DNA of 64,000 nucleotides from Ignavibacteria bacterium (GCA_028714695.1 JAQTLX010000011.1:62001-126000); one strand, 5' to 3'. Shown: positions 1 through 64,000, counted from the first letter of the stretch. The notes: a model not told the origin generated them from the letters alone. A program made the numbers and translations.

Positions 1-527
1 CGGTCGGAAGTCCCCGTGACTTAAAAGAAACAAGCACTGTCGAATATTTCGACTACCAGAAAGAACAACTCTATGGCATTAAGAATAATCTTCTTACGGA
101 TGAAATTAAGAATGAAATGGCGAAGTTCTTAAAAGCGGATTTGATTATTTACAATTTCCCTCTCTGGTGGTTCTCTGTACCCGCTATTATGAAAGGCTGG
201 TTCGACAGAGTTTTCGCTATGGGATTTGCCTATGGACCCGGAAAAGGCGTCTATAGTACGGGAACGTTCAGAAATAAAACATCTTTTCTATGCATTACAA
301 CAGGCGGTGCGGAATTTTCGTATAAAGAAAGCGGCGTAAACGGGGATATAAATAAAATATTATTCCATGTGAACCACGGAATGCTGAATTTTGTCGGTAT
401 GAAAGTTTTACCCCCGTTTGTTGTTTACGGACCGTCAACATTTACGGAAGAAGAAAAGAAGTCAAAACTGATAGAATACAGGAATTATTTGTCGAAATTA
501 AATAATATAAAACCGCTTTTTTACTGA
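1..527 (+). CDS. NAD(P)H-dependent flavodoxin-fold oxidoreductase, 5'-truncated
   Basis: Partial gene. The reading frame is open from base 3, so the N-terminus lies before the window; the first in-frame ATG (117) is internal. The visible part holds the family signature: a hydrophobic strand (LIIYNFPLWWFSVPA), then MKGWFDRVF and a GxAYGPG stretch, which in the NQO/KefF/MdaB family form the flavin and quinone pocket. Members are soluble flavoproteins that reduce quinones or similar acceptors with NAD(P)H. The exact subfamily cannot be fixed without the N-terminus, where the FMN/FAD phosphate loop would lie. It ends 69 bases before the next likely start. Confidence 0.8.
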   Translation, partial: VGSPRDLKETSTVEYFDYQKEQLYGIKNNLLTDEIKNEMAKFLKADLIIYNFPLWWFSVPAIMKGWFDRVFAMGFAYGPGKGVYSTGTFRNKTSFLCITTGGAEFSYKESGVNGDINKILFHVNHGMLNFVGMKVLPPFVVYGPSTFTEEEKKSKLIEYRNYLSKLNNIKPLFY

Positions 528-596
528 TTTTTCTGTTATTTCTTATAATCTTGATAATACTGAAGCATTCTGTTAATTTGATTGTCAAATATTTTT

Positions 597-1883
597 ATGA
601 CTGAAGATACATATAAAGAACCGGCTCCGTACTGGAAAGGTAATGCAAATCCTTTCGAATCAATGATGCTGCGTTTCGATAAAGCGGCGGAATTGTGTAA
701 ACTCGAACAGGGATTATATAATTACCTCAAACAACCCGTTAAACAGGTTATTATTTCTATTCCTGTTTTAATGGATAACGGAAAACTGGAAGTCTTTGAA
801 GGATACAGAGTTATTCATGATAATATTCTCGGTCCTTCAAAAGGCGGAATAAGATATGCTCCCGATGTTGACCTTGATGAAATGAAAGCCCTCGCCTCAT
901 GGATGTCATGGAAATGTGCTATTGCAAACATTCCGTTCGGCGGCGCAAAAGGAGGCGTTAAATGCGACCCTTCTAAACTGTCGCAAAGCGAACTTGAGAA
1001 AATTACAAGAAGATATACTTCTGCCCTGCTTGAAATATTCGGACCGGATACGGATATCCCCGCGCCCGATATGAATACTAACGAACAGATGATGGCATGG
1101 ATTATGGATACTTACAGTATGCATTCAAGAAAAACCGTTACTGGAGTCGTTACAGGCAAACCTCTTATTATTGGAGGTTCAAAAGGACGCCCTGAAGCCA
1201 CAGGCAGAGGTGTGATGATTGCAACAATGTGCGCTCTTGAGAAAAAAGGAGTTGACCCGAGAGATATTACATGCGCGGTTCAGGGATTCGGTAATGTCGG
1301 CTCCGTAAGCGCTAAACTTCTTTCCGAAAAAGGAATTAAAATCGTAGCGATTAGCGACGTGACAGGCGGATATTATAATAAAGATGGAATTGATATTCCG
1401 AAAGCAATAGAATATGTGAAAAAGAACGGCTCTCTGAAGGACAGCAAATTCGGTTCCAAAATAACTAATGAAGAATTACTGGAATGCGATGCATATATAC
1501 TCGTACCTGCTGCAAAAGAAGACCAGATTACGGAAAAAAATGCAAATAATATTAAAGCAAGATTGATTGTTGAAGGTGCTAACGGTCCGACTGCCGCTAA
1601 TGCTGACAGTATAATTGAAAGAAAAGGAATTATGGTAATCCCCGATATTCTTGCAAATTCAGGCGGCGTGATAGTCTCGTACTTCGAATGGGTTCAGGAT
1701 AGGCTCGGCTATTTCTGGGACGAAGATGATGTAAATAACAGGCTCAATAGAATGATGCGTGAGGCATTTGAAACCGTTTATAAGACTGCTATGAACTACA
1801 ATACAACCATGAGACTCGGCGCATATATATATGCAATTGATAAGGTTTCGAAAGTTCTTAAATTACGCGGAATATACGGATAA
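597..1883 (+). CDS. gdhA: Glu/Leu/Phe/Val-type dehydrogenase, probably glutamate dehydrogenase
   Basis: Cytoplasmic enzyme interconverting glutamate and 2-oxoglutarate plus ammonia. From the ATG at 597 (428 residues, usual for the hexameric short form) the order is: PSKGGIRY substrate loop (about 80-87), PFGGAKGGV with the catalytic lysine near 118, APDMNT with the catalytic aspartate near 158, the GFGNVG dinucleotide loop (230-235), then the conserved VEGANGPT segment. An aspartate (SD) at the end of the second Rossmann strand suggests NAD preference, an inference only. A TTG at 582 would add five residues; neither start has a clear Shine-Dalgarno, so the ATG was chosen. The stop overlaps the next start by one base (TAATG), suggesting translational coupling. 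Confidence 0.93.
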   Translation: MTEDTYKEPAPYWKGNANPFESMMLRFDKAAELCKLEQGLYNYLKQPVKQVIISIPVLMDNGKLEVFEGYRVIHDNILGPSKGGIRYAPDVDLDEMKALASWMSWKCAIANIPFGGAKGGVKCDPSKLSQSELEKITRRYTSALLEIFGPDTDIPAPDMNTNEQMMAWIMDTYSMHSRKTVTGVVTGKPLIIGGSKGRPEATGRGVMIATMCALEKKGVDPRDITCAVQGFGNVGSVSAKLLSEKGIKIVAISDVTGGYYNKDGIDIPKAIEYVKKNGSLKDSKFGSKITNEELLECDAYILVPAAKEDQITEKNANNIKARLIVEGANGPTAANADSIIERKGIMVIPDILANSGGVIVSYFEWVQDRLGYFWDEDDVNNRLNRMMREAFETVYKTAMNYNTTMRLGAYIYAIDKVSKVLKLRGIYG

Positions 1884-2512
1884 TGAGATTAGCAATAATA
1901 ACATTATTGATATTGTTCTTTTTTAAGTCAGGTGCGGCGCAGCAGAATATAACGGAACTTCCGAAAACAAATTTTGCGGTGTTTGCAGAATTGTTAAACG
2001 ATGGTCTCGGACCGGTTGATGATAAGGTTACAATACTCGGACCTGATAAAATATATAAAATCGATGCGGGAAAAGAGTGCAGCGAGAAAAAATTTTTCCT
2101 GAACGTATTCAAACAGAGATTCGCGAACAGAAGATTTGTTTACGAAAAAGAAACCGACAGCACGAATTATATTGTTTTTGCAGGTGACTTTGACTTTAAA
2201 ACAGTTTACTCAAAACCTGCAGGCAAGTCGCTGCTTGGAGATGAATATACGGAAAGAAACATTTCTGTATCGTTCAGTTACAGTATATTTAAAGCGGGAA
2301 GTTCAGAAATCGAAAGCAACAGGAAATTTTCGAAATCATTTAAAGATGAAGTGAACATAAAAGATTATGATTACGTGCAGAATTCCGATTTTGATTTCAT
2401 GAACTCAAAACTGCCCGAAAAATCATTTTTCGGAAAAATATTTTTACCGGCTGTGATAGTTATAACGTCCGCTGCCGCAATTGTTCTGTTTTTTACAATA
2501 AGAAGCAAATAA
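1883..2512 (+). CDS. Hypothetical protein with signal peptide and C-terminal membrane helix
   Basis: 209 residues, no family recognised. It opens with a hydrophobic signal-like segment (MRLAIITLLILFFF, then GAAQ, a plausible signal peptidase site) and ends with one membrane helix (about 185-206) followed by RSK. The middle is polar and rich in F, K and D with a predicted beta character. The topology suggests a periplasmic domain held in the membrane by its C-terminus. It starts inside the stop of gdhA and ends two bases before the BamD gene, so it is probably cotranscribed with both. An antisense reading over its first part is a shadow. Confidence 0.7.
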   Translation: MRLAIITLLILFFFKSGAAQQNITELPKTNFAVFAELLNDGLGPVDDKVTILGPDKIYKIDAGKECSEKKFFLNVFKQRFANRRFVYEKETDSTNYIVFAGDFDFKTVYSKPAGKSLLGDEYTERNISVSFSYSIFKAGSSEIESNRKFSKSFKDEVNIKDYDYVQNSDFDFMNSKLPEKSFFGKIFLPAVIVITSAAAIVLFFTIRSK

Positions 2513-2514
2513 AC

Positions 2515-3279
2515 ATGATAAAATATATGAAGTTATATTTAGTATTACTCACATTAGTAATTACGGTTATAATGACCGGATGCTCCGGTTCAGACAAATC
2601 GAATATTAATACGGATGACCCCGATAAGGCATTTGAAATTGCGAAAAAAAGTTATGATAAAGGAGATTATCTTCAGGCCATTGATGATTTCTCGGTAATA
2701 AAAGTGAAATTTTCGGGTTCTAATATCAGCGATAAATCCCAGTATTATTTCGGTATGAGTTATCTTAAGCGCGAAGAATACATACTTGCAGCGTATGAAT
2801 TTGAATATTTACTCAAAAACTACGGAACAAGTTCCTTTGCAGTTGAAGGCAGATATCAACTTGCAATGTGTTACTACGGACTTTCGCCAAAATATCCGCT
2901 TGACCAGACATACACATATCAGGCTATAAGTGAATTTAAGAACTTTTTGGAATTATATCCTACTGATAAGAATTCTCCCGAAGCGGAAGCAAGAATTAAG
3001 GAATTGAGAAATAAACTTGCATTGAAAGATTTAAAATCCGCTGACTTATACTATAAGATGGATGATTATAAGGCATCCATTGTTTACTACGAACATATTC
3101 TGTCCGAATATTTCGATACGGATTATGCCGATGATGCATTGGTCGGGAAAATAACGGCTTTGATTGCAAGAAAAAAATATGACGATGCGAAAAAAGAGGT
3201 TGAAAGATTCGAATCCAGATTCCCAAAAAGTGATTTGTATGCGAAAGTTCAGTCTTTAAAGAAATCTTTACCTAACTGA
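2515..3279 (+). CDS. bamD: Outer membrane protein assembly lipoprotein BamD
   Basis: 254 residues, close to the usual 240-280. The N-terminus is a lipoprotein signal ending in TGCS (lipobox, cysteine 23), followed by TPR-type helical repeats: DPDKAFEIAKKSYDKGDY opening, the paired YYFGMSYLKREEYILAAYEFEYLL helices, and FLELYPTDKNSPEA, typical of BamD/YfiO. BamD is anchored to the inner leaflet of the outer membrane, contacts BamA and takes part in beta-barrel insertion. An in-frame ATG at 2527 is an alternative start four residues later. It lies between a one-pass membrane protein and a thioesterase, two bases from each. Confidence 0.88.
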   Translation: MIKYMKLYLVLLTLVITVIMTGCSGSDKSNINTDDPDKAFEIAKKSYDKGDYLQAIDDFSVIKVKFSGSNISDKSQYYFGMSYLKREEYILAAYEFEYLLKNYGTSSFAVEGRYQLAMCYYGLSPKYPLDQTYTYQAISEFKNFLELYPTDKNSPEAEARIKELRNKLALKDLKSADLYYKMDDYKASIVYYEHILSEYFDTDYADDALVGKITALIARKKYDDAKKEVERFESRFPKSDLYAKVQSLKKSLPN

Positions 3280-3280
3280 T

Positions 3281-3763
3281 ATGAAAGAAAAGAAAGTTAA
3301 AGAATCCCAGGTGGAAATGATAGAACTGGTTCTGCCGAACGATACCAATATGCTTGGCAATCTACTCGGCGGAAGACTGATGCACTGGATTGATATAGCA
3401 GCGGCGCTTGCAGCATCACGTCACTGCAATAATATCGCCGTGACTGCCGCAGTTGATAACCTGCATTTTCATAATCCGATTAAACTCGGCGATATCGTCA
3501 GGCTTAAAGCATCCGTAAATCGTGCCTTTAAAACTTCAATGGAGGTCGGTGTTCGTGTGGAAGTTGAGGATATACGAACAGGCAAGACATTTCATTCTAA
3601 CAGCGCATACCTTACTTTTGTAAACGTGGAAAGTCCTTCCGAAAAGCCAATCCCTGTTCCGCCCATTCTGCCCGAATCGATAGAAGAAATAAGAAGATTC
3701 GGACAGGCTATGAAAAGAAGAGAGCAGAGATTAAAAGAAAAATCCGGACTGGTAGAGGATTAA
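3281..3763 (+). CDS. Acyl-CoA thioesterase, hotdog fold (YciA-like)
   Basis: 160 residues. Conserved hotdog features: N-x-LGNLLGGRLMHWID with the acidic catalytic residue at about Asp38, then the AVTAAVDNLHFHNPIKLGDIV strand/turn typical of the YciA/BACH acyl-CoA hydrolases, and a second conserved strand ending in AYLTFVNV. The family hydrolyses acyl-CoA to free acid and CoA in the cytoplasm; chain length cannot be read from sequence. The C-terminal 35 residues are charged and likely helical. Separated by one base from bamD and from the ABC ATPase gene, so part of the same plus-strand run. Confidence 0.88.
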   Translation: MKEKKVKESQVEMIELVLPNDTNMLGNLLGGRLMHWIDIAAALAASRHCNNIAVTAAVDNLHFHNPIKLGDIVRLKASVNRAFKTSMEVGVRVEVEDIRTGKTFHSNSAYLTFVNVESPSEKPIPVPPILPESIEEIRRFGQAMKRREQRLKEKSGLVED

Positions 3764-3764
3764 A

Positions 3765-4403
3765 ATGGGCGTGAATTCCATAAAATGCAGCGGATTGGAA
3801 AAAAGATTCCTTAATAAAGTAATATTCAGAAAAGTTGACCTGGAACTGAATTCTGGTGATTCGATAGCAATAACGGGAAGGAACGGTTCAGGTAAATCCA
3901 CACTCCTGAAAGTCATTGCAAACCTGATAAAACCCGAAAAAGGCACGGTTGAAATTACAGAGTCCGGCAAAGCAATCAATTCCGAGAAAAGACATTTATA
4001 TACAGGTATGATTTCGCCTTATATAAATCTTTATGAAGAACTTACTGCTTACGAAAATCTCGGATTTTTCTATGACCTTAAATGCACTGATAAGAAAGAG
4101 AATAAAAAAGAATATATTAATTCGCTTCTCGAAAGAATTAATCTTTACAGCAGAAGAAACGACGAGGTTAAAAATTTCTCATCCGGTATGAAACAAAGAG
4201 TTAAACTTGCATTCGCTGTTATAAACAAACCGCCCGTTCTCCTAATGGACGAACCCAGAACAAACCTTGATACGGAAGGGATTTCTCTTGTGTATGAAGT
4301 TGCCGGCGAACAAAAAGAAAACGGCATTCTGATAGTCGCTACAAATGAACCCGAAGATACAAAACTCTGTTCCAAAACCATTTCTATCGAAGACTACAAA
4401 TAA
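3765..4403 (+). CDS. ABC transporter ATP-binding protein, CcmA-like
   Basis: 212 residues, a single nucleotide-binding domain. Walker A GRNGSGKS (38-45), signature SSGMKQR (139-145), Walker B VLLMDEP (158-164). The usual H-loop histidine position reads ATNEPED, so asparagine 194 replaces it. Short length, the PYINLYEELTAYENL region and the NEPED ending resemble the heme exporter ATPase CcmA, which works with CcmB and CcmC in cytochrome c maturation. No permease gene follows: the next gene is a membrane-anchored thioredoxin under its own promoter. The specific role is therefore inferred from similarity only. Confidence 0.75.
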   Translation: MGVNSIKCSGLEKRFLNKVIFRKVDLELNSGDSIAITGRNGSGKSTLLKVIANLIKPEKGTVEITESGKAINSEKRHLYTGMISPYINLYEELTAYENLGFFYDLKCTDKKENKKEYINSLLERINLYSRRNDEVKNFSSGMKQRVKLAFAVINKPPVLLMDEPRTNLDTEGISLVYEVAGEQKENGILIVATNEPEDTKLCSKTISIEDYK

Positions 4404-4405
4404 TA

Positions 4406-4414
4406 GTTGCTAAC
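4406..4414 (+). promoter_or_regulatory. Half operator GTTGCTAAC upstream of thioredoxin gene
   Basis: A GTTGCTAAC sequence just after the stop of the ATPase gene matches one arm of the perfect palindrome at 4455-4469. It may be an auxiliary site for the MarR regulator encoded at 5156. Inferred from sequence likeness only. Confidence 0.35.
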
Positions 4415-4428
4415 CGAAACTTTTTCTA

Positions 4429-4457
4429 TTGACATTACGTTATATTGTTTATATGTT
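4429..4457 (+). promoter_or_regulatory. Candidate promoter for the thioredoxin gene
   Basis: TTGACA at 4429-4434 is a perfect -35 match. Seventeen bases later TATGTT (4452-4457) is a weak -10. The perfect operator palindrome at 4455-4469 would overlap the -10 end and the start of transcription, an arrangement expected for repression. Confidence 0.4.
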
Positions 4458-4469
4458 GCTATTAGCAAC
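4455..4469. promoter_or_regulatory. 15-bp palindrome, candidate MarR operator
   Basis: GTTGCTA-T-TAGCAAC is a perfect inverted repeat with a one-base centre, 20 bases before the thioredoxin start. A near copy (TTGCTAAT-atgcc-ATTAACAA) stands before the MarR gene at 5114-5134. A shared palindrome before the regulator and its neighbour is the usual MarR pattern of autoregulation plus control of an adjacent gene. Confidence 0.55.
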
Positions 4470-4489
4470 TAATTAGAGCAGACATTATT

Positions 4490-4990
4490 ATGAAGCCAAA
4501 ATATATAATTTCGATACTCTTCCTTGCCGCCGGACTGGCAGTATTCTTCTCTATGCCGGGAAAAGGCAGCAATAATACTGACACTGACAATAAAAGTTTA
4601 AATAACGTTACAAAGCAAACAAAAGGAAAAATGGAACATTTAACAGCAGAAACATTCAAAAAGAAAATATTCGATTACGAAAAAAACAAAGACTGGAAAT
4701 ACGAAGGCGATTTACCTGCAATCGTGGATTTCTATGCGGATTGGTGCGGTCCCTGCAAAATGGTAGCCCCGGTTCTTGAAGAATTATCGTCCGAATACGA
4801 CGGAAAAGTAAATATATACAAGATTGATACCGAAGCCGAGCAGGAACTTGCTGCGGTTTTCGGAATTAAGAGCATTCCTTCTATACTCTTTATACCGAAA
4901 GAAGGTCAGCCCCAGATGTCTATGGGCGCAATGCCGAAAGAAGGCTTTGTACAGGCAATAAACGATATTCTTCTTAAAAGCAAAAACTGA
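4490..4990 (+). CDS. Membrane-anchored thioredoxin
   Basis: 166 residues. Residues 4-21 form an uncleaved-looking signal anchor, followed by a polar linker (24-48) and a thioredoxin domain (about 50-163). The redox site is WCGPC (85-89), identical to classical thioredoxin, with a cis-proline turn in KSIPSILF. The fold should face the periplasm and reduce or exchange disulfides in exported proteins; cytochrome c maturation is one possible use given the CcmA-like gene before it. It has its own candidate promoter and operator and a strong terminator, so it is probably monocistronic and under the nearby MarR regulator. Confidence 0.87.
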   Translation: MKPKYIISILFLAAGLAVFFSMPGKGSNNTDTDNKSLNNVTKQTKGKMEHLTAETFKKKIFDYEKNKDWKYEGDLPAIVDFYADWCGPCKMVAPVLEELSSEYDGKVNIYKIDTEAEQELAAVFGIKSIPSILFIPKEGQPQMSMGAMPKEGFVQAINDILLKSKN

Positions 4991-5025
4991 ATTTTCATAG
5001 AATAAACATCATAATGTTCTCCCTC

Positions 5026-5055
5026 AAAGGCGGCTAATTTTAGCCGCTTTTTCTT
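5026..5055 (+). terminator. Rho-independent terminator after the thioredoxin gene
   Basis: Stem GCGGCTAA (5030-5037), two-base loop, TTAGCCGC (5040-5047), then a T-rich run (TTTTTCTTTTTT). It lies 35 bases after the stop codon. Confidence 0.85.
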
Positions 5056-5113
5056 TTTTATCTCTTATGCCGTTTTCCTGATTTTTATTGTGTATTGAAA
5101 TATTAATCAATTC

Positions 5114-5134
5114 TTGCTAATATGCCATTAACAA
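5114..5134. promoter_or_regulatory. Imperfect palindrome before the MarR gene, candidate autoregulatory operator
   Basis: TTGCTAAT (5114-5121), spacer ATGCC, ATTAACAA (5127-5134): inverted repeat with one mismatch. The left arm matches the arm of the 4455-4469 palindrome. It lies 21 bases before the ATG of the regulator. Confidence 0.45.
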
Positions 5135-5155
5135 CTTTTGTCAATAACAATAGAT

Positions 5156-5566
5156 ATGCCCAACAGAATCGTAGATTTAATACTTGCTCTGAAAAGCAAG
5201 TGTCTTGAAAAAGAAGAATCAATCCGTCAGGAATTCGGTCTCTCACCCGCTGAATATAAAGGTATCATCGCAATGTCTCCGAACGAGCCATGCAATTGCA
5301 ATAAATTATCCGAAAAGATGGGACTTTCAGTGTCGAGGGGCAGCCGAGTTATCGAAAAATTGGTAAAGAACAAGTATCTTATCTGTGAAACCTCTCTTGA
5401 AGATAAGCGGAATGTAATTTTAAGTCTGGCGCCAAGAGGAATCAGAATTAAAAAGAAAATCGACAGCATGCTCAACGATTGTGAGAGTATTATTGAAAGT
5501 AAATTATCCAATACCGAGATAAAAAGCACTCTCAAGATATTCAATAAACTGGGTGATTGTCTCTAA
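5156..5566 (+). CDS. MarR-family transcriptional regulator, cysteine-rich
   Basis: 136 residues from the ATG at 5156; a TTG at 5138 would add six residues but begins only four bases after the candidate operator, so the ATG is preferred. The winged helix-turn-helix is clear: FGLSPAEYKGI, LSEKMGLSVSRGSRVIEKLVKNKYL recognition region, then the wing SLEDKRNVILSLAPRG. MarR proteins bind palindromes as dimers and release DNA on ligand binding or cysteine oxidation. Six cysteines, including a CNC pair just before the recognition helix, are many for a protein this size and could make it redox-sensitive (inference). That fits a thioredoxin target next door. Confidence 0.87.
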   Translation: MPNRIVDLILALKSKCLEKEESIRQEFGLSPAEYKGIIAMSPNEPCNCNKLSEKMGLSVSRGSRVIEKLVKNKYLICETSLEDKRNVILSLAPRGIRIKKKIDSMLNDCESIIESKLSNTEIKSTLKIFNKLGDCL

Positions 5567-5619
5567 GACATCCGCAGCATTTGTACGTTTAATTATATCG
5601 TAACATATAAAACAATTTT

Positions 5620-5648
5620 AAAGCGGGATAAAAATCCCGCTTTGTTTT
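5620..5648. terminator. Bidirectional terminator between MarR and CADD genes
   Basis: AAAGCGGGAT (5620-5629), loop of four A, ATCCCGCTTT (5634-5643), followed by GTTTTT on the plus strand; an A-rich stretch precedes it, giving T-rich RNA on the minus strand too. It lies between the convergent stops at 5566 and 5653. Confidence 0.85.
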
Positions 5649-5652
5649 TACA

Positions 5653-6207
5653 CTAATTTAGAAATCTGTCCAGAGCAAAATAAACCAATTCCGAGCCTCT
5701 GTTGAAACCTCTCTCAAAGTCGCTTCTGTCTGAACATTCATTTGCTATCTTCTCGCCGAGATTAATATGCTCAGATTCATCGAGATGCTCATCGAAGTAT
5801 TCCGTTTCTCCTTCTTTAAATCCGTAATACTTCTTAAGCCCTTCGATTTTGCTTTTTGCAACTTCAGGCTGTTGTATCTCAAATGCATGAATCGCTCCGA
5901 GAAGTTCCGACGGATTCATTGAACTGAATGCTTCATTTAAATCATCCATACCTGTGAAAATAGCACATTTGTATTTACGCATGAAGTCTTCCCATAATTT
6001 TACGTGTTCATCCTCTTCCTTAATTACATTAAGGGAAATTTTGTCAGCAACTCCGAGGCTTTCAATGATTTTTGCCCAGTAATTGGGCATCATGCTCACA
6101 AAATCATAGTATGAATGAGCATAATCGGCTAACTGATGTTCCGTAATCTCCCCTTTTGACCATTTCTGATAAAACGGATGATCCAGAAGTCTGAATTTTA
6201 ATTTCAT
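5653..6207 (-). CDS. CADD-family protein, putative self-sacrificing p-aminobenzoate synthase
   Basis: 184 residues, all-helical TenA/PqqC-like fold. The CADD subfamily is recognised from AFEIQQPEVA and YYGFKEGETEYF followed by H-x-DESEH. Probable metal ligands are the Glu/His of EEDEHVKLW (near 65-68), Glu110, His141 and His147. In the chlamydial member the protein makes the pABA moiety of folate from one of its own tyrosines using a dimetal site; tyrosines 29, 33 and 34 here lie in the matching helix. That role is carried over from the family. The start is supported by a strong AAGGAG a few bases upstream. It is the only gene between two convergent or divergent neighbours. Confidence 0.85.
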   Translation of the reverse strand: MKLKFRLLDHPFYQKWSKGEITEHQLADYAHSYYDFVSMMPNYWAKIIESLGVADKISLNVIKEEDEHVKLWEDFMRKYKCAIFTGMDDLNEAFSSMNPSELLGAIHAFEIQQPEVAKSKIEGLKKYYGFKEGETEYFDEHLDESEHINLGEKIANECSDRSDFERGFNRGSELVYFALDRFLN

Positions 6208-6323
6208 TGTTTCTCCTTTTTTATTTTATCTGTAACAATTATTCATTCATAAATGTCCCGTTCAAGTATTGCCATTTAATATTAATTCTAATTAAAGTAA
6301 ATTTCAAAAATTATATTACAGAC

Positions 6324-7382
6324 ATGAAAACAAAAATTTTTTTAATTATTTCATTATTTCTTGCATTAACCGCGAGAATTTATGCAAATGAAATAGTTTT
6401 TTCAACAGGAACATACGCTGAGGTTCTTGCAAAAACAAAAGCGGAAAATAAGGTTCTTATGATTGATTTCTTTACCGATTGGTGCAAGTGGTGCGTAGAA
6501 CTCGATAAAAAAGTGTATACAAATTCTGACGTTGCTGATTTCGCAAATAATAATCAGATAAATTGGAAGATAGACGCTGATAAAGGGGAAGGTGTTGAAC
6601 TTAAAAAAAAATTCGGAGTTGCCGGATATCCTACAGTTATATTCGTTAATGGTGACGGCGAAGAAATCGACAGAATAGTAGGTTATCTGCCTGCTAAGGA
6701 TTTCCTTTCAATCATGAAAGATTATAATGCCGGTAAGAACACACTTCCTTCATTAAAAAAAATTCTGGAAATAAATCCTGACGACATCGAGGCTAATTTC
6801 AAAATGGGAAAGAAATATTCCGACGGCGGTGATGTTGAAAAAGCAAAACCATATCTGGACAAAGTTGTTAAGTTGGACCCTGATAACAGAGCGGGCTGGA
6901 CAGATGACGCCGAACTATTACTTGCACAGATTAGCAATAAAACTGAAGATCTTGAATCTTTTATAAAAAAATATCCCAACAGCGAAGTTTTAAAACAGGC
7001 TTATATGTCCCTTGCTGAAATATCATTCGGAGAAAAGAAAATTGATAAAGCAGACGAATATTATAAAATTCTCTTTGATATGTACGGAAAACAGGACGAA
7101 GATATAAAATTCGGATACGGGCAACTACTTGTTTCAAAATTATATTCAATAAGCGAAAACAAAGAAGCGGTACAGGCTGACTGGAAAAAGGGTATTGTGA
7201 TTGCGACAGAATGCCTCGACTTCGTAAAAGGCGGTGCCAGCGAAGGTTCTTGTTATTATTACATGGCGAGTTTTTATAACAAACTCGGAGATAAGACAAA
7301 TGCAAAAGAATGCATTGAAAAAGCAATTAAAGTGCACGACAAAAAAGCCTACAGGGAATTACAGGAGAAAATAAATAAATAA
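6324..7382 (+). CDS. Exported thioredoxin-domain protein with TPR repeats
   Basis: 352 residues from the ATG at 6324. The open frame extends upstream to 6207, but the extra 39 codons read as non-coding and the 6324 start gives a clean signal peptide (MKTKIFLIISLFLALTARIYA). A thioredoxin-like domain follows (24-130) with redox motif WCKWC (53-57) and the GYPTVIFVNGDGEEI strand, as in the thioredoxin_7/DsbD gamma-like group. The rest is TPR helices (KPYLDKVVKLDPDN, then repeats to the C-terminus). Likely a periplasmic thiol reductase or chaperone bound to partners through TPRs. Its stop overlaps the next gene start by one base. Confidence 0.83.
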   Translation: MKTKIFLIISLFLALTARIYANEIVFSTGTYAEVLAKTKAENKVLMIDFFTDWCKWCVELDKKVYTNSDVADFANNNQINWKIDADKGEGVELKKKFGVAGYPTVIFVNGDGEEIDRIVGYLPAKDFLSIMKDYNAGKNTLPSLKKILEINPDDIEANFKMGKKYSDGGDVEKAKPYLDKVVKLDPDNRAGWTDDAELLLAQISNKTEDLESFIKKYPNSEVLKQAYMSLAEISFGEKKIDKADEYYKILFDMYGKQDEDIKFGYGQLLVSKLYSISENKEAVQADWKKGIVIATECLDFVKGGASEGSCYYYMASFYNKLGDKTNAKECIEKAIKVHDKKAYRELQEKINK

Positions 7383-7849
7383 TGTATAAAGATGAATTTA
7401 TGAGGAAGGCAATACGCCTTTCTATCGAAAATGCGAAAAAAGGCGGCGGACCCTTCGGAGCAGTAATAGTTAAAAATGGAAAGATTATTTCCGAAGGCGT
7501 AAACAAAGTGACATCTAAAAAAGACCCTACTGCTCATGCGGAAATTGAGGCAATCAGAAATGCTTCAAAGAAACTGAAAAACTTCAGCCTTAAGGGATGT
7601 GAATTGTATACTTCCTGCGAGCCTTGTCCAATGTGCCTTTCGGCTGTTTACTGGTCGAATGTTGACAGGATGTATTTCGGCAATACCAAGAAAGACGCTG
7701 CTCATATCGGCTTCAGGGATGACTTCATATACCATGAGTTGAGCAGACCTATTTTAAAAAGGAAATTAAAAATCACTCAGCATTTAAGAGACGAAGCGCT
7801 GACCGCTTTTGAAGTATGGGACTTAAACGACAATAAGACTGAATATTAA
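7382..7849 (+). CDS. guaD: Nucleoside/guanine deaminase, CDA superfamily
   Basis: 155 residues. Zinc deaminase motifs: HAEIEAIRNA (His52 ligand, Glu54 proton shuttle) and SCEPCPMCLSA (Cys82 and Cys85 ligands). The GFRDDFIYHEL segment and C-terminal FEVW resemble the Bacillus-type guanine deaminase, which uses a swapped C-terminus to close the site, more than TadA. Expected reaction: guanine to xanthine and ammonia; a related substrate is possible. It overlaps the preceding gene by one base and its end overlaps the convergent chrA stop by four bases. Confidence 0.82.
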   Translation: MYKDEFMRKAIRLSIENAKKGGGPFGAVIVKNGKIISEGVNKVTSKKDPTAHAEIEAIRNASKKLKNFSLKGCELYTSCEPCPMCLSAVYWSNVDRMYFGNTKKDAAHIGFRDDFIYHELSRPILKRKLKITQHLRDEALTAFEVWDLNDNKTEY

Positions 7850-9027
7850 AATAAGAATCTGACTATAATCCCTATTATCGCGCTTGATATTATAAGATAA
7901 TAGGGTTTTATTTTTGTAAAAAACAATACAAGCAGACCTGCAGCAAAAATTCCAAATGTCACGTAATCGATAAGCGCATCCTTTGAAAGAAAATATGCAG
8001 TCGTAATAATAGCGCCTATCGCTGCCGCGTTTGCTCCCTTGATTGCGGATTTCAAAATAATATTATCTTTCACTTTTTCTATTACCTGTGCCAGAATCAT
8101 GACTAATATAAATGTCGGAAGGAATATTGATATTGTTGCAAGCACAGAACCGGGAATACCCGCGACCATATATCCTATGAAAGTCGATGTTATAACAACG
8201 GGACCGGGAGTAATCTGTCCGAACGCCAATCCGTCAAGAAATTCCTTTGCCGTCAGCCAGTGAAGGTTTTCAACTACGTCCTGCCTCAGTACTCCTATAA
8301 TCACGAACCCGCTTCCATACGTCAACGCTCCTGCCTTCATGAACACAAGCGGTATTTCAAGCATTTTCGAGTTGATAAATTCGAATAAATTGATAATCAC
8401 AAAACGCACTGAAATAAAAAGACTTAACAATGTTTTTGATATTAAATTTATCGCAATGATTGAAACTGATTTAAGATTTTGCCCTTCGCTTTTTTTTTCC
8501 TTAACGAAATAATATACTACCGCGATTAAAGCGGAAGAAAATATCAAAACAAGTATATGAACTCTGTAAAGTATCGAAACCGCAATGGCGGCAAAAAACA
8601 AAGTATACTGGAATACATCTTTTGTAAAAACCGACCTGCTGAGATTAAATCCTGAATGGAAAATGATTGATATAATAACAGGACTTATTCCGTACAAACC
8701 CCAGACTATATAATTGATATCTTTGTATTCTTTGTAGAAGACCGAGAATAAAAGTACGATTAGAAATGAAGGGATTACCAGACCTATGCCTGACAGGACG
8801 GAAGCCCAGAATCCTTTTTTGAAATACCCGAAATACAGCGCGACCTGGAAAGCAAGCGGTCCCGGGGCTATCTGCGAATATCCGAAATATTCCCTGAACT
8901 CCTCAAGTGTCATCCACTTTTTACCGAAGACAAGGTCTTTTCTTATAAAGTCTATTATTGCAAGCGGACCGCCGAAACCGGCGAATCCGAGATACAGGAA
9001 GTATCTGAAGATACTAAAATTTGTCAT
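7846..9027 (-). CDS. chrA: Chromate transporter, two-domain CHR family
   Basis: 393 residues, about ten to twelve membrane helices. Two homologous halves are visible: an N-terminal one with FAGFGGPLAIIDF, SQIAPGPLAFQVALYFGY and a C-terminal one with GALTYGSGFVIIGVLRQD, GQITPGPVVITSTFIGY. FGG and the PGP motifs are hallmarks of the CHR superfamily. Family members export chromate, though many in Bacteroidota have unknown anions as substrates. The start overlaps by one base the stop of the pterin dehydratase gene (TAATG on the minus strand), so the two are translationally coupled. Confidence 0.92.
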   Translation of the reverse strand: MTNFSIFRYFLYLGFAGFGGPLAIIDFIRKDLVFGKKWMTLEEFREYFGYSQIAPGPLAFQVALYFGYFKKGFWASVLSGIGLVIPSFLIVLLFSVFYKEYKDINYIVWGLYGISPVIISIIFHSGFNLSRSVFTKDVFQYTLFFAAIAVSILYRVHILVLIFSSALIAVVYYFVKEKKSEGQNLKSVSIIAINLISKTLLSLFISVRFVIINLFEFINSKMLEIPLVFMKAGALTYGSGFVIIGVLRQDVVENLHWLTAKEFLDGLAFGQITPGPVVITSTFIGYMVAGIPGSVLATISIFLPTFILVMILAQVIEKVKDNIILKSAIKGANAAAIGAIITTAYFLSKDALIDYVTFGIFAAGLLVLFFTKIKPYYLIISSAIIGIIVRFLF

Positions 9028-9308
9028 TAAACAAATTTATTAATCTCTGCCGCAATTTCAATATCTTTTTCCGTGATGCCGCCGGCATCATGCGTGGAAA
9101 ACGAGACTTCTATTTCCGCGTATTTCATCGTCAGGTAATCAGGGTGATGGTCAAACTGCTGGCAGATTGTACTTATAGTAGTAACAATGCCTGCTGTTTG
9201 CGGAAACCCTTTCGTCTTAAAAATCTTTTTGATAGAATTCCCTTCGACGAACCATCCGCTGACTTCCTTTATTTTTTGAAGTACAATATCAGGATTTAAT
9301 TTTTTCAT
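9027..9308 (-). CDS. phhB: Pterin-4a-carbinolamine dehydratase
   Basis: 93 residues, full length for the family. The active-site signature is present: FDHHPDYLTMKYAEIEVSFSTHD, with the paired histidines and the distal TH. The enzyme dehydrates 4a-hydroxytetrahydropterin formed by aromatic amino acid hydroxylases; in bacteria lacking those it may serve a molybdopterin-related or stress role. No phenylalanine hydroxylase gene is in the window. It lies 46 bases after icd and overlaps the start of chrA. Confidence 0.92.
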   Translation of the reverse strand: MKKLNPDIVLQKIKEVSGWFVEGNSIKKIFKTKGFPQTAGIVTTISTICQQFDHHPDYLTMKYAEIEVSFSTHDAGGITEKDIEIAAEINKFV

Positions 9309-9354
9309 ATTTTTACAACCGCTTTTTATAACGGTTTAATTTATAAAATTCAGG

Positions 9355-10797
9355 CTACAGAGAAAAACCTGATACACCGTCGAAATTATAAAGATTCTCC
9401 GTCTTTATAAAATCAAAACCGTGTTCTCTAATTTTATTGAGCAATTCTATTATTGCCGAATGTGTGATTGTTTTTCCTTTTTCGGGATTTTCATATCTGC
9501 ATCTCCAGTGGTCAACCTGATTAATGTTAGGCGAACCTTCAGGAAAGACCTTAACTCCCCTGCTGCTTATGGATGAGAGTTCAAGACCTTCCGCCTGTAT
9601 CTTACTCATTATGTTGCCAAGGTCGTCAGGTGAACCGCTGTTCCAGTCAACAAAAACATCCACGCCGACGAGATCTTTTGCAATGTTAGCCTGCGATTTA
9701 AGTTTCGATTTTTCAACCTTATGATGTCCCTCGGAAGAGTATTCCGCAATTTTAAAAAGCGAAGGTTTTTGTCCGAGTCTTTTAATCACTTCATCCGCAA
9801 ATTCTCTTGTACCTACGGTGATTGAATCATTCAGCGTGCTTCTAATATCATAAGTATGAACCCCTTCTTCGAGAGTCTTAAGCCATGCATTATGCACCTT
9901 CGATGCAATTTCAGGCTGACCTATATGAACGAGCATCATAACAGCACCTAAAAGCAAACCCGAGGGATTGGCTGAATTTTGTCCCGCTCTTCTCGGCGCC
10001 GAACCGTGAATTGCTTCGAACATAGCAAATTCGTCTCCGATATTTGCCGAGCCTGCAAGCCCTACAGAGCCTGTCATTTGAGCAGTTACGTCAGATAAAA
10101 TATCGCCGTAAAGATTTTCCATTACGAGCACATCAAATTGTTCGGGAGCAGTCGCGAGTTTTGCCGCTCCGATATCAACTATCCAGACTTCTTTTTCTAT
10201 CTCCGGATATTCTTCTCCGATTTCATTGAAAATCTTGTGGAATAATCCGTCCGTGATTTTCATTATATTATCTTTAACGAAGCACGTTACTTTCTTTCTT
10301 TTATTCTTTACTGCAAATTCAAATGCATACCTTACTATTTTTTCAGTACCTGTAGTTGAAATGAGTTTCAATGCCTGTGTTACCTGTCTCGTCTGCCTGT
10401 ATTCAATACCCGAATATAAATCTTCTTCGTTCTCACGCACTATAACTAAATCCATCACCGGGTGTTTGGTGGTAATGAAAGGATGATAAGAAACGCACGG
10501 TCTTACGTTCGCATACAGCCCAAACATCTTGCGGGTTGCAACATTCAGACTTTTATAACCGCTGCCCTGAGGCGTTGTGATTGGGGCTTTCAAAAAGACT
10601 TTAGTTTTTCTTAATGAATCCCATGACGAGGGTGCAATACCCGTAACATTTCCGCTGAGATAAACTTTTTCACCGACTTCAATTACTTCAATATCAATTT
10701 TCGCTCCTGCTGCCTGAATAATTCTAAGCGTTGCATCCATTATTTCAGGACCTATTCCGTCACCGTATGCTACGGTAATTGGGGTTCTATCGGACAT
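9355..10797 (-). CDS. icd: NADP-type isocitrate dehydrogenase with C-terminal extension
   Basis: 480 residues, longer than E. coli Icd (416). N-terminal VAYGDGIGPEIMDATLRII, substrate loop GSGYKSLNVATRKMFGLYANVRP, then NLYGDILSDVTAQMTGSVGLAGSANIGD with metal-binding aspartates, and AMFEAIHGSAPRRAGQNSANP. The last 140 residues (from about VEKSKLKSQANIAKDLVGVDVF) form the additional domain found in the Thermus/Rickettsia class. It converts isocitrate to 2-oxoglutarate in the TCA cycle. Likely heads a minus-strand unit with phhB and chrA. Confidence 0.95.
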   Translation of the reverse strand: MSDRTPITVAYGDGIGPEIMDATLRIIQAAGAKIDIEVIEVGEKVYLSGNVTGIAPSSWDSLRKTKVFLKAPITTPQGSGYKSLNVATRKMFGLYANVRPCVSYHPFITTKHPVMDLVIVRENEEDLYSGIEYRQTRQVTQALKLISTTGTEKIVRYAFEFAVKNKRKKVTCFVKDNIMKITDGLFHKIFNEIGEEYPEIEKEVWIVDIGAAKLATAPEQFDVLVMENLYGDILSDVTAQMTGSVGLAGSANIGDEFAMFEAIHGSAPRRAGQNSANPSGLLLGAVMMLVHIGQPEIASKVHNAWLKTLEEGVHTYDIRSTLNDSITVGTREFADEVIKRLGQKPSLFKIAEYSSEGHHKVEKSKLKSQANIAKDLVGVDVFVDWNSGSPDDLGNIMSKIQAEGLELSSISSRGVKVFPEGSPNINQVDHWRCRYENPEKGKTITHSAIIELLNKIREHGFDFIKTENLYNFDGVSGFSL

Positions 10798-10989
10798 TTT
10801 CTTGACCTTTCAAATATATAATTTTTTAATTTTTTGAATTCCTTTAAGCGTAAACACTTCCTTTCGTTCATAATGAAATGTTGTAAAATTAAAAACCAAT
10901 AAATGTGTTATTAAGTTCTGATTAGACAAGGATTTAAGATGAAATTTGAAAAATATACAACTTATTGGCAATACGGTATGATATCCGGT

Positions 10990-11526
10990 CTAAATCTTTA
11001 CATTTTTAGGTTTAACAATTTCATTCCATGCTTTTGGGGAAAACAAGTTGTAATTCTCTTTTCTGAAATTGCGGTAATAAAGCGCTCCCCAGACCGGAGT
11101 GGACGGATAGTAATATAGATCTTTTGCAAACATATCCAGTATTCCCGGAAATTCAAAGGCTGAGTAATGTTTGTTGAGATATGTTTTTACAAACTCGGAA
11201 AGTTCTTTTGTAATTCTATTCACGATAAAGCACGGATAGACAGTAAGTGTTGCGCCGAGTCCTATCGGCAGGCTTTTCGGAAGTGACATTGCATAGTTAA
11301 AACATTCTCTGCTGAAAGTTTCAAAAGTTCTTACATCCGGACTTTCGGAATATTTGGCAAAGGCAAATGTATTTGCCTGTCCGAATTTGGCTGCTTCAAT
11401 TCTCGTTCTCTTATAAGCCCTGTCAAATAGCCAGTTCGGTTCAACACCCATCGGTTCCATATTGTAGTACCTCATCCAGCCGTCAAGCGTGGAATAATAT
11501 TCTTCGACTTCCTTCGTTAAGCCCAT
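10990..11526 (-). CDS. Hypothetical protein, 178 residues
   Basis: No family recognised. A soluble, aromatic-rich protein (many Y, F, W) without signal peptide or membrane helix. It opens MGLTKEVEEYYSTLDGW and has a moderately hydrophobic central stretch (LPIGLGATLTVYPCFIV) that is too polar at its edges to be a convincing membrane helix. The codon pattern and an uninterrupted frame support coding. It stands between the icd promoter region and the T9SS cargo gene, 89 bases downstream of the latter, all on the minus strand. Confidence 0.65.
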   Translation of the reverse strand: MGLTKEVEEYYSTLDGWMRYYNMEPMGVEPNWLFDRAYKRTRIEAAKFGQANTFAFAKYSESPDVRTFETFSRECFNYAMSLPKSLPIGLGATLTVYPCFIVNRITKELSEFVKTYLNKHYSAFEFPGILDMFAKDLYYYPSTPVWGALYYRNFRKENYNLFSPKAWNEIVKPKNVKI

Positions 11527-11615
11527 AATTAAAAATTAAATATTCGAAATTACCGGCAATCAGAATAATTTGTCCGGTGTAAAACCTTTTGATTGAATAT
11601 TCGAATGTTTAAAAA

Positions 11616-14219
11616 TTATTTCATTAAAATCATTTTTTTAGATGCTAACTGTTTATTGTCTGATGTCAGCCGATAAAAATACACTCCGCTCGATAGATAT
11701 CCCGCATCGAAATTTACGGAATACGAACCGGCATTTTTGTATTCGTTCAAAAGTGATTTCACTTCTTTGCCCGATATATCATAAATCTTCAATGAAATAT
11801 TGGAATTCTTCGGTAAATCAAATTTAATCGAAGTAACGGGATTAAACGGATTCGGATAATTCTGGTAAAGTTTGAATGAAGAAGGAATACCTTCGTTCTC
11901 ATTCTGAATAGCAGTCGGATTCGACATTAGTTTAATTTCCCAGATTCCGCTTCCGTGAGTTGCTGCCCGCAGTTTTCTGCCGACGGGTACATATGACAAA
12001 TCAAACACTATTGAATACGGCATACCTCTTTTGTATTCACCCCACGAAAGACCGCTGTTGGTGCTTGCATAAACACCGAGGTCATTACCCGCATAAAGAT
12101 TATTCGGGAATAGGGGGTCAACGAATACCGATTGTGTCGGAATATCGGGAAGATTGTTTGTCAGATTCACCCATGTAGTTCCAGCATTTGTGGATTTATA
12201 TATGTGTCCGGTTCCGAAACCTCCGAATGTTATATAAACTTCGCTTGCCTTATACGGATTCGTTACCATGCGCGTCGGATACCTGTTGGGCAATGAACCG
12301 GTTATGTTCGTCCAGGTTGTACCTCCGTTCACTGAACGCCATACGGCAGCATTGGCGGAACCTCCGGGTGCGGCGCCTACATAAATCGTATCCACGGAAA
12401 GCCACGATGCTGCCATCGACAATGCTTTGCCGCCGTTGAAATTCTGAAGTGACGAGGAGAAACTTGAACCAGCATTTGTGGATTTATAAAAATCAGTACC
12501 TGCAACGTATAATACATTCGGATTCGAAGGACACACGATAAAAGGTGTATTGAAGCAATAATATGTTTCATCACCGGAATTCGGAATGTTATTAAGATAA
12601 TTTAAAACCGAACCGCCGTTTGATGATTTCGCAATATCGCCGTAAGTATATTCCGTGTAGCAAACCTGAGGATTCTGCGAACTTACCTGGCTGCAGAAAC
12701 CATCGCCGCCGAATGTTTTATACCATGCAGTTGTTCCCTGATAAAATGCAGCCCTGTTATCCTGAAGACCGCCAATACAGAATATAGAATCTGTAAATGA
12801 ATTTCCAAGCGTAGCATAGAACTGCGATGTTACATATCCGCCGTTACATGAGAAAAATGTTTCGCCGAAATTATTCGAGCGGTAAAGACCGCCGTCCGCG
12901 GCAATATAAATTTTATTCGGGTCTTTCGGATTATCCGTGTAATAATGAACATCAGCATGCACAAAATTAGAAGAACCTTCAGGCTGTCCCGGAGGAGTTG
13001 CGCCGGTATTCCATGCAGACCAACTTGACTTGGTTGTAAAACTTGTCCCGCCGTTTGTTGATTTCTCAACATTCAGCGTGCCGAGTAAAATTGAATTCGG
13101 GTCATTCGCTTTTACCCAGTGAGCCTGATTATACCAGCCCTGATTTCCCGATGGAACGGAAGTTGAGCCGACTGTCCAGGTTGTTCCGCCGTCGGTGCTT
13201 TTGTAATACCCTACATAAGCGGTTATGTCATTAGCAATGTTAGCATAAATGTAATTCGGATTTCCTCTGTACATTGCAAGCGACGCCTTGCCTGACCATG
13301 TAGACGGCAAGCCGCCCGCGAGTTTTGTCCATGATGAACCGCCGTTTATTGATTTATAGATACCGACATTGGCATTCGGTATATTATTGGATAAATTTCC
13401 TATAGAAGCGTAAACAATATTCGTATCAGTTGAATTAATGAGCATATCCATTGCCATTGAGTAATTAAGAACATTCGACCATGTTCCGCCGGCATTATAA
13501 GATTTATATACACCTTCGCTTGTTGCCGAATAAATTATATTCGGATTTTTCGGATTAATCATAACTTTCCAGACGCCGCGCTGATTGCTGTAAGACCAGT
13601 CAAGCGACTTTGTCCAGTTCAGTCCGCCGTTCGTTGTTTTCAGAATCCCTATCCCGTACATACCTCTTGTTACCCTTAAATTAACGCCATTGTTTATAGA
13701 ATACTGATATCCGTAATTTTCGCCTGTTCCTATGTACATAATATTCGGATTCACAGAATCTATGGCAATAGAACTAACAGCAAGCGAAGGAAAGCCTGTA
13801 TTTACGAGAGTCCATGCGCTTGCACCTATTCCGCCTGACGTCGATTTCCACAAACCGCCCGATGCAGAGCCGATAAATACTACAGACGTGTCGACAGGGT
13901 GAACAGCCAGCGCTATACTTCTGCCGCCTATATTATTCGGACCTATTGAAGTCCAGTTATCCGCAGATTTGTCAAAAGCAGATGAAAGTTCGCTTTGCGA
14001 ATATTCAAACGCCTTGAAATATTTATCCTGCGGGATATCGGCATCGGGATATGCTCTTATTTCACCCATAAACTGCAATGCGGCAAGTATTCCACCCGCT
14101 TCGTTTTCCTCATCTTCGTGATTATCACCGGAAATGATTTTTGATTTCAACAGAAATATTAAAACAGATATTATTGCAACGGAGATAATAATGCTTAAAA
14201 GATAGGATTTCTTTTTCAT
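11616..14219 (-). CDS. Secreted Asp-box/BNR repeat protein with T9SS type A sorting domain
   Basis: 867 residues. The N-terminus (KKKSYLLSIIISVAIISVLIFLL) is a signal anchor or signal peptide. The body is a beta-propeller of the sortilin/exo-sialidase type, with about ten Asp-box motifs of the form S-x-N/D-G-G-x-T/S-W (for example KTTNGGLNW, KSINGGSSW, KSTDGGTTW, RSVNGGTTW, KSTNAGTTW). The last 80 residues are a type IX sorting domain: YPNPFNPVTSIKFDLP, then LKIYDISGKEV, GSYSVNFDA, LSSGVYFYRL and a basic tail. Such proteins cross the outer membrane and become surface attached or released. The substrate is unknown; propellers often bind glycans or proteins. Confidence 0.9.
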   Translation of the reverse strand: MKKKSYLLSIIISVAIISVLIFLLKSKIISGDNHEDEENEAGGILAALQFMGEIRAYPDADIPQDKYFKAFEYSQSELSSAFDKSADNWTSIGPNNIGGRSIALAVHPVDTSVVFIGSASGGLWKSTSGGIGASAWTLVNTGFPSLAVSSIAIDSVNPNIMYIGTGENYGYQYSINNGVNLRVTRGMYGIGILKTTNGGLNWTKSLDWSYSNQRGVWKVMINPKNPNIIYSATSEGVYKSYNAGGTWSNVLNYSMAMDMLINSTDTNIVYASIGNLSNNIPNANVGIYKSINGGSSWTKLAGGLPSTWSGKASLAMYRGNPNYIYANIANDITAYVGYYKSTDGGTTWTVGSTSVPSGNQGWYNQAHWVKANDPNSILLGTLNVEKSTNGGTSFTTKSSWSAWNTGATPPGQPEGSSNFVHADVHYYTDNPKDPNKIYIAADGGLYRSNNFGETFFSCNGGYVTSQFYATLGNSFTDSIFCIGGLQDNRAAFYQGTTAWYKTFGGDGFCSQVSSQNPQVCYTEYTYGDIAKSSNGGSVLNYLNNIPNSGDETYYCFNTPFIVCPSNPNVLYVAGTDFYKSTNAGSSFSSSLQNFNGGKALSMAASWLSVDTIYVGAAPGGSANAAVWRSVNGGTTWTNITGSLPNRYPTRMVTNPYKASEVYITFGGFGTGHIYKSTNAGTTWVNLTNNLPDIPTQSVFVDPLFPNNLYAGNDLGVYASTNSGLSWGEYKRGMPYSIVFDLSYVPVGRKLRAATHGSGIWEIKLMSNPTAIQNENEGIPSSFKLYQNYPNPFNPVTSIKFDLPKNSNISLKIYDISGKEVKSLLNEYKNAGSYSVNFDAGYLSSGVYFYRLTSDNKQLASKKMILMK

Positions 14220-14343
14220 AAAGTATTTAATTATTTATTCAAACGTATTACACACAAATAAGAAAAGCAATTCAAAATCTTTAATATTTGACACCTAACA
14301 TAGGATTATCAAACTTTTAAACACCGGATAACGTTTTATTCTC

Positions 14344-14826
14344 ATGCATACACAAATATTCAAAAAAAATTTAGCGCTGAATATAATTCCGATTTTACTA
14401 CTCGGATTTTATTTCTATTCATGCTCAGATAAAATACAAGACCCGGTTCAGACTCAACAGACACTGTTGTATTCTAAGCCAGGTATTGTTGACAGTCTTA
14501 TAGGTACGTGTTCCACATATCTGGTTCGGAATTTCATTATTGATTCGCTTGATTTCAGCGCTTACACAGGAGGCAAAATTGAAATGAATTCGTTTTCCAA
14601 CGGGGACTTATCCGAATTATCGCTTTTTTACCTCAATCCTGATACCGCTGTATATGTATTCAACATTTCAGGCAAAGATGAAATTAATTCTCAGATTCCG
14701 CGAACTTTTATTCCTTCAAATAGAAAAGAAAAGTATTATTTCAGAATGAAACTGTTTGCGAGTGTGTGCACGGGAGAATTGTATTATCTGAAGGTAAGGG
14801 ATTTGAATATTTACGGTGTAAAGTAG
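14344..14826 (+). CDS. Hypothetical lipoprotein
   Basis: 160 residues. The signal peptide ends in a lipobox YSCS (cysteine near 27), so the mature protein should be lipid anchored. The remainder is predicted beta-rich with no recognised family. It is divergently oriented from the T9SS cargo gene, with 124 AT-rich bases between them for both promoters, and its stop is one base from the convergent flippase stop. Confidence 0.72.
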   Translation: MHTQIFKKNLALNIIPILLLGFYFYSCSDKIQDPVQTQQTLLYSKPGIVDSLIGTCSTYLVRNFIIDSLDFSAYTGGKIEMNSFSNGDLSELSLFYLNPDTAVYVFNISGKDEINSQIPRTFIPSNRKEKYYFRMKLFASVCTGELYYLKVRDLNIYGVK

Positions 14827-14827
14827 A

Positions 14828-16318
14828 TTACTTAAATCTATTTATTATCACCGATTTATAAACCGTAAATCTTTCGCTCAAGTCTGGTGATACTTTAAGA
14901 ACAAGCATAAGCGTTCCGAATATTAATGTGACGATCGAACTACGAACGGCTATATCCAGAAAAACAAAATTTATAACAGGTATCGCATTTCCTACAAAAT
15001 AAATCAGAACCGCGGATACTACAACAATCAATTGTTTGTAATCGAAAGGCTGCAGTTTATATTTCCTATACAGGAAAAGCCATTTTAGAAAATTGAACGT
15101 GAAATAAGACGCAACAAATCCGAATGCGGCGCCGATACCTCCCGATATAGGAATTAGTATATATGTCGAGACAACGCTTACAATCAGGAGCATTACGTTA
15201 AAAAACGAATCGTATCTGTAATCAGGCGAGTTCACCAGTATTTCGGAATTCAGTCCCACGGAAATATCTATCATTACGCCAAGCCCGATAATCATGAAAA
15301 AGATGAAATTGACGGAATACTCGGGGTTCTTTATAAAGAAAAACAGATTGTGTTTATTAATTATAATGCCTACATACAGAAGCGAACCTATAATTAATTG
15401 TATTACGGATGTTCTTCTGTATATATCGCGAATCTCTTCGAGTTTGTTCTCTTTCCATGCAGTCGCGATAATCGGAACTGAGATTCTTGATAATGCACGC
15501 ATAGGCACGTATAGGATTGAGGCGATATAAAAATAGAAATAATAAACACCGACCATCGAAAGACCTACCATCGAACCTATCATCAGTCCGGGAATCCTTA
15601 CTCCTGTTATCATTGCCGCGCCGGATATAAGCGTGAATCCTCCGTATTTCAGCATTTCCAGAACTTTATCTTTCCTTATCTGCTTAAAACTTAATCTAAT
15701 TGAAAACTCGCCGGAGACAATAATCTGAATGAGGATTATCAAAGCGCACACAAGATAAATGCAGACATAGTATATTACGAATGCGCGGAAGTCGAATATC
15801 TTAAAAATATAAATTACTATTCCGATTGTTGTTAAAACTCTCAGACCGACTTCCCTTGTGAATGTTGCCAGACTTGTCTTGTAAACTGCTCTTGCAACGG
15901 TTTCCAGAATATTCAGCATCATAGTGAACAACGCAAAAGGAATCAAGAAATAAAAATAATCGATGAAGAGAGACGAATTTTTTATATATGCGTCGATTAT
16001 TAAAGGTCTGAAAACGAGATATAAAATTGTCAGTATGGAATAACCAACAAAGGCAATCGTAAAAATATAGACAAGAAAACCGTTATGAACTTTATCGTCT
16101 GTTTTAAAGAAAGGAAAGAATTTTGTAACGCTGTTCATCAGCCCAAGCATTGAAGCAATACCGTAAACTTCGACAACGCTAATCATCAGTTGTATTAATC
16201 CATACTGTTCGGTAGAAAAGAAGTTCGGAAATAAAAGTACGAGATTAAGATAACCAAGACCGACACCGATGTATGAATAGATTGAATTTTTAATCGCCTG
16301 ATTTCTGACTACTCCCAA
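14828..16318 (-). CDS. Polysaccharide/oligosaccharide flippase, Wzx-type
   Basis: About 496 residues with twelve to fourteen hydrophobic helices, charged positions between them, and the AIKNSIYSYIGVGLGYLNLVLLFPNFFS N-terminus typical of the MVF/PST flippase superfamily. Such proteins move lipid-linked sugars across the inner membrane. The chosen start is TTG at 16318, one base after the upstream stop and eight bases after AAGGGA; the frame extends to 16351, but that start would overlap the methyltransferase gene by 32 bases. The pairing with a methyltransferase suggests cell-surface glycan synthesis. Confidence 0.85.
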   Translation of the reverse strand: MGVVRNQAIKNSIYSYIGVGLGYLNLVLLFPNFFSTEQYGLIQLMISVVEVYGIASMLGLMNSVTKFFPFFKTDDKVHNGFLVYIFTIAFVGYSILTILYLVFRPLIIDAYIKNSSLFIDYFYFLIPFALFTMMLNILETVARAVYKTSLATFTREVGLRVLTTIGIVIYIFKIFDFRAFVIYYVCIYLVCALIILIQIIVSGEFSIRLSFKQIRKDKVLEMLKYGGFTLISGAAMITGVRIPGLMIGSMVGLSMVGVYYFYFYIASILYVPMRALSRISVPIIATAWKENKLEEIRDIYRRTSVIQLIIGSLLYVGIIINKHNLFFFIKNPEYSVNFIFFMIIGLGVMIDISVGLNSEILVNSPDYRYDSFFNVMLLIVSVVSTYILIPISGGIGAAFGFVASYFTFNFLKWLFLYRKYKLQPFDYKQLIVVVSAVLIYFVGNAIPVINFVFLDIAVRSSIVTLIFGTLMLVLKVSPDLSERFTVYKSVIINRFK

Positions 16319-16319
16319 T

Positions 16320-17102
16320 CTATTTTCCCTTCTGTAAAAAGTTAAGTACAAGATTGTAATCGGAATCGAGCAATGATTTTTTGTTTGTGAATATCGAGAA
16401 CAGGTTTAAAATATAAGGAGTGGTTTTCAGTTTGAACAAGAGGCCGTTTATTTTTTTCTTCGAAAGAAGGTGTATGTTTTTCCCGTTCGTATATAAGTTA
16501 AGTCCGAATCTTTTGCCAAGTTCTTCAAGCGATTTCTTTGTATATAACGATACGTGCTGTCCGTGGTCAGTGGCGTAATACCACCATTCGCCGGGTTTCG
16601 GTATGTTTGACGGAATCAGATAAGTACTGAATAATATACTGTCGGAATGTATAAGCATTTCCGATATTTCTTTTACAGGTTCGGGAAGGTGTTCGAACAC
16701 TTCGTATGCAGTAAGGACTTCGTATTTTCTGTCATTCGACGCTTCAAAACCTTTTGAGTACAGATTTTCACAGTATTTATCCGACCAGAAAAATTTATAT
16801 CCCGCGTCGCGCATCATTCTTACGAAGACGCCGTAGCCTGCGCCGAAATCTATGAATTCGGCATTGCTGTCGAAAGAAAATTTAATTATATTTTTTGTCG
16901 GCTGAACAAGATCGGCATTTCTTTTAAGCAAACCTATATCGCTGAAATTAATCGCGTCGCTGTATGCTTCTTCGAGCCAGTACGGTTCTTCGGTCTGTAT
17001 AAATCCGCAATTCGGGCATCTGAAATATTTAATTGTATATTTAAACAGTATTTCAGCGTCTGCAAAGAAATCGGACTTATTTTCACAAATTTTACATTGC
17101 AT
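16320..17102 (-). CDS. Class I SAM-dependent methyltransferase with N-terminal zinc-ribbon
   Basis: 260 residues. N-terminal four-cysteine knuckle (C3, C6, C29, C32) followed by a short helical linker, then a Rossmann methyltransferase domain with the SAM loop DFGAGYG (85-91). The region YEVFEHLPEPVKEISEM is motif II/post-II of UbiE/COQ5-like enzymes, and DHGQHVSLYTKKSLEEL is seen in methyltransferases of polysaccharide loci. Likely modifies a nucleotide sugar or glycan, inferred from its coupling to a flippase gene one base downstream. Upstream is a long repeat-rich spacer, so transcription probably begins just before it. Confidence 0.87.
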   Translation of the reverse strand: MQCKICENKSDFFADAEILFKYTIKYFRCPNCGFIQTEEPYWLEEAYSDAINFSDIGLLKRNADLVQPTKNIIKFSFDSNAEFIDFGAGYGVFVRMMRDAGYKFFWSDKYCENLYSKGFEASNDRKYEVLTAYEVFEHLPEPVKEISEMLIHSDSILFSTYLIPSNIPKPGEWWYYATDHGQHVSLYTKKSLEELGKRFGLNLYTNGKNIHLLSKKKINGLLFKLKTTPYILNLFSIFTNKKSLLDSDYNLVLNFLQKGK

Positions 17103-17834
17103 AAGTAAAAATACGAATATATAAACCGAAATAAACGTAAAAATTTTTTCTGAAAGGATTTATGGCACACCTGCCGCAGCAGGCAGGCGCCAAGAACAAA
17201 TAAAAGAAATTTACATAGATGAAGTTGGGCTAAAGCCCGGTTTATTTTATTTCTTTTTCCCCCGCCTGAAGGCGGGGGAAATTGAGAAAGAAAAAGGTTC
17301 AGGAGAAGTTGAAACATCACCATATATACTTAATAAAAATTTCGATAAAAAAAATGACACATTAATGTCATAAAAGTGTCACAAATGAAACAAACATATG
17401 ATACGGTTTTAATTCCAGCACAAAGATAAGAAAATATTGTTCAGATTATACAATAAATGACCGAATGTACACATAAAAGATTGATAATAGGAGAGATAAA
17501 ATTCTAACAAAATCAAAGATAAAATATAAAAAATCAAAAATATTGTAGTGAAAATTATGAATTTTAACTTGCGACGAAAAAGATATCGCAAATCATCAAA
17601 TAAGATGCCTTGTCCGCTATGCTTTTGTTAAGACATGTATGCGGCTATAAAAAATATATTAAAATATTAGAATCAGTTACAGGATGCAGATAAAAGAAAC
17701 AGAATGATATACTGGCTTCGAATATCAGACTATTTTAAATTTCGCTTTATTAAATTTGCAAGAGATTAGTAAAATGGGTAATATATAATGCGAAATAGAT
17801 ATCACTTTTAGCATAGTGATTAGATAAATATAAA
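17103..17834. other. Gene-free spacer with hairpin repeats
   Basis: 732 bases with no convincing gene. The first 190 bases hold compact palindromes: CCTGCCGCAGCAGGCAGG near 17170-17187, GGGCTAAAGCCC near 17227-17239, and CCCCCGCCTGAAGGCGGGGG near 17260-17279. The last two have partners at 19345-19393. The rest (17320-17834) is AT-rich with no motif seen beyond short runs; small open frames on both strands there are leucine/isoleucine-rich shadows. Confidence 0.6.
17227..17283. repeat. Dispersed hairpin repeat, copy 1
   Basis: GGGCTAAAGCCCGGTTT followed 20 bases on by CCCCCGCCTGAAGGCGGGGG. A second copy with the same two palindromes in the same order and similar spacing lies at 19344-19393 (GGCTAAAGCCGGGTTT ... 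CCCCCGCCTTAAGGCGGGGG). Compensated changes keep both hairpins intact, a mark of a REP- or MITE-like family. Confidence 0.65.
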
Positions 17835-18959
17835 TCACCAAATCAATTTACCATCTTTGTTAATATATCTTATTCTTCCCGAAAAATGATATCCTTCATA
17901 GAATTTTGCAATTCCATTTTTAAATTTGGAGGCGCCGTAAAACATATTTATTATATAAACTTCATCATTATTTTCATCTTTGTACTTTTTTACTCCAAGA
18001 ACCGAATCTACATCAATAATCACTTCACCTTTCATATTTATAACAGCATTAGTGTGCGGTCCTGCCATTCTAAATTCACTTGAACTTTTCAATACAAACG
18101 CAAGTCCTTCGGAGAATTCTTCCGCATTATTAAATATAGGATCAATAACAAACTTCCCTGATGTGTCAATGTATCCGTATTTCCCATTGTATCGTACGGC
18201 TGCTAAACCTTCAGAGAAGTCACCGGCTTCGTTGAATATTGGATTAATTACCAGTTCTCCTTTCATATTTATATATCCCCAGGTTTCATTAAATTTAAAA
18301 GACATAAGTCCGTTTTGAATTTCACCGTGGCCGGTTATATTTTTAGATTTAGAGATACTACTATCTATGGCATTAAAATATTTTATTTCAACTAACCTTC
18401 CGGTTGAATCCAGCAAGTATTCTTTGTGATCTTTGTGAACAAAGGCATATCCATTATAGAATCGGGACAAGATTGTAAACATTGTATCTATAACTAAATT
18501 TCCTTTTGTATCAATAAAACCAAATTTACCTTTTTTGCTAAACTGAACTGAAGCATATCCACCACAGAATTCAATACCGAAATAAATATTCTTATCTATG
18601 GCAATATTTCCATTTTCATCATAATAAACCGGATGTTCAAATAATGATTCTTCTACTTTTAATAATCCATCAGAGTAATACAGATCCGGATAACCTTTTT
18701 CAATTTTAAATACCAACTCTCCTTTTTCATTAATTACTCCATAAGTCGACTGTATATCTTTAAACTCCAATCTCACAACTGCCCGCCCACCCGAAAAATC
18801 ACAAGCCCAGCCATATTGCGGCTCTATAACAACTTCACCTTTATTGTTAACGTACCCATATTTCCCATGTTCATAAATTAGTAATGGACTATTATCCTGC
18901 CCGTAAACTAACCCCCGCATAACCAAAACCACTATTGCTATTTGAATTATATATTTCAT
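17835..18959 (-). CDS. WG-repeat protein, exported
   Basis: 374 residues. A signal peptide (about 1-20) precedes repeated units of the form GKYGYVNNKGEVVIEPQY...FSGGRAVVR; at least seven copies can be seen (KYGYVNNKGE, TYGVINEKGE, KFGFIDTKGN, TWGYINMKGE, KYGYIDTSGK, NAVINMKGE, RIRYINKDGK). WG repeats form beta structures in many exported or surface proteins; no catalytic role is known to me. Stands alone between two repeat-rich spacers on the minus strand. Confidence 0.88.
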   Translation of the reverse strand: MKYIIQIAIVVLVMRGLVYGQDNSPLLIYEHGKYGYVNNKGEVVIEPQYGWACDFSGGRAVVRLEFKDIQSTYGVINEKGELVFKIEKGYPDLYYSDGLLKVEESLFEHPVYYDENGNIAIDKNIYFGIEFCGGYASVQFSKKGKFGFIDTKGNLVIDTMFTILSRFYNGYAFVHKDHKEYLLDSTGRLVEIKYFNAIDSSISKSKNITGHGEIQNGLMSFKFNETWGYINMKGELVINPIFNEAGDFSEGLAAVRYNGKYGYIDTSGKFVIDPIFNNAEEFSEGLAFVLKSSSEFRMAGPHTNAVINMKGEVIIDVDSVLGVKKYKDENNDEVYIINMFYGASKFKNGIAKFYEGYHFSGRIRYINKDGKLIW

Positions 18960-19112
18960 ATTTTAAAATTTATTTTTTCTATTTGTCAAACGTTATTTTG
19001 TTGTTATACGCTCCGGTGTAATTATACATCATTTAACGCCGGGGTTTACTATCCTTAGAATTAAGATGTCACCCCTTCGGGGTTTTAATCTTTTTTATAC
19101 ATTTTTTCTATT

Positions 19113-19265
19113 AGATGCCGCCCGCTCTGCCTATAGCAGACAGGTATGCGGGCTTAAAAACCATTCATATCTTATCTACCAAGATGCCGCCCGCGTTGCG
19201 GGCTTAAAAACCATTCATTCCTTTTCTACCAAGATGCCGCCCGCGTTGCGGGCTTAAAAACAATC
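19113..19265. repeat. Tandem array of GCCCGC-GTT-GCGGGC hairpin units, 50-bp period
   Basis: Units beginning AAGATGCCGCCCGC at 19181 and 19231 are nearly identical over 50 bases (hairpin GCCCGC-GTT-GCGGGC, then TTAAAAAC). A third, older unit starts at 19113 and has 19 additional bases in its loop (CTGCCTATAGCAGACAGG, itself palindromic), which look like an insertion into the loop. Confidence 0.75.
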
Positions 19266-19280
19266 TTGTGCGTATTTAAG

Positions 19281-19328
19281 GTTAACGCAGGAGTCCCGAT
19301 TTTCGGGGCAGGCAGTATTAACCGGAAA
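19281..19328. repeat. Dispersed repeat ACGCAGGAG...GGGGCAGGCAG, copy 1
   Basis: GTTAACGCAGGAGTCCCGA followed by TTTTCGGGGCAGGCAG and TATTAACCGGAAAA. A diverged second copy lies at 27403-27450 in another spacer. CCCGA/TCGGG arms form a short hairpin in each. Confidence 0.65.
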
Positions 19329-19343
19329 ATGAAAAAAGATATT

Positions 19344-19393
19344 CGGCTAAAGCCGGGTTTCGGGATTTCTCTTCCCCCGCCTTAAGGCGGGGG
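19344..19393. repeat. Dispersed hairpin repeat, copy 2
   Basis: GGCTAAAGCC and CCCCCGCCTTAAGGCGGGGG in the same order as at 17227-17283. The loop and arm bases differ but pairing is kept. Confidence 0.65.
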
Positions 19394-19426
19394 CTATTAA
19401 AAAAGAAAAATTCGATTTACTGTTTA

Positions 19427-22400
19427 TCAATTACCGACTACCACTCTAACGCCTTCGGAATGACTCGCGAATTCGGGTGCATACATGCATTGTATCGAAG
19501 TAATACCGTTTGAGAAATCTCCTTTTAAGTTGACCCTCAAGTCATACTCAAATACATACGTTCCTTTCCGCAGGTAATCGAAAAAGAAATATGTTGCGGC
19601 ATCACGTGTCGATTCATAGTAACCCAGACCATCCTGATATTTATATGCAGACAGTACATTAATCGGTTCAAATCCGGCAGCCCGCAAATCTTTCATCTGC
19701 ACGAATTCCATATCGCGGTCAGTCCGTAATTCAATCCTGACGCGAACCTTATCCCCGACTTTAAGATTTTCTTCAACAGGTTTCAGGGCCTCGCCGGAGC
19801 CTGTATTTTCCACCACAAATAGTTTCTTTTCAATCTTCAGGTTTGTTTCTTTTTTATCAATTTTATCCAGATCTTCAAAATATTGCCAGTATAGCGAACC
19901 CCAACTAATACCCGAGGGCGTTTTTCTTGATACTGTAACGTTTCCCATTTCCGGTTTTATCTCTCCCCATTTCCAGTTTGTTTTGATATACCCTGTCCCC
20001 GCTTCCGAGTCTTTCATATCCACTATATTATTCCCGACATTTATTTCCGGAAGCATGTCAGCGACAAGCAAATTATCGCCATTGAGAAGCAAAGCATATA
20101 CCGCTTCGACGGTAGCCTTTGTAGTTTTCCAGTCATTAGTCTGTTTGTTTTTAAGGAGCCAGACTCTCATATCATCCACGCTCTTTTCGTCTTTAGCGAC
20201 TTCATCGAAAACTTCAATCATCAATGCCTGCGTTTCAATAGGCGCTTCGTACCAGTAGTATCCGCTGTTGTTCGATTTCCAATACATGCCGAGGTCTTCG
20301 GAGTTTGTCGAGCGTTCTTTTAATGAGTTCACAATAAGTTTCGGGACAACGGTATCTCCAAACCTGTTCAACGCGAGCGCTATCATTCCTTCAGCATACA
20401 ATCCCCTTTCGTTCCAGTATTCTGCCGCCTGACCGAGGTAATAATCGAAAGCCTCTTTGTTCTTTTTGTCGATTTCCACATTCATAAAGAAACTCCGCAT
20501 GTACAAATAATGGATTTGTGAATAATCCAGATGATTATTTCCCAGAATAACATTCCCTTTCCTTGCCTTACTTTGCAGATAATCATAATCTTCCCCAATT
20601 TGGTTATCCAAATATTTTATCGCATCTCTTACCATAGTCATATCGTCATCGTAATTTCTGATTCCAAGTTTATAAAGTTTTCCGAGTCCTGCGGCAATAT
20701 GCTGTGTAATATATCTGCTTTCCATGCCTCCTTCAAACCACGGCCAGCCGCCGCTGCTCGCCTGCATTTTTTTAAGTTTCCTCATAACCCTGTCGAGTTC
20801 ATTGCTCATTCTGTTGAGTTCAAACAAATATCCGATACGCAGTTTCCTCTCATTGTTGTTTTTCGCTTCAATAACCCACGGGGTTTCCTGAAGCATAAGG
20901 CTTTTCAGTTCTTCGTTTTTTTCTAAATCCGAAGTAAGAGCATTCGAACCTGTTTCTTTCCATTTGTTAAAAATCTCTTTTATTTTCGGATTAGAATTTA
21001 CAATATGCGAAGCGATACTGTTTGCATAAACGCGGCTGAACATCTGTTCGGCGCACTCATGCGGAAATTCCATAAGATACGGAAGGCTAAGAAGCGCATA
21101 CCAGGCGGGATTTGACGTGAATTCCAGTGTCAGGCAATAATTTGTCCTTGTATTGGAATTATTGTTTATCAATTTATCCATTGAGAACTTCTTAGGCTCA
21201 TTTCCTCTGACATTCATAGGCATCGTTTCGGTTACAAGCATTCTGTTCGTAAGCACGGGGAGGACAGCTTCTTCGCCGTCGGAAAAGTTCTCCGCTTTTG
21301 CAACTATTTTATAGTCAACTGCCTCGAATCCATATGGTACACGAATTTCCCATGAAACAACTGCGCTTCCGTCTTTTTTCACATCAAAACGTTTTGCCGG
21401 TTCCGTATTATTAAACCACGTGTCAATATTTTTCATTGTCCCAACATCTGAAAGTACTAATAAAGCGTTTCCGATCAGGTCTTTTTCGGATAAATTATTT
21501 ATCTTTGCCGAAATAACAACTTTATCGTCTTCTCTCAGGTAACGAGGGACATTAGGCGTCACCATAAGTTCTTTCTGAGTCACGAATTCTTTTGTAATCA
21601 TTCCAGATTTAAGGTCCTTTGTATGTGCAAATCCTATGAACTTCCATTTTGTCAGCGCTTCCGGTATTTCGAACTTAATTGTTATATCTCCGTTTTCACC
21701 GGTTCTTAAATCAGGTTTAAAGAAAGCCGTTTCTCTGAAATCTTTCCGCGCTTTTATATTCGCAATTTCATTATTCTCTACATCATTTCCGGGATTCTTT
21801 TTTAACTCCACTTTATCTAACGGGTTATTGGTTGCAACACCATCGATAATGATTATACTCTCACTTGACCTGCCGCCGCGGATATTGATATTTACCGATT
21901 GATTTATCGTACTCGCATATTTTGTGGAAATCTCTTCCTGGCTCACTAATCTTCCGGATTGTTCCACTTCAATTCCTTTTCTTTCCGCTTCAATAACTAT
22001 TTCCTCAATACGATAATTAGGTTGAAATAAATCTATATATTTAGAAGTATTGAATCTGTTCAACTTATCATATTGTATCAACTCAGGTTTACTTCTTTTA
22101 TTCCAATCCGTCGAGAGTATATCCGCTTTAACAAGCATATATTTATTAGGCCAGTACCAGGAAGAATTCATATAATAATGAAAATACTTATTTCCCGGAT
22201 CGAAATACCAGTCATGTTTTGTGATGTCATCGAGTGAAGCATCATAAAGGGTTGCGACCATTTCGGCGTCCGCATCAATCCCGTTTTTATCTTTAATTTT
22301 TATTGTCCATTCTTCATTGTCACCCGGGTGAACTTTATTCCTGAACGTATTAAAACTTATATCAAGCATTTTGTTTGTGTAGGGCACAGAAACATAATCA

Positions 22401-25400
22401 CCTTTCGAAAAGAATCTTCCTGCCTTTACAAAAGTAAAATTAAAAGATACAGATCCCCTATACGATTCCTTTACAGGCAATTCAATTAATCTCTGAGAGG
22501 CGTCAAAAGTCAACCATTCACTATTTATCAGACCATCCATTCCCTTAACTTCAAAAAGAACTTTTGTATTTTTCATCGAAGTACCGAAAAGGATTTTTGC
22601 GGTTTCTCCGGGTTCATAGTTTCTTTTTTCGAATACTAAGTTTTCGATTGCCGAATATGGCATATCCGTTTCACCGGTACTGTAAAGGTCGAAATAAACA
22701 ATTTCTTTTACATCAATTCCGAATTTGTCTTTTGCCGATATCTCTGCAACGTATTTTCCCTGATTCCACACTTTCATGACGTTTAAATCAACGACCGAAT
22801 CCGTTTCGGTATTGAATGAATGTTCGAAAGTCAGCATTTCCTTGCCCCATTTTGTAAAATCACTTTCATCGTAATATTCATCGTATGGAAAATATCCGTA
22901 GTACTCATCCCTTGTCATTACAAACTTATCGGGTTTATCCCACAATCTGTCTCTGAATGCTCTTTCCGGACTTTTCAATTTATAAATTTCTATTTTCCCG
23001 GAAGCAGGTTCCCGCTCACCGTTAAGATTTGTAGTAATTAGTTTGTGGATATTATCTTCATTTTTGTTCACTGTGTTTGCAATATCCAGATATATTATAA
23101 GTGAATTATAACCGACAGATATCCAGGTCTCTTTTGAATGTGTCTCTCCGTTTATATCAGTAACGTCAGCCGTTACTACGTAATTGAAATAAGGCTTTAA
23201 TTCTGCTTTTACCGTTTCATCAGGGAAGGCAGTGAAGTTTATATCGAATTCTCCCTTGTCGTCAGTTTCCGTTGTTCCGTATTGTATTACAGTATTATTA
23301 CTTTTCAAATTGTTATAATAACCGGAACGCCAGGAATAGCACCAATTCGGATAACGGGCACTCCTTACGATTTGGTATTTTACTTTGGCTGCATTAATAT
23401 TCACACCGGAAAAAGATATTGCATGTCCTTTAACGGTAACATTTTCACCCAATTTATATGCGCCTTTTACGGGATTAAACGCAACTTCAAATTTTGGTCT
23501 TTTGTAATCTTCAACCGAAAAATACTCTTCACCGTTATCGGGAATTGTTCTGATACTCATTCTGCCGTTTCGGCCTGATACAGGCAAAGTAAAACTGCCG
23601 TTGAAAGTCCCGTACTCATTAGTAAGAAAAATCTGTTCGGATATTTTTTGATCATTTGCATCATACAATGCGACGCGTACTTCATTATTAGTTTTAATCC
23701 CACAAGTATCTTCATTACCTGCCAGGACTATACCTTTAAAATACAACGTCTGACCGGGTCTGTATATTGAGCGATCGGTAAAGAAATAAGTTTTAGTAAA
23801 TCCATCAGGCTTCGTATCTCTTTTTCTTGTTCTCCACACATATTCTTTATCATACCAGATATTTTGACCATTACCAAAACTATACCCTTTTGTTGAAAGA
23901 ACCTGTCCTTTATGACTTATTTCAAGATAATACGACAACGATTCATTTCCGGGATTAAATTTGAAATAACCGTTTTTATCGGTTACAAATTCCTCAGTTT
24001 TAATGAATTTATTCTGCATTTTGTCGTAATCATATTCGGATTTTATTATTTTTACCGTGGCACCGGCAAGAGGATTACCCGTTTCTCTGTCAAGTACATA
24101 ATACTCGTTACCATTGTTCTCTCTTTTGATATAACTTATCGAATTCATATTTATCAGAGCGTATGCAACCGCGTTTTCTTTACATGAAAAGTTCTCGTCG
24201 GTACCAGCGAGCAATATATACTCTCCGCCCGGCAAAGATGGAATTTTGATTTCCGTTTTGTGAATCCTGAAGTCATCCGATGCAGGAAGATTTACGGAAA
24301 AACTTTGCACGGGAATTCGTGTTTTTATACTGTCGATTATTTTATTTACAAAATCGGTATTCTTATATCCGGATTTATATTCGCTAAACTCATCAAGTTC
24401 GGCATAACTTGTTTTTAATATTTTAAAATACAGTTTGTTTATATTTCGATATGTTACAAGCGACCTGAAAGGTTTATTCGGTATGTTGTATTCTTCCAGT
24501 GACAAACCAAGCGACTTCTCCTCAATTTTCGTAATCAAGGCACGGCAATAATCGGCCCCTTCAGATTCAGGAAATGAGGCGATCGCATCTTCACAAATTT
24601 TATGCGCTGTTTTAAATTTATCGTTAATGTTGTCTTCAGAATCGTAAACGTTACCATTCTTATAATATTCGCTTGCAGAGTAATATTTCACCATTGTCGA
24701 ATACGGATGTTTGGAATATTTTTCTGCCAATTTTTCGAGAGTGTTCAGATAGAGATTTGTTTTAAGCGGATTAACCGAGTTATCGTATACAAATTTCAGC
24801 CTTATTAAATCGGCATCTAAAAGAGCATCAATATTTCCATCTTTCAGATGAAACCTCAATATTTCCTGAAGTGTCTTTAGCGTATAGAAATGGAATGAAA
24901 ATGTATCTTGTGTTGCAATATTGATTTGGGAAAATTGTTCGGCATCCGAAAGATAAAGCGAATCATTTAAAAGAAACTGCTCGGCGGGTCTTGTCAGACT
25001 CGTCGTTTTGTCCGAAAAGAATCTTACGGCTTTGAACGCCAGAAAATCATACAGTGTCGGTCTGAACTTTCTGCCGTTTGGAACCACTTTGTCGTAAACA
25101 TACTCATTTAAAAGGTCGTTATAATTTTCTATGTTTATTTGCTGAAGTCTTTCCGGTTCGGCAATCGAATTGAGATAATATTTAATCATCTGATTAACAA
25201 CCAAAGAAACATCCCATGTTTTTATATCGTCAAGTTTTTGATTTGCTACCTGAGTTCTTTCAAGCAAATCATACTTATTAGTTTCATAGTAAGACCAAAA
25301 CATATCGCCTATCAAAGAACTTAAAAACTGTTTTGCCGGGAATTCAGCGCCGGCTTCTTCGTCCATCATTTCTTTTAGGCTGAGAAAAAATGAATCGTTT

Positions 25401-25642
25401 CTGTAATAATCCGTAAGTTTTACCTTATATAACATTGCCCGGACATAGTTGACAGTATTGTTTTCATTACTTGCCTTCGTACAGATTTCCTGCACCACTT
25501 GCATCGAGGACTTTGGAAGTCCGTAGGCTTTAAGAGAATCGGCATTTCTCCACATCGATTTATAATAATCTTCATCGGATTGGCCTAAAACTACGCCGCA
25601 TAAAAGAAATAAAAATAAGAAGACCCTAATAGTCATTTTCAT
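19427..25642 (-). CDS. Giant alpha-2-macroglobulin family protein with TonB-plug-like insert
   Basis: 2071 residues, exported (signal peptide ending near LLCGVVLGQ). After a helical N-terminal region come macroglobulin domains (YRPGQTLYFKGIV near 620), a bait-like stretch, and the A2M domain (KPDLRTGENGDITIKFEIPEALTKW near 1300). The thioester motif PHECAEQM has cysteine at about 1530 and glutamine at 1533, so the covalent trap chemistry is kept; the alpha-alpha toroid follows to about 1800. A segment at about 1217-1287 (SVNINIRGGRSSESIIIIDG, then VATNNPL) resembles a TonB receptor plug. Bacterial homologues guard the envelope against proteases. There is no neighbouring pbpC gene, the usual partner in Proteobacteria. 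Confidence 0.92.
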   Translation of the reverse strand: MKMTIRVFLFLFLLCGVVLGQSDEDYYKSMWRNADSLKAYGLPKSSMQVVQEICTKASNENNTVNYVRAMLYKVKLTDYYRNDSFFLSLKEMMDEEAGAEFPAKQFLSSLIGDMFWSYYETNKYDLLERTQVANQKLDDIKTWDVSLVVNQMIKYYLNSIAEPERLQQINIENYNDLLNEYVYDKVVPNGRKFRPTLYDFLAFKAVRFFSDKTTSLTRPAEQFLLNDSLYLSDAEQFSQINIATQDTFSFHFYTLKTLQEILRFHLKDGNIDALLDADLIRLKFVYDNSVNPLKTNLYLNTLEKLAEKYSKHPYSTMVKYYSASEYYKNGNVYDSEDNINDKFKTAHKICEDAIASFPESEGADYCRALITKIEEKSLGLSLEEYNIPNKPFRSLVTYRNINKLYFKILKTSYAELDEFSEYKSGYKNTDFVNKIIDSIKTRIPVQSFSVNLPASDDFRIHKTEIKIPSLPGGEYILLAGTDENFSCKENAVAYALINMNSISYIKRENNGNEYYVLDRETGNPLAGATVKIIKSEYDYDKMQNKFIKTEEFVTDKNGYFKFNPGNESLSYYLEISHKGQVLSTKGYSFGNGQNIWYDKEYVWRTRKRDTKPDGFTKTYFFTDRSIYRPGQTLYFKGIVLAGNEDTCGIKTNNEVRVALYDANDQKISEQIFLTNEYGTFNGSFTLPVSGRNGRMSIRTIPDNGEEYFSVEDYKRPKFEVAFNPVKGAYKLGENVTVKGHAISFSGVNINAAKVKYQIVRSARYPNWCYSWRSGYYNNLKSNNTVIQYGTTETDDKGEFDINFTAFPDETVKAELKPYFNYVVTADVTDINGETHSKETWISVGYNSLIIYLDIANTVNKNEDNIHKLITTNLNGEREPASGKIEIYKLKSPERAFRDRLWDKPDKFVMTRDEYYGYFPYDEYYDESDFTKWGKEMLTFEHSFNTETDSVVDLNVMKVWNQGKYVAEISAKDKFGIDVKEIVYFDLYSTGETDMPYSAIENLVFEKRNYEPGETAKILFGTSMKNTKVLFEVKGMDGLINSEWLTFDASQRLIELPVKESYRGSVSFNFTFVKAGRFFSKGDYVSVPYTNKMLDISFNTFRNKVHPGDNEEWTIKIKDKNGIDADAEMVATLYDASLDDITKHDWYFDPGNKYFHYYMNSSWYWPNKYMLVKADILSTDWNKRSKPELIQYDKLNRFNTSKYIDLFQPNYRIEEIVIEAERKGIEVEQSGRLVSQEEISTKYASTINQSVNINIRGGRSSESIIIIDGVATNNPLDKVELKKNPGNDVENNEIANIKARKDFRETAFFKPDLRTGENGDITIKFEIPEALTKWKFIGFAHTKDLKSGMITKEFVTQKELMVTPNVPRYLREDDKVVISAKINNLSEKDLIGNALLVLSDVGTMKNIDTWFNNTEPAKRFDVKKDGSAVVSWEIRVPYGFEAVDYKIVAKAENFSDGEEAVLPVLTNRMLVTETMPMNVRGNEPKKFSMDKLINNNSNTRTNYCLTLEFTSNPAWYALLSLPYLMEFPHECAEQMFSRVYANSIASHIVNSNPKIKEIFNKWKETGSNALTSDLEKNEELKSLMLQETPWVIEAKNNNERKLRIGYLFELNRMSNELDRVMRKLKKMQASSGGWPWFEGGMESRYITQHIAAGLGKLYKLGIRNYDDDMTMVRDAIKYLDNQIGEDYDYLQSKARKGNVILGNNHLDYSQIHYLYMRSFFMNVEIDKKNKEAFDYYLGQAAEYWNERGLYAEGMIALALNRFGDTVVPKLIVNSLKERSTNSEDLGMYWKSNNSGYYWYEAPIETQALMIEVFDEVAKDEKSVDDMRVWLLKNKQTNDWKTTKATVEAVYALLLNGDNLLVADMLPEINVGNNIVDMKDSEAGTGYIKTNWKWGEIKPEMGNVTVSRKTPSGISWGSLYWQYFEDLDKIDKKETNLKIEKKLFVVENTGSGEALKPVEENLKVGDKVRVRIELRTDRDMEFVQMKDLRAAGFEPINVLSAYKYQDGLGYYESTRDAATYFFFDYLRKGTYVFEYDLRVNLKGDFSNGITSIQCMYAPEFASHSEGVRVVVGN

Positions 25643-25773
25643 AGGAATAATAAATTATTATACAATGAGTAAATGTTTTTTCGAATTAAGATGTATTCAA
25701 AATTACCTTAAACGATGCCGGGTCTCATCCGGAACGTTCGTTTTCAAAAGTAAGTTCTTAATGATTCTTGCCC

Positions 25774-26907
25774 TTACTCGATTCTTAATCCAATCCTGTT
25801 CCATCTAATAGAACTTATTTTATGAACGGGCATAATCCAATTTATGTTTGGGTCCCACGACCAGTAAATTGTACTTACTTTTCCGACAATCTTATCTTCG
25901 GGAATAAAGCCATTATATCTGCTGTCCACAGAAACATCCCTGTTATCGCTTATAAGAAAATAATAATTATTTTCTACTTTATAATTTCCATCACTGATTA
26001 TTTTATCATCAACATATATAGTTCCGCCGCTTTTCTTTTCGCAATTATGTCCGTCAAATTCGATAATCTGTTTCCACAGCACATAGTTATCCTGAGTAAT
26101 ATTAATAACATCGCCTTTTTTAGGAATATAGATTGGGCCGTAATTATCTTTGTTCCATTTATATCCTTTGGGGAATATTCTATCCTCGCCTACATCCTCG
26201 GGGACTACAGGCGTTATGTATTTAACGTTTGCTGAATTCCGATAAAGTTTTCCGCTGCAATATATCGACCGGTTTTTAATCAGTAGTGTATCCCCGGGAA
26301 GTCCTATACATCGGCTAACGTATTTTACACCGTCAGTAGCATTTTTATTATTCAGTTCTGTCCGATTAAAAACCACAATGTCGTCTCTTTTGGGGGAGTT
26401 ATATCTGAACAAATATTTTTCGGTATAAGGTATATGCAGCCCGTAACTGCTCTTATTAGCGATTAAATAATCGCCCGGAAGTATTGTATTTTCCATGGAA
26501 ACAGTTGGAATTACAAAGCCTTCCATTACATTTGATCTTATTAGCACGGAAAAAAGAAAAACACTGACAATATAAATCAATATATATACATACCACTTGT
26601 TAAACCATTTAAGGGCAAATATTTTATGGTTTCTTGAAAATATGACGCTGTCAAGTATTACAAATAAAGTCAGCAGAACAGTTAAGAAAAATATCGCCGG
26701 ATAAAAAACAATCCCAAGAACTATGAGAAGTATGTAGGCAAAATAATAAATGAAATAAACCAATATACCTCTTTTTAAATCACCGGCATAGATATGTCCG
26801 AGGCCTGGACACAGATAACTGAACAGAATTATCAGGAATAAATTTCTTTTAAGAGGCGCCTGTTCGTTCGAAACCGCGTTTTCGATTACAATTTTATTCT
26901 CATCCAT
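25774..26907 (-). CDS. lepB: Signal peptidase I homologue with extra N-terminal membrane region
   Basis: 377 residues. Residues 22-90 contain additional membrane helices with CPGLGHIYAGDLKRG, a TM2/DUF5683-like motif, then another helix near 107-123. The S26 peptidase boxes follow: PTVSMENTILPGD with catalytic Ser137, RDDIVVF, KYVSRCIGLPGD, and SDNRDVSVDSRYNGFIP. In E. coli LepB the residue aligned with Ser198 (YVSRC versus YIKRA) is the catalytic Lys145, so the general base looks absent; Lys195 is three residues away. Either the enzyme uses another base, or it is a non-catalytic paralogue. An unstarted spacer with hairpins lies upstream. Confidence 0.85.
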   Translation of the reverse strand: MDENKIVIENAVSNEQAPLKRNLFLIILFSYLCPGLGHIYAGDLKRGILVYFIYYFAYILLIVLGIVFYPAIFFLTVLLTLFVILDSVIFSRNHKIFALKWFNKWYVYILIYIVSVFLFSVLIRSNVMEGFVIPTVSMENTILPGDYLIANKSSYGLHIPYTEKYLFRYNSPKRDDIVVFNRTELNNKNATDGVKYVSRCIGLPGDTLLIKNRSIYCSGKLYRNSANVKYITPVVPEDVGEDRIFPKGYKWNKDNYGPIYIPKKGDVINITQDNYVLWKQIIEFDGHNCEKKSGGTIYVDDKIISDGNYKVENNYYFLISDNRDVSVDSRYNGFIPEDKIVGKVSTIYWSWDPNINWIMPVHKISSIRWNRIGLRIE

Positions 26908-27402
26908 ATTTATTTTTTAAATAAATTGTCCTGATATAATCCGGAAATTTTTTCCCGGTTTCCCGGCTGTAAATACGGACAGCATCCGCAGCGTATAAGG
27001 GAAATGAGTTTTCAAAAGAAAAAGAAAATAATTATTTATTGAATGATATCCGGATTCGGAATAATATAAAGGAGATAATATAAACCGTCTAATACGTTTT
27101 TGATTGAAATTTCTCCGTATATATTTCCTCATCTGTTCAAACTCCCGTTGAGTTTGTACAGTATTTCGGAGTGCTGGAAAAGTTTTGGATCCATTTAATA
27201 ATTCACAATAAGTTACGAGTGCAAACGATTCCGGAATCACAACTTAAAGCGTCAGTTGCAATTATTAAAAACTAATATATTTTTTGTTATTAAAAAATCT
27301 AAAAATACTGCTAAAAAGCATTCGGAATTAATAACCGGATTCAGGGATTGGAAATACGGTTTACGATGTTTGATTGTGATAAACGAGAAAGTAATATAAG
27401 AT

Positions 27403-27450
27403 TACTACGCAGGAGCCCGGATTCTCGGGGCAGGCAGAAGTAACCAGAAA
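27403..27450. repeat. Dispersed repeat ACGCAGGAG...GGGGCAGGCAG, copy 2
   Basis: ACTACGCAGGAGCCCGG, then ATTCTCGGGGCAGGCAG and AAGTAACCAGAAAA, matching 19281-19328 with scattered differences. Confidence 0.65.
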
Positions 27451-27598
27451 AAAAATCCATTAATTTTTAAACAACGAACAATTTAGTAGTTTCGATTCCT
27501 GTGACAGGAAGCAGTATAAAAGAATTTCTGTTCATTTAATTACATTACTAACTAATGATTAGGTTCTTAAGATGACCCAGAGGGTACCCCCCGATAAA

Positions 27599-27644
27599 AG
27601 CATTCGGGAATGACAATCATAATATCAGCATTCGGGAATGACAA
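27599..27644. repeat. Direct repeat of AGCATTCGGGAATGACAA, 28-bp period
   Basis: Identical 18-base units at 27599-27616 and 27627-27644 separated by ten bases. The core ATTCGGGAAT is itself a near palindrome. It lies just beyond the stop of the zinc-ribbon gene. Confidence 0.6.
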
Positions 27645-27651
27645 ATGTGTT

Positions 27652-28257
27652 TTATATAGAGAGACCTATTATTGCGTCTTTCAGATTTCCGTTTGAAAGT
27701 TTATAAAAAGGTATTCCGAGAATTTCGTATGAGTCAACGTTGATTTCGTATCTGAATGTTTTCATTGTGTCGCTTTTATCCGCTTCAAATGATATGAGAA
27801 GAAACTCCGCAATTTTCATTGCGTCTTCTTTCCCGTATGCGAAGCCCGTTACTTTGACGTTGAATTTCTGCGGCGAAGGTACGGGGTCTTTAACTGTAAA
27901 TGCAGTTGCCATTTCCTTCATGTTGTCAACGGGCATTCTGAATGCGGGAATGTAAAACTTGAGTTTGCCTCCCGAGCCGTCATGACCGCCGAAGAGATTT
28001 TTCAGAAAGCCTCCCGACGATGTTCTTTCGAGAATTGTCACACTTGTTTTCAGTATCCAGAACGGTTTATAAATCAGTTCGCCCTCTGCAGGTCTTACGG
28101 GTGAAGCGAAGTTGACCTCGATGGGCTGCAACACACCGTCAACTATTTCAAAACCGCTGCCGCAGTTAGTGCAGTAAGTTACGAAATCGTTTATCTCAAC
28201 TACCAAACCGCTTCCGCAGTTTTTACATTTTATTGCTTCTAATTTGAATTCTGCCAT
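27652..28257 (-). CDS. Zinc-ribbon protein, soluble (module member 5)
   Basis: 201 residues. N-terminal zinc ribbon C11-x2-C14 ... C29-x2-C32, followed by a beta-rich domain (about 45-201) containing KPFWILKTSVTILE and KLKFYIPAFRMPV. No membrane helix. The ribbon spacing (14 residues between knuckles) equals that of the two genes before it, and the phrase FYIPAF/FYVPRK is shared with the 377-residue protein, so the three appear related. Last gene of the minus-strand module; starts three bases after the preceding stop. No function is established; a regulatory or scaffolding role at the membrane is inferred from context. Confidence 0.8.
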   Translation of the reverse strand: MAEFKLEAIKCKNCGSGLVVEINDFVTYCTNCGSGFEIVDGVLQPIEVNFASPVRPAEGELIYKPFWILKTSVTILERTSSGGFLKNLFGGHDGSGGKLKFYIPAFRMPVDNMKEMATAFTVKDPVPSPQKFNVKVTGFAYGKEDAMKIAEFLLISFEADKSDTMKTFRYEINVDSYEILGIPFYKLSNGNLKDAIIGLSI

Positions 28258-28260
28258 AAT

Positions 28261-29394
28261 TTAATCACTGTTAAAAATTGAACCAAGAACCGCACCGACA
28301 ACTGCCGAAGCGGCAACGTTTTTTGCAATTCCGACGACTTCGCCGGTGGTACCGCTGCTCATTGATTGTGATATTGTAACGCTCTTTTCATCATCGCCGA
28401 TACCCGTTCCCTGTTCGACTTCACCTCCGTACCTGAATTTTTTATATGCTCCTCTGATTAAAACAATTCCGATAATAAATGCTATAATGAATACAGCGAA
28501 ACTGAATTTCGCGGAATTTCTTGCAATCATGAACGCGCCGAAAAATGTTGTCAAAAACATACCTGCCGCCATGCCTATAATTCCGACAACCGCTCGGTAT
28601 AGATTGTTCCCGGGTGCTTTTCCGTAGCAGATTGTTCCGTCATCCCCGTCGACCACTACCTGATAGACTCTGTTCGCGAAAGAATATCTGACTACCCACA
28701 AAGGATAATAAACTACAGATACACTTTTCCGGATTAAATCTATATGTTCGAATGTAACCCTGTCAACTTTTGCAGACGCTCTTGCTTCATTTTTGAAATG
28801 TTCGAGCGCGGAATCAAACGCATCTTTTTCGGATGATACTACATTAAAAAGCATTCCGTCTCTCTGAAGAGTTTCCGCGTTCATCGGCAGCATTTCATCG
28901 CCTGTCAGGTTTACGTGTTTCACTCCGAGTTCGGAAACTTCGCATGCCGAATAAGTGCGGTCGAATGTTGTCATAATCCGTTTTTCCACATCTTCATAAT
29001 ATGTCTCTGTGCTGTTTCCGGAACTCCGCGTTTTTTCTTCCTGTCCGAATATCCAGCCGACTGCATCGGCGGATACGCGCCAGTAAGGAATGTAGGCAAG
29101 GTACGCTTCGGTTATTTTCGAATTCGCTTTTAGACCTTTTGCTTTTGCGAGTCCGCTTCCCAGCCAGTTGTACGCTTTGTTAATGGCGTCTTCACGTTTC
29201 AGTTTCCTCGGGACATAAAACCGCATCGAGCCTGCTAAATCTTTGGCGACAAGAAGAGTACCGCAGTATTTGCAGTTCAGAGTTCTTACGCCTTCCGATA
29301 TATCCAGTTCTCCGCTGCACGAAGGACATGTAATGCCTTTTATTACTTTTTCTTTTTTCAGGCGTATAGCCTGCTGAGTAATTGTTTCTTCCAT
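28261..29394 (-). CDS. Zinc-ribbon membrane protein, YdjG-like (module member 4)
   Basis: 377 residues. A short helical lead (1-20) precedes the zinc ribbon C23-x2-C26 ... C41-x2-C44. Then a domain opening with MRFYVPRKLKREDAINKAYNWLG and containing AYIPYWRV and YYPLWVVRYSF, and two close membrane helices (about 275-325). The last 40 residues are small and hydrophobic (AASAVVGAVLGS), possibly membrane-associated. The layout resembles the zinc-ribbon membrane protein of the B. subtilis ydjFGHI operon, which acts with a PspA paralogue and an SPFH protein. That likeness is inferred from architecture and neighbours. Confidence 0.78.
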   Translation of the reverse strand: MEETITQQAIRLKKEKVIKGITCPSCSGELDISEGVRTLNCKYCGTLLVAKDLAGSMRFYVPRKLKREDAINKAYNWLGSGLAKAKGLKANSKITEAYLAYIPYWRVSADAVGWIFGQEEKTRSSGNSTETYYEDVEKRIMTTFDRTYSACEVSELGVKHVNLTGDEMLPMNAETLQRDGMLFNVVSSEKDAFDSALEHFKNEARASAKVDRVTFEHIDLIRKSVSVVYYPLWVVRYSFANRVYQVVVDGDDGTICYGKAPGNNLYRAVVGIIGMAAGMFLTTFFGAFMIARNSAKFSFAVFIIAFIIGIVLIRGAYKKFRYGGEVEQGTGIGDDEKSVTISQSMSSGTTGEVVGIAKNVAASAVVGAVLGSIFNSD

Positions 29395-29398
29395 AATT

Positions 29399-30217
29399 CT
29401 AAACTTTTTTTGCTATAAAATATGCCAGTATAATTAATGGCACTGCTGCAGCGCCGTAGCCGAACACTTTAATTATCTCTCCGAGAAGCAAAGGATTGTA
29501 ACTTCTGCCGCCTATCGCGAAACCTATCACAAAAGATAAAATACTTACGAGTAAAAAGGTAGCGATGCTAAGACCGAACAAAATTTTGAAAGGTACTTCG
29601 CTCTTTGCAGGCCAGATGTTTGCATACACCATGCCCGAAGAGGCTTCAACCATAGCCGTATACTGCTTTCCGCCGAAAGTATAATAAAACTGGTAGAAAG
29701 GTATATGCACGAGATTCGATTCGGCAATCGAGTCCTGAGATACTCCCGTCTGCTCAAGCCAGTTCCTCGCATTATCGTAGAGTACATCGGGCTGAACGAA
29801 CTGTTTTTCATCGAACTCTTTTTTGCTGAATGATTTCATGCTTCCCGCAGGTATCTGAACGTTTTTAATTTCAGAGACTGAAGTTGACGTTGCAGGCTGA
29901 AGATAAATTTTATCGGAGCCGGCGTCATTTGTTTTGAAATACCACAACGGAAAATAATAAAAATTCTTTGCCGATATCGCGGCGAGTTTATCAAGATCTT
30001 TTACCTGAAAATTTCCTGCCATCCAGCGCCGGAGGTTTCCTTCCGCCTGTTCTTCGTTGAAGTTCGATGCAATAACAAAGCGGTTTACAACCTTGCTCTT
30101 GTCGATGTAAATAGCCGAACCGCAGAACTGGCATTCGAGAAACTTGCCATCGGGTGGTATATCATTCTCGCCCGCACACTGGGGACAAACAATCCTGGAT
30201 TGCGTTAATTCCTGCAT
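29399..30217 (-). CDS. Zinc-ribbon membrane protein (module member 3)
   Basis: 272 residues. Zinc ribbon C11-x2-C14 ... C29-x2-C32, then FVIASNFNEEQAEGNLRRWMAG, equivalent to the FYVPRKLKREDAINKAYNWL stretch of its downstream neighbour. Aromatic motifs YYFPLWYFK and VHIPFYQFYYTFGGKQY are shared too, then two C-terminal membrane helices (about 205-232 and 245-270). Evidently a paralogue of the 377-residue protein, lacking its middle extension. The stop is four bases before the next start. The hairpin repeat at 30245-30331 separates it from the SPFH gene. Confidence 0.78.
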   Translation of the reverse strand: MQELTQSRIVCPQCAGENDIPPDGKFLECQFCGSAIYIDKSKVVNRFVIASNFNEEQAEGNLRRWMAGNFQVKDLDKLAAISAKNFYYFPLWYFKTNDAGSDKIYLQPATSTSVSEIKNVQIPAGSMKSFSKKEFDEKQFVQPDVLYDNARNWLEQTGVSQDSIAESNLVHIPFYQFYYTFGGKQYTAMVEASSGMVYANIWPAKSEVPFKILFGLSIATFLLVSILSFVIGFAIGGRSYNPLLLGEIIKVFGYGAAAVPLIILAYFIAKKV

Positions 30218-30244
30218 ACTAATTTATTTACTTGTTCGTTTTTT

Positions 30245-30331
30245 TAGAAACCGTCAGCCACGGCTGATTTTCAATTAATACGGTTTATCTTTAATCTTCC
30301 ATGTACCCACGACTAAAGTCGTGGGCTGTTC
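30245..30331. repeat. AAACCGT...ACGGTTT / CCCACGACT...AGTCGTGGG element, short copy
   Basis: First part (30248-30286): AAACCGT and ACGGTTT terminal arms around an inner CAGCCACGGCTG hairpin. Second part: CCCACGACTAAAGTCGTGGG (30306-30325), a strong palindrome. Both parts recur in the same order at 56099-56181 with compensated changes. It sits between the SPFH and first zinc-ribbon genes, where it could also act as a partial terminator or RNA stabiliser. Confidence 0.7.
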
Positions 30332-30362
30332 CTAAAAGATTCTATTACGCGATATAATTAAA

Positions 30363-31358
30363 TTATAATTTAGATAGTAAATCTTTTTTCTTTGCGTCGA
30401 ACTCTTCGGGAGTAATCAAACCGTTTTCTTTCATCTTGCCGAGTTTTTCTATTGTTGACATTATTTCGTCCGCTGTCATCTTCGGCTGCTGCTGTTGTTG
30501 TCCGCCCTGCTGGTTCACTCCCTGCGTCATATTTCCCATCATATTTGCCATCATCATACCCGCGCCCATACCTGCGCCCATACCTGCCATACCGCCGCCG
30601 CCTTCATTTTCGGCTGCTTTCTCAAGAGACTGCGCTGCTTTGAATTTCATATACGAATCAAGATTACCGACTGCGCCCATCGAACTTCTTTCGTTGATTT
30701 TTTCCTGCACTTCTTCAGGCGGAACGATGCCTGCTATGATGAAGTCCGTAAGTTCGATACCGTGCGACGTAAAGAAATCCGTTACTGCGGCTTTAACGCC
30801 CGTTTCAATCTGCGGATAAAACTGTGCGAGGTCGAAAATGGTTTTTAGATTCTGACCGAGTACGGTGTTCAATCTCGATACTATTCCGTCTCTCAGATAA
30901 TCCTCGATTTCGTTAGTCGTAAACAATCCCTGTGTCGATACCAATTCCATCATGAATTGTTTTGCATCTTTTATTCTTATTGAGAACTTACCTGAAGCCC
31001 GCAGTTGGACGAATGTCAATTCCGCGTCCCGGAAATTAATCGGTGATTTTGTTCCCCATTTCAGGTCGATGAATTTTTTCATCGAAATAAAATACACCTG
31101 CGCCTGAAACGGAGACGTGCCTCCGAAAGGAAGGCTTATAAGTTTTGTAAGGAAAGGAATATTTTCTGTTGTTAACGTATGTCTTCCGGCATCGAATTCA
31201 TCAAGGACTTTTCCATCCCTGTAGAACAAGGCTTTCTGTGAATCCTGTACAATCAACTGTGTTCCGAGTCTGAATGCAGCGGAACCGTCCTGAGGTTCGC
31301 GGTGAACCATTGTTCTTCCTGTTTCGTCAAAAAATTGGATTACGTCTATTAATGCCAT
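30363..31358 (-). CDS. SPFH/band-7 protein with SHOCT tail, YdjI-like (module member 2)
   Basis: 331 residues. Starts [22 protein letters not shown], followed by the SPFH core ([34 protein letters not shown] ... [14 protein letters not shown] ... [11 protein letters not shown]). A coiled helix follows, a glycine/methionine-rich linker (about 252-280), a Q-run, and a SHOCT-type helical hairpin at the C-terminus ([21 protein letters not shown]). This order matches the virion-core-like YdjI family, which in B. subtilis recruits the PspA paralogue to the membrane with YdjG. No membrane helix; attachment would be through partners or peripheral. 67 bases after the preceding gene. Confidence 0.88.
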
Positions 31359-31425
31359 TTTCTTTAAATGTTAAATTTTAAATTATAAATTTCAAATTGA
31401 TTTTCAGTTAAAAAAATCCCCGGGA

Positions 31426-31950
31426 TTACAAAACATTCAGTATGTTTTCCCTGTCATTAAACTTTTGGATTAATTCGTCAAGAGCCGTTCCTATTTTTGC
31501 AATTACATCCTTTATATCGCCGCCCGGCTTGCTTGCATTCTCAAGTTCATCAAACATGCCGCAAACATTGTCAACGGAGGAAAGAAGCGCTTCGTCGAAA
31601 CCGTACAATTGCGCAAGTTTATCCTCTTTCACTTTCACTACATCGAATGCGCCGCTATAACCTCTTGCAGCGGATTTGAATTTTGCAATTGCAGTTTCGT
31701 TTTTCTTGTCGATTTTATCTACGCCCGCGGTTTCGAATAATCTTCCGGCAGATGACAGATTAGAAACGGTATTTGAAATTTTAACTTTATTGGTTTCCAG
31801 TTTAAGCGCCAGTTTATTCCGGATAATTGTATCAAGTTCGCGTGAATTGTCCTTGTTTACGTATCCGTCATAGCCGGGAATGATTCTTTTCATCTTTTCG
31901 AAGAAAGATTCGTTACCTTTAATCCGGTCAAGGTTTGATTGTAAATCCAT
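31426..31950 (-). CDS. Small helical protein, first gene of the SPFH/zinc-ribbon module
   Basis: 174 residues, no signal peptide or membrane helix, predicted almost wholly alpha-helical with charged heptad-like stretches. The conserved-looking core IIPGYDGYVNKDNSRELD then a basic/acidic helix is followed by two more helices. It occupies the position held by a PspA paralogue in ydjFGHI but has no recognisable PspA sequence and is shorter (PspA is near 220). The start is supported by AAAGGAGAG seven bases upstream. A 470-base spacer precedes it, so the module promoter is likely there. Confidence 0.75.
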   Translation of the reverse strand: MDLQSNLDRIKGNESFFEKMKRIIPGYDGYVNKDNSRELDTIIRNKLALKLETNKVKISNTVSNLSSAGRLFETAGVDKIDKKNETAIAKFKSAARGYSGAFDVVKVKEDKLAQLYGFDEALLSSVDNVCGMFDELENASKPGGDIKDVIAKIGTALDELIQKFNDRENILNVL

Positions 31951-32420
31951 GTGCTCTCCTTTTAATTCCGTAAGATTGGAAAAATAAAATTAATAGTAAA
32001 GTAAATTATTTAAAATTACATAATAGTATATAAAACCGTTTGAAGAATTTTCAATAAACGGGACGCTTGAATATTATTCTAAAATTATCTTTCAATCTTT
32101 AATGAAATAATGAATTCGGCGCTTAGTTTAGGATTGTTGAAATAATAACTATAAAACATTTTAATGAACGGCTTGAAATCAATAGCAAATCATTGTATAT
32201 GTCATCCTCTGTTCCTGCTTCGCTTATTGCTGCACACGTTGTATCAAATTCAGTGCCGCTCAGTATATAGTATTCGATAATATTAAAATTAGCATTCCCG
32301 GGAACGGACTATATGTCAGATAATTGAACCCGGAAATAATAAAAGGACAGCCGGAGCCGAAAGGAATAAATGTTCGATTATGACTCTGCCGTTATGAACT
32401 ACTTTACAATTACTTAATTT
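31951..32420. other. Gene-free spacer upstream of the SPFH module
   Basis: 470 AT-rich bases between the module and a downstream-lying lipoprotein gene. No ORF with protein character, no tRNA and no strong hairpin was seen. AGGAG at 31956-31960 (as CTCCT) is the ribosome site of the helical protein. The module promoter is expected in the first 100 bases but no clear consensus could be fixed. Confidence 0.5.
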
Positions 32421-33101
32421 TTATTTATTCATACTGTATTCCCATACTGCATTAAACTGCGGATCGTTGGCAGTTATGGAATACGAGGTCTTTCCGTATT
32501 CAATTATTGTAACTATGGACACAATTTTTGTCCAATCCTTTTTAACTGCCAAATCATACACATAGTAGTAGGAATAAGTTGTATCGTTATTCACGCAGGA
32601 TTTAAATCCTGAGATTGTTCCGTCAGAACTAAACGCGCCATACGTGATAAAATACGAACCGACCGAATCATTGCCGATATGATAAGCCTTATCTATTATA
32701 GAACCTTTATACGTATTTCCTTTATAGATTTCAAACCTCGTACTTACGGTTTTCATAAAGTATGGCGAAGGATCAATATTGATATTGCAGTTTGGTTCGC
32801 TTGCAGACAAGGGTTCGGTGTAATATGCTTCATTCAATACATGAAGGACGAGATTAAATGCTCCGAAACTGTTAATAGCCGCAGTATCAAGACCTATCTT
32901 CAGCGTTTTATTGCTTGACGATACATTGGCAACAGCCATAACGTAATAACCTTCACCGTAATTCCAGTGAGGCAGGGTACCGTTCACTTCCATAGAAACA
33001 GAACGCGGAGGGTCACCGGTATAATCCGTAATTTCATCTTTACAAGAGATTTGCAGAAAACAGAAAATAATAAGCAGAAAACAGAAAATATACTTTCCCA
33101 T
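32421..33101 (-). CDS. Hypothetical lipoprotein
   Basis: 226 residues. Signal peptide of 20 residues ending in the lipobox ISCK, so lipid-anchored. The rest is beta-rich with many Y, N and S, resembling adhesin-like or surface lipoproteins of Bacteroidota, but no family is recognised. Lone minus-strand gene; 91 bases separate it from the next upstream gene. Confidence 0.72.
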   Translation of the reverse strand: MGKYIFCFLLIIFCFLQISCKDEITDYTGDPPRSVSMEVNGTLPHWNYGEGYYVMAVANVSSSNKTLKIGLDTAAINSFGAFNLVLHVLNEAYYTEPLSASEPNCNINIDPSPYFMKTVSTRFEIYKGNTYKGSIIDKAYHIGNDSVGSYFITYGAFSSDGTISGFKSCVNNDTTYSYYYVYDLAVKKDWTKIVSIVTIIEYGKTSYSITANDPQFNAVWEYSMNK

Positions 33102-33192
33102 AATCCCCTAAATTGGTTTTTCAAATATAAGAATATAATTGTTAATTATATACATCAATACAACAATGCAGGCAGGGGTGTTCACGAATTAT

Positions 33193-33627
33193 TCAAGACC
33201 TCAGTTTCAGATAATCATCGTCTTTGGGGAAATTAAACACAATTGCCGCTGCGGTTATTAAAAATCCTGCAGCCGCAAGAACGAGATTCTGGTTGATAAA
33301 AAGATTTGACATTATGCATATAAGCCCCCCTAAATCGCACAAACCGAAAGGAAGAACATGCGAATTTAAATACTGTGTCGCGGCATTTTGCAAAGTGACT
33401 TTTTGGAATAATTTTTTCTTAAGGAAAACCGACGATGCGCAAAGAGCGACGCAAAAAATAAAACTGAAATAGTTAATATATTCCAAATCCTTGTTTATGT
33501 TATCCTTTGAGACTAATATACCGAATACAAAGACAAGGAATACACCCAGGAGTATGGCTATGCCGAGAAATCTTGTTTTGCGCGCCATATACAAGACATC
33601 AATTTCTTTTACAGTATCGTTATTCAT
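33193..33627 (-). CDS. Hypothetical four-helix membrane protein
   Basis: 144 residues from the ATG at 33627 (the open frame extends to 33660 but would enter the ruvB promoter). Four hydrophobic segments: FLGIAILLGVFLVFVFGIL, YINYFSFIFCVALCASSVFL, FGLCDLGGLICIMSNLF and NLVLAAAGFLITAAAIVF. No family recognised. Divergent from ruvB with 62 bases between starts. Confidence 0.65.
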   Translation of the reverse strand: MNNDTVKEIDVLYMARKTRFLGIAILLGVFLVFVFGILVSKDNINKDLEYINYFSFIFCVALCASSVFLKKKLFQKVTLQNAATQYLNSHVLPFGLCDLGGLICIMSNLFINQNLVLAAAGFLITAAAIVFNFPKDDDYLKLRS

Positions 33628-33689
33628 AATTAATAATTTGTTTGTCAATAAATTTAACATTATTTTTATTAAAATTTTATGTCATTTCG

Positions 33690-34727
33690 ATGAAGGAAAG
33701 AAAAGGAGTCAGCAACCCGGATATACTGAAAGAAGACGACAAAGATTTTGTGTCGTTAATAAGACCTAAAGTATTTTCGGATTTTACGGGACAGGATAAG
33801 GTAAAAGAAAATCTAAAAGTATTTATTCAAAGTGCGAAAAAACTCGGAGAATCTCTTGACCATGTTCTTTTCACGGGTCCTCCGGGTCTGGGCAAGACGA
33901 CGCTTGCAAACATCATTGCCATAGAACTTGGTTCGGATATCATTAGTACATCCGGTCCTGTAATAGAAAAGCCGGGCGACCTTGCGGGGATGCTCACTAA
34001 ACTTAAAGAAGGTCAGATTCTTTTTATAGACGAAATACACCGCATTCCGAAAGTAGTTGAAGAATTTCTTTACTCGGCTATGGAAGAATACAAACTTGAT
34101 ATAATGATTGATACGGGTCCCGCGGCAAGGAGCATTCCGATTAAACTTGAAAAGTTCACGCTTATAGGCGCAACCACGCGGCAGGGGCTGCTTTCATCGC
34201 CGCTGCTTGACAGATTCGGTATAAACTGCAGGCTTGATTATTATACGGCGGAAAATCTTGTCGATATAGTTAACCGCTCCGCGGGTATACTGAAAATAAA
34301 AATCACCGAAGAAGGCGCTTTTGAGATAGCAAGAAGAAGCAGAGCAACACCGAGGATAGCAAACAGGCTCTTAAGACGCACGAGAGATTTTGCAATCGTC
34401 AAAGGGAACGGAACAATTGATAAGAAAATCGCGCTATACGCTCTTGAATCATTAGGCGTCGATGAATTCGGGCTTGACACAATCGACAAGAAAATTCTCG
34501 AAACGATAATACTAAAACATAACGGAGGACCTGTGGGACTATCGACGATTGCCGCTTCGCTTGGCGAAGATACGGGAACAATCGAAGATGTTTACGAGCC
34601 GTTCCTTATGATTGAAGGATTTATACGACGGACTCCGAAAGGGCGCGAAGCGACAAACACGGCTTATAAGCACCTTGGTTTGAAGAAACCGGGGAATTCG
34701 GACAGTAAAACATTATTTGAAAATTGA
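33690..34727 (+). CDS. ruvB: Holliday junction branch migration ATPase RuvB
   Basis: 345 residues, standard length. The ATG at 33690 begins the normal RuvB N-terminus; the 16 codons before it are unlike the family. Features: [18 protein letters not shown], Walker A GPPGLGKT (63-70), Walker B LFIDEIHR, sensor 1 IGATTRQG, arginine finger region SPLLDRFG, and C-terminal winged helix [13 protein letters not shown] ... [16 protein letters not shown] ... [17 protein letters not shown]. RuvB forms hexamers that drive branch migration with RuvA. ruvA and ruvC are not adjacent. Confidence 0.97.
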
Positions 34728-34763
34728 GTTTTTTAATTAGTTAAAACTTACTATTATTTATAC

Positions 34764-35339
34764 ATGAAAGTTTTCAAACAAATAATTTACATTTTGATTT
34801 TTTGCGCGGCAATCGGGTTAGCAGCAAACGCGGTTAACCCCGGAGGTATCCCGCTTATTCTCGAAAAAAATATTTACAAGCAGGATACGGCGCTCAAAAA
34901 AGATCTGGGCGATTTTGTAAACGACCCGTTCGATACAACATCCAAACCCGCGCAGATTTTCGCCGGGAAGAAAAACAAACAGGGTTTTATTGAACCTGAG
35001 AACATAGGCGGCATTCTCGCTAAACAATTGTATGACAGAAAAGCATTGTTCATAGATGCAAGAACTAAAGCGGAATACGATACTGTTCACGTTTTAGGAG
35101 CAATTAATATTCCGTATGCGGAATTCTACCAAAAGACCGCTGCCGAGAAAACGGAAATTATGAAGAAATACGGTAAGAGCGGAATAATAGTTGTTTACTG
35201 TAACGGCGGCAAATGCGAGGTAAGCATTGACCTGGCTTATGAAATAGCAAAAATCGGATATAACAATGTTAGTATTTATAAAGGCGGTATTAAAGAATGG
35301 GAAGATTCAGGAAATCCCGTTGAAAAATTAAAACGATGA
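34764..35339 (+). CDS. Exported rhodanese-domain protein
   Basis: 191 residues. An N-terminal hydrophobic helix (about 7-23) is a signal peptide or anchor; a linker is followed by a rhodanese domain (about 80-190) with LFIDARTKAEYDTVHVLGAINIP and active-site loop CNGGKCE (Cys146). Rhodaneses carry sulfane sulfur on that cysteine. Two other cysteines in the loop region are unusual. The stop overlaps the next gene start by four bases (ATGA), coupling it to a MauE/DoxX protein. Probably a periplasmic sulfur-transfer or redox protein. Confidence 0.85.
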   Translation: MKVFKQIIYILIFCAAIGLAANAVNPGGIPLILEKNIYKQDTALKKDLGDFVNDPFDTTSKPAQIFAGKKNKQGFIEPENIGGILAKQLYDRKALFIDARTKAEYDTVHVLGAINIPYAEFYQKTAAEKTEIMKKYGKSGIIVVYCNGGKCEVSIDLAYEIAKIGYNNVSIYKGGIKEWEDSGNPVEKLKR

Positions 35340-35803
35340 AAGACTTTTTATACAATAAATATTTCCAGATTATTATCAGATTAATAATCGGAGCGGTCTT
35401 TATTTACGCGTCAGTGGGAAAATTATTTCATCCTGCCGAATTTGCGAAGGCAATACTCAGATACGAATTGCTTCCGCTTGGACTCGTAAACATACAGGCT
35501 ATTATTATGCCGTGGGTTGAATTCACGTTAGGAATATTGCTGATAACGGGTATCTTTAAAAAGGGTACATTGATACTTGCTTCTATTTCGCTGGTAATGT
35601 TTCTTTTTGCGCTGATTTCAGCGTATGCTCGCGGTCTGGATATCAGTTGCGGTTGTTTTTCACTTGAAGAAACGTCTTCAAAAGGCGATATTCTATCAAG
35701 AATAATTCAGGATTTCTTTATGCTGATTGGTACAGTCATCATTTTTCTTTTTTCGAAAAAACCGAAAATAAATGAAACTATAACCGATACAGAACAAGTT
35801 TAA
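35336..35803 (+). CDS. MauE/DoxX family membrane protein
   Basis: 155 residues with four membrane helices. FIYASVGKLFHPAEFAKAILRYELLP and the SCGCF motif near the third helix are typical of the MauE branch of the DoxX family, which supplies electrons or disulfide chemistry during maturation of periplasmic enzymes. The paired cysteines support a thiol role. It overlaps the rhodanese gene and is followed 21 bases later by the DUF1573 gene with its own ribosome site. Confidence 0.85.
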   Translation: MKDFLYNKYFQIIIRLIIGAVFIYASVGKLFHPAEFAKAILRYELLPLGLVNIQAIIMPWVEFTLGILLITGIFKKGTLILASISLVMFLFALISAYARGLDISCGCFSLEETSSKGDILSRIIQDFFMLIGTVIIFLFSKKPKINETITDTEQV

Positions 35804-35824
35804 TATTTAAAGGAGATTTATAAA

Positions 35825-36274
35825 ATGAGAAATTTTTTAAGTTCAAAATCAGGCAAGACAACTTATTTCGTTATAGGATTTTTGATTTTATCGTCAATTA
35901 TCTTTTTGGTAATCAATAATTCAAAACTTACCGCTTCATTAAAAGCACCGAAAATTGTATTTAAAGAAGATGTACACGATTTCGGAACGGTACCGAGAGG
36001 TCCCGAACTACAGTATAATTTTACATTTTCGAATAAAGGAAATTCTGATTTACAGATTGAAAGAGTACAGACTTCCTGCGGATGCACAGGCGCAACAGTC
36101 GGAGAAAAAACCGAATACAAGAAAAACGAAAGCGGAGAAATAAGAGTTAATTTCAGCACACAGGGAAGAGAAGGACATCAGGAAAAAACAATAATTGTTT
36201 ATTCCAACGATCCGCTTAATCCTCAAAAGGCTCTTATTATAAAGTGCGATATTGATCCGAACATGGAGTACTAA
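35825..36274 (+). CDS. DUF1573 protein, membrane anchored
   Basis: 149 residues. One N-terminal membrane segment (15-30), then the DUF1573 beta-sandwich: HDFGTVPRG, FTFSNKGNSDLQIERVQTSCGCTGA, and YSNDPLNPQKALIIKC. The TSCGCT motif is the family hallmark, and similar CGC motifs occur in the upstream MauE-like protein. The role is unknown; the fold is ASPM/SPD-2/Hydin-like. AAAGGAGA eight bases before the ATG is the strongest ribosome site in this run. Terminator follows. Confidence 0.87.
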   Translation: MRNFLSSKSGKTTYFVIGFLILSSIIFLVINNSKLTASLKAPKIVFKEDVHDFGTVPRGPELQYNFTFSNKGNSDLQIERVQTSCGCTGATVGEKTEYKKNESGEIRVNFSTQGREGHQEKTIIVYSNDPLNPQKALIIKCDIDPNMEY

Positions 36275-36292
36275 TAAATGATTTTAAACATG

Positions 36293-36317
36293 AAAGCCGT
36301 CGGAAGACGGCTTTTTT
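36293..36317 (+). terminator. Rho-independent terminator after the DUF1573 gene
   Basis: AAAGCCGTC (36293-36301), GGAA tetraloop, GACGGCTTT (36306-36314), followed by TTT. It also lies just past the convergent MATE stop at 36319 and may serve both. Confidence 0.88.
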
Positions 36318-36318
36318 G

Positions 36319-37635
36319 TTAGTGCAATATTAGTTTTCTTTTCTTCCATTTACCGAGTTTAAACCAGATGGCAATAACTATTCCTTTAATTACGACAGTC
36401 GAGCATATTGCAATCCATATACCCGTTAACCCCCACAGTGACGAAAACAAAGCCACAAGGGGAATTCGTAAGAAATTCATCGGCAGACCCACTATTGCGG
36501 GAGGCAGAGAATCACCCGCGCCGGAAAACGCGCCGCCGAGTATTATCTCAGCCGCCGAAAAAATCAGTACAGAAGCGGCAATTTTATTATAAACCGACGA
36601 TACTTTTATTACTTCGATATCATTTATAAAAAATCCGGCGAACTGTTCCGAAAAAACGAATAGAAGCGCTCCGTATGCAAGCATAATCAGGGATGCATAT
36701 CCGAGAATTTTCCATGCAAGTTTCTCCGCCTTATCAGGATTACCGGCGCCGATATTTTGCCCGACGAGAACGGAACTTGCCATTGAAAACCCGACTGTTA
36801 TCTGAAACGCAAGCGATTCAGATCTATGTCCTATTCCAAGCGCGGCAATAGCCGACGTTCCGTATTCAATCACGAATCTCGAAACAAAAACATAGATAAG
36901 CGAGAACCCTACTCCGTTTATTGCTATTGGCAGTCCTATTCTTAGAGTTTCCTTAATTATGCCCGGGTCAAATTTGTAGTGAAATATTTTTTCAATCAAA
37001 TTCCTTTTTCTCAGAATAAAAAATCCCGCAGCAAATGAAGTAAAAAATGCAGCAAGGGTTGATAACGCTGCTCCCGAAATTCCCATTGCGGGAATTATAA
37101 GGAAACCGAACATTAAAACCGGGGCAAGGAAAAAATTCAAAACGACACCAAGCAGAAACAGATAAAACGGCGTCCGCGTATCGCCGTATCCCCTGAATAT
37201 CGCAGCAACCGTTGAAAGCAGTGTCATGCATGGAAACCCTGCAAGCAGAACCACGAGATATTCGTTGCATAACGATGCCTGTTCACCCGAAATATTCATC
37301 AGGAAATACAGAAAAGGAAGCAAAGGAATCAGTATCAGACTGAGTAATATTGTATAGAAAAGCGTGTTTACGATATTATAAGACGAAATCCGTTTCGCAA
37401 GTTCCGGTTTTCCCGCTCCCGTTGACTGGGCAACCAGCGAATTTGTACCGACTGCTATCTTTTCGCCTAGTGCCAGAAATCCCCATACCAGAATTGCAGC
37501 GGACGTAAGCGCAGCAAGGGGCAGACTTCCCATCTTGCCTACCCAGAATGCGTCCACTATTACAAATAAAGACCTTACCACGGTCTGCAAAACAGCGGGT
37601 CCCGCGAGATTAAATATTATTTTCCGGTCAGTCAT
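36319..37635 (-). CDS. MATE-family efflux transporter
   Basis: 438 residues with twelve hydrophobic helices in two similar halves. N-terminal GPAVLQTVVRSLFVIVDAFWVGKMGSLPLAAL is the MATE signature, then GFPCMTLLSTVAAIFRGYGDTRTP and, in the second half, GIGHRSESLAFQITVGFSMASSVLVGQNIGAG. Exchanges drugs or metabolites against sodium or protons in the inner membrane. Monocistronic; it faces the convergent DUF1573 terminator and is divergent from the SPOR operon. Confidence 0.93.
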   Translation of the reverse strand: MTDRKIIFNLAGPAVLQTVVRSLFVIVDAFWVGKMGSLPLAALTSAAILVWGFLALGEKIAVGTNSLVAQSTGAGKPELAKRISSYNIVNTLFYTILLSLILIPLLPFLYFLMNISGEQASLCNEYLVVLLAGFPCMTLLSTVAAIFRGYGDTRTPFYLFLLGVVLNFFLAPVLMFGFLIIPAMGISGAALSTLAAFFTSFAAGFFILRKRNLIEKIFHYKFDPGIIKETLRIGLPIAINGVGFSLIYVFVSRFVIEYGTSAIAALGIGHRSESLAFQITVGFSMASSVLVGQNIGAGNPDKAEKLAWKILGYASLIMLAYGALLFVFSEQFAGFFINDIEVIKVSSVYNKIAASVLIFSAAEIILGGAFSGAGDSLPPAIVGLPMNFLRIPLVALFSSLWGLTGIWIAICSTVVIKGIVIAIWFKLGKWKKRKLILH

Positions 37636-37747
37636 TTTTAAATTATTCCGTATAAGGAGAATAAACTATGCTTATTTAATTTAATCTTAAAGGAATTTCG
37701 ACCTTTTACTTTAAATTATTAATAATTAACTTTTTGAAATTAGGCAT

Positions 37748-39949
37748 ATGAACAACCTCATCGAAAATATTATTGCAGAGATTGAGAATAAAAATTACGG
37801 GAAAGCAATTGAATATTGCGACGAACTTATTCTGCAGCAGCCGCAAAATGACAGCGTCTACGAAATTAAAGCAGGCTGCTATTCTGCATTAAAAGATTAT
37901 AAAAATGCCTGCGAGAATTATCAGAAAGCAATTGACAATTCGACAACCGAAAGCACTACGAAAAATGAACTCGCAGGATTGCACGAAAAAAAAGGCAGAA
38001 TGCATTTAAGAATTAACGAATTCGAAAATGCCGTCAGGGAATTCGAAAAATCATTGGAACTTAATCCTGATTCCGCCGATGCGCATAACGATTATGCCGC
38101 ATGCCTGAGAAGGCTTGACTTATACGAAAAGGCACTTGAACATAGTTCTAAAGCAATTCAATTGAAACCTGATTGCGCAGAGTTTTATAATAACAGCGGT
38201 AACATAAATTTATGCCTGGGCAGAATCGAAGAGTCACTACAGGACTATACCAAAGCGATAGAACTGAACCCTGCTTATGCAAACGCTTATTTTAACAGAG
38301 GAACATTATTTTTCAATTCTCTGAAAGATTCCGAGAAATCGAAAAGCGACTGGCAGAAAGCAATTGAACTTAACCCGGCATATGAAACTGAACTTGAACG
38401 TCAATCACCGGAAATCTCGGAATTGCTTCACAGCAATAATTTGAAGGAATCCGTAGGACCGGAAATTGCGGAGACCGAAGTGAAAGAACCCGAAGTGAAA
38501 GAGACCGAAGTGAAAGAGACCGAAGTGAAAGAGACCGAAGTGAAAGAGACTGAAGTGAAAGAACCTGAAGTGAAAGAACCTGAAGTGAAAGAACCTGAAG
38601 TGAAAGAACCTGAAGTGAAAGAACCTGAAGTGACAGAGCCTGAAGTCGAAGAATCAAAATTGGATTTAACTATTGACGAACCTGAGACTGCTGGTATTTC
38701 AGGGGAATCGGATAAATCAGAAGAAAAAATTGAAAATATAGCGGATAAAATTTCAATTATTCCGCTTGAATCGATGTCTCCTGCTGCAAGCGATAGCGGC
38801 AGCGACTTACCGGAAATATTTTCAGATTTTAGGAATGATAACGCTCCCCAGCCATTTGATTCCGATATTTTAAAACCGATAGACGACGGCGCCGAAAACA
38901 ATTTGTCGTTTTCCGAGTACAGTGATATTTTCGGTGAGAAAAAAAGCGAACTCAATAATATTGACGATAACGATTTCTTAAAACCTTTTGACCTGAATTC
39001 CGACAATAATATTTCTTTTCAAGACGATACCGATATTTTAGAACCTATTGGTTTAAGTTCCGAAAGCAATTTATCGTTTTCGGAATTCAAAGATATTTTC
39101 GATGAGAAAAAAACCGATGTTAGTGAATTTGGTAATGTTGAAGACGATATAAACGTTCCGGAAATCGATTTTAAATCAATATTTAACGACAACTCATCCG
39201 AGGCTGATATTAATTTTGGCGGAGAAATCCTGACGGGGAAACCTTTATTGACGGATGAGATTAAAGAACTTCACGGTGAAATCGAGGGAAACAAAACTGA
39301 CGAACCTGAACTTAAGCATACCGATACTTCGTCTCTTGATAGTTTAAGTTCAAAATTTTCCGTCCTTGAAAAAGACGATAACGATAATTCAGCCGATATT
39401 CCTGCAAGTGAAAATCACGAGGATTCAAAGAGTTGGTATTCTTCTCCGTTATTCTTTGTTATTATAATCGGAGTAATATTACTTGCCGGATTATATACCG
39501 CTTATTATTTCGTGACAAAAATGCAGCCTGAAAATACAGTGACAGTAAATACTACAGACACAGCGGTCAAGACTGCGGACAAAAATAAGGACACGGTTTC
39601 GATTCCTCAAACGTCCGAATCAGAAGAAAAAACAACAGACAAATCGGAACAAAACAGCGGTGCTGAAACTAAGGAAGAAAAGACTACCGAGTCGAAATTT
39701 CTGGGTTACTTAAGCGAAAAAAATAAATTCGCTTTATTTTCGGAACCCGATGGTTTTTACGTACAGATAGGGTCATTCAAAGATAAATCCGCTGCTGACG
39801 AGAGTCTGAAACTGCTTACCAATAACAATATAAAGGGTTCCGTATTCAAAGCCGACGTGAAAGACAAAGGAATTCTTTATCGCGTTAGGGCGGGAGTATT
39901 CGAAACACAGGAAGAAGCAAAAAAAGTTATGTCAGAACTTGAGAAATGA
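37748..39949 (+). CDS. TPR-TM-SPOR protein with EPEVK/ETEVK repeats
   Basis: 733 residues. Domains in order: five or more TPR units (1-220), a 60-residue run of twelve EPEVK or ETEVK pentapeptides (about 242-301), a long acidic linker with internal copies of DILKPI...NLSFSEYSDIF, one membrane helix (about 564-588), and a C-terminal SPOR domain (668-733, YVQIGSF...KDKGILYRVRAG). The TPR region is cytoplasmic and the SPOR domain periplasmic, where it would bind peptidoglycan stripped of stem peptides at division sites. First gene of a four-gene overlapping operon. Confidence 0.88.
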   Translation: MNNLIENIIAEIENKNYGKAIEYCDELILQQPQNDSVYEIKAGCYSALKDYKNACENYQKAIDNSTTESTTKNELAGLHEKKGRMHLRINEFENAVREFEKSLELNPDSADAHNDYAACLRRLDLYEKALEHSSKAIQLKPDCAEFYNNSGNINLCLGRIEESLQDYTKAIELNPAYANAYFNRGTLFFNSLKDSEKSKSDWQKAIELNPAYETELERQSPEISELLHSNNLKESVGPEIAETEVKEPEVKETEVKETEVKETEVKETEVKEPEVKEPEVKEPEVKEPEVKEPEVTEPEVEESKLDLTIDEPETAGISGESDKSEEKIENIADKISIIPLESMSPAASDSGSDLPEIFSDFRNDNAPQPFDSDILKPIDDGAENNLSFSEYSDIFGEKKSELNNIDDNDFLKPFDLNSDNNISFQDDTDILEPIGLSSESNLSFSEFKDIFDEKKTDVSEFGNVEDDINVPEIDFKSIFNDNSSEADINFGGEILTGKPLLTDEIKELHGEIEGNKTDEPELKHTDTSSLDSLSSKFSVLEKDDNDNSADIPASENHEDSKSWYSSPLFFVIIIGVILLAGLYTAYYFVTKMQPENTVTVNTTDTAVKTADKNKDTVSIPQTSESEEKTTDKSEQNSGAETKEEKTTESKFLGYLSEKNKFALFSEPDGFYVQIGSFKDKSAADESLKLLTNNNIKGSVFKADVKDKGILYRVRAGVFETQEEAKKVMSELEK
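38471..38650 (+). repeat. Coding 15-bp tandem repeat, twelve units
   Basis: Twelve consecutive 15-base units, GAGACCGAAGTGAAA or GAACCTGAAGTGAAA type, in frame within the TPR-SPOR gene and encoding E-T/P-E-V-K. ETEVK units cluster first and EPEVK units last, with little silent drift, so copy number probably changes by slippage or unequal exchange. Confidence 0.9.
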
Positions 39950-40443
39950 TTGATTTAAAAATCGACAATATAAATTCTCTGTCAAAAAAAGAGAAATACG
40001 AAACAGTTATTTCACAGATTAAGCATCTCATAGAGGATGAAAGCAATTTAATCGCAAATCTAGCAAATATCGTTTCCGTACTGAAGCATACTTTCGACCA
40101 TTATCTGTGGGTTGGATTTTACCTGTATGAAGAAAAAAGCGGTCAACTTGTGCTCGGACCTTTTCAGGGCATGGTTGCCTGCACAAGGCTCCCGGTTGGG
40201 AAAGGAGTCTGCAGTACAGCGGCTGAACGAAAAGAGACAATAATGCTTGATGATGTTAATACTTTCCCGGGACACATAGCCTGCGATGCGAATTCAAAAT
40301 CCGAAATTGTGGTACCTGTAATTAAAGACGGAAAAACAGTCGGCGTATTGGACGTGGACAGCGCAGATATTTCGTCTTTTGATTCGGTTGACAGAATGTA
40401 TCTGGAAAAATTGGTTTCTGAAACCTTAAAAATGTTCGATTGA
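39946..40443 (+). CDS. msrC: Free methionine-(R)-sulfoxide reductase, GAF domain
   Basis: 165 residues, a single GAF domain. The three redox cysteines are C79, C89 and C113; their spacing (10 and 24) equals that of E. coli MsrC (84, 94, 118), and the surrounding GMVACTRLPVGKGVCS and FPGHIACD are conserved. It reduces free methionine-R-sulfoxide in the cytoplasm using thioredoxin. The ATGA start overlaps the stop of the upstream SPOR gene, and its own stop overlaps the next start. The link to the division-related neighbours is not obvious. Confidence 0.93.
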   Translation: MIDLKIDNINSLSKKEKYETVISQIKHLIEDESNLIANLANIVSVLKHTFDHYLWVGFYLYEEKSGQLVLGPFQGMVACTRLPVGKGVCSTAAERKETIMLDDVNTFPGHIACDANSKSEIVVPVIKDGKTVGVLDVDSADISSFDSVDRMYLEKLVSETLKMFD

Positions 40444-40715
40444 ACAGAAATTCATTATTAAATAGAATCAGAATTAAGAGTACTTACACAAGAGAACTTG
40501 CGAATAATATATTCGATTTTACATTCAGTGAAATCAGAAAAGGTATTCTCAATAACAGGTCTATTCTGATTGATGAGTTCGGCGTATTTGAGTCCGAACA
40601 CAGAAAAATGACCACGGTAACGGATCTCAAAATGAAAACCGAAGTTCTTCTGCCTCCCAAAGACAGGTTAATATTCAAACCATCCGAAGAATTAATAAAA
40701 ACGCTTAAGGACTGA
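40440..40715 (+). CDS. Small HU/IHF-like protein
   Basis: 91 residues starting at TTG 40440 (overlapping the msrC stop as TTGA). HU-fold marks: helical N-terminus (RELANNIFDFTFSEIRKGI), then the ILIDEFGVFESEHRK beta turn, a charged arm region, and DRLIFKPSEELIKTL, equivalent to the HU consensus FKPG. The usual arm proline and RNP motif are weakly kept, so DNA binding is likely but not certain. It may pair with the HU domain of the next gene product, which begins in its stop codon (one-base overlap). Confidence 0.78.
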   Translation: MNRNSLLNRIRIKSTYTRELANNIFDFTFSEIRKGILNNRSILIDEFGVFESEHRKMTTVTDLKMKTEVLLPPKDRLIFKPSEELIKTLKD

Positions 40716-43189
40716 TGGATAAAAGAAAATTAATAAGCAAAATTGCTTCCCATTTTGGTCTGGACGAAACGGGAGTGAGCATTTTTGTAGATTCAATTTT
40801 CGATACGATAGCCAGAGAACTCAACAAGGGAAAGAATATCAACATTCCCGAATTCGGCAAATTCATCGTGCGCAACAGCACGGCTAACGGTGTACGCGGG
40901 AGATTTATTACATTTTCACCTTCAAAAAAATTCGCGGAAGAAATCAACAATAACTATTCCAATCTGAACCCGGTCGTGATTAAAATGAAGCAGCCGGAAG
41001 GTCAGGGAATCAGGATAAACGAAATTGCATTTGAATACGGCGATGATAATTTTGCTTATTTAACCTTTGAGAACGATATTGAGACCGAAAACGAAATAAT
41101 AACGACAGAAGAAGATTCACGAATCGATGAACCTGAATCGGTAGAAGAACAGGCTTTGCCGCTAATACAGACCGAAGAAAATATTCCTGAAGCGGAAATT
41201 GACGAACAGCCATTAAGAGACGTCCCGTATTTGATTGTATTAACTAAGGATAAACACCAGTATACTCCTGAAAAGATAAAGGAAGATGATTTTTCAAAGT
41301 CAGTTGATTCAACTGCTCCGATTGAAGAAGATAAACCGGCTGCCGATGAAACGACTGCTCCGATTGAGGAAGATGAATTGACGGCAATACCGGAAGAGGA
41401 ATCAGAAAAGATAATATTCACACTGCTGCCTGAAGAACTTATAATAGAAGACAATTATATTGACGTACTGGAGGAACAAATTTCTGCTGAAAAAGAAATA
41501 ATAATCAAAGATATTGAAGATTATCTATTCAGAGGAAGAAATTTCGATGACACAAAGATTGAAGAAACTTTCGATATTCAGGAAGATGAATTCATTCCGG
41601 AAGATTTTTCCGGAGAACCCGATAATTATTTCAAGCGCGAAAATGTTTACACCGATGAAAACAGCAGGATGACCGAGAAGGCTCAGAATGTTTTTCTATA
41701 CGACTACTTCAGTTCGGATTTTGATGAAAGCGAAATCACGGTAAACCCGGAACAGGAAATCGAACAAAATGTGTTTCTTGACCTCGAGAATTTTTTTAAC
41801 GGGAATGAAAATATAATCGAAGAATTAATCCAAGAAGAAACAGTATCGGATAAACTCGAAGAAATTTTTCCGCCTCAGGAAGACGGCATTGAAGATTCCG
41901 CGATACCGGAAGATAAGATACAGGAAAATGCTAAACACGAAGATTTGACAACGGAAACTGCGACATCCGAATCAGTGTTTATCGAAGATACAGAATCAAA
42001 ACGCAATATACGCTTTTCTTCTCTTAAGGATGATCTTGACACGGCGGCGCTTGAGGAAGAAATTCTCCAGATGCTTGCATCAAGAGAGAAAGCGATAAAA
42101 GACCTCAGCGAATACGGACTCAAATTGGAAACAAACGTCGTAATTCAGCCGTCTGATGATTCAATAAATGGCAAGGAAGATATCTACACTCCCGATGAAG
42201 TTATAACACACGAAACAGTTCAGCAGGAAACCATAAAAGATGATTTTATTCAACCGGATGACGATTCAATTATTATTGAAGATACTCCTGAAATCGATAT
42301 ATATGAAGAATTAAATAAACGATACCTCGAACTCGAGGAAATTGCCAAGACAGAGAGTATTATTAGCGATGAAGAAAAAACAAACCTGCTAAATTCAGAA
42401 ATGACAGTCTTTGACAGGCTCACAGATGATAAACCCGAACCTGTAAAAGAAACGCCGCCGCAAAAACCATTACAGCAGATAATTATTCACGATCCGGTGT
42501 CAAGAACTACAGAAAAAGAGCCGGAATCACTTGCTGATGCACTTGACAACGTTCATCTTGACGGAATAATCGAACATCTTGAGGGCGAAAAAGATGATTC
42601 TGAAATCAAATCGTACGATGATGTTTTTAAACCTGCCGACAGACCTTTTATTCCCAATTCGTCTCCTGTATTGGATTTTAAGAAACCGAAAAAATGGCTC
42701 AAGTTTTTCATGTATCTGGTTTTTATAGTAATTTTTTCTATGATGAGTTTTTTCCTTTATAAATCAATTCTTACACCGTCGAAATCCTCTCAGCATGCGG
42801 ATACAACAGGCATAAAAAATTATGACTCTCTGTCCGCATCCATGAAACTTGCCGATACTTCGTTCAAGACCGGCGCAATAGTTTTAAACGAGTTCGAGAT
42901 AGAAAAAGACGGAGATATTATTTACAGGCAGACTGAAAACGGGTTTATTATTCAAATAGCGGATTTTGAGAAACACTCGGATGCGTTAAAATTCATTACT
43001 AACCTGAAAGATAAAAGCATCGAAGCAAGAATAGAAAGAATTGATCTTCCGATGGATAAGACCGAATACAGAATAGTGATAGGTCCGTTTGCTACATTGC
43101 AGGAGGCTAAATCTTATTTCAGCAGCAGCAAGATGCTGCTCAATTATATGAAGGTTCTGACACCTTCAAATACTAATATCTTTTTCTAA
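40715..43189 (+). CDS. HU-domain / membrane / SPOR-domain fusion protein
   Basis: 824 residues. N-terminal HU/CCDC81-type domain (1-90: KRKLISKIASHFGLDETGVSIFVDSIFDTI, NINIPEFGKFIVRN, GRFITFSPSKKF), a 560-residue very acidic linker rich in E, D, P and I, one membrane helix (about 660-684, FFMYLVFIVIFSMMSFFLY) and a C-terminal SPOR domain (742-820). This is the HU-SPOR architecture noted in Bacteroidota. With the HU end inside and the SPOR end in the periplasm, it could tether DNA to septal peptidoglycan, a role inferred. The 3' end overlaps the convergent lnt gene by 17 bases. Confidence 0.88.
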   Translation: MDKRKLISKIASHFGLDETGVSIFVDSIFDTIARELNKGKNINIPEFGKFIVRNSTANGVRGRFITFSPSKKFAEEINNNYSNLNPVVIKMKQPEGQGIRINEIAFEYGDDNFAYLTFENDIETENEIITTEEDSRIDEPESVEEQALPLIQTEENIPEAEIDEQPLRDVPYLIVLTKDKHQYTPEKIKEDDFSKSVDSTAPIEEDKPAADETTAPIEEDELTAIPEEESEKIIFTLLPEELIIEDNYIDVLEEQISAEKEIIIKDIEDYLFRGRNFDDTKIEETFDIQEDEFIPEDFSGEPDNYFKRENVYTDENSRMTEKAQNVFLYDYFSSDFDESEITVNPEQEIEQNVFLDLENFFNGNENIIEELIQEETVSDKLEEIFPPQEDGIEDSAIPEDKIQENAKHEDLTTETATSESVFIEDTESKRNIRFSSLKDDLDTAALEEEILQMLASREKAIKDLSEYGLKLETNVVIQPSDDSINGKEDIYTPDEVITHETVQQETIKDDFIQPDDDSIIIEDTPEIDIYEELNKRYLELEEIAKTESIISDEEKTNLLNSEMTVFDRLTDDKPEPVKETPPQKPLQQIIIHDPVSRTTEKEPESLADALDNVHLDGIIEHLEGEKDDSEIKSYDDVFKPADRPFIPNSSPVLDFKKPKKWLKFFMYLVFIVIFSMMSFFLYKSILTPSKSSQHADTTGIKNYDSLSASMKLADTSFKTGAIVLNEFEIEKDGDIIYRQTENGFIIQIADFEKHSDALKFITNLKDKSIEARIERIDLPMDKTEYRIVIGPFATLQEAKSYFSSSKMLLNYMKVLTPSNTNIFF

Positions 43190-44846
43190 AAACACCGCCG
43201 ACACTTAATACAATCATTATTCCCGTTATAAGCATTGCCGTATGTGGAATCAAAAACGGATTCATTGTATAAAATGTTTTTTCCTGTCTGAGCCCGACTT
43301 CTTCGGTCATCAACACTTTCTCGTTAATCGGTGTTTCATCATACATATTGCCGTATGGGTCAATCGTACATGATATTCCCGTGTTTGCACAGCGTGCAAT
43401 CCATCTTCTGTTTTCGATTGCGCGCAGCACAGCAAAACTATTGTGCTGATAAGTTCCGAACAGTTTTCCCCACCAGGCATCGTTTGTAATGATAACGCAA
43501 AACTCGGCGCCTTTATTGACGAATACAGAAAAGAATTCAGGATAAATCGATTCGTAACAAATTGCCGTGTTGAATTTATATTTCTTTCTCAGGCTGAATA
43601 CTGTGGTATCCCATCCGATTTGAAACGAACTTATACCAACCGTCCAGTGTATCATATTTCTCAAAAAGCCTATTTTATCCTGATACGGCATTCTCTCGCT
43701 TGCGAAAACAAGTTTCATTTTTTCGTATTTCTGGTGAGTATTTTTGCCCTCGCCCGGCTGTATAAGTACTGCAGAATTAAATACATCATATTTCTGACCC
43801 GAACTTTTATTTTCCTTTGAATCGGATTTTGCTTTTATTGAATCATTATAAAAAACAATATCAAGCGTGCCCGTAAGCAGCGGAATGTTTATACTGTCGC
43901 AGATATTTTTAAACACTCTGTATTTTTCCATATAATAGTCGTCCAGAAGATGGAACGGAATGGCGGTTTCGGGAAGTATAAGCATATCGGGTTTGTTTTT
44001 TGAGGAGTCATAAGCACGAATCATATCTACATAATCGTTCACCAGGTCCATCTGTTTTGCACCCCATTTTTTATACGGGTTAATATTCGGCTGTATAATT
44101 CCCATCTTTACATATTTCTCATTCTTGTTTTTCGTATATTTCAATGAGGCGGAAGTAGCCGCGGTATAAAAATCCGGCAGGAAGTAAACGACCAGAATAG
44201 CAACTAACAAAACTACTTTCGATTTATTCTTCAGAGTCTCGCGCAATGATATTCCTGAGTTTAGCGTGCCCTCAATCAAAAGATACAACATACTGCTAAT
44301 AACATACGCCCAGAATGAAAGACCGTAAACTCCGGTAATTTCGATGAACTGTATTTTCGTAAGCGCAGATGTAAATGCGTTACCCGCAGTAAGCCACGGA
44401 AAACTCTGCTCCATTAATGATGAAAAATATTCATAGGATACGCATATAAACGGAAGATAGATGAGAGATAAACTGCGTATGAGTTTTGTGTCTCCGAATA
44501 GTCTAATAAATCCTTTTCTCGAATAGTAATATATTATAAACGGAACAACGAGCAGAACGCTGTAAAGAACTATCGTGAGAAATCCGCCCAGTATCATGAA
44601 TCTGTCTGCATTCTCGCGCAGACCGCTTAAAAAAAGCCACGATACCGAGATTAAATTAAATACAAGGAAGACTACATAAGTTCTGAAAAAAACCTGTTTG
44701 AATTTTTCCGATGTATGCACAAAATGAATCAGCAACGCATACCCGATAAACTGAAGCGTATAAATACTTATAGGGGGAAATGCAAGACCCAGGCATACTC
44801 CTGCAGTTATATAAAATAATGCTCTTTTTGATTTCAGATTAAACAC
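43173..44846 (-). CDS. lnt: Apolipoprotein N-acyltransferase
   Basis: About 557 residues. Several membrane helices (first RALFYITAGVCLGLAFPPISIYTLQF) precede a nitrilase domain with the catalytic triad: Glu in LPETAIPF, Lys in KYEKMKLV, Cys in AICYESIYPEF. It adds the third acyl chain to lipoproteins in the inner membrane, in line with the many lipoproteins here. The open frame extends to GTG 44900, overlapping the PAP2 gene by 62 bases; GTG 44846, which overlaps its stop by eight, is chosen, though neither has a clear ribosome site. Confidence 0.9.
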   Translation of the reverse strand: MFNLKSKRALFYITAGVCLGLAFPPISIYTLQFIGYALLIHFVHTSEKFKQVFFRTYVVFLVFNLISVSWLFLSGLRENADRFMILGGFLTIVLYSVLLVVPFIIYYYSRKGFIRLFGDTKLIRSLSLIYLPFICVSYEYFSSLMEQSFPWLTAGNAFTSALTKIQFIEITGVYGLSFWAYVISSMLYLLIEGTLNSGISLRETLKNKSKVVLLVAILVVYFLPDFYTAATSASLKYTKNKNEKYVKMGIIQPNINPYKKWGAKQMDLVNDYVDMIRAYDSSKNKPDMLILPETAIPFHLLDDYYMEKYRVFKNICDSINIPLLTGTLDIVFYNDSIKAKSDSKENKSSGQKYDVFNSAVLIQPGEGKNTHQKYEKMKLVFASERMPYQDKIGFLRNMIHWTVGISSFQIGWDTTVFSLRKKYKFNTAICYESIYPEFFSVFVNKGAEFCVIITNDAWWGKLFGTYQHNSFAVLRAIENRRWIARCANTGISCTIDPYGNMYDETPINEKVLMTEEVGLRQEKTFYTMNPFLIPHTAMLITGIMIVLSVGGVFRKRY

Positions 44847-45396
44847 GCAGTATTTTGATTTTTTTACTAATAGCCGTCCATATTTTAATGAAAACAACAC
44901 CTACAATAACGCCGATGATTATTCCGCCGAGTACATCCGAAGGATAATGAACGCCGCAGAATATTCTCGACAAAGCCATCAGCACAGCAGTAGTATAGAA
45001 CGCGGCAGTCAACCTCGGATAAAAGTGTGAAAAGAAAACCGCAGCCGCAAAATGATTCACTGCATGCGAAGAAGGAAACGAGTATGATTCAGTACAGCCG
45101 ACAAGCAGATGCACGCCGGGCAGTACGTTACACGGTCTTATCCTGTCAACCAAATGCTTTATAAGATTACTGCTTAACTGGTCGCTCGCGAGTATTAGCA
45201 GTAAAACAAGCAGTCCGACAATCCTGCCTTTCTTTCCGGCTCCTATCATAAGATAAAGCCACATTATCACATAAAATAATTTCCAGTGATTAAGTTCAGT
45301 AATGAAAGGCATTACACTATCCGTAACGGGATTGGCAAGGGTTTTATTTATAAAATAAAATATCTGAACGTCGATGTTATAAAGGAATTGAATCAT
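44839..45396 (-). CDS. PAP2-family membrane phosphatase
   Basis: 185 residues, five to six membrane helices. The three phosphatase motifs are intact: KHLVDRIRP, FPSSHAVN, and SRIFCGVHYPSDV. Likely dephosphorylates undecaprenyl pyrophosphate or a phospholipid/lipid A phosphate in the inner membrane; the subclass cannot be settled. It overlaps the ispF gene by four bases (ATGA) and precedes lnt, forming an ispF-PAP2-lnt unit. Confidence 0.9.
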   Translation of the reverse strand: MIQFLYNIDVQIFYFINKTLANPVTDSVMPFITELNHWKLFYVIMWLYLMIGAGKKGRIVGLLVLLLILASDQLSSNLIKHLVDRIRPCNVLPGVHLLVGCTESYSFPSSHAVNHFAAAVFFSHFYPRLTAAFYTTAVLMALSRIFCGVHYPSDVLGGIIIGVIVGVVFIKIWTAISKKIKILRV

Positions 45397-45875
45397 TGCC
45401 TGTAAATTAATACTACCGCATTTGCCGCACAGCCTTCTTTTCGTCCTACAAAACCAAGTCCTTCGGAAGTTGTGGCTTTTATTGAAATGTTATCGCACAT
45501 TAGAATAGAGGAAATATTTTTTTTCATTTCAGGAATGTGCTTATAAATCTTCGGCTCTTCAAGGAGTATCATGCTGTCAACATTGCCTACAGCCCAGCCT
45601 GCTCCAGATATAAGAGCAAAAACTTTCTTAAGCAAAATCAGACTGGAAATATCTTTATACTTAATATCCGTGTTCGGGAACTGATGCCCTATATCGTCAA
45701 ATCCCGCAGCGCCGAGCAGCGCATCGCAAATAGCGTGAAGCAGTACATCGGCATCCGAATGACCATCAAGCCCCGCCGTGTGGGGAATATCGACTCCGCC
45801 AAGAATTAATTTACGGTTATAGGAAAATTTATGCACATCGTAACCGCAGCCCGTTCTGTAATTTATTTCGCTCAT
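45393..45875 (-). CDS. ispF: 2-C-methyl-D-erythritol 2,4-cyclodiphosphate synthase
   Basis: 160 residues, standard length. Zinc site GYDVHKF, the GLDGHSDADVLLHAICDALLGAAGFDDIGHQFPNTD signature, ISIKATTSEGLGFVGRKEG substrate loop. Catalyses ring closure to MEcPP in the MEP isoprenoid pathway. ispD is not adjacent. First gene of the ispF-PAP2-lnt unit; upstream is the AT-rich inverted repeat region. Confidence 0.97.
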   Translation of the reverse strand: MSEINYRTGCGYDVHKFSYNRKLILGGVDIPHTAGLDGHSDADVLLHAICDALLGAAGFDDIGHQFPNTDIKYKDISSLILLKKVFALISGAGWAVGNVDSMILLEEPKIYKHIPEMKKNISSILMCDNISIKATTSEGLGFVGRKEGCAANAVVLIYRQ

Positions 45876-45924
45876 GAAATAAATTAAAAGTTTTCAAGTA
45901 TTAAAACAATCGAAATACGATTAT

Positions 45925-46115
45925 CAATTAACTATTAGCAATTAACGATTAACAATTTTTCACTAAACGCTCAATAATAAAACCCGGATTTTTCTTAAAA
46001 AAAAGAACAGGTGCTCCATTGCTGCACATAATGCTAACGTTAATTGCTGTGCACGTTAATCGCTAATAGTTAATTGTTAATTGTTAATCGTTAATTGTTA
46101 ATCGTTAATTGTTAT
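45925..46115. repeat. AT-rich inverted repeat with tandem TTAATTGTTAATCG array
   Basis: Left arm 45925-45957 pairs with the sequence from 46055: GTTAATCGCTAATAGTTAATTG has one mismatch to the reverse complement of the left arm. Past that the unit TTAATTGTTAATCG repeats almost three times (about 46077-46115), running through the dinB stop codon at 46105-46107. Between arms lies a further imperfect hairpin (TGCACATAATGCTAACG...). No gene inside. Could be a structured 3' end, or a protein-binding array. Confidence 0.75.
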
Positions 46116-47403
46116 TGAGCCCCACGCGAATAATCCCCTCGCCGTACCTCTGCTTAAGTTTGTCCAGTTCATAGAACGGAAGGTGCACTCTGTTTCTGAA
46201 AAGGTCGAAGTTATAGTTCTTCGTGTCCTTGTGCAGGTCGAACACACTCATTCCGAACATACGCGCGGGCATATCTTCCCGCGGATCGGGAAGGTTTTCG
46301 TATATCTTCATCGCGGCTTCGAAGATTTCCCTGTCGTCGTTTGTGTACTCCCTCAGGCGCATATCGTTGGAAGCATAGCGCAGATTTCCGTACCTGATTA
46401 CAAAATACAAATGCCCCGCCACGAGTTCCTTTGCGCGCATTTTTCTGCAGAGGTATTCCCCGACGCGTCTTATTTCATCGCGCACGTCTTTAGGTTTGAA
46501 AATATTGTTCGTAAGCGTGTGATGGTGGTTAAGCATTTTCTCGGGTCTTTCTTTTCTGAATATTCCCGAAGTGTCTTCGCCTCTTGCAAGTCTGCGGAAA
46601 ACAATTCCGTTAACGCCGAATTCCTTTTTCAGCGAACCCTCGTTCGAATTCGCAAGGTCGCCTACAGTTAGTATGTTCATTAACCCCAGCCTGCGCCCAA
46701 TCCTTGTGCCTATTCCCCAGATTTTTTTTACAGGAAGAGGATACATCAGAGTTTCTTTGTCTTCGGGACGGATTACCGTGAGCCCGTCGGGCTTCTGAAA
46801 TTTCGTAGCCATCTTCGCGTACGTCTTGTTATAAGAAACACCGACTGAAACCGTGAGATTTTCGAGGTCCATTATTCTTTTCTTGACAGTTCTCCCGAAC
46901 TCCCGCGCCTCATCGAAGTTCTTCACAAAATCAGTTATGTCGAGAAAATATTCGTCTATGCTGTACGTTTCTATGCACTCTTCGGGAACAAGCCGCTTCA
47001 ATGCCGTCATGAGATTCTGCATAATGATTTCGTATTTCGGACCGTAACACGGAAGCGAAATCAACTGCGGGCACAGTTTCTTTGCTTCCCATAAACTTGT
47101 ACCCGTCTCAATTCCGAACGCCCGCGCTTCGTATGAAGCCGTCATAACGATGCCCTTCATGCCCGTCGTACTGCCGACAGAAACAGGTTTCCCGCGGAGA
47201 TTCGGATTATCCCGCTGCTCGACCTGCGCATAGAACGCGTCGAAATCCAGATGAATGAAAACACGCCGCCCCGCATGCTCGGTGTGGGGCGACAAATCCT
47301 TGTAGTGCGGAAAGGAATAAAGAGGCATAATCCGTATGCGCTTGTACATCGAATGATACCCCTGCTCCTCCCTCGGCACAAAAAATGATGAACTTATTGC
47401 CAT
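46105..47403 (-). CDS. dinB: DNA polymerase IV (Y-family)
   Basis: 432 residues. Catalytic site VFIHLDFDAFYAQVEQRDNP, the SYEARAFGI motif and the SIDEYFLDIT acidic pair, then LTVSVGVSYNKTYAKMATKFQKPDGLTVI. The helix-hairpin-helix IWGIGTRIGRRL and little-finger region follow. It copies past damaged bases. The start at 47403 adds about 45 residues before the catalytic VFIHLDFD compared with E. coli (a basic, aromatic lead); internal methionines at 19 and 26 are alternatives. The last residues LNNN come from the tandem repeat array. A palindrome 30 bases upstream may be an SOS-type operator. Confidence 0.94.
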   Translation of the reverse strand: MAISSSFFVPREEQGYHSMYKRIRIMPLYSFPHYKDLSPHTEHAGRRVFIHLDFDAFYAQVEQRDNPNLRGKPVSVGSTTGMKGIVMTASYEARAFGIETGTSLWEAKKLCPQLISLPCYGPKYEIIMQNLMTALKRLVPEECIETYSIDEYFLDITDFVKNFDEAREFGRTVKKRIMDLENLTVSVGVSYNKTYAKMATKFQKPDGLTVIRPEDKETLMYPLPVKKIWGIGTRIGRRLGLMNILTVGDLANSNEGSLKKEFGVNGIVFRRLARGEDTSGIFRKERPEKMLNHHHTLTNNIFKPKDVRDEIRRVGEYLCRKMRAKELVAGHLYFVIRYGNLRYASNDMRLREYTNDDREIFEAAMKIYENLPDPREDMPARMFGMSVFDLHKDTKNYNFDLFRNRVHLPFYELDKLKQRYGEGIIRVGLNNN

Positions 47404-47431
47404 AGCCTTATAATAATATGATTATTTAATT

Positions 47432-47453
47432 ATGCCATAATATTATATGGTAT
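47432..47453. promoter_or_regulatory. Inverted repeat upstream of dinB, candidate operator
   Basis: ATGCCATA (47432-47439), six-base spacer, TATGGTAT (47446-47453): one mismatch between arms, about 30 bases before the dinB start. The form is right for a damage-response repressor, but LexA consensus in this lineage is not known to me. Confidence 0.35.
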
Positions 47454-47576
47454 ATTACAAAAAATCAAGGGGCAAAAAAAGAAATAGCGGGAGTGTGTTA
47501 TTTTACCGTGTGCTCGTTTGAAGGTCAGGGATCCGTCTTCACGGAGCGTTTTGCAAAGGGATATTATGGTATTATT

Positions 47577-48236
47577 TTAGCGCCGATTCGACAGTATCTT
47601 TATATCCTTTACATCGATAATCTGTTTGTCGTATCCGTAAAGCGTAGCGTTTATCATTGCCTGCCCCTGCTGGGCAAGCGTTGTCATCATTCCGGGTACA
47701 AATATTCTGATAACGGGAAACAGCCAGGATGTATATTTGTAAATTTTCAAAACATTCTTTAAGCCCTTTGTGGGCGACATGAATGCAGGCCGGAAATTAT
47801 AAACACGCTTGAACGGCAGTTTCATCAAGTCGTTTTCCGTTTTTCCTTTCACCCTTGCCCACATGAGTTTTCCTTTTTCCGTGCTGTCAGTACCCGAACC
47901 CGATACATAGGAAAAGACCATACCGGGATTCAACCTGCTGAGTGTTTTGGCAAAATTCAACGTCAGCGTGTATGTGACCTTATAATAATCTTCTTCTTTC
48001 ATGCCGATTGACGATGTCCCGAGACAGAAAAAGCATGCATCGTATCCCTGAATCTGATTTTCAATACCCGATAAATCCGATAAATCCTTTAGTATAATTT
48101 CTTTTACTTTTTCATGCTCGATTCCGCATGGTCTTCTGCCTATTACAAGAATTGATTCTATCTCGGAACGGTTAAGGCATTCGTGAAGCACGCCTTCGCC
48201 GACCATACCCGTTACACCTGTTATAATTGCTTTCAT
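47577..48236 (-). CDS. NAD(P)-binding Rossmann protein, HTATIP2/YbjT-like
   Basis: 219 residues. N-terminal Rossmann strand and loop MKAIITGVTGMVGEGVL (TGxxGxxG), then VIGRRP, CFFCLGTSS, YVSGSGTD and a YKxxK-like region NDLMKLPFKRVYNFRPAFM. Such short SDR-like proteins act as reductases or regulators; the substrate is unknown. Spacing of 77 bases to the E1 gene upstream carries a terminator, so it is probably transcribed separately. Confidence 0.83.
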   Translation of the reverse strand: MKAIITGVTGMVGEGVLHECLNRSEIESILVIGRRPCGIEHEKVKEIILKDLSDLSGIENQIQGYDACFFCLGTSSIGMKEEDYYKVTYTLTLNFAKTLSRLNPGMVFSYVSGSGTDSTEKGKLMWARVKGKTENDLMKLPFKRVYNFRPAFMSPTKGLKNVLKIYKYTSWLFPVIRIFVPGMMTTLAQQGQAMINATLYGYDKQIIDVKDIKILSNRR

Positions 48237-48259
48237 GTTGTTTTTATGAAACCTTCTAA

Positions 48260-48296
48260 ATGAAAAAGCAGAGTCCCGTTCCGGACTCTGCCTTAA
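48260..48296 (-). terminator. Terminator after the E1 dehydrogenase gene
   Basis: GCAGAGTCC (48268-48276) and GGACTCTGC (48283-48291), perfect 9-bp stem with a six-base loop. On the minus strand it is followed by TTTTTCATT. Begins 18 bases after the E1 stop. Confidence 0.88.
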
Positions 48297-48313
48297 AAAT
48301 TCAATTAATAAAA

Positions 48314-50770
48314 TTAAAAGAACTCAGGAAACTTTGCCGGATTCGCTTCATGCATAATACCGTAAACCGATTTCACAACGTCCTCAATACTCGGTTTCGA
48401 GAAATAATCTCCGTCAACGCCGTAAGGAGGTCTGTGCGCCTTCGCGCTCAAACACTGCGGACGAGAATCGAGATACTGATATCCGCCCTGCTCGTCAACT
48501 ATCTGCTGCATCATGAATGCTGTTGCGCCTCCGGGTACGTCTTCGTCAACGAATAATACGCGGTTTGTCTTTTGAATCGACTTGATAATTATTCCGAACC
48601 TGTCGAAAGGCAGTAATGTCTGAGCGTCAATTACCTCAACGGAAATTCCCATTTGTTTCAGTTTCACAGCAGCGCTGCGGACGATATCCAGTGTAGCGCC
48701 GTAAGAAACAACCGTAATGTCAGTTCCTTCGTCCATTACTTCGGGCAATCCGAGCGGTACCTGTATTTCGGTAATGTTTGCGGGGAGTTTCTCCTTGAAC
48801 CTGTATGCATTCAGCCTTTCAATCACCATTCCCGGGTCATCAGATTTCAGAAGTGTATTATAGAATCCTGCTGCCTGCGTCATGTTTCTCGGAACGCAAA
48901 TATGAATTCCTCTCAGGCAGCTGATTATCGTGCCCATCGGAGAACCCGAATGGAATATGCCGACCAGCCTGTGTCCTCTGGTTCTTATTATAAGCGGCGC
49001 TTTCTGACCGCCGTGTGTTCTGTAATGCAGGTTTGCAAGGTCATCGGTCAATATCTGAATCGCATAGAATAAATAGTCAAGATACTGAATTTCAACTATC
49101 GGTCTCAGTCCTCTGAGCGCTGCTCCTATCCCCTGTCCTACGATTGTCTGTTCTCTTATGCCCGTATCAGTTATTCTTATATCGCCGTACTTCGCCTGCA
49201 GTCCTGCCATCCCCTGATTGACGTCTCCCAACTGCCCAACGTCTTCGCCTATTGCAAATACGCGCGGGTCGCGTTTGAAAACCTCATCGAAGAGAGCGAG
49301 AAGAACTTCCCTTCCTGCAACCATCGGTGAATCATCTTTGTAAACAGGTTTCACTTCCTTGACCAGTAACGGACTTTCATCCGATACGCTGTGAAGATAA
49401 GTGTTAAATCTTTCCTTATTGACGCCGAGATATTCATCGTACCATTCTTTAAGTTTATTTCTTTCCGAAGTATTTTCATCTTTCGTCGCAAGCAATGCAT
49501 CGAATACCGCCGCGGCATTTACTTTTCTTTCAACTTCCGTTGAACGCGAAAGGTCGTTTTGTATTTTTTCAAGCGCCTGTTTTGCTTTGCTTGTTTTTGC
49601 TGTTTCAAGAATAAGTTTTCCCGCTTCGTTTCTTTCCTTCTTTATCGGGTCGCAGTAATCAGCCCATACTTCCTGCTGAATTTTCTTTACGTTCGCTTTA
49701 ATTTCCTCTTCAATCTTATTGAGTTCTTCTTCTTTAGCAAAACCTTTTTTCAGAATCCAGTTTCTCATCTGAACTATACAGTCAAAATCTTTTTCCCACT
49801 GAAGTCTCTCCTTCGTCTTGTATCTCTCATGCGAGCCGCTTGTTGAGTGACCCTGAGGCTGTGTGACTTCGATTATGTGAAATATCGCGGGAATATGTTT
49901 CTCACGCACTTCAGCGATTCCCTTTTTATAAGTCTCGACCAGTTTTTCATAATCCCAACCGGGAACTTTATAAATCAGAAATCCCTGTTTAAGTTCTTCC
50001 GAATATTCGAATCCGCTTAATATTTCCGAGATATTCGATTTAGTCATCTGAAAAATATTCGGCACGGATATTCCGAAACCGTCATCCCAGATTGAAATAG
50101 CAAGCGGCACCATCAGCACGCCTGCAGCATTTATTGTCTCGTAGAAAACACCTTCGGCAGTACTTGCATTTCCTATTGTACCGAATGCAACTTCATCGCC
50201 GTTTACGGAGAAGTCCTTCAGGTATGATAGTGCGGGATTATTTCTGTATAATTTAGACGCGTAGGCAAGTCCCAGCAGTCTATGCATTTGCGCAGCAGTC
50301 GGAGCAATATCCGAAGTAGTGTTCTTCATATTCATCAGATTTTTCCACTTACCTTTTTCATCAAGAAGTCTCGTAGCAAAATGGTTATTCATGGAACGGC
50401 CGCCGCATGCGGGTTCTTTGCTTAAATCAGTTTCGCCGTATAACTGATAGAAAAAATGTCTCGTATCGGACATGCCTGTATAGAACGCAAATGTCTGGTC
50501 TCTGTAATACCCGGAACGAAAATCACCGTTCCTGAATGTTTTTGCCAAAGCAATTTGCGCTACTTCCTTACCATCTCCGAATATACCGAATTGCGCTCTT
50601 CCCATAAGAGTCTCTTTTCTGCCTAGCAGACTTGCCTGTCTGCTTTCAAACGCCAGTTTATAATCAGAAAGTACTTCTTCTACGTATTTTGAGTCGATTT
50701 TTACGTTTTCCAAACTATTCATATTAAATTGATTTTTCAAATTATGGTTAATTTTACCATCTTTAAGCAT
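48314..50770 (-). CDS. Fused 2-oxo acid dehydrogenase E1 alpha/beta subunits
   Basis: 818 residues joining both E1 chains. The alpha half (about 40-400) is TPP-dependent: GRAQFGIFGDGKEVAQIAL, and GDEVAFGTIGNASTAEGVFYETIN near the diphosphate site. The beta half (from PMVAGREVLLALFDEVFKRDPRVFAIGEDVG) has TDTGIREQTIVGQGIGAAL and SGSPMGTI, and ends with a transketolase C domain. Decarboxylates pyruvate or a branched-chain oxo acid and passes the acyl group to E2 lipoate; E2 and E3 genes are not adjacent. The start is fixed by AAAGGAGAG ten bases upstream. Monocistronic between a promoter region and a terminator. Confidence 0.93.
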   Translation of the reverse strand: MLKDGKINHNLKNQFNMNSLENVKIDSKYVEEVLSDYKLAFESRQASLLGRKETLMGRAQFGIFGDGKEVAQIALAKTFRNGDFRSGYYRDQTFAFYTGMSDTRHFFYQLYGETDLSKEPACGGRSMNNHFATRLLDEKGKWKNLMNMKNTTSDIAPTAAQMHRLLGLAYASKLYRNNPALSYLKDFSVNGDEVAFGTIGNASTAEGVFYETINAAGVLMVPLAISIWDDGFGISVPNIFQMTKSNISEILSGFEYSEELKQGFLIYKVPGWDYEKLVETYKKGIAEVREKHIPAIFHIIEVTQPQGHSTSGSHERYKTKERLQWEKDFDCIVQMRNWILKKGFAKEEELNKIEEEIKANVKKIQQEVWADYCDPIKKERNEAGKLILETAKTSKAKQALEKIQNDLSRSTEVERKVNAAAVFDALLATKDENTSERNKLKEWYDEYLGVNKERFNTYLHSVSDESPLLVKEVKPVYKDDSPMVAGREVLLALFDEVFKRDPRVFAIGEDVGQLGDVNQGMAGLQAKYGDIRITDTGIREQTIVGQGIGAALRGLRPIVEIQYLDYLFYAIQILTDDLANLHYRTHGGQKAPLIIRTRGHRLVGIFHSGSPMGTIISCLRGIHICVPRNMTQAAGFYNTLLKSDDPGMVIERLNAYRFKEKLPANITEIQVPLGLPEVMDEGTDITVVSYGATLDIVRSAAVKLKQMGISVEVIDAQTLLPFDRFGIIIKSIQKTNRVLFVDEDVPGGATAFMMQQIVDEQGGYQYLDSRPQCLSAKAHRPPYGVDGDYFSKPSIEDVVKSVYGIMHEANPAKFPEFF

Positions 50771-51095
50771 TTAGTGCTCTCTCCTTTCTTTCGGGCAGGG
50801 TAGTAATGTATGTTTTCTTTCCCCTAACATCAATTATAACATAAAAAACGGTAAAAACAATCCGTTATCCCGAAAGAAAATTGAAATTAATTATTAATCC
50901 CTGAATCAAAAAGGAAAATCGAAGATTAAACGGTTTTTTCATGTAATAGTCTCAAATAAAGAATAATAGTCTTATTATTATACTATTCTCCAAATAAAAG
51001 TGCCTTTTTTATCTATTTTTAGTTGATTTTCTTTTGCATAATTTTTGCTGTGCTTATATAAATATTCTTTTTAAATAAATAATAAAAAGTATAAT
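50771..51095. other. Divergent promoter region between E1 and beta-barrel genes
   Basis: 325 AT-rich bases. Holds the E1 ribosome site at its left edge and, at 51034-51062, the best promoter for the plus-strand gene. Nothing else was recognised; no ORF or RNA. Confidence 0.5.
51034..51062 (+). promoter_or_regulatory. Candidate promoter of the beta-barrel protein gene
   Basis: TTGCAT (51034-51039) and TATAAA (51057-51062) with a 17-base spacer, 33 bases before the ATG at 51096. Confidence 0.45.
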
Positions 51096-51911
51096 ATGAA
51101 AAAGTTAATACTTGCTTTATCAGTGTTAGTTATATTCTCATCCAGTCTTTTCTCACAAACAGCAATTATTTCATCAAAATTTACGAAACCGTTTTTCTCA
51201 CTTGAAGGGAATTTCGGTTATGCAATGCCAATGTTTGATTTGTCGGGGAGCAACATAAAAGAGTTTTATGATTTTAAAAATTACGGTACTAATTCCGGAT
51301 ATATGGGTAACTTGAAATTCGGTTTCACAGTAGCAAATTTCAGAAGTACGCAACTCCGTATTAAATGGACAATTGGTTACGGAAGATTTTTCGGAAGCGA
51401 TAATTATGCTTATAATGTACCGAAAGTAACACCGGGTTGGCCTACAATCAATTATACAAGTCCTTTAGCCGCTTCCGGCACCAGTTCCATAAACTTACAC
51501 CAGCCTTATTCATCAGTCGGGCTGGATTATGTTGTTTTTACCGACACGAAGCGAACATCTCTGTTTACTTTCGGAGGTGATATTATTGTTTCAGGTATGT
51601 TTGGAAAAGTATTTGACCAGCCCACAGGCAAAGCCGAGGAATACAATAACATAACTTCGGCAATACGCTTCGGCTTTGGAATTAACACGGACTATACATA
51701 CAGAGCAACAGAATTCTTTGGATTAAACGCGGGCCTGAGATTCCAATTCACGAATTTGATTGGAAAAACCTCTTCTGCCGTAACAGATGACAGAGACATC
51801 CCGTTCAATGACGGCGGAGACACATCTATTAACCCGAATCTGAAATCCAGAAATATGGGATACTTCGGTGTTCATGGCGGCGTTGTATTTTATTTCGGCG
51901 GCAGGAAATAA
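51096..51911 (+). CDS. Outer membrane beta-barrel protein (hypothetical)
   Basis: 271 residues. Signal peptide MKKLILALSVLVIFSSSLFSQ, then alternating amphipathic strands rich in Y, F and G (GYAMPMFDL, NLKFGFTVANF, AIRFGFGINTDYTYR, GLNAGLRFQF) and a terminal strand GVHGGVVFYFGGRK, where the aromatic two from the basic tail is typical of barrel proteins. About eight strands, so OmpA/OprF-barrel-sized. No specific family. Monocistronic, with its own promoter and terminator. Confidence 0.8.
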   Translation: MKKLILALSVLVIFSSSLFSQTAIISSKFTKPFFSLEGNFGYAMPMFDLSGSNIKEFYDFKNYGTNSGYMGNLKFGFTVANFRSTQLRIKWTIGYGRFFGSDNYAYNVPKVTPGWPTINYTSPLAASGTSSINLHQPYSSVGLDYVVFTDTKRTSLFTFGGDIIVSGMFGKVFDQPTGKAEEYNNITSAIRFGFGINTDYTYRATEFFGLNAGLRFQFTNLIGKTSSAVTDDRDIPFNDGGDTSINPNLKSRNMGYFGVHGGVVFYFGGRK

Positions 51912-51956
51912 ATTCGGATTATAGAAACATATTAATAATTATTTAAACGGATATTT

Positions 51957-51989
51957 AAAAACCCCGTATGTTTAGTACGGGGTTTTTTT
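51957..51989 (+). terminator. Terminator after the beta-barrel gene
   Basis: CCCCGTA (51962-51968), seven-base loop, TACGGGG (51976-51982), then seven T; A-rich lead pairs with the T-run. Confidence 0.92.
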
Positions 51990-52031
51990 ATTTATATAAC
52001 TTTCTCGAAATTTTAATTCTAAATTAAACCA

Positions 52032-53693
52032 CTACTTGATAAGGAGCATTTTCTTTGTCTCCGTAAAGTCCCCTGCTTTAATTACATAATAATAAATTCC
52101 GCTGTTTAAACTGTTTCCGTCGAATGTTACTTCATAATAGCCGGACTGTAATCTTTCGTTTACAAGCGTTGATATATTCCTGCCGAGTATATCTATTATT
52201 CTTAATGTTACCGGTCCATTTTCATTTTTCGATATTCCGTTTTCGGGAATCGCGAATCTGATTTTTGTTACAGGATTGAAAGGATTGGGATAATTCTGTT
52301 CAAGCGTAAACTTTGACGGTGTTTCCTGAGATATTAAATTTATTCCGTTGCTCGAATTGCTGAACCCTTTCAGGTTTACTATAATAGTGCTGTCGGAATT
52401 CTGTATCGTCAGAGTACCTGTGTATGTCTGATTAACTGCTGTAGGCTTGAACTTCACTTTCAGATATCTCATTTCATTTTGAGGTACTGACGACGGAACG
52501 CTTTCTACTATAAATTGCGGTGCCGATGATACCGCGGAACTGACAGTGAGTGATGCATTTCCGTAATTCATAATTCCTATATAATAACTCGATGTGTCGT
52601 TTACCGCTAATGTATCGTACACAACGTTGAATGGCGAAGCCGAAATTTCACCCTTAAGCGTAGTCGGAGAAACAGTGAATGTGCTCTTTATTCTGTCAAC
52701 CAACTCGGGATGATCAATGAATGGATTATATGTATTCTGCACGGCGTGAATTCTTGTGTTTCTCAGTCTTTCTTTCGCATCGACCGTATCCAGTACATTC
52801 CAGGCGCGCAAAATATTTTCCTGTTTGAGCGACATAAAAGTACCGAAAGCAGTAGGATAAGTCACACAGAAATAGAACAGGCTTCGAGCGCAATTGCCTT
52901 TATGCTTATCGCGCGGTTCGAATACAGTCTCGTTTGCTGCATCCTTGCCGAGTTTAGAGCCGCCAACGTTAAAAGTGATATTTGTTACCGGAAGTCCGAA
53001 CGGATAATTCGATCTCGCATTGTTTGCCGCATCATCAGTGGGATATAAATGAAATAAATCGCAAACCATCGGAGGATTGGAATTGAAGAAACTCTGCGGG
53101 AGGGTATGTTCGCAGTTAAAATTCTGCGCGGTTGCTTCCGACCTTGTTCGCACAATTGCTTTCCTGCCCGTATAAATACATTCAATCGTATCCGGCGATT
53201 CATAATGGTCAATTGTACCGTACATTGCGTCGCGTGCCGTATTGTATGTAAGCGGAATGTGTCCTGTGGTTGTAAAAGTTTTTATTGCTGCTTTCAGCGG
53301 TTCGTCAATTAATCCCTGAGTAAAACTGTATAATGCGTCAGGATATTTTGCCGTTGCCGTCAGATAATAAATAAGCGGATATTTCAGCCCACGGTTTTCA
53401 AAAATGAAAAAATCTTTATATGTGATGTTCTGATTTGTCTTGAAACGTATCGTAACTAGCACGCTGTCATATGGATTTATACTGAAAGGAGTCGTCGTAA
53501 ACGTAAACTGTGACAGCAAAGTCCTGATATTCGTTACCTGAACAACCTTATTCGAAGGATTCCGAACGTAAAAAGATTTTGTGACCTCTGCTTTTGTAAT
53601 TGCCGTATCGAGTTTTATACTGACAGGCGTAACCTGTGCAGGCAAAAGTTTAAAACACAGCAGAATAATAAAAACTAAAATTGTTTTTTGCAT
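52032..53693 (-). CDS. Secreted endonuclease I with T9SS sorting domain
   Basis: 553 residues. Signal peptide (ending LLPAQ), a beta-sandwich lead, and an endonuclease I (EndA/pfam04231) domain at about 120-330: NCEHTLPQSFF with catalytic His196, DLFHLYPTDDAANNARSNYPFG, and GNCARSLFYF. Two further beta-sandwich regions follow (Ig-like/ASPM-SPD2 type, SPFNVVYDTLAVNDTS), then the type IX sorting tail with YPNPFNPVTKIRFAIP, LRIIDILGRNIS, YYEVTFDGNSLNSGIYYY and basic end. It likely degrades extracellular DNA or RNA for nutrient use. Separate promoter; the RapZ-like gene lies six bases upstream. Confidence 0.93.
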   Translation of the reverse strand: MQKTILVFIILLCFKLLPAQVTPVSIKLDTAITKAEVTKSFYVRNPSNKVVQVTNIRTLLSQFTFTTTPFSINPYDSVLVTIRFKTNQNITYKDFFIFENRGLKYPLIYYLTATAKYPDALYSFTQGLIDEPLKAAIKTFTTTGHIPLTYNTARDAMYGTIDHYESPDTIECIYTGRKAIVRTRSEATAQNFNCEHTLPQSFFNSNPPMVCDLFHLYPTDDAANNARSNYPFGLPVTNITFNVGGSKLGKDAANETVFEPRDKHKGNCARSLFYFCVTYPTAFGTFMSLKQENILRAWNVLDTVDAKERLRNTRIHAVQNTYNPFIDHPELVDRIKSTFTVSPTTLKGEISASPFNVVYDTLAVNDTSSYYIGIMNYGNASLTVSSAVSSAPQFIVESVPSSVPQNEMRYLKVKFKPTAVNQTYTGTLTIQNSDSTIIVNLKGFSNSSNGINLISQETPSKFTLEQNYPNPFNPVTKIRFAIPENGISKNENGPVTLRIIDILGRNISTLVNERLQSGYYEVTFDGNSLNSGIYYYVIKAGDFTETKKMLLIK

Positions 53694-53699
53694 TATGTA

Positions 53700-54092
53700 T
53701 TAAATAATATTTAGATGTGAGACTTCAATTTTTACATCGGGAAATTTTTCTGTCAAATGCGCAAAAAGACTTTCTGCCGAATACACTGAACGGTGCCTGC
53801 CGCCCGTACAACCGAACGATACCATTAAATCCGTAAAATCCCGTTTTTTATAATTTTCTACAGCCTTATCGACAATTTTATACATATTTTGCATAAATTC
53901 CGTCATTACCTGCTGTTTTTTGAGAAATTCTTTAACATTTTCGTCTTTTCCGTTGAAATCCTTGTATTCATCATATTTCCCCGGATTATGAATAAAACGG
54001 CAGTCAAATACGAAACCGCCCCCGTTTTTTGTCTCATCCGCGGGGATTCCGTTGTAGATATAACTGAAAGAAAATATTCTAACTTTTAGCAA
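53700..54092 (-). CDS. RapZ C-terminal domain protein, stand-alone
   Basis: 130 residues. Matches only the C-terminal half of RapZ (normally about 285 residues): FSFSYIYNGIP, FVFDCRFIHNPGKY, FGCTGGRHRSVYSAE. The N-terminal P-loop domain is absent. The C-terminal domain is the part of E. coli RapZ that binds the small RNA GlmZ/GlmY and a sugar metabolite; stand-alone versions occur in other phyla with unknown role. It starts at 54092, 83 bases before the divergent ybjQ gene, and runs into the endonuclease gene. Confidence 0.88.
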   Translation of the reverse strand: MLKVRIFSFSYIYNGIPADETKNGGGFVFDCRFIHNPGKYDEYKDFNGKDENVKEFLKKQQVMTEFMQNMYKIVDKAVENYKKRDFTDLMVSFGCTGGRHRSVYSAESLFAHLTEKFPDVKIEVSHLNII

Positions 54093-54174
54093 TGGTTTTA
54101 CGTAAATTAATAAGCCCTGATTTCAGGGCACTAAAGATAAACAATTCAAAACTTAAATTAAGTAGAAAAAGAAA

Positions 54175-54504
54175 ATGGACCATGCATTAATTACTACGGC
54201 TTTTGAACTCGACGGTTATAAAATTGTAAAGAACCTGGGCATTATCAGGGGGATAACAGTCCGTTCAAGAAATGTCTTTGCAACTATCGGCGCCTCATTG
54301 CAAACTATCGTAGGCGGCAACATATCATTATTTACGGAACTTTGCGAAAAGACAAGACTCGAATCATTTGAACTGATGGTAAAACATGCCGAAGAACTCG
54401 GAGCAAACGCTGTTATAGGAATGAGATACGACGCTAATGATGTAATGTCGGGAGTAACGGAAGTACTGGCATACGGAACGGCTGTGATTGTAGAGAAAAA
54501 ATAA
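54175..54504 (+). CDS. ybjQ: YbjQ/UPF0145 family protein
   Basis: 109 residues, full length. ALITTAFELDGYKIVKNLGIIRGITVRS, GGNISLFTELCEKTRLESFELMVKHAEELGANAVIGMRYDAN are the family blocks. Forms beta-alpha pentamers or larger rings; function unknown, sometimes linked to metal binding. Single gene with a terminator. Confidence 0.92.
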   Translation: MDHALITTAFELDGYKIVKNLGIIRGITVRSRNVFATIGASLQTIVGGNISLFTELCEKTRLESFELMVKHAEELGANAVIGMRYDANDVMSGVTEVLAYGTAVIVEKK

Positions 54505-54526
54505 ATTAGTCACTTAATACTTCGGT

Positions 54527-54565
54527 AAAACGGGAATACGATTGTTTGTATTCCCGTTTTGCTTT
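54527..54565. terminator. Terminator between ybjQ and the DUF4349 gene
   Basis: AAAACGGGAATAC (54527-54539), eight-base loop, GTATTCCCGTTTT (54548-54560), then GCTTTTTG. A-rich arms suit both strands; lies between convergent stops 54504 and 54596. Confidence 0.88.
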
Positions 54566-54595
54566 TTGCTTTATTATATTTCTATAATCCGCTGT

Positions 54596-55492
54596 TTATA
54601 CTTTTGCCTTTTTAAAAAATATCTTCCTGATAACCCAGATTACGAAAACAACGAATATAAGTATCGGTATGATTGCAATAATTACCGTAATTGAGGCCGC
54701 AAGTACATTCGTGAATCCTTTTAATCCTTTCTTTACCGCCTGTCCGAGTTCGTAGAAAAATCCCCCGCCCGATGATGTATCCAGCAAAGACGGTTCATAT
54801 ACAGAAACTGTAAGAGTCGATAAGTCAGACTGCGATTTCAGAAGTTTCATTCTTCCTTCTATGCTTTCAATTTTCTGCCTGACTGATGCGAGTTTCTCTT
54901 CCACTTCTATTACTTCCGCCAGTCTCGACGCCTTTTCATTGAGAAGTTTTATGAGCCTCTGCTCAAGTTCCTTCTGTGTTTTCAGGCGCGCCTCAAGGTC
55001 AACGTATTCTTCCGTTATGTCGCTTGCCTGTATATTCTGCGACATAACTTTCCCGATAGCCGTGGCGTCGGCAGTAAGGGCATCGAATTTATCCGCTGGT
55101 ACCTTCAGCGTTATAGAACCGTATTTTTTACCTGCCGCGTTCTGATTCGAAGCCGCGTTGGACACATATCCTCCGTATTTTTTCACGGCTTCATTAAGTT
55201 TGTATTCCGCATCTTCGTATTTATCAACTTCAAGATTCATCGTTCCAATCTTTATAATCATCCTCTGCTGCTTAACGTCGGGAATTTTCTCATCAACCGT
55301 TTTTGACGTCTCTTCCGTTATACCGGATGTCTTATTTATTTCTTTTTTCTGTACATCGATTTTTTTCTGCTCCGGCATTTCAGTCATCGTATTGGGCGGA
55401 GGGACGGATTCTTTGTCCTGCATCTTTTTTTCGCACCCAGAAAGCAACAGCATTCCGGCGAAAAGAATTAGAAAGATTGATTTTGAGTTCAT
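54596..55492 (-). CDS. DUF4349 lipoprotein
   Basis: 298 residues. Lipoprotein signal ends in LSGCEKK (Cys near 20). The DUF4349 region includes MIIKIGTMNLEV, YVSNAASNQNAAGKKYGSITLKVPADKFD, DITEEYVDLEARLKTQKELEQRLIKLL, a coiled coil (about 165-225) and a C-terminal membrane helix (VIIAIIPILIFVVFVIWVI) with a basic end. The combination of N-terminal lipid and C-terminal helix suggests it is held at the inner membrane by both ends. Unknown function. Confidence 0.88.
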   Translation of the reverse strand: MNSKSIFLILFAGMLLLSGCEKKMQDKESVPPPNTMTEMPEQKKIDVQKKEINKTSGITEETSKTVDEKIPDVKQQRMIIKIGTMNLEVDKYEDAEYKLNEAVKKYGGYVSNAASNQNAAGKKYGSITLKVPADKFDALTADATAIGKVMSQNIQASDITEEYVDLEARLKTQKELEQRLIKLLNEKASRLAEVIEVEEKLASVRQKIESIEGRMKLLKSQSDLSTLTVSVYEPSLLDTSSGGGFFYELGQAVKKGLKGFTNVLAASITVIIAIIPILIFVVFVIWVIRKIFFKKAKV

Positions 55493-55608
55493 AATTTGAT
55501 TTTTATTTTTAATACTAAAAAAATTAAGGATTGTTCCTGCCCTGAGGCTCCTGAACGATATTAGGCAGTACGGTGTTAATATATTGTTTTCAAAAATAAA
55601 TTAAAAGA

Positions 55609-55938
55609 ATGAAGAATTTTCAGGTAATGATATTTAATGCGGCAGTGCTAATAGCACTCGGAATATACGGATATATTATTTCAGGAAGCCCAACGTCGTT
55701 TATTTCAGTAGGAGTCGGAGCGATTTTGCTGATTCTGGCATTTCCGGTAAAAAACGAAAATCACATAGCCGCACATATAGGAGTCGGCCTTACAGGTCTC
55801 TCGACAATAACATTTTTCGTAACAGGAATCATCAGACACAACTACATTATCATAATAATGGCAGTTGTAACACTTATCGCGTTCCTTTTCTACATCTCTG
55901 ATTTCATGAAAAGGAAAAAGGAAAGAGATAGAGCATAG
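55609..55938 (+). CDS. Small four-helix membrane protein
   Basis: 109 residues, four hydrophobic segments and a charged tail KRKKERDR. The pattern (short loops, GIYGYIISGSPTSFISVGVGAILL) recalls TMEM14-like small proteins, but similarity is too weak to name. Divergent from the DUF4349 gene, monocistronic. Confidence 0.7.
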   Translation: MKNFQVMIFNAAVLIALGIYGYIISGSPTSFISVGVGAILLILAFPVKNENHIAAHIGVGLTGLSTITFFVTGIIRHNYIIIIMAVVTLIAFLFYISDFMKRKKERDRA

Positions 55939-55989
55939 AAATATTATATCCCGCTAAATCTTTATTCTCATATCATTTATCTTTTCGGT

Positions 55990-56181
55990 ACAGCCCACGG
56001 TTTTAACCGTGGGGGAGAAAATAATACAAAGAATAAACCGTTTCAACGGTTTGTTAAATTTTGAAATATTTACTTATTCAACTTGCAACGATAAATCAGA
56101 AACCGTCAGCCACGGCTGCTTTCAATTAAAACGGTTTCAATTGATTTTCATTTTTACATACGACTGAAGTCGCGGGCTGTA
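55990..56181. repeat. AAACCGT/CCCACG hairpin element, long copy
   Basis: Two successive pairs of hairpins: CAGCCCACGG-TTTTAA-CCGTGGG, then AAACCGTTTCAACGGTTT (together 55991-56053), followed by the same two parts in reverse order, AAACCGTCAGCCACGGCTG...ACGGTTT (56100-56138) and ACGACTGAAGTCGCGGGCTGT (56160-56181). The last two parts match 30245-30331 in order and spacing. Head-to-head arrangement of parts suggests insertion of a second, inverted element. Confidence 0.65.
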
Positions 56182-56302
56182 GTAAAAAAATGACATTTCG
56201 CATTTGCAGCAAAAAGAACGTTCACAATAAAAAAGTAATTTCGTTACCCCCTGGTTGACAAGGAGGGTAAAGAACTTGCAAGTATGACAGACACATAAAC
56301 AA

Positions 56303-56328
56303 AAACCCCGTTCGATTGAACGGGGTTT
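56303..56328 (-). terminator. Terminator after nuoG
   Basis: AAACCCCGTTC (56303-56313), GATT loop, GAACGGGGTTT (56318-56328): perfect 11-bp stem. On the minus strand it ends in TTTTTGTTTATG. Lies 25 bases past the nuoG stop. Confidence 0.92.
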
Positions 56329-56352
56329 ATAATTTTAAGAACAACTTCAATT

Positions 56353-58005
56353 TTATTTTTTGACAGGATATCCTCTGCTTCCGACTTTTTCATAATCCAT
56401 ATCATTCAGTCCCAGTTCCTTTGCACACATTTCGGCAAACACTTCTTCCGAATATTCGAATTTAAAATCGACTCCGAACGCCTTTGCAATCTGCGTGATA
56501 ATTTTCCATGTAGGTCTGGCATCGAAACGCACTTCCTTCATCCACCTGTCATTTGCCGCGCCGAACTTGTCAAGTCTTGACATCGAATATTCACCGAGCA
56601 GTCTTTCCTGTTCAAGAGTTGCCACAATAGGCTTTAACCTTTGTATCCTGCCCTCGAAATTCATGAACGTTCCGTTAATTTCAGCATACGTTGACTCCGA
56701 AAATATCACATCCGCGTTTTCGTAAGCAAACCGGTTGTACGAATTCAAATGGAATATGAATGTTTCAATATTATTCCATTTCGTTTTCGACAGATGCAGT
56801 TTGTCAAGGTCGTCATTAATTGCATAAACCGCTTTGTATTTACCCGCGGCAATGTCATCAAGGGTTTTTTCGGTATAAGGGTTTATTCCGAGCGCCTTCA
56901 GACCCGCAGCGTTTGGCGTTCTGTCCGGTTTTTTAAGTAAGTCGTCTCCGAATGATTCGTCAATATTGGGTATGTAAACTACATCGCTGCTATCAAATAT
57001 TTCTTTAGCAAATTTTTTCAGAGTATAATTGTCTTCAAGAGTCGAATAAGGAGAGGCAAAGAATAAAACTTTCTTCTCTTTATTGGAAAGGTCCGAAACG
57101 GATTTCGAAACTGCTTCCTCCCAGTCAACTTTTATAAGTTTCTCGGACTCTTCTTCGGGTTTAATCATCGGAGAGTTTATCCTGTGCTTTTCATCGTTCA
57201 CATATTTAGTCGTATTCAGTCTTCCCCAGTCGCACAGCCACCATTCGTTAACGTCAGGATTCTGGCGGGGCTCGATTCTTAATATTTCATTTTTTCTTAC
57301 GCCGACTATTGTATTGCATCCTTTGGAACATCCCGGACAAATACTGTCGGTGAAAGACATATCCCAGACGCGTGAACGGAATCTGAAATCGCGTGATGTC
57401 AAAGCGCCGACGGGGCATATTTCAATCACGTTCATCGAATATGGATTGTCGAGTTCTTTTCCCGGGAATGTTGTGATTGTAACTTTTTCGCCTCGCTGTA
57501 TGAATGTCAATTGCGGCTCTTTGGCTATTTCATCGCAGAACCTTATACACCTTGAGCAACTGATGCATCTTTCACGGTCGAACATTACGTTCGGACCGAG
57601 AGTTATTCTTTTATCTTTGTGATTTTTTTCTTCGTCGAATCTTGATGCGCCCTTGCTGTATTTAAATGCATAATCCTGAAGTTTGCATTCGCCCGCTTCA
57701 TCGCATATCGGGCAGTCAAGAGGATGATTTATAAGTAAAAATTCCATTACGGCATTCTGCGCATCCACAACTTTTTCCGATTTTGTATGCACAACCATGC
57801 CTTCAGCAGCCTGTGTGGAACATGCAATGGCGAGTTTCGGAAGTCTTTCGATTTCAACGAGGCAAATTCTGCAGTTGCCGGAAATACTGAGTCCCGGATG
57901 CCAGCAGAAATGCGGTATTTTTATTCCGGATTTTCTGGCGGCTTCAATTACCGTCTGCCCCTGAATAAATTCAACTTCTTTGTTATCAATAGTTAACTTC
58001 GGCAA
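56353..58005 (-). CDS. nuoG: NADH-quinone oxidoreductase subunit G, short form
   Basis: 550 residues, much shorter than E. coli NuoG (about 910). N-terminal 2Fe-2S domain (HFCWHPGLSISGNCRIC), then CPICDEAGECKLQDYA, CISCSRCIRFC and CPVGALTSRDFRFR for further clusters, and the CPGCSKGCN ... C cysteines of the N7-type 4Fe-4S site. The following molybdopterin-like domain is partial (to about 520), lacking the C-terminal portion. It is the cytoplasmic arm of complex I carrying electrons from NADH. No other nuo gene is adjacent; rng is 36 bases upstream. Confidence 0.9.
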   Translation of the reverse strand: MPKLTIDNKEVEFIQGQTVIEAARKSGIKIPHFCWHPGLSISGNCRICLVEIERLPKLAIACSTQAAEGMVVHTKSEKVVDAQNAVMEFLLINHPLDCPICDEAGECKLQDYAFKYSKGASRFDEEKNHKDKRITLGPNVMFDRERCISCSRCIRFCDEIAKEPQLTFIQRGEKVTITTFPGKELDNPYSMNVIEICPVGALTSRDFRFRSRVWDMSFTDSICPGCSKGCNTIVGVRKNEILRIEPRQNPDVNEWWLCDWGRLNTTKYVNDEKHRINSPMIKPEEESEKLIKVDWEEAVSKSVSDLSNKEKKVLFFASPYSTLEDNYTLKKFAKEIFDSSDVVYIPNIDESFGDDLLKKPDRTPNAAGLKALGINPYTEKTLDDIAAGKYKAVYAINDDLDKLHLSKTKWNNIETFIFHLNSYNRFAYENADVIFSESTYAEINGTFMNFEGRIQRLKPIVATLEQERLLGEYSMSRLDKFGAANDRWMKEVRFDARPTWKIITQIAKAFGVDFKFEYSEEVFAEMCAKELGLNDMDYEKVGSRGYPVKK

Positions 58006-58040
58006 TTCCGTATATTTGATTTATTAATACAACAAAATTT

Positions 58041-59603
58041 TTATGTACTATATTCATCCGTAATGTCGGTTTTGCCGCTGAAAGTCAGAAAACGGAATTC
58101 CGACAGCGGAAGTTGTTCGTCAACTTCCAGTTTTATTATTGTCCTGTGTTTCAGGCATAACTTCAAAATCTTATTAATAATTCCGCTGGTCAGATAATGC
58201 TTTATCAGCGGATTCACTCTCATTCTCATTACAGCGCTTCCGCCAGCGCCTCTGTACCTTTGTAATGCCATTTCAATATCAGTGACAAAAGCCATCTTCG
58301 ACTGCACTCTTCCCGTGCCTTTGCACATGGGGCAGTCGTTCGACACTCTGTTTAAAATGCTTTGTCTGATTCTCTGCCTTGTAATCTGCACAAGACCGAA
58401 ATCCGTCATCGGCAACACGGTAATTTTCGCTCTGTCTTTCCTGAACTCCCTTTTGATTTCTTCAAAAAGTTTTCTCTTGTTGGAATCTTCGTATAAGTCA
58501 ATAAAATCCACAACTATTATTCCGCCGATATCTCTGAGCCTTAATTGACGGGCTATTTCCTTCGCCGCTTCAAAATTTATTTTCAACGAGTTGAGTTCCT
58601 GATCTTTGGACTTCGCGTACTTGCCGCTGTTAACGTCCACTACAGTCATTGCTTCGGTTGTTTCAATCACAACATAACCCGAATTTTTCATCCAGACTTT
58701 CTTATTCAGCGATTCCTCTATCTGTTTCTCGATGTTATAAACATCGAAAAGCGGAGCCGACTTCGAATAGAACTCTATTTTATCAGAAAATTCAGGCGAC
58801 GTGGTATCGACATAACTTTTTATTTCCTTATAGAGTTTTTTCGAATCAATCATAACTCTCTGAACGTCATCGCGGAATAAATCTCTTACCACGGAATTCG
58901 TCGTCGATAAATCCTTGTATAAAATTGAAGGAGGTTTAAGGTCTTTCGCCTTGCTCTGCATCTCGTTCCATGTGGAAACGAGTTTATTGAGGTCGTCGCG
59001 CACAAGATTTTCGTCCTGCCCTGCCGCAACAGTTCTGATTATAAGTCCGAATCCTTCCGGAAGACCTGCTTTTACTATGTTCTTAAGTCTTCTTCGTTCC
59101 TTGTAGTTGTAAATCTTCTTTGAAACGCCGATTCTCCTGTTGAAAGGAAGCAATACAAGATACCTGCCGGGAATCGAAACTTTCGATGTAACGCGGACGC
59201 CTTTATTTCCTACCGGTTCTTTTATTATCTGTACGATAATATCCTGACCGCGCTCTATGCTTATCTGCGATTTAGTGCGGTTTGATGAAACGATGTGGGC
59301 ATTTGTGTTTACTTCTTCGTCATCGTCATCGTCGATGTCTTCATCGTCTCCGAGGATGGATGAATAATCATCGATGGTTGTATCGATATCCGAAAAATGC
59401 AGAAATGCGTCCTGCGGGAAACCGATATTTATGAAAGCCGCTCTGATGCCGGGCATGACCTTTGCAACTTTGCCCCAGTATAAATCACCGACGTTGCGGC
59501 TTAGGTCCGGACTTTCATAAAACAGTTCTACTAACTTGTTTTCTTCGGTAATAGCAATTCGTACTTCATAAGAAGTAGAATTGATTAAAATCTCTTTTTT
59601 CAT
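58041..59603 (-). CDS. rng: Ribonuclease E/G family protein
   Basis: 520 residues. S1 domain near the N-terminus (VGDLYWGKVAKVMPGIRAAFINIG, interrupted by an acidic DDEDIDDDDDEE insert at about 85-100), the RNase E core VVIETTEAMTVVDVNSG with metal-binding aspartates, RLRDIGGIIVVDFID and the zinc-link CPMCKGTGRV. The final region matches RNase G rather than the long RNase E scaffold. Processes rRNA and mRNA. Between rho and nuoG on the minus strand. Confidence 0.93.
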   Translation of the reverse strand: MKKEILINSTSYEVRIAITEENKLVELFYESPDLSRNVGDLYWGKVAKVMPGIRAAFINIGFPQDAFLHFSDIDTTIDDYSSILGDDEDIDDDDDEEVNTNAHIVSSNRTKSQISIERGQDIIVQIIKEPVGNKGVRVTSKVSIPGRYLVLLPFNRRIGVSKKIYNYKERRRLKNIVKAGLPEGFGLIIRTVAAGQDENLVRDDLNKLVSTWNEMQSKAKDLKPPSILYKDLSTTNSVVRDLFRDDVQRVMIDSKKLYKEIKSYVDTTSPEFSDKIEFYSKSAPLFDVYNIEKQIEESLNKKVWMKNSGYVVIETTEAMTVVDVNSGKYAKSKDQELNSLKINFEAAKEIARQLRLRDIGGIIVVDFIDLYEDSNKRKLFEEIKREFRKDRAKITVLPMTDFGLVQITRQRIRQSILNRVSNDCPMCKGTGRVQSKMAFVTDIEMALQRYRGAGGSAVMRMRVNPLIKHYLTSGIINKILKLCLKHRTIIKLEVDEQLPLSEFRFLTFSGKTDITDEYST

Positions 59604-59630
59604 TGAGCACCAATATTTTCATTCAAACAA

Positions 59631-60911
59631 TTATGAATTCATAGAAGCAAGGAACTCTTTGTTCGACTTAGTGCCGCGCATTTTTTCAAGAATAAACTCC
59701 ATTGCCTCAACCGGATTTAAATCTGCGGTGATTTTCCTGAGAAGGTAAACCCTGTTCAGAATTGCCGGTTCGAGAAGAAGTTCTTCTTTTCTCGTACCCG
59801 AACGGTTGAGATCAAGCGCCGGGAATACTCTTCTGTCGGAAAGTCTTCTGTCAAGAACACTTTCCATGTTTCCCGTACCTTTAAACTCTTCAAAAATAAC
59901 TTCGTCCATACGGCTGCCTGTTTCGATAAGCGCAGTTGCGATGATAGTCAAACTTCCGCCTTCGTCGATTTTTCTGGCTGCGCCGAAGAATCTCTTCGGT
60001 TTGTGCAATGCGTTTGCATCGACACCGCCGGAAAGTATCTTTCCGCTGTGCGGGATGACTGTGTTGTGCGCTCTGGCAAGACGTGTTATACTGTCAAGAA
60101 GTATTACGACGTCCTTTCCTGCCTCGACAAGTCTTCTTGCTTTCTGGAGAACGACTTCCGATACCTGTACGTGTCTTTCAGGCGGTTCATCGAATGTCGA
60201 ACTTATAACTTCTGCATTTACGTTTCTCTGCATGTCAGTTACCTCTTCAGGTCTTTCATCTATCAGAAGCACTATTAAATGCACTTCAGGATGATTTCTT
60301 GCAAGGCTGTTTGCAATTGTCTGCAGCAGAATTGTCTTGCCGCTCTTAGGCGGAGAAACGATTAACGCTCTTTGACCTTTACCGATTGGAGTGAACATGT
60401 CCATGATTCTCATTGAATATTCGGACGGCACTGTTTCCAATATAAATTTTTCAATCGGATAAGTGGGCGTTAAATTATCGAACAGAATGCGGTCCCTGAT
60501 TCTTTCGGGATCGCCGAAGTTTACTTCTTCAACTTTTAGAAGAGCAAAAAATCTTTCGCCTTCTTTCGGAGGCCTGACCTGACCGCTTACCGTATCCCCT
60601 GTTTTCAGAGAAAACTTTTTTATCTGCGAGGGCGATACATATATATCGTCAGGCGACGGCAGGTAATTGTAGTCCGAAGACCTTAAAAACCCGTATCCAT
60701 CAGGTAGTACTTCCAATACCCCCGATGAAAATGCAAAACCGTCCTTTTGAGTTTGAGCCTCAATGATCTTGAAAATAAGTTCCTGCTTTTTCAGATCGCT
60801 GTAACCTGTTAATTTCAGATCTTTAGCGATTTGAACAAGCTCAGATACCTTCTTTCCTTTTAAATTCTCAAAGTTTTGAGCAATTAAATCATCTTTTGAA
60901 TTCGTACCCAT
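59631..60911 (-). CDS. rho: Transcription termination factor Rho
   Basis: 426 residues. Rho N domain ([29 protein letters not shown]), cold-shock RNA-binding domain ([20 protein letters not shown]...[19 protein letters not shown]), Walker A SPPKSGKT, Walker [17 protein letters not shown], and the secondary RNA-binding loop [17 protein letters not shown] hexameric helicase that ends transcription. Upstream, a 269-base AT-rich region (60912-61180) may hold a leader; no motif fixed. Confidence 0.98.
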
Positions 60912-61180
60912 TTTATTATTAGACTACCTTTCTTTGGATTATTTTTGGGGTATTATATTAAAAATATGTAGTTTTTTATTTAAGGTTCAATTTTTCTACA
61001 AAATAATCATTAATTCTTGACATATTTTGAAGTTAACAATACTGGAGAGCGTTTACTTAGTATTTCCCAGATGTTATAATAATTTATTATAAAAAATTCT
61101 TACATTCAAGCGAAAAAACAAAAAATGCAAATACTGTAAAAACAATAGCGCGATTAAGATTAAACGCCGGAATCTACGTT

Positions 61181-61561
61181 TTATTTGTCATTCCACGTAT
61201 CGGAGATGTAAACACCGCTGCCGCCGTAATTCTGGCATTGCTTGATTGCCTCGTTTTTTGCGTCACCGGAATTACTATAACCCAGCGCAACGCCTATAAC
61301 TCTATTGCCGTTCGCGTCATTTCCAAGTGCAATGGCTCCGAACCCTTTTTTGTCTGTCGATGTTACAAGTACGGGTTTTGTCCCGCCGTATGATAAACAG
61401 GCATTATATGCTTTTGTGAGTGTTTCGCTTGACGAAAATCCGTATGAAAATCCATACGCTCCCGTCTCCGAACAGAAATACACAGCGCTCTGACTGAATA
61501 CTCTCGGAGATATAATGAAGAATAATAAAAATACAAATATTGCCGATATTGTCTTTTTCAT
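61181..61561 (-). CDS. Exported DUF4189-like small protein
   Basis: 126 residues. Signal peptide ending near VFSQ, then two copies of a short unit: GAYGFSYGFSSSETLTKAYNACLSYGG and GNRVIGVALGYSNSGDAKNEAIKQCQNYGG. This AIA.G-x-A...AL..C pattern resembles DUF4189 domains, which bear conserved cysteines (here Cys26-like, Cys54 and Cys109 positions). Function unknown. No neighbour on the same strand within 145 bases. Confidence 0.72.
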   Translation of the reverse strand: MKKTISAIFVFLLFFIISPRVFSQSAVYFCSETGAYGFSYGFSSSETLTKAYNACLSYGGTKPVLVTSTDKKGFGAIALGNDANGNRVIGVALGYSNSGDAKNEAIKQCQNYGGSGVYISDTWNDK

Positions 61562-61705
61562 TTTGAATTTAATCTTAACTTTTAAAAGTAATACATTTAA
61601 TTCTTAAATCGTATATAAAATCTAACCCATTCATATTTCTTTAACAAGTACTAAATGCAAATGTTCCATATATAAAACGTAAAATAATTAATAAAGTTAT
61701 ATGTA

Positions 61706-62644
61706 TCAGTTACCTTCTTCAATCGAACTTCTCACATTAACCAGATAAATGCCTGTTAATACGAATACTCCTCCTATAATCTGATTAATGTCCGGCATTT
61801 CGCCGAGAAATGGTATTGCAAGCAAAGCGGTAACAACTGCCTGCGAAAGCAGAGTGACGGAAACACCCGATGCCTTCATATGCCCGAGTGCATAATTAAT
61901 TAAAAGCCATCCGCCGAGATGCGAGATTAATCCGAGTCCGAGCAGTGCAGTCCAGGTTTTTAAAGTAAACCCGGTTAATTCGGAACCGGCAAAAAGATTT
62001 ATAACGAGCAGCACGATGACAGTCGATAAAGTCGAGACTGACATGAATGTAAGCGTATCGGTTTTTGTGCGCGCTCTTTGCGTTGTAAGAAGATAAACCG
62101 CGTAAAATAAACTCGCCGTTAATGCAAGCAGGTCGCCGCCGTTGAAATTCAGATTTCTTATCGCATCGAATCCGACGAGTACTGACATTCCGAACAGCGC
62201 TATTATAAGTCCGAGCCAGTATTTGTAAGTAAGTTTTTCTTTGAAGAGTATCATTGCGCCGAGCCCGACCCAGATAGGCGCGTTGTTTGCAAGGAGTGTG
62301 GCTGTCGCTGCCGTTGTCAGAAGCAGACTGGTATTCCATAAGGCAAGATCAATTGCGAAAAAAACACCGCCTGTAACAATCCATTTCAGTTCGGATTTTC
62401 CGGGTACGGTTTTTTTCTTCAGCATCCACCATGGGAACAGCACAACGCCGGCAATCAGCGAACGGTAGAACGCCGAAACCATTCCCGGTACTCCCGCCAT
62501 CTTCACAAAGATTGCCGAAAACCCAATGAAGATTATTCCGACGGCAAGCGCGATATATGCCTTAATGTTTATCTCAGTCCTGCTCAATTCTCTTATCAGT
62601 AAATAAAATTTATACAACATAACCTTAACATCCGACTTGTTCAA
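61706..62644 (-). CDS. DMT-family permease, EamA type
   Basis: 312 residues with ten helices in two EamA halves. IALAVGIIFIGFSAIFVKMAGVPGMVSAFYRSLIAG opens the first half; FNGGDLLALTASLFYAVYLL opens the second; SVTLLSQAVVTALLAIPFLGEMPDINQIIGGVFVLTGIYLV ends it. Likely exports or imports a small metabolite; substrate not deducible. The first 28 residues before helix one are variable and the start may be internal. Confidence 0.9.
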   Translation of the reverse strand: MNKSDVKVMLYKFYLLIRELSRTEINIKAYIALAVGIIFIGFSAIFVKMAGVPGMVSAFYRSLIAGVVLFPWWMLKKKTVPGKSELKWIVTGGVFFAIDLALWNTSLLLTTAATATLLANNAPIWVGLGAMILFKEKLTYKYWLGLIIALFGMSVLVGFDAIRNLNFNGGDLLALTASLFYAVYLLTTQRARTKTDTLTFMSVSTLSTVIVLLVINLFAGSELTGFTLKTWTALLGLGLISHLGGWLLINYALGHMKASGVSVTLLSQAVVTALLAIPFLGEMPDINQIIGGVFVLTGIYLVNVRSSIEEGN

Positions 62645-62685
62645 TTTATATTGAAGTGCAGAGCGTTTTTGCGGGAAAAATTAAA

Positions 62686-62714
62686 AAGGGGGCGGCGTAA
62701 TATTTCCGTCCCCT
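62686..62714 (-). terminator. Terminator after the RIC gene
   Basis: AAGGGGGCGG (62686-62695) and CCGTCCCCTT (62705-62714) with a ten-base loop and one mismatch; on the minus strand followed by TTTTAATTT. Lies 14 bases after the RIC stop. Confidence 0.75.
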
Positions 62715-62727
62715 TATTATTATGAAT

Positions 62728-63459
62728 TTATTCTGAAGATGTTAATTCATCTTCAAGCGCGATTGCTTTAGGATGAAGAATATTATTTTCCAGATGTATG
62801 TGTTTGTGAAGGTCGTTCTCGAAATTGTTAAGTTCTTCGTAAAACGACTTGAACGTGTTGCATGCATCTTCCGGAATCCTGAAATAGTCAGTGATTTCCC
62901 TCATCTCGTGAAATGCGCTGCCTGCATTGTCATGCTCCGCTTCCATTTGCATTATCGGATTCCTGACGCTTCCGAACGGTATAGAGGTCAGAGCGCCGCC
63001 GCTCCTTTTCAAATCCGCCATCCGCTTAACGAACGGGAATAACATATTCTCTTCTTTGAGCATATGCGATGTAAGTTCCGCTGCCACATTGCGGTACAAT
63101 TCCGAAACGCGTATCAGTTCGGGATGTTTGCCGCTATGCGCTTTTAATACTTTTTCTGAAAAAGAATTAAGTACAGGCAGAATTCTCTTTATATACGAAT
63201 GATGTTTGTCGAGTATATGGTTTATAAGTATATCCAATTCCATTTTATCGAAATTTTCATCGTTCATATTGTCACTGCTCAGTTCCGTTTTCAGTTCCGC
63301 AAGTATGCTGTCAGTTTCGATGCCTTTCTCCCTGCATGCTTCATCGAGTTTTCTTTTGCCGTTGCAGCAAAAGTCCAGACCGTGTGCTTCAAATACTCTT
63401 GATGCTCTGAAATCATTTCTGACTATATCTGAGAGTGTGTTGTCTTTTGTGTATTCCAT
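62728..63459 (-). CDS. ric: Iron-sulfur cluster repair di-iron protein RIC/ScdA
   Basis: 243 residues. N-terminal ScdA domain with GLDFCCNGKRKL (Cys31, Cys32) and a hemerythrin-like domain whose di-iron ligands lie in HILDKHHSYIKR, HMLKEENMLFPF, MEAEHDNAG and HKHIHLENNILHPKA. It repairs iron-sulfur clusters damaged by nitric oxide or peroxide. The gene starts 18 bases after the nitric oxide reductase gene on the same strand, giving a coherent nitrosative-stress pair. Confidence 0.95.
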   Translation of the reverse strand: MEYTKDNTLSDIVRNDFRASRVFEAHGLDFCCNGKRKLDEACREKGIETDSILAELKTELSSDNMNDENFDKMELDILINHILDKHHSYIKRILPVLNSFSEKVLKAHSGKHPELIRVSELYRNVAAELTSHMLKEENMLFPFVKRMADLKRSGGALTSIPFGSVRNPIMQMEAEHDNAGSAFHEMREITDYFRIPEDACNTFKSFYEELNNFENDLHKHIHLENNILHPKAIALEDELTSSE

Positions 63460-63477
63460 TTTATTTTTATGTTTATT

Positions 63478-64000
63478 TTATACGTCTAATTTTTTTGTTT
63501 TATCTACAGACCAGCCTGTTTTCAATCCGATTACAAACCAGCCGAGCGCAAGTGTTCCAAGCGCGAATATTGTATCGCCAATTATCCTAAGCCATCTGAA
63601 TGTGCTCATCATCGGACCCTGCATGAATTCCGCAGAACGTGCATACCACATGCCGTGTTTCACGCTCGCAAATGTCTGCAGAAGACCTACGGGAAGTACG
63701 CTTATTAATACCATCAGCAAAAGACCGATGTTTATTGACCAGAATGCAAAACTGATTACACTATCCTTCCATACATATTTTACCATTAGCCCTTTCAGTA
63801 CGAATAACATCAGTCCGATTCCAAGCATGCCGTAAACACCGAAGAGCGCTGTGTGTCCGTGAACTGCCGTCGTGTTTAATCCCTGCATGTAGTATAATGC
63901 GATAGGAGGATTAATCAGGAATCCGAATATTCCCGCGCCGACAAGATTCCAGAACGCTACAGAAATAAAACAATATATCGGCCACTTGTATGCGCTTATC
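63478..64000 (-). CDS. norB: Nitric oxide reductase large subunit (NorB/NorZ), N-terminus beyond window
   Basis: The frame is open to the window end (base 64000); only about 174 C-terminal residues are visible and the first ATG at 63888 is internal. AFWNLVGAGIFGFLINPPIALYYMQGLNTT and VHGHTALFGVYGMLGIGLMLF with its two histidines of the heme-copper fold match the quinol- and cytochrome-type Nor families; cytochrome oxidases differ here. It reduces NO to N2O at the inner membrane. Whether it is quinol-dependent cannot be told from the visible part. RIC follows 18 bases downstream. Confidence 0.9.
   Translation of the reverse strand, partial: ISAYKWPIYCFISVAFWNLVGAGIFGFLINPPIALYYMQGLNTTAVHGHTALFGVYGMLGIGLMLFVLKGLMVKYVWKDSVISFAFWSINIGLLLMVLISVLPVGLLQTFASVKHGMWYARSAEFMQGPMMSTFRWLRIIGDTIFALGTLALGWFVIGLKTGWSVDKTKKLDV

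Follow-up and report, generated by a model that had tools for sequence, protein, structure and literature searches.

The first gene product of a five-gene unit that is conserved in Ignavibacteria, a protein without detectable relationship to PspA by sequence, tracks one clade of SPFH proteins. We call this protein LEAD, and the unit is LEAD-SPFH-ZR1-ZR2-ZR3 (LEAD, ZR1, ZR2 and ZR3 are working labels). SPFH proteins are widespread, and their partners and purposes are mostly not known. In Bacillus, PspA is a membrane-guarding protein. LEAD follows its SPFH clade in at least two phyla and is kept when the genes are unlinked, so that, as a candidate partner, it offers a handle on what YdjI-type SPFH proteins recruit. 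We regard the unit as a new form of a known type, the YdjI-type SPFH system, with an uncharacterised non-PspA family at its core. A literature search found no paper on the five-gene module.

Organization of the locus

The window, which is the whole stretch of 64,000 nucleotides that was analysed, lies on contig C11; the genome has 3.85 Mb and is 96% complete. All five ORFs of the original prediction were confirmed, with their order and coordinates; they run head to tail on the minus strand from 31950 down to 27652 (Table 1), with intergenic gaps of 67, 145, 4 and 3 nt from LEAD to ZR3. The unit is set apart from its surroundings, as the next listed genes lie ~470 nt upstream and ~400-740 nt downstream. 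Neither a stress regulator (ORFs and Pfam) nor an HTH, kinase or cyclase output domain (Pfam and NCBIfam) was found among the five proteins.

Table 1. Features of the five-gene unit, in transcription order, and the inverted repeat within it
Feature	Description	Position	Strand	Basis or remark
LEAD	174 aa; soluble helical protein, predicted four-helix bundle, amphipathic N-terminal segment, IPGYDGY motif	31426-31950	-	ORF, AF2, NF047596
SPFH	331 aa; Band_7_1, no TM segment, Gly/Gln-rich linker, C-terminal SHOCT	30363-31358	-	Pfam, hydropathy
ZR1	272 aa; zinc ribbon (CxxC-x14-CxxC) at the N-terminus, then a middle body and two TM-like segments at the C-terminus	29399-30217	-	
ZR2	377 aa; zinc ribbon, body (low-confidence model), C-terminal TM-like segments	28261-29394	-	
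ZR3	201 aa; soluble zinc-ribbon protein	27652-28257	-	ORF; after ZR2 wherever the contig goes on
Palindrome	20 nt; CCCACGACT-AA-AGTCGTGGG	30306-30325	.	in the 145-nt SPFH-ZR1 gap

The palindrome is a perfect 9-bp inverted repeat, present as a single copy in the window with 0 expected by chance, and could be either REP-like or an attenuating hairpin; an Rfam search of the unit's region gave no match. Two near-identical 23-nt direct repeats with a AGCATTCGGGAATGACAA core lie immediately downstream of ZR3 (27594-27644). Several neighbouring genes were also noted. A 155-aa membrane protein at 33193-33660, with sub-threshold similarity to NfeD_membrane/TMEM164, also occurs upstream of LEAD in two genomes of the same genus. 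The gene at 25774-26907 encodes a signal peptidase I whose N-terminal membrane extension has weak similarity to DUF6677, and the 2071-aa protein encoded at 19427-25642 resembles, by eye, a large alpha-2-macroglobulin-type secreted protein.

The five genes are a conserved unit

We read 22 LEAD loci of the window's family with their flanks. SPFH is directly downstream of LEAD in 20 of them. One exception is a contig that breaks inside LEAD, the other half of which runs into SPFH-ZR1-ZR2-ZR3; at the second, a PPK2-like gene lies between LEAD and the contig end, where an SPFH fragment starts. The complete five-gene order is present in 15/22 loci, the remainder mostly running off contigs, and the genes that flank the unit vary within the family. 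Thus, the order is kept across the window's family where contigs allow, which confirms the predicted module as a conserved unit. In a sister family (15 genomes), LEAD sits elsewhere, unlinked, yet LEAD and SPFH are both retained, and SPFH-ZR1-ZR2-ZR3 is complete in 9/10 loci that we read, with the contig ending in the tenth. In these genomes, LEAD is often followed by an ORF of ~110 aa and then by a TonB-dependent-receptor-like gene (e.g., L056).

The neighbourhood survey found that the genes co-occur in related genomes. Among 59 relatives, 35 have both LEAD and SPFH, two have LEAD only (one of these a 64%-complete genome), none has SPFH only and 22 have neither (Fisher p 3e-14, a guide only, as phylogeny is ignored). 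With the NF047596 profile, 37 of the 59 were found to have LEAD. Seven genomes of the window's family, one of them a single contig, lack both LEAD and SPFH. In a sample of the window's own phylum, Bacteroidota, LEAD was found in 3/296 genomes, all in the window's order.

LEAD is a helical protein distantly related to a Leptospira family

LEAD matched no Pfam family. Against NCBIfam it aligned over its full length with NF047596 (residues 3-171 of LEAD with 4-173 of 175), at E 7e-7 and 29.3 bits. NF047596 is the LIMLP_15305 family, which is uncharacterised and named after Leptospira LIMLP_15305 (NCBIfam). The cut-off of this family is 210 bits; the window's LEAD is therefore a relative of the family and not a member, despite the full-length alignment that it has in common with it. 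The same model scores higher with acidobacterial LEADs than with the window's LEAD. Alignment of 23 LEADs from the order revealed 38 invariant columns, around the IPGYDGY and GYSGxFD motifs.

AlphaFold2 modelled LEAD as a four-helix bundle (pLDDT 81, pTM 0.75), the N-terminal region being less certain. Amphipathicity along the protein peaks at residues 14-24; this N-terminal feature is pronounced in Ignavibacteria and less so in Acidobacteriota, which counts against the explanation that we favour below. With the LEAD model, Foldseek gave nothing better than E 0.1, and the top match of VIA-align was IncA at Z 12.2, under the stated noise level for helical bundles. Pfam, NCBIfam and the structure searches thus assigned LEAD to no known unrelated family.

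LEAD and PspA

The original prediction that the lead protein lacks PspA sequence held, as PF04012 gave no match with LEAD and HHalign of LEAD with the PspA profile gave a probability of 0.4. That LEAD is nevertheless a very divergent homologue of PspA, Vipp1 or ESCRT-III is highly improbable: its gene position, its helical content and its amphipathic N-terminal segment would fit such an origin, but these profile results, the prediction of a compact four-helix bundle and the lack of any PspA, Vipp1 or ESCRT-III chain among the structure matches listed from Foldseek and VIA-align, although the last is not conclusive, all speak against it.

PF04012 found nothing in the window's own genome and no match in 44/44 genomes of its order, and it matched in 6/15 outgroup genomes. 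The absence from the order suggested at first that LEAD had replaced PspA. In Acidobacteriota, however, the two proteins coexist, PspA being found in 5/27 genomes with LEAD and 42/172 without it (p 0.63). Since this rate is not significantly lower, LEAD is not a strict substitute for PspA, and replacement was dropped as an explanation. LEAD might also be a membrane-protecting effector of a new class, with no relation to PspA, Vipp1 and ESCRT-III, that its SPFH clade brings to damaged inner membrane. We consider this unlikely; if true, an SPFH recruitment platform would have been paired at least two times with different helical effectors. LEAD also makes it possible to ask whether PspA and a helical protein of different structure can replace each other, here in an order with PspA detected in 0/44 genomes.

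LEAD-SPFH pairs in Acidobacteriota

A scan of public genomes for LEAD returned 34 loci of the Ignavibacteria type and one in Blastocatellia (Acidobacteriota), at 28% identity, where a Band_7_1-type SPFH gene starts 16 nt after the LEAD relative. This pair led us to compare the Acidobacteriota as a whole, reading neighbourhoods with all ORFs kept, as antisense ORFs mask SPFH in GC-rich genomes. A cross-phylum LEAD profile found the protein in 35/199 acidobacterial genomes. SPFH is immediately downstream of LEAD in 25/28 loci and is separated from it by a Toastrack gene in one more, and four further pairs were found with a better LEAD profile. SPFH is also present in 31/35 of the genomes with LEAD. 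Of the other four genomes, one has a locus that runs off a contig end, and in three (L225, L226, L227) with no A5-type SPFH a divergent LEAD lies beside secA, which we count against the favoured explanation. LEAD-SPFH in L145, L151 and L163 likewise has secA upstream.

One acidobacterial locus, L142, has the complete LEAD-SPFH-ZR1-ZR2-ZR3 order with overlapping or abutting genes, and another, L161, has LEAD-SPFH-ZR1 and a ribbon protein as far as the contig end. A protein with a zinc ribbon and a Toastrack domain (DUF4097, E 6e-22) is encoded between LEAD and SPFH in L141 (6924-8393), and a DUF4178 zinc-ribbon protein follows SPFH in L157; each of these neighbours was seen once among the acidobacterial loci. 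A second LEAD homologue of one genome (G199, L136:7865-8518) is fused to an N-terminal zinc ribbon and lies away from SPFH, which also counts against the favoured explanation. Two ABC-transporter-like genes come next.

LEAD tracks one SPFH clade

The assignment of the second gene to an SPFH protein with a SHOCT tail was borne out, as it scored above the curated cut-offs of both Band_7_1 (PF13421; E 4e-56, 190 bits, cut-off 24) and SHOCT (E 5e-9, 36 bits, cut-off 27). Hydropathy showed no TM-like segment in it. The tail is SHOCT in 18/18 Ignavibacteria; in Acidobacteriota it is a zinc-ribbon array in 20/23 and SHOCT in 2. A tree built from 65 SPFH proteins places all the LEAD-linked ones in one 52-row clade (support 100/100), in which 3/52 rows have no LEAD nearby, and the 13 SPFHs without LEAD form the other side of the tree. 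Thus, LEAD tracks one SPFH clade. With midpoint rooting, the Ignavibacteria SPFHs are a single group nested among the acidobacterial ones, so transfer between the two lineages is possible.

ZR1 and ZR2 are paralogues and share only a ribbon with ZR3

The CxxC-x14-CxxC motif is present with identical spacing in ZR1, ZR2 and ZR3; none of the zinc-ribbon models in Pfam reached its cut-off with these proteins. Across 12 sequences, one of them acidobacterial, the four Cys of ZR2 do not vary. By hydropathy, ZR1 has two TM-like segments close to its C-terminus and ZR2 has two plus a weaker C-terminal one; LEAD and ZR3 have none. ZR1 and ZR2 align with an HHalign probability of 97.7 over 192 columns, and are paralogues, in agreement with the prediction of two zinc-ribbon membrane proteins of shared design followed by a soluble zinc-ribbon protein. 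A duplication of all three ribbons had also been proposed. The ZR1/ZR2 pair agrees with this; ZR3, however, aligns with ZR1 only over its N-terminal 41 residues (HHalign probability 52), and this falls to 2-5 when the ribbon is left out. The three-way duplication was thus rejected for ZR3, which has the ribbon alone in common with the other two, and because the similarity is confined to the ribbon, the FYVPRK/FYIPAF motifs, which had been thought to tie in ZR3, are not significant.

The body of ZR2 was modelled with low confidence (pLDDT 66) as two units of a helix and a long beta-hairpin, and a fold search from this model gave no usable match; that these repeats are PepSY/YpeB-like is a guess. 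A defence-system reading was rejected, PADLOC having returned only one marginal match, for ZR2.

The ribbons raise the question of whether the unit is a platform for signalling in response to zinc or redox state, with the ribbons of ZR1-3 as sensors of metal or oxidants and LEAD as the output. Three ribbons of identical spacing and the zinc-ribbon SPFH tails of Acidobacteriota are consistent with it, as is, very indirectly, an ncRNA beside a Leptospira LIMLP_15305-family member that is raised in peroxide (PMC7567364). Because the five proteins contain no HTH, kinase or cyclase output domain, we think that such a platform is quite improbable.

Comparison with known systems

The original prediction likened the unit to the B. 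subtilis ydjFGHI operon, and this likeness stood in part. In the B. subtilis pspA-ydjGHI system, YdjI is a protein without TM segment that carries a zinc finger at its C-terminus, and YdjG/YdjH are required for its recruitment to the membrane (PMC8581546). Both systems have a soluble helical lead gene product, membrane proteins, zinc ribbons and a TM-less SPFH encoded with TM proteins, the last judged from hydropathy and conserved linkage. The ribbon tails of the acidobacterial SPFHs are like that of YdjI, and Toastrack and DUF4178 also appear there. On the other hand, no counterpart of the TPM-domain protein YdjH was found among the five proteins with Pfam, the lead gene is not pspA in the window, SPFH is second in the unit and last in B. 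subtilis, and its tail in the window is SHOCT. YdjG has zinc ribbons and a YpeB-like domain; the window has two paralogous ribbon membrane proteins and one soluble ribbon protein.

Zinc-ribbon and band-7 proteins belong to PSP contexts, in which Toastrack is a recurrent partner (PMC11237479). The L141 Toastrack and L157 DUF4178 operons resemble these band-7/SHOCT, Toastrack and zinc-ribbon contexts but lack PspA. In four other acidobacterial loci (L211, L213, L222, L223), a Band_7_1-type SPFH is likewise followed by a ZR1-related ribbon protein, but these SPFHs belong to a separate clade without LEAD. Therefore, the pairing of SPFH with ribbon proteins is broader than the five-gene module.

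Proposed role of the unit

We favour, at about even confidence, the explanation that the products of the five genes form a single scaffold at the membrane in which LEAD is the partner of SPFH, most likely for envelope integrity. SPFH, which lacks its own anchor, would oligomerise on the inner membrane, at its cytoplasmic side. ZR1 and ZR2, with ribbon and body in the cytosol and a C-terminal TM region, may anchor it, by analogy with YdjG/YdjH for YdjI. LEAD, modelled as a four-helix bundle, would be a soluble partner dedicated to its SPFH clade, and its amphipathic N-terminal segment may dock onto the SPFH oligomer, the membrane or both. By analogy, LEAD would hold the place that PspA has in the pspA-ydjGHI system, with ZR3 as a putative cytosolic accessory adaptor. 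Our data show how the genes are linked, where they co-occur, the SPFH clade that LEAD keeps to, the domains present and the lack of likeness between LEAD and PspA; we infer that the proteins form a complex, that SPFH is recruited to the membrane in this way and that the unit acts in envelope stress, the last from the likeness to pspA-ydjGHI. The Toastrack/DUF4178 partners and YdjI-like ribbon tails in Acidobacteriota support a PSP-like scaffold beneath the membrane.

The same architecture could instead serve as an SPFH-based scaffold for protein quality control or cargo, with no specific role in envelope stress and with LEAD as a cage subunit or cargo adaptor. LEAD and SPFH are found together also where their genes are not linked, as stoichiometric partners should be, zinc ribbons and SHOCT are docking modules of a generic kind (PMC3581485), and the unit includes no stress regulator. 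We regard this alternative as possible but doubtful, since the Toastrack and DUF4178 neighbours and the YdjI-like SPFH indicate PSP-type contexts (PMC11237479).
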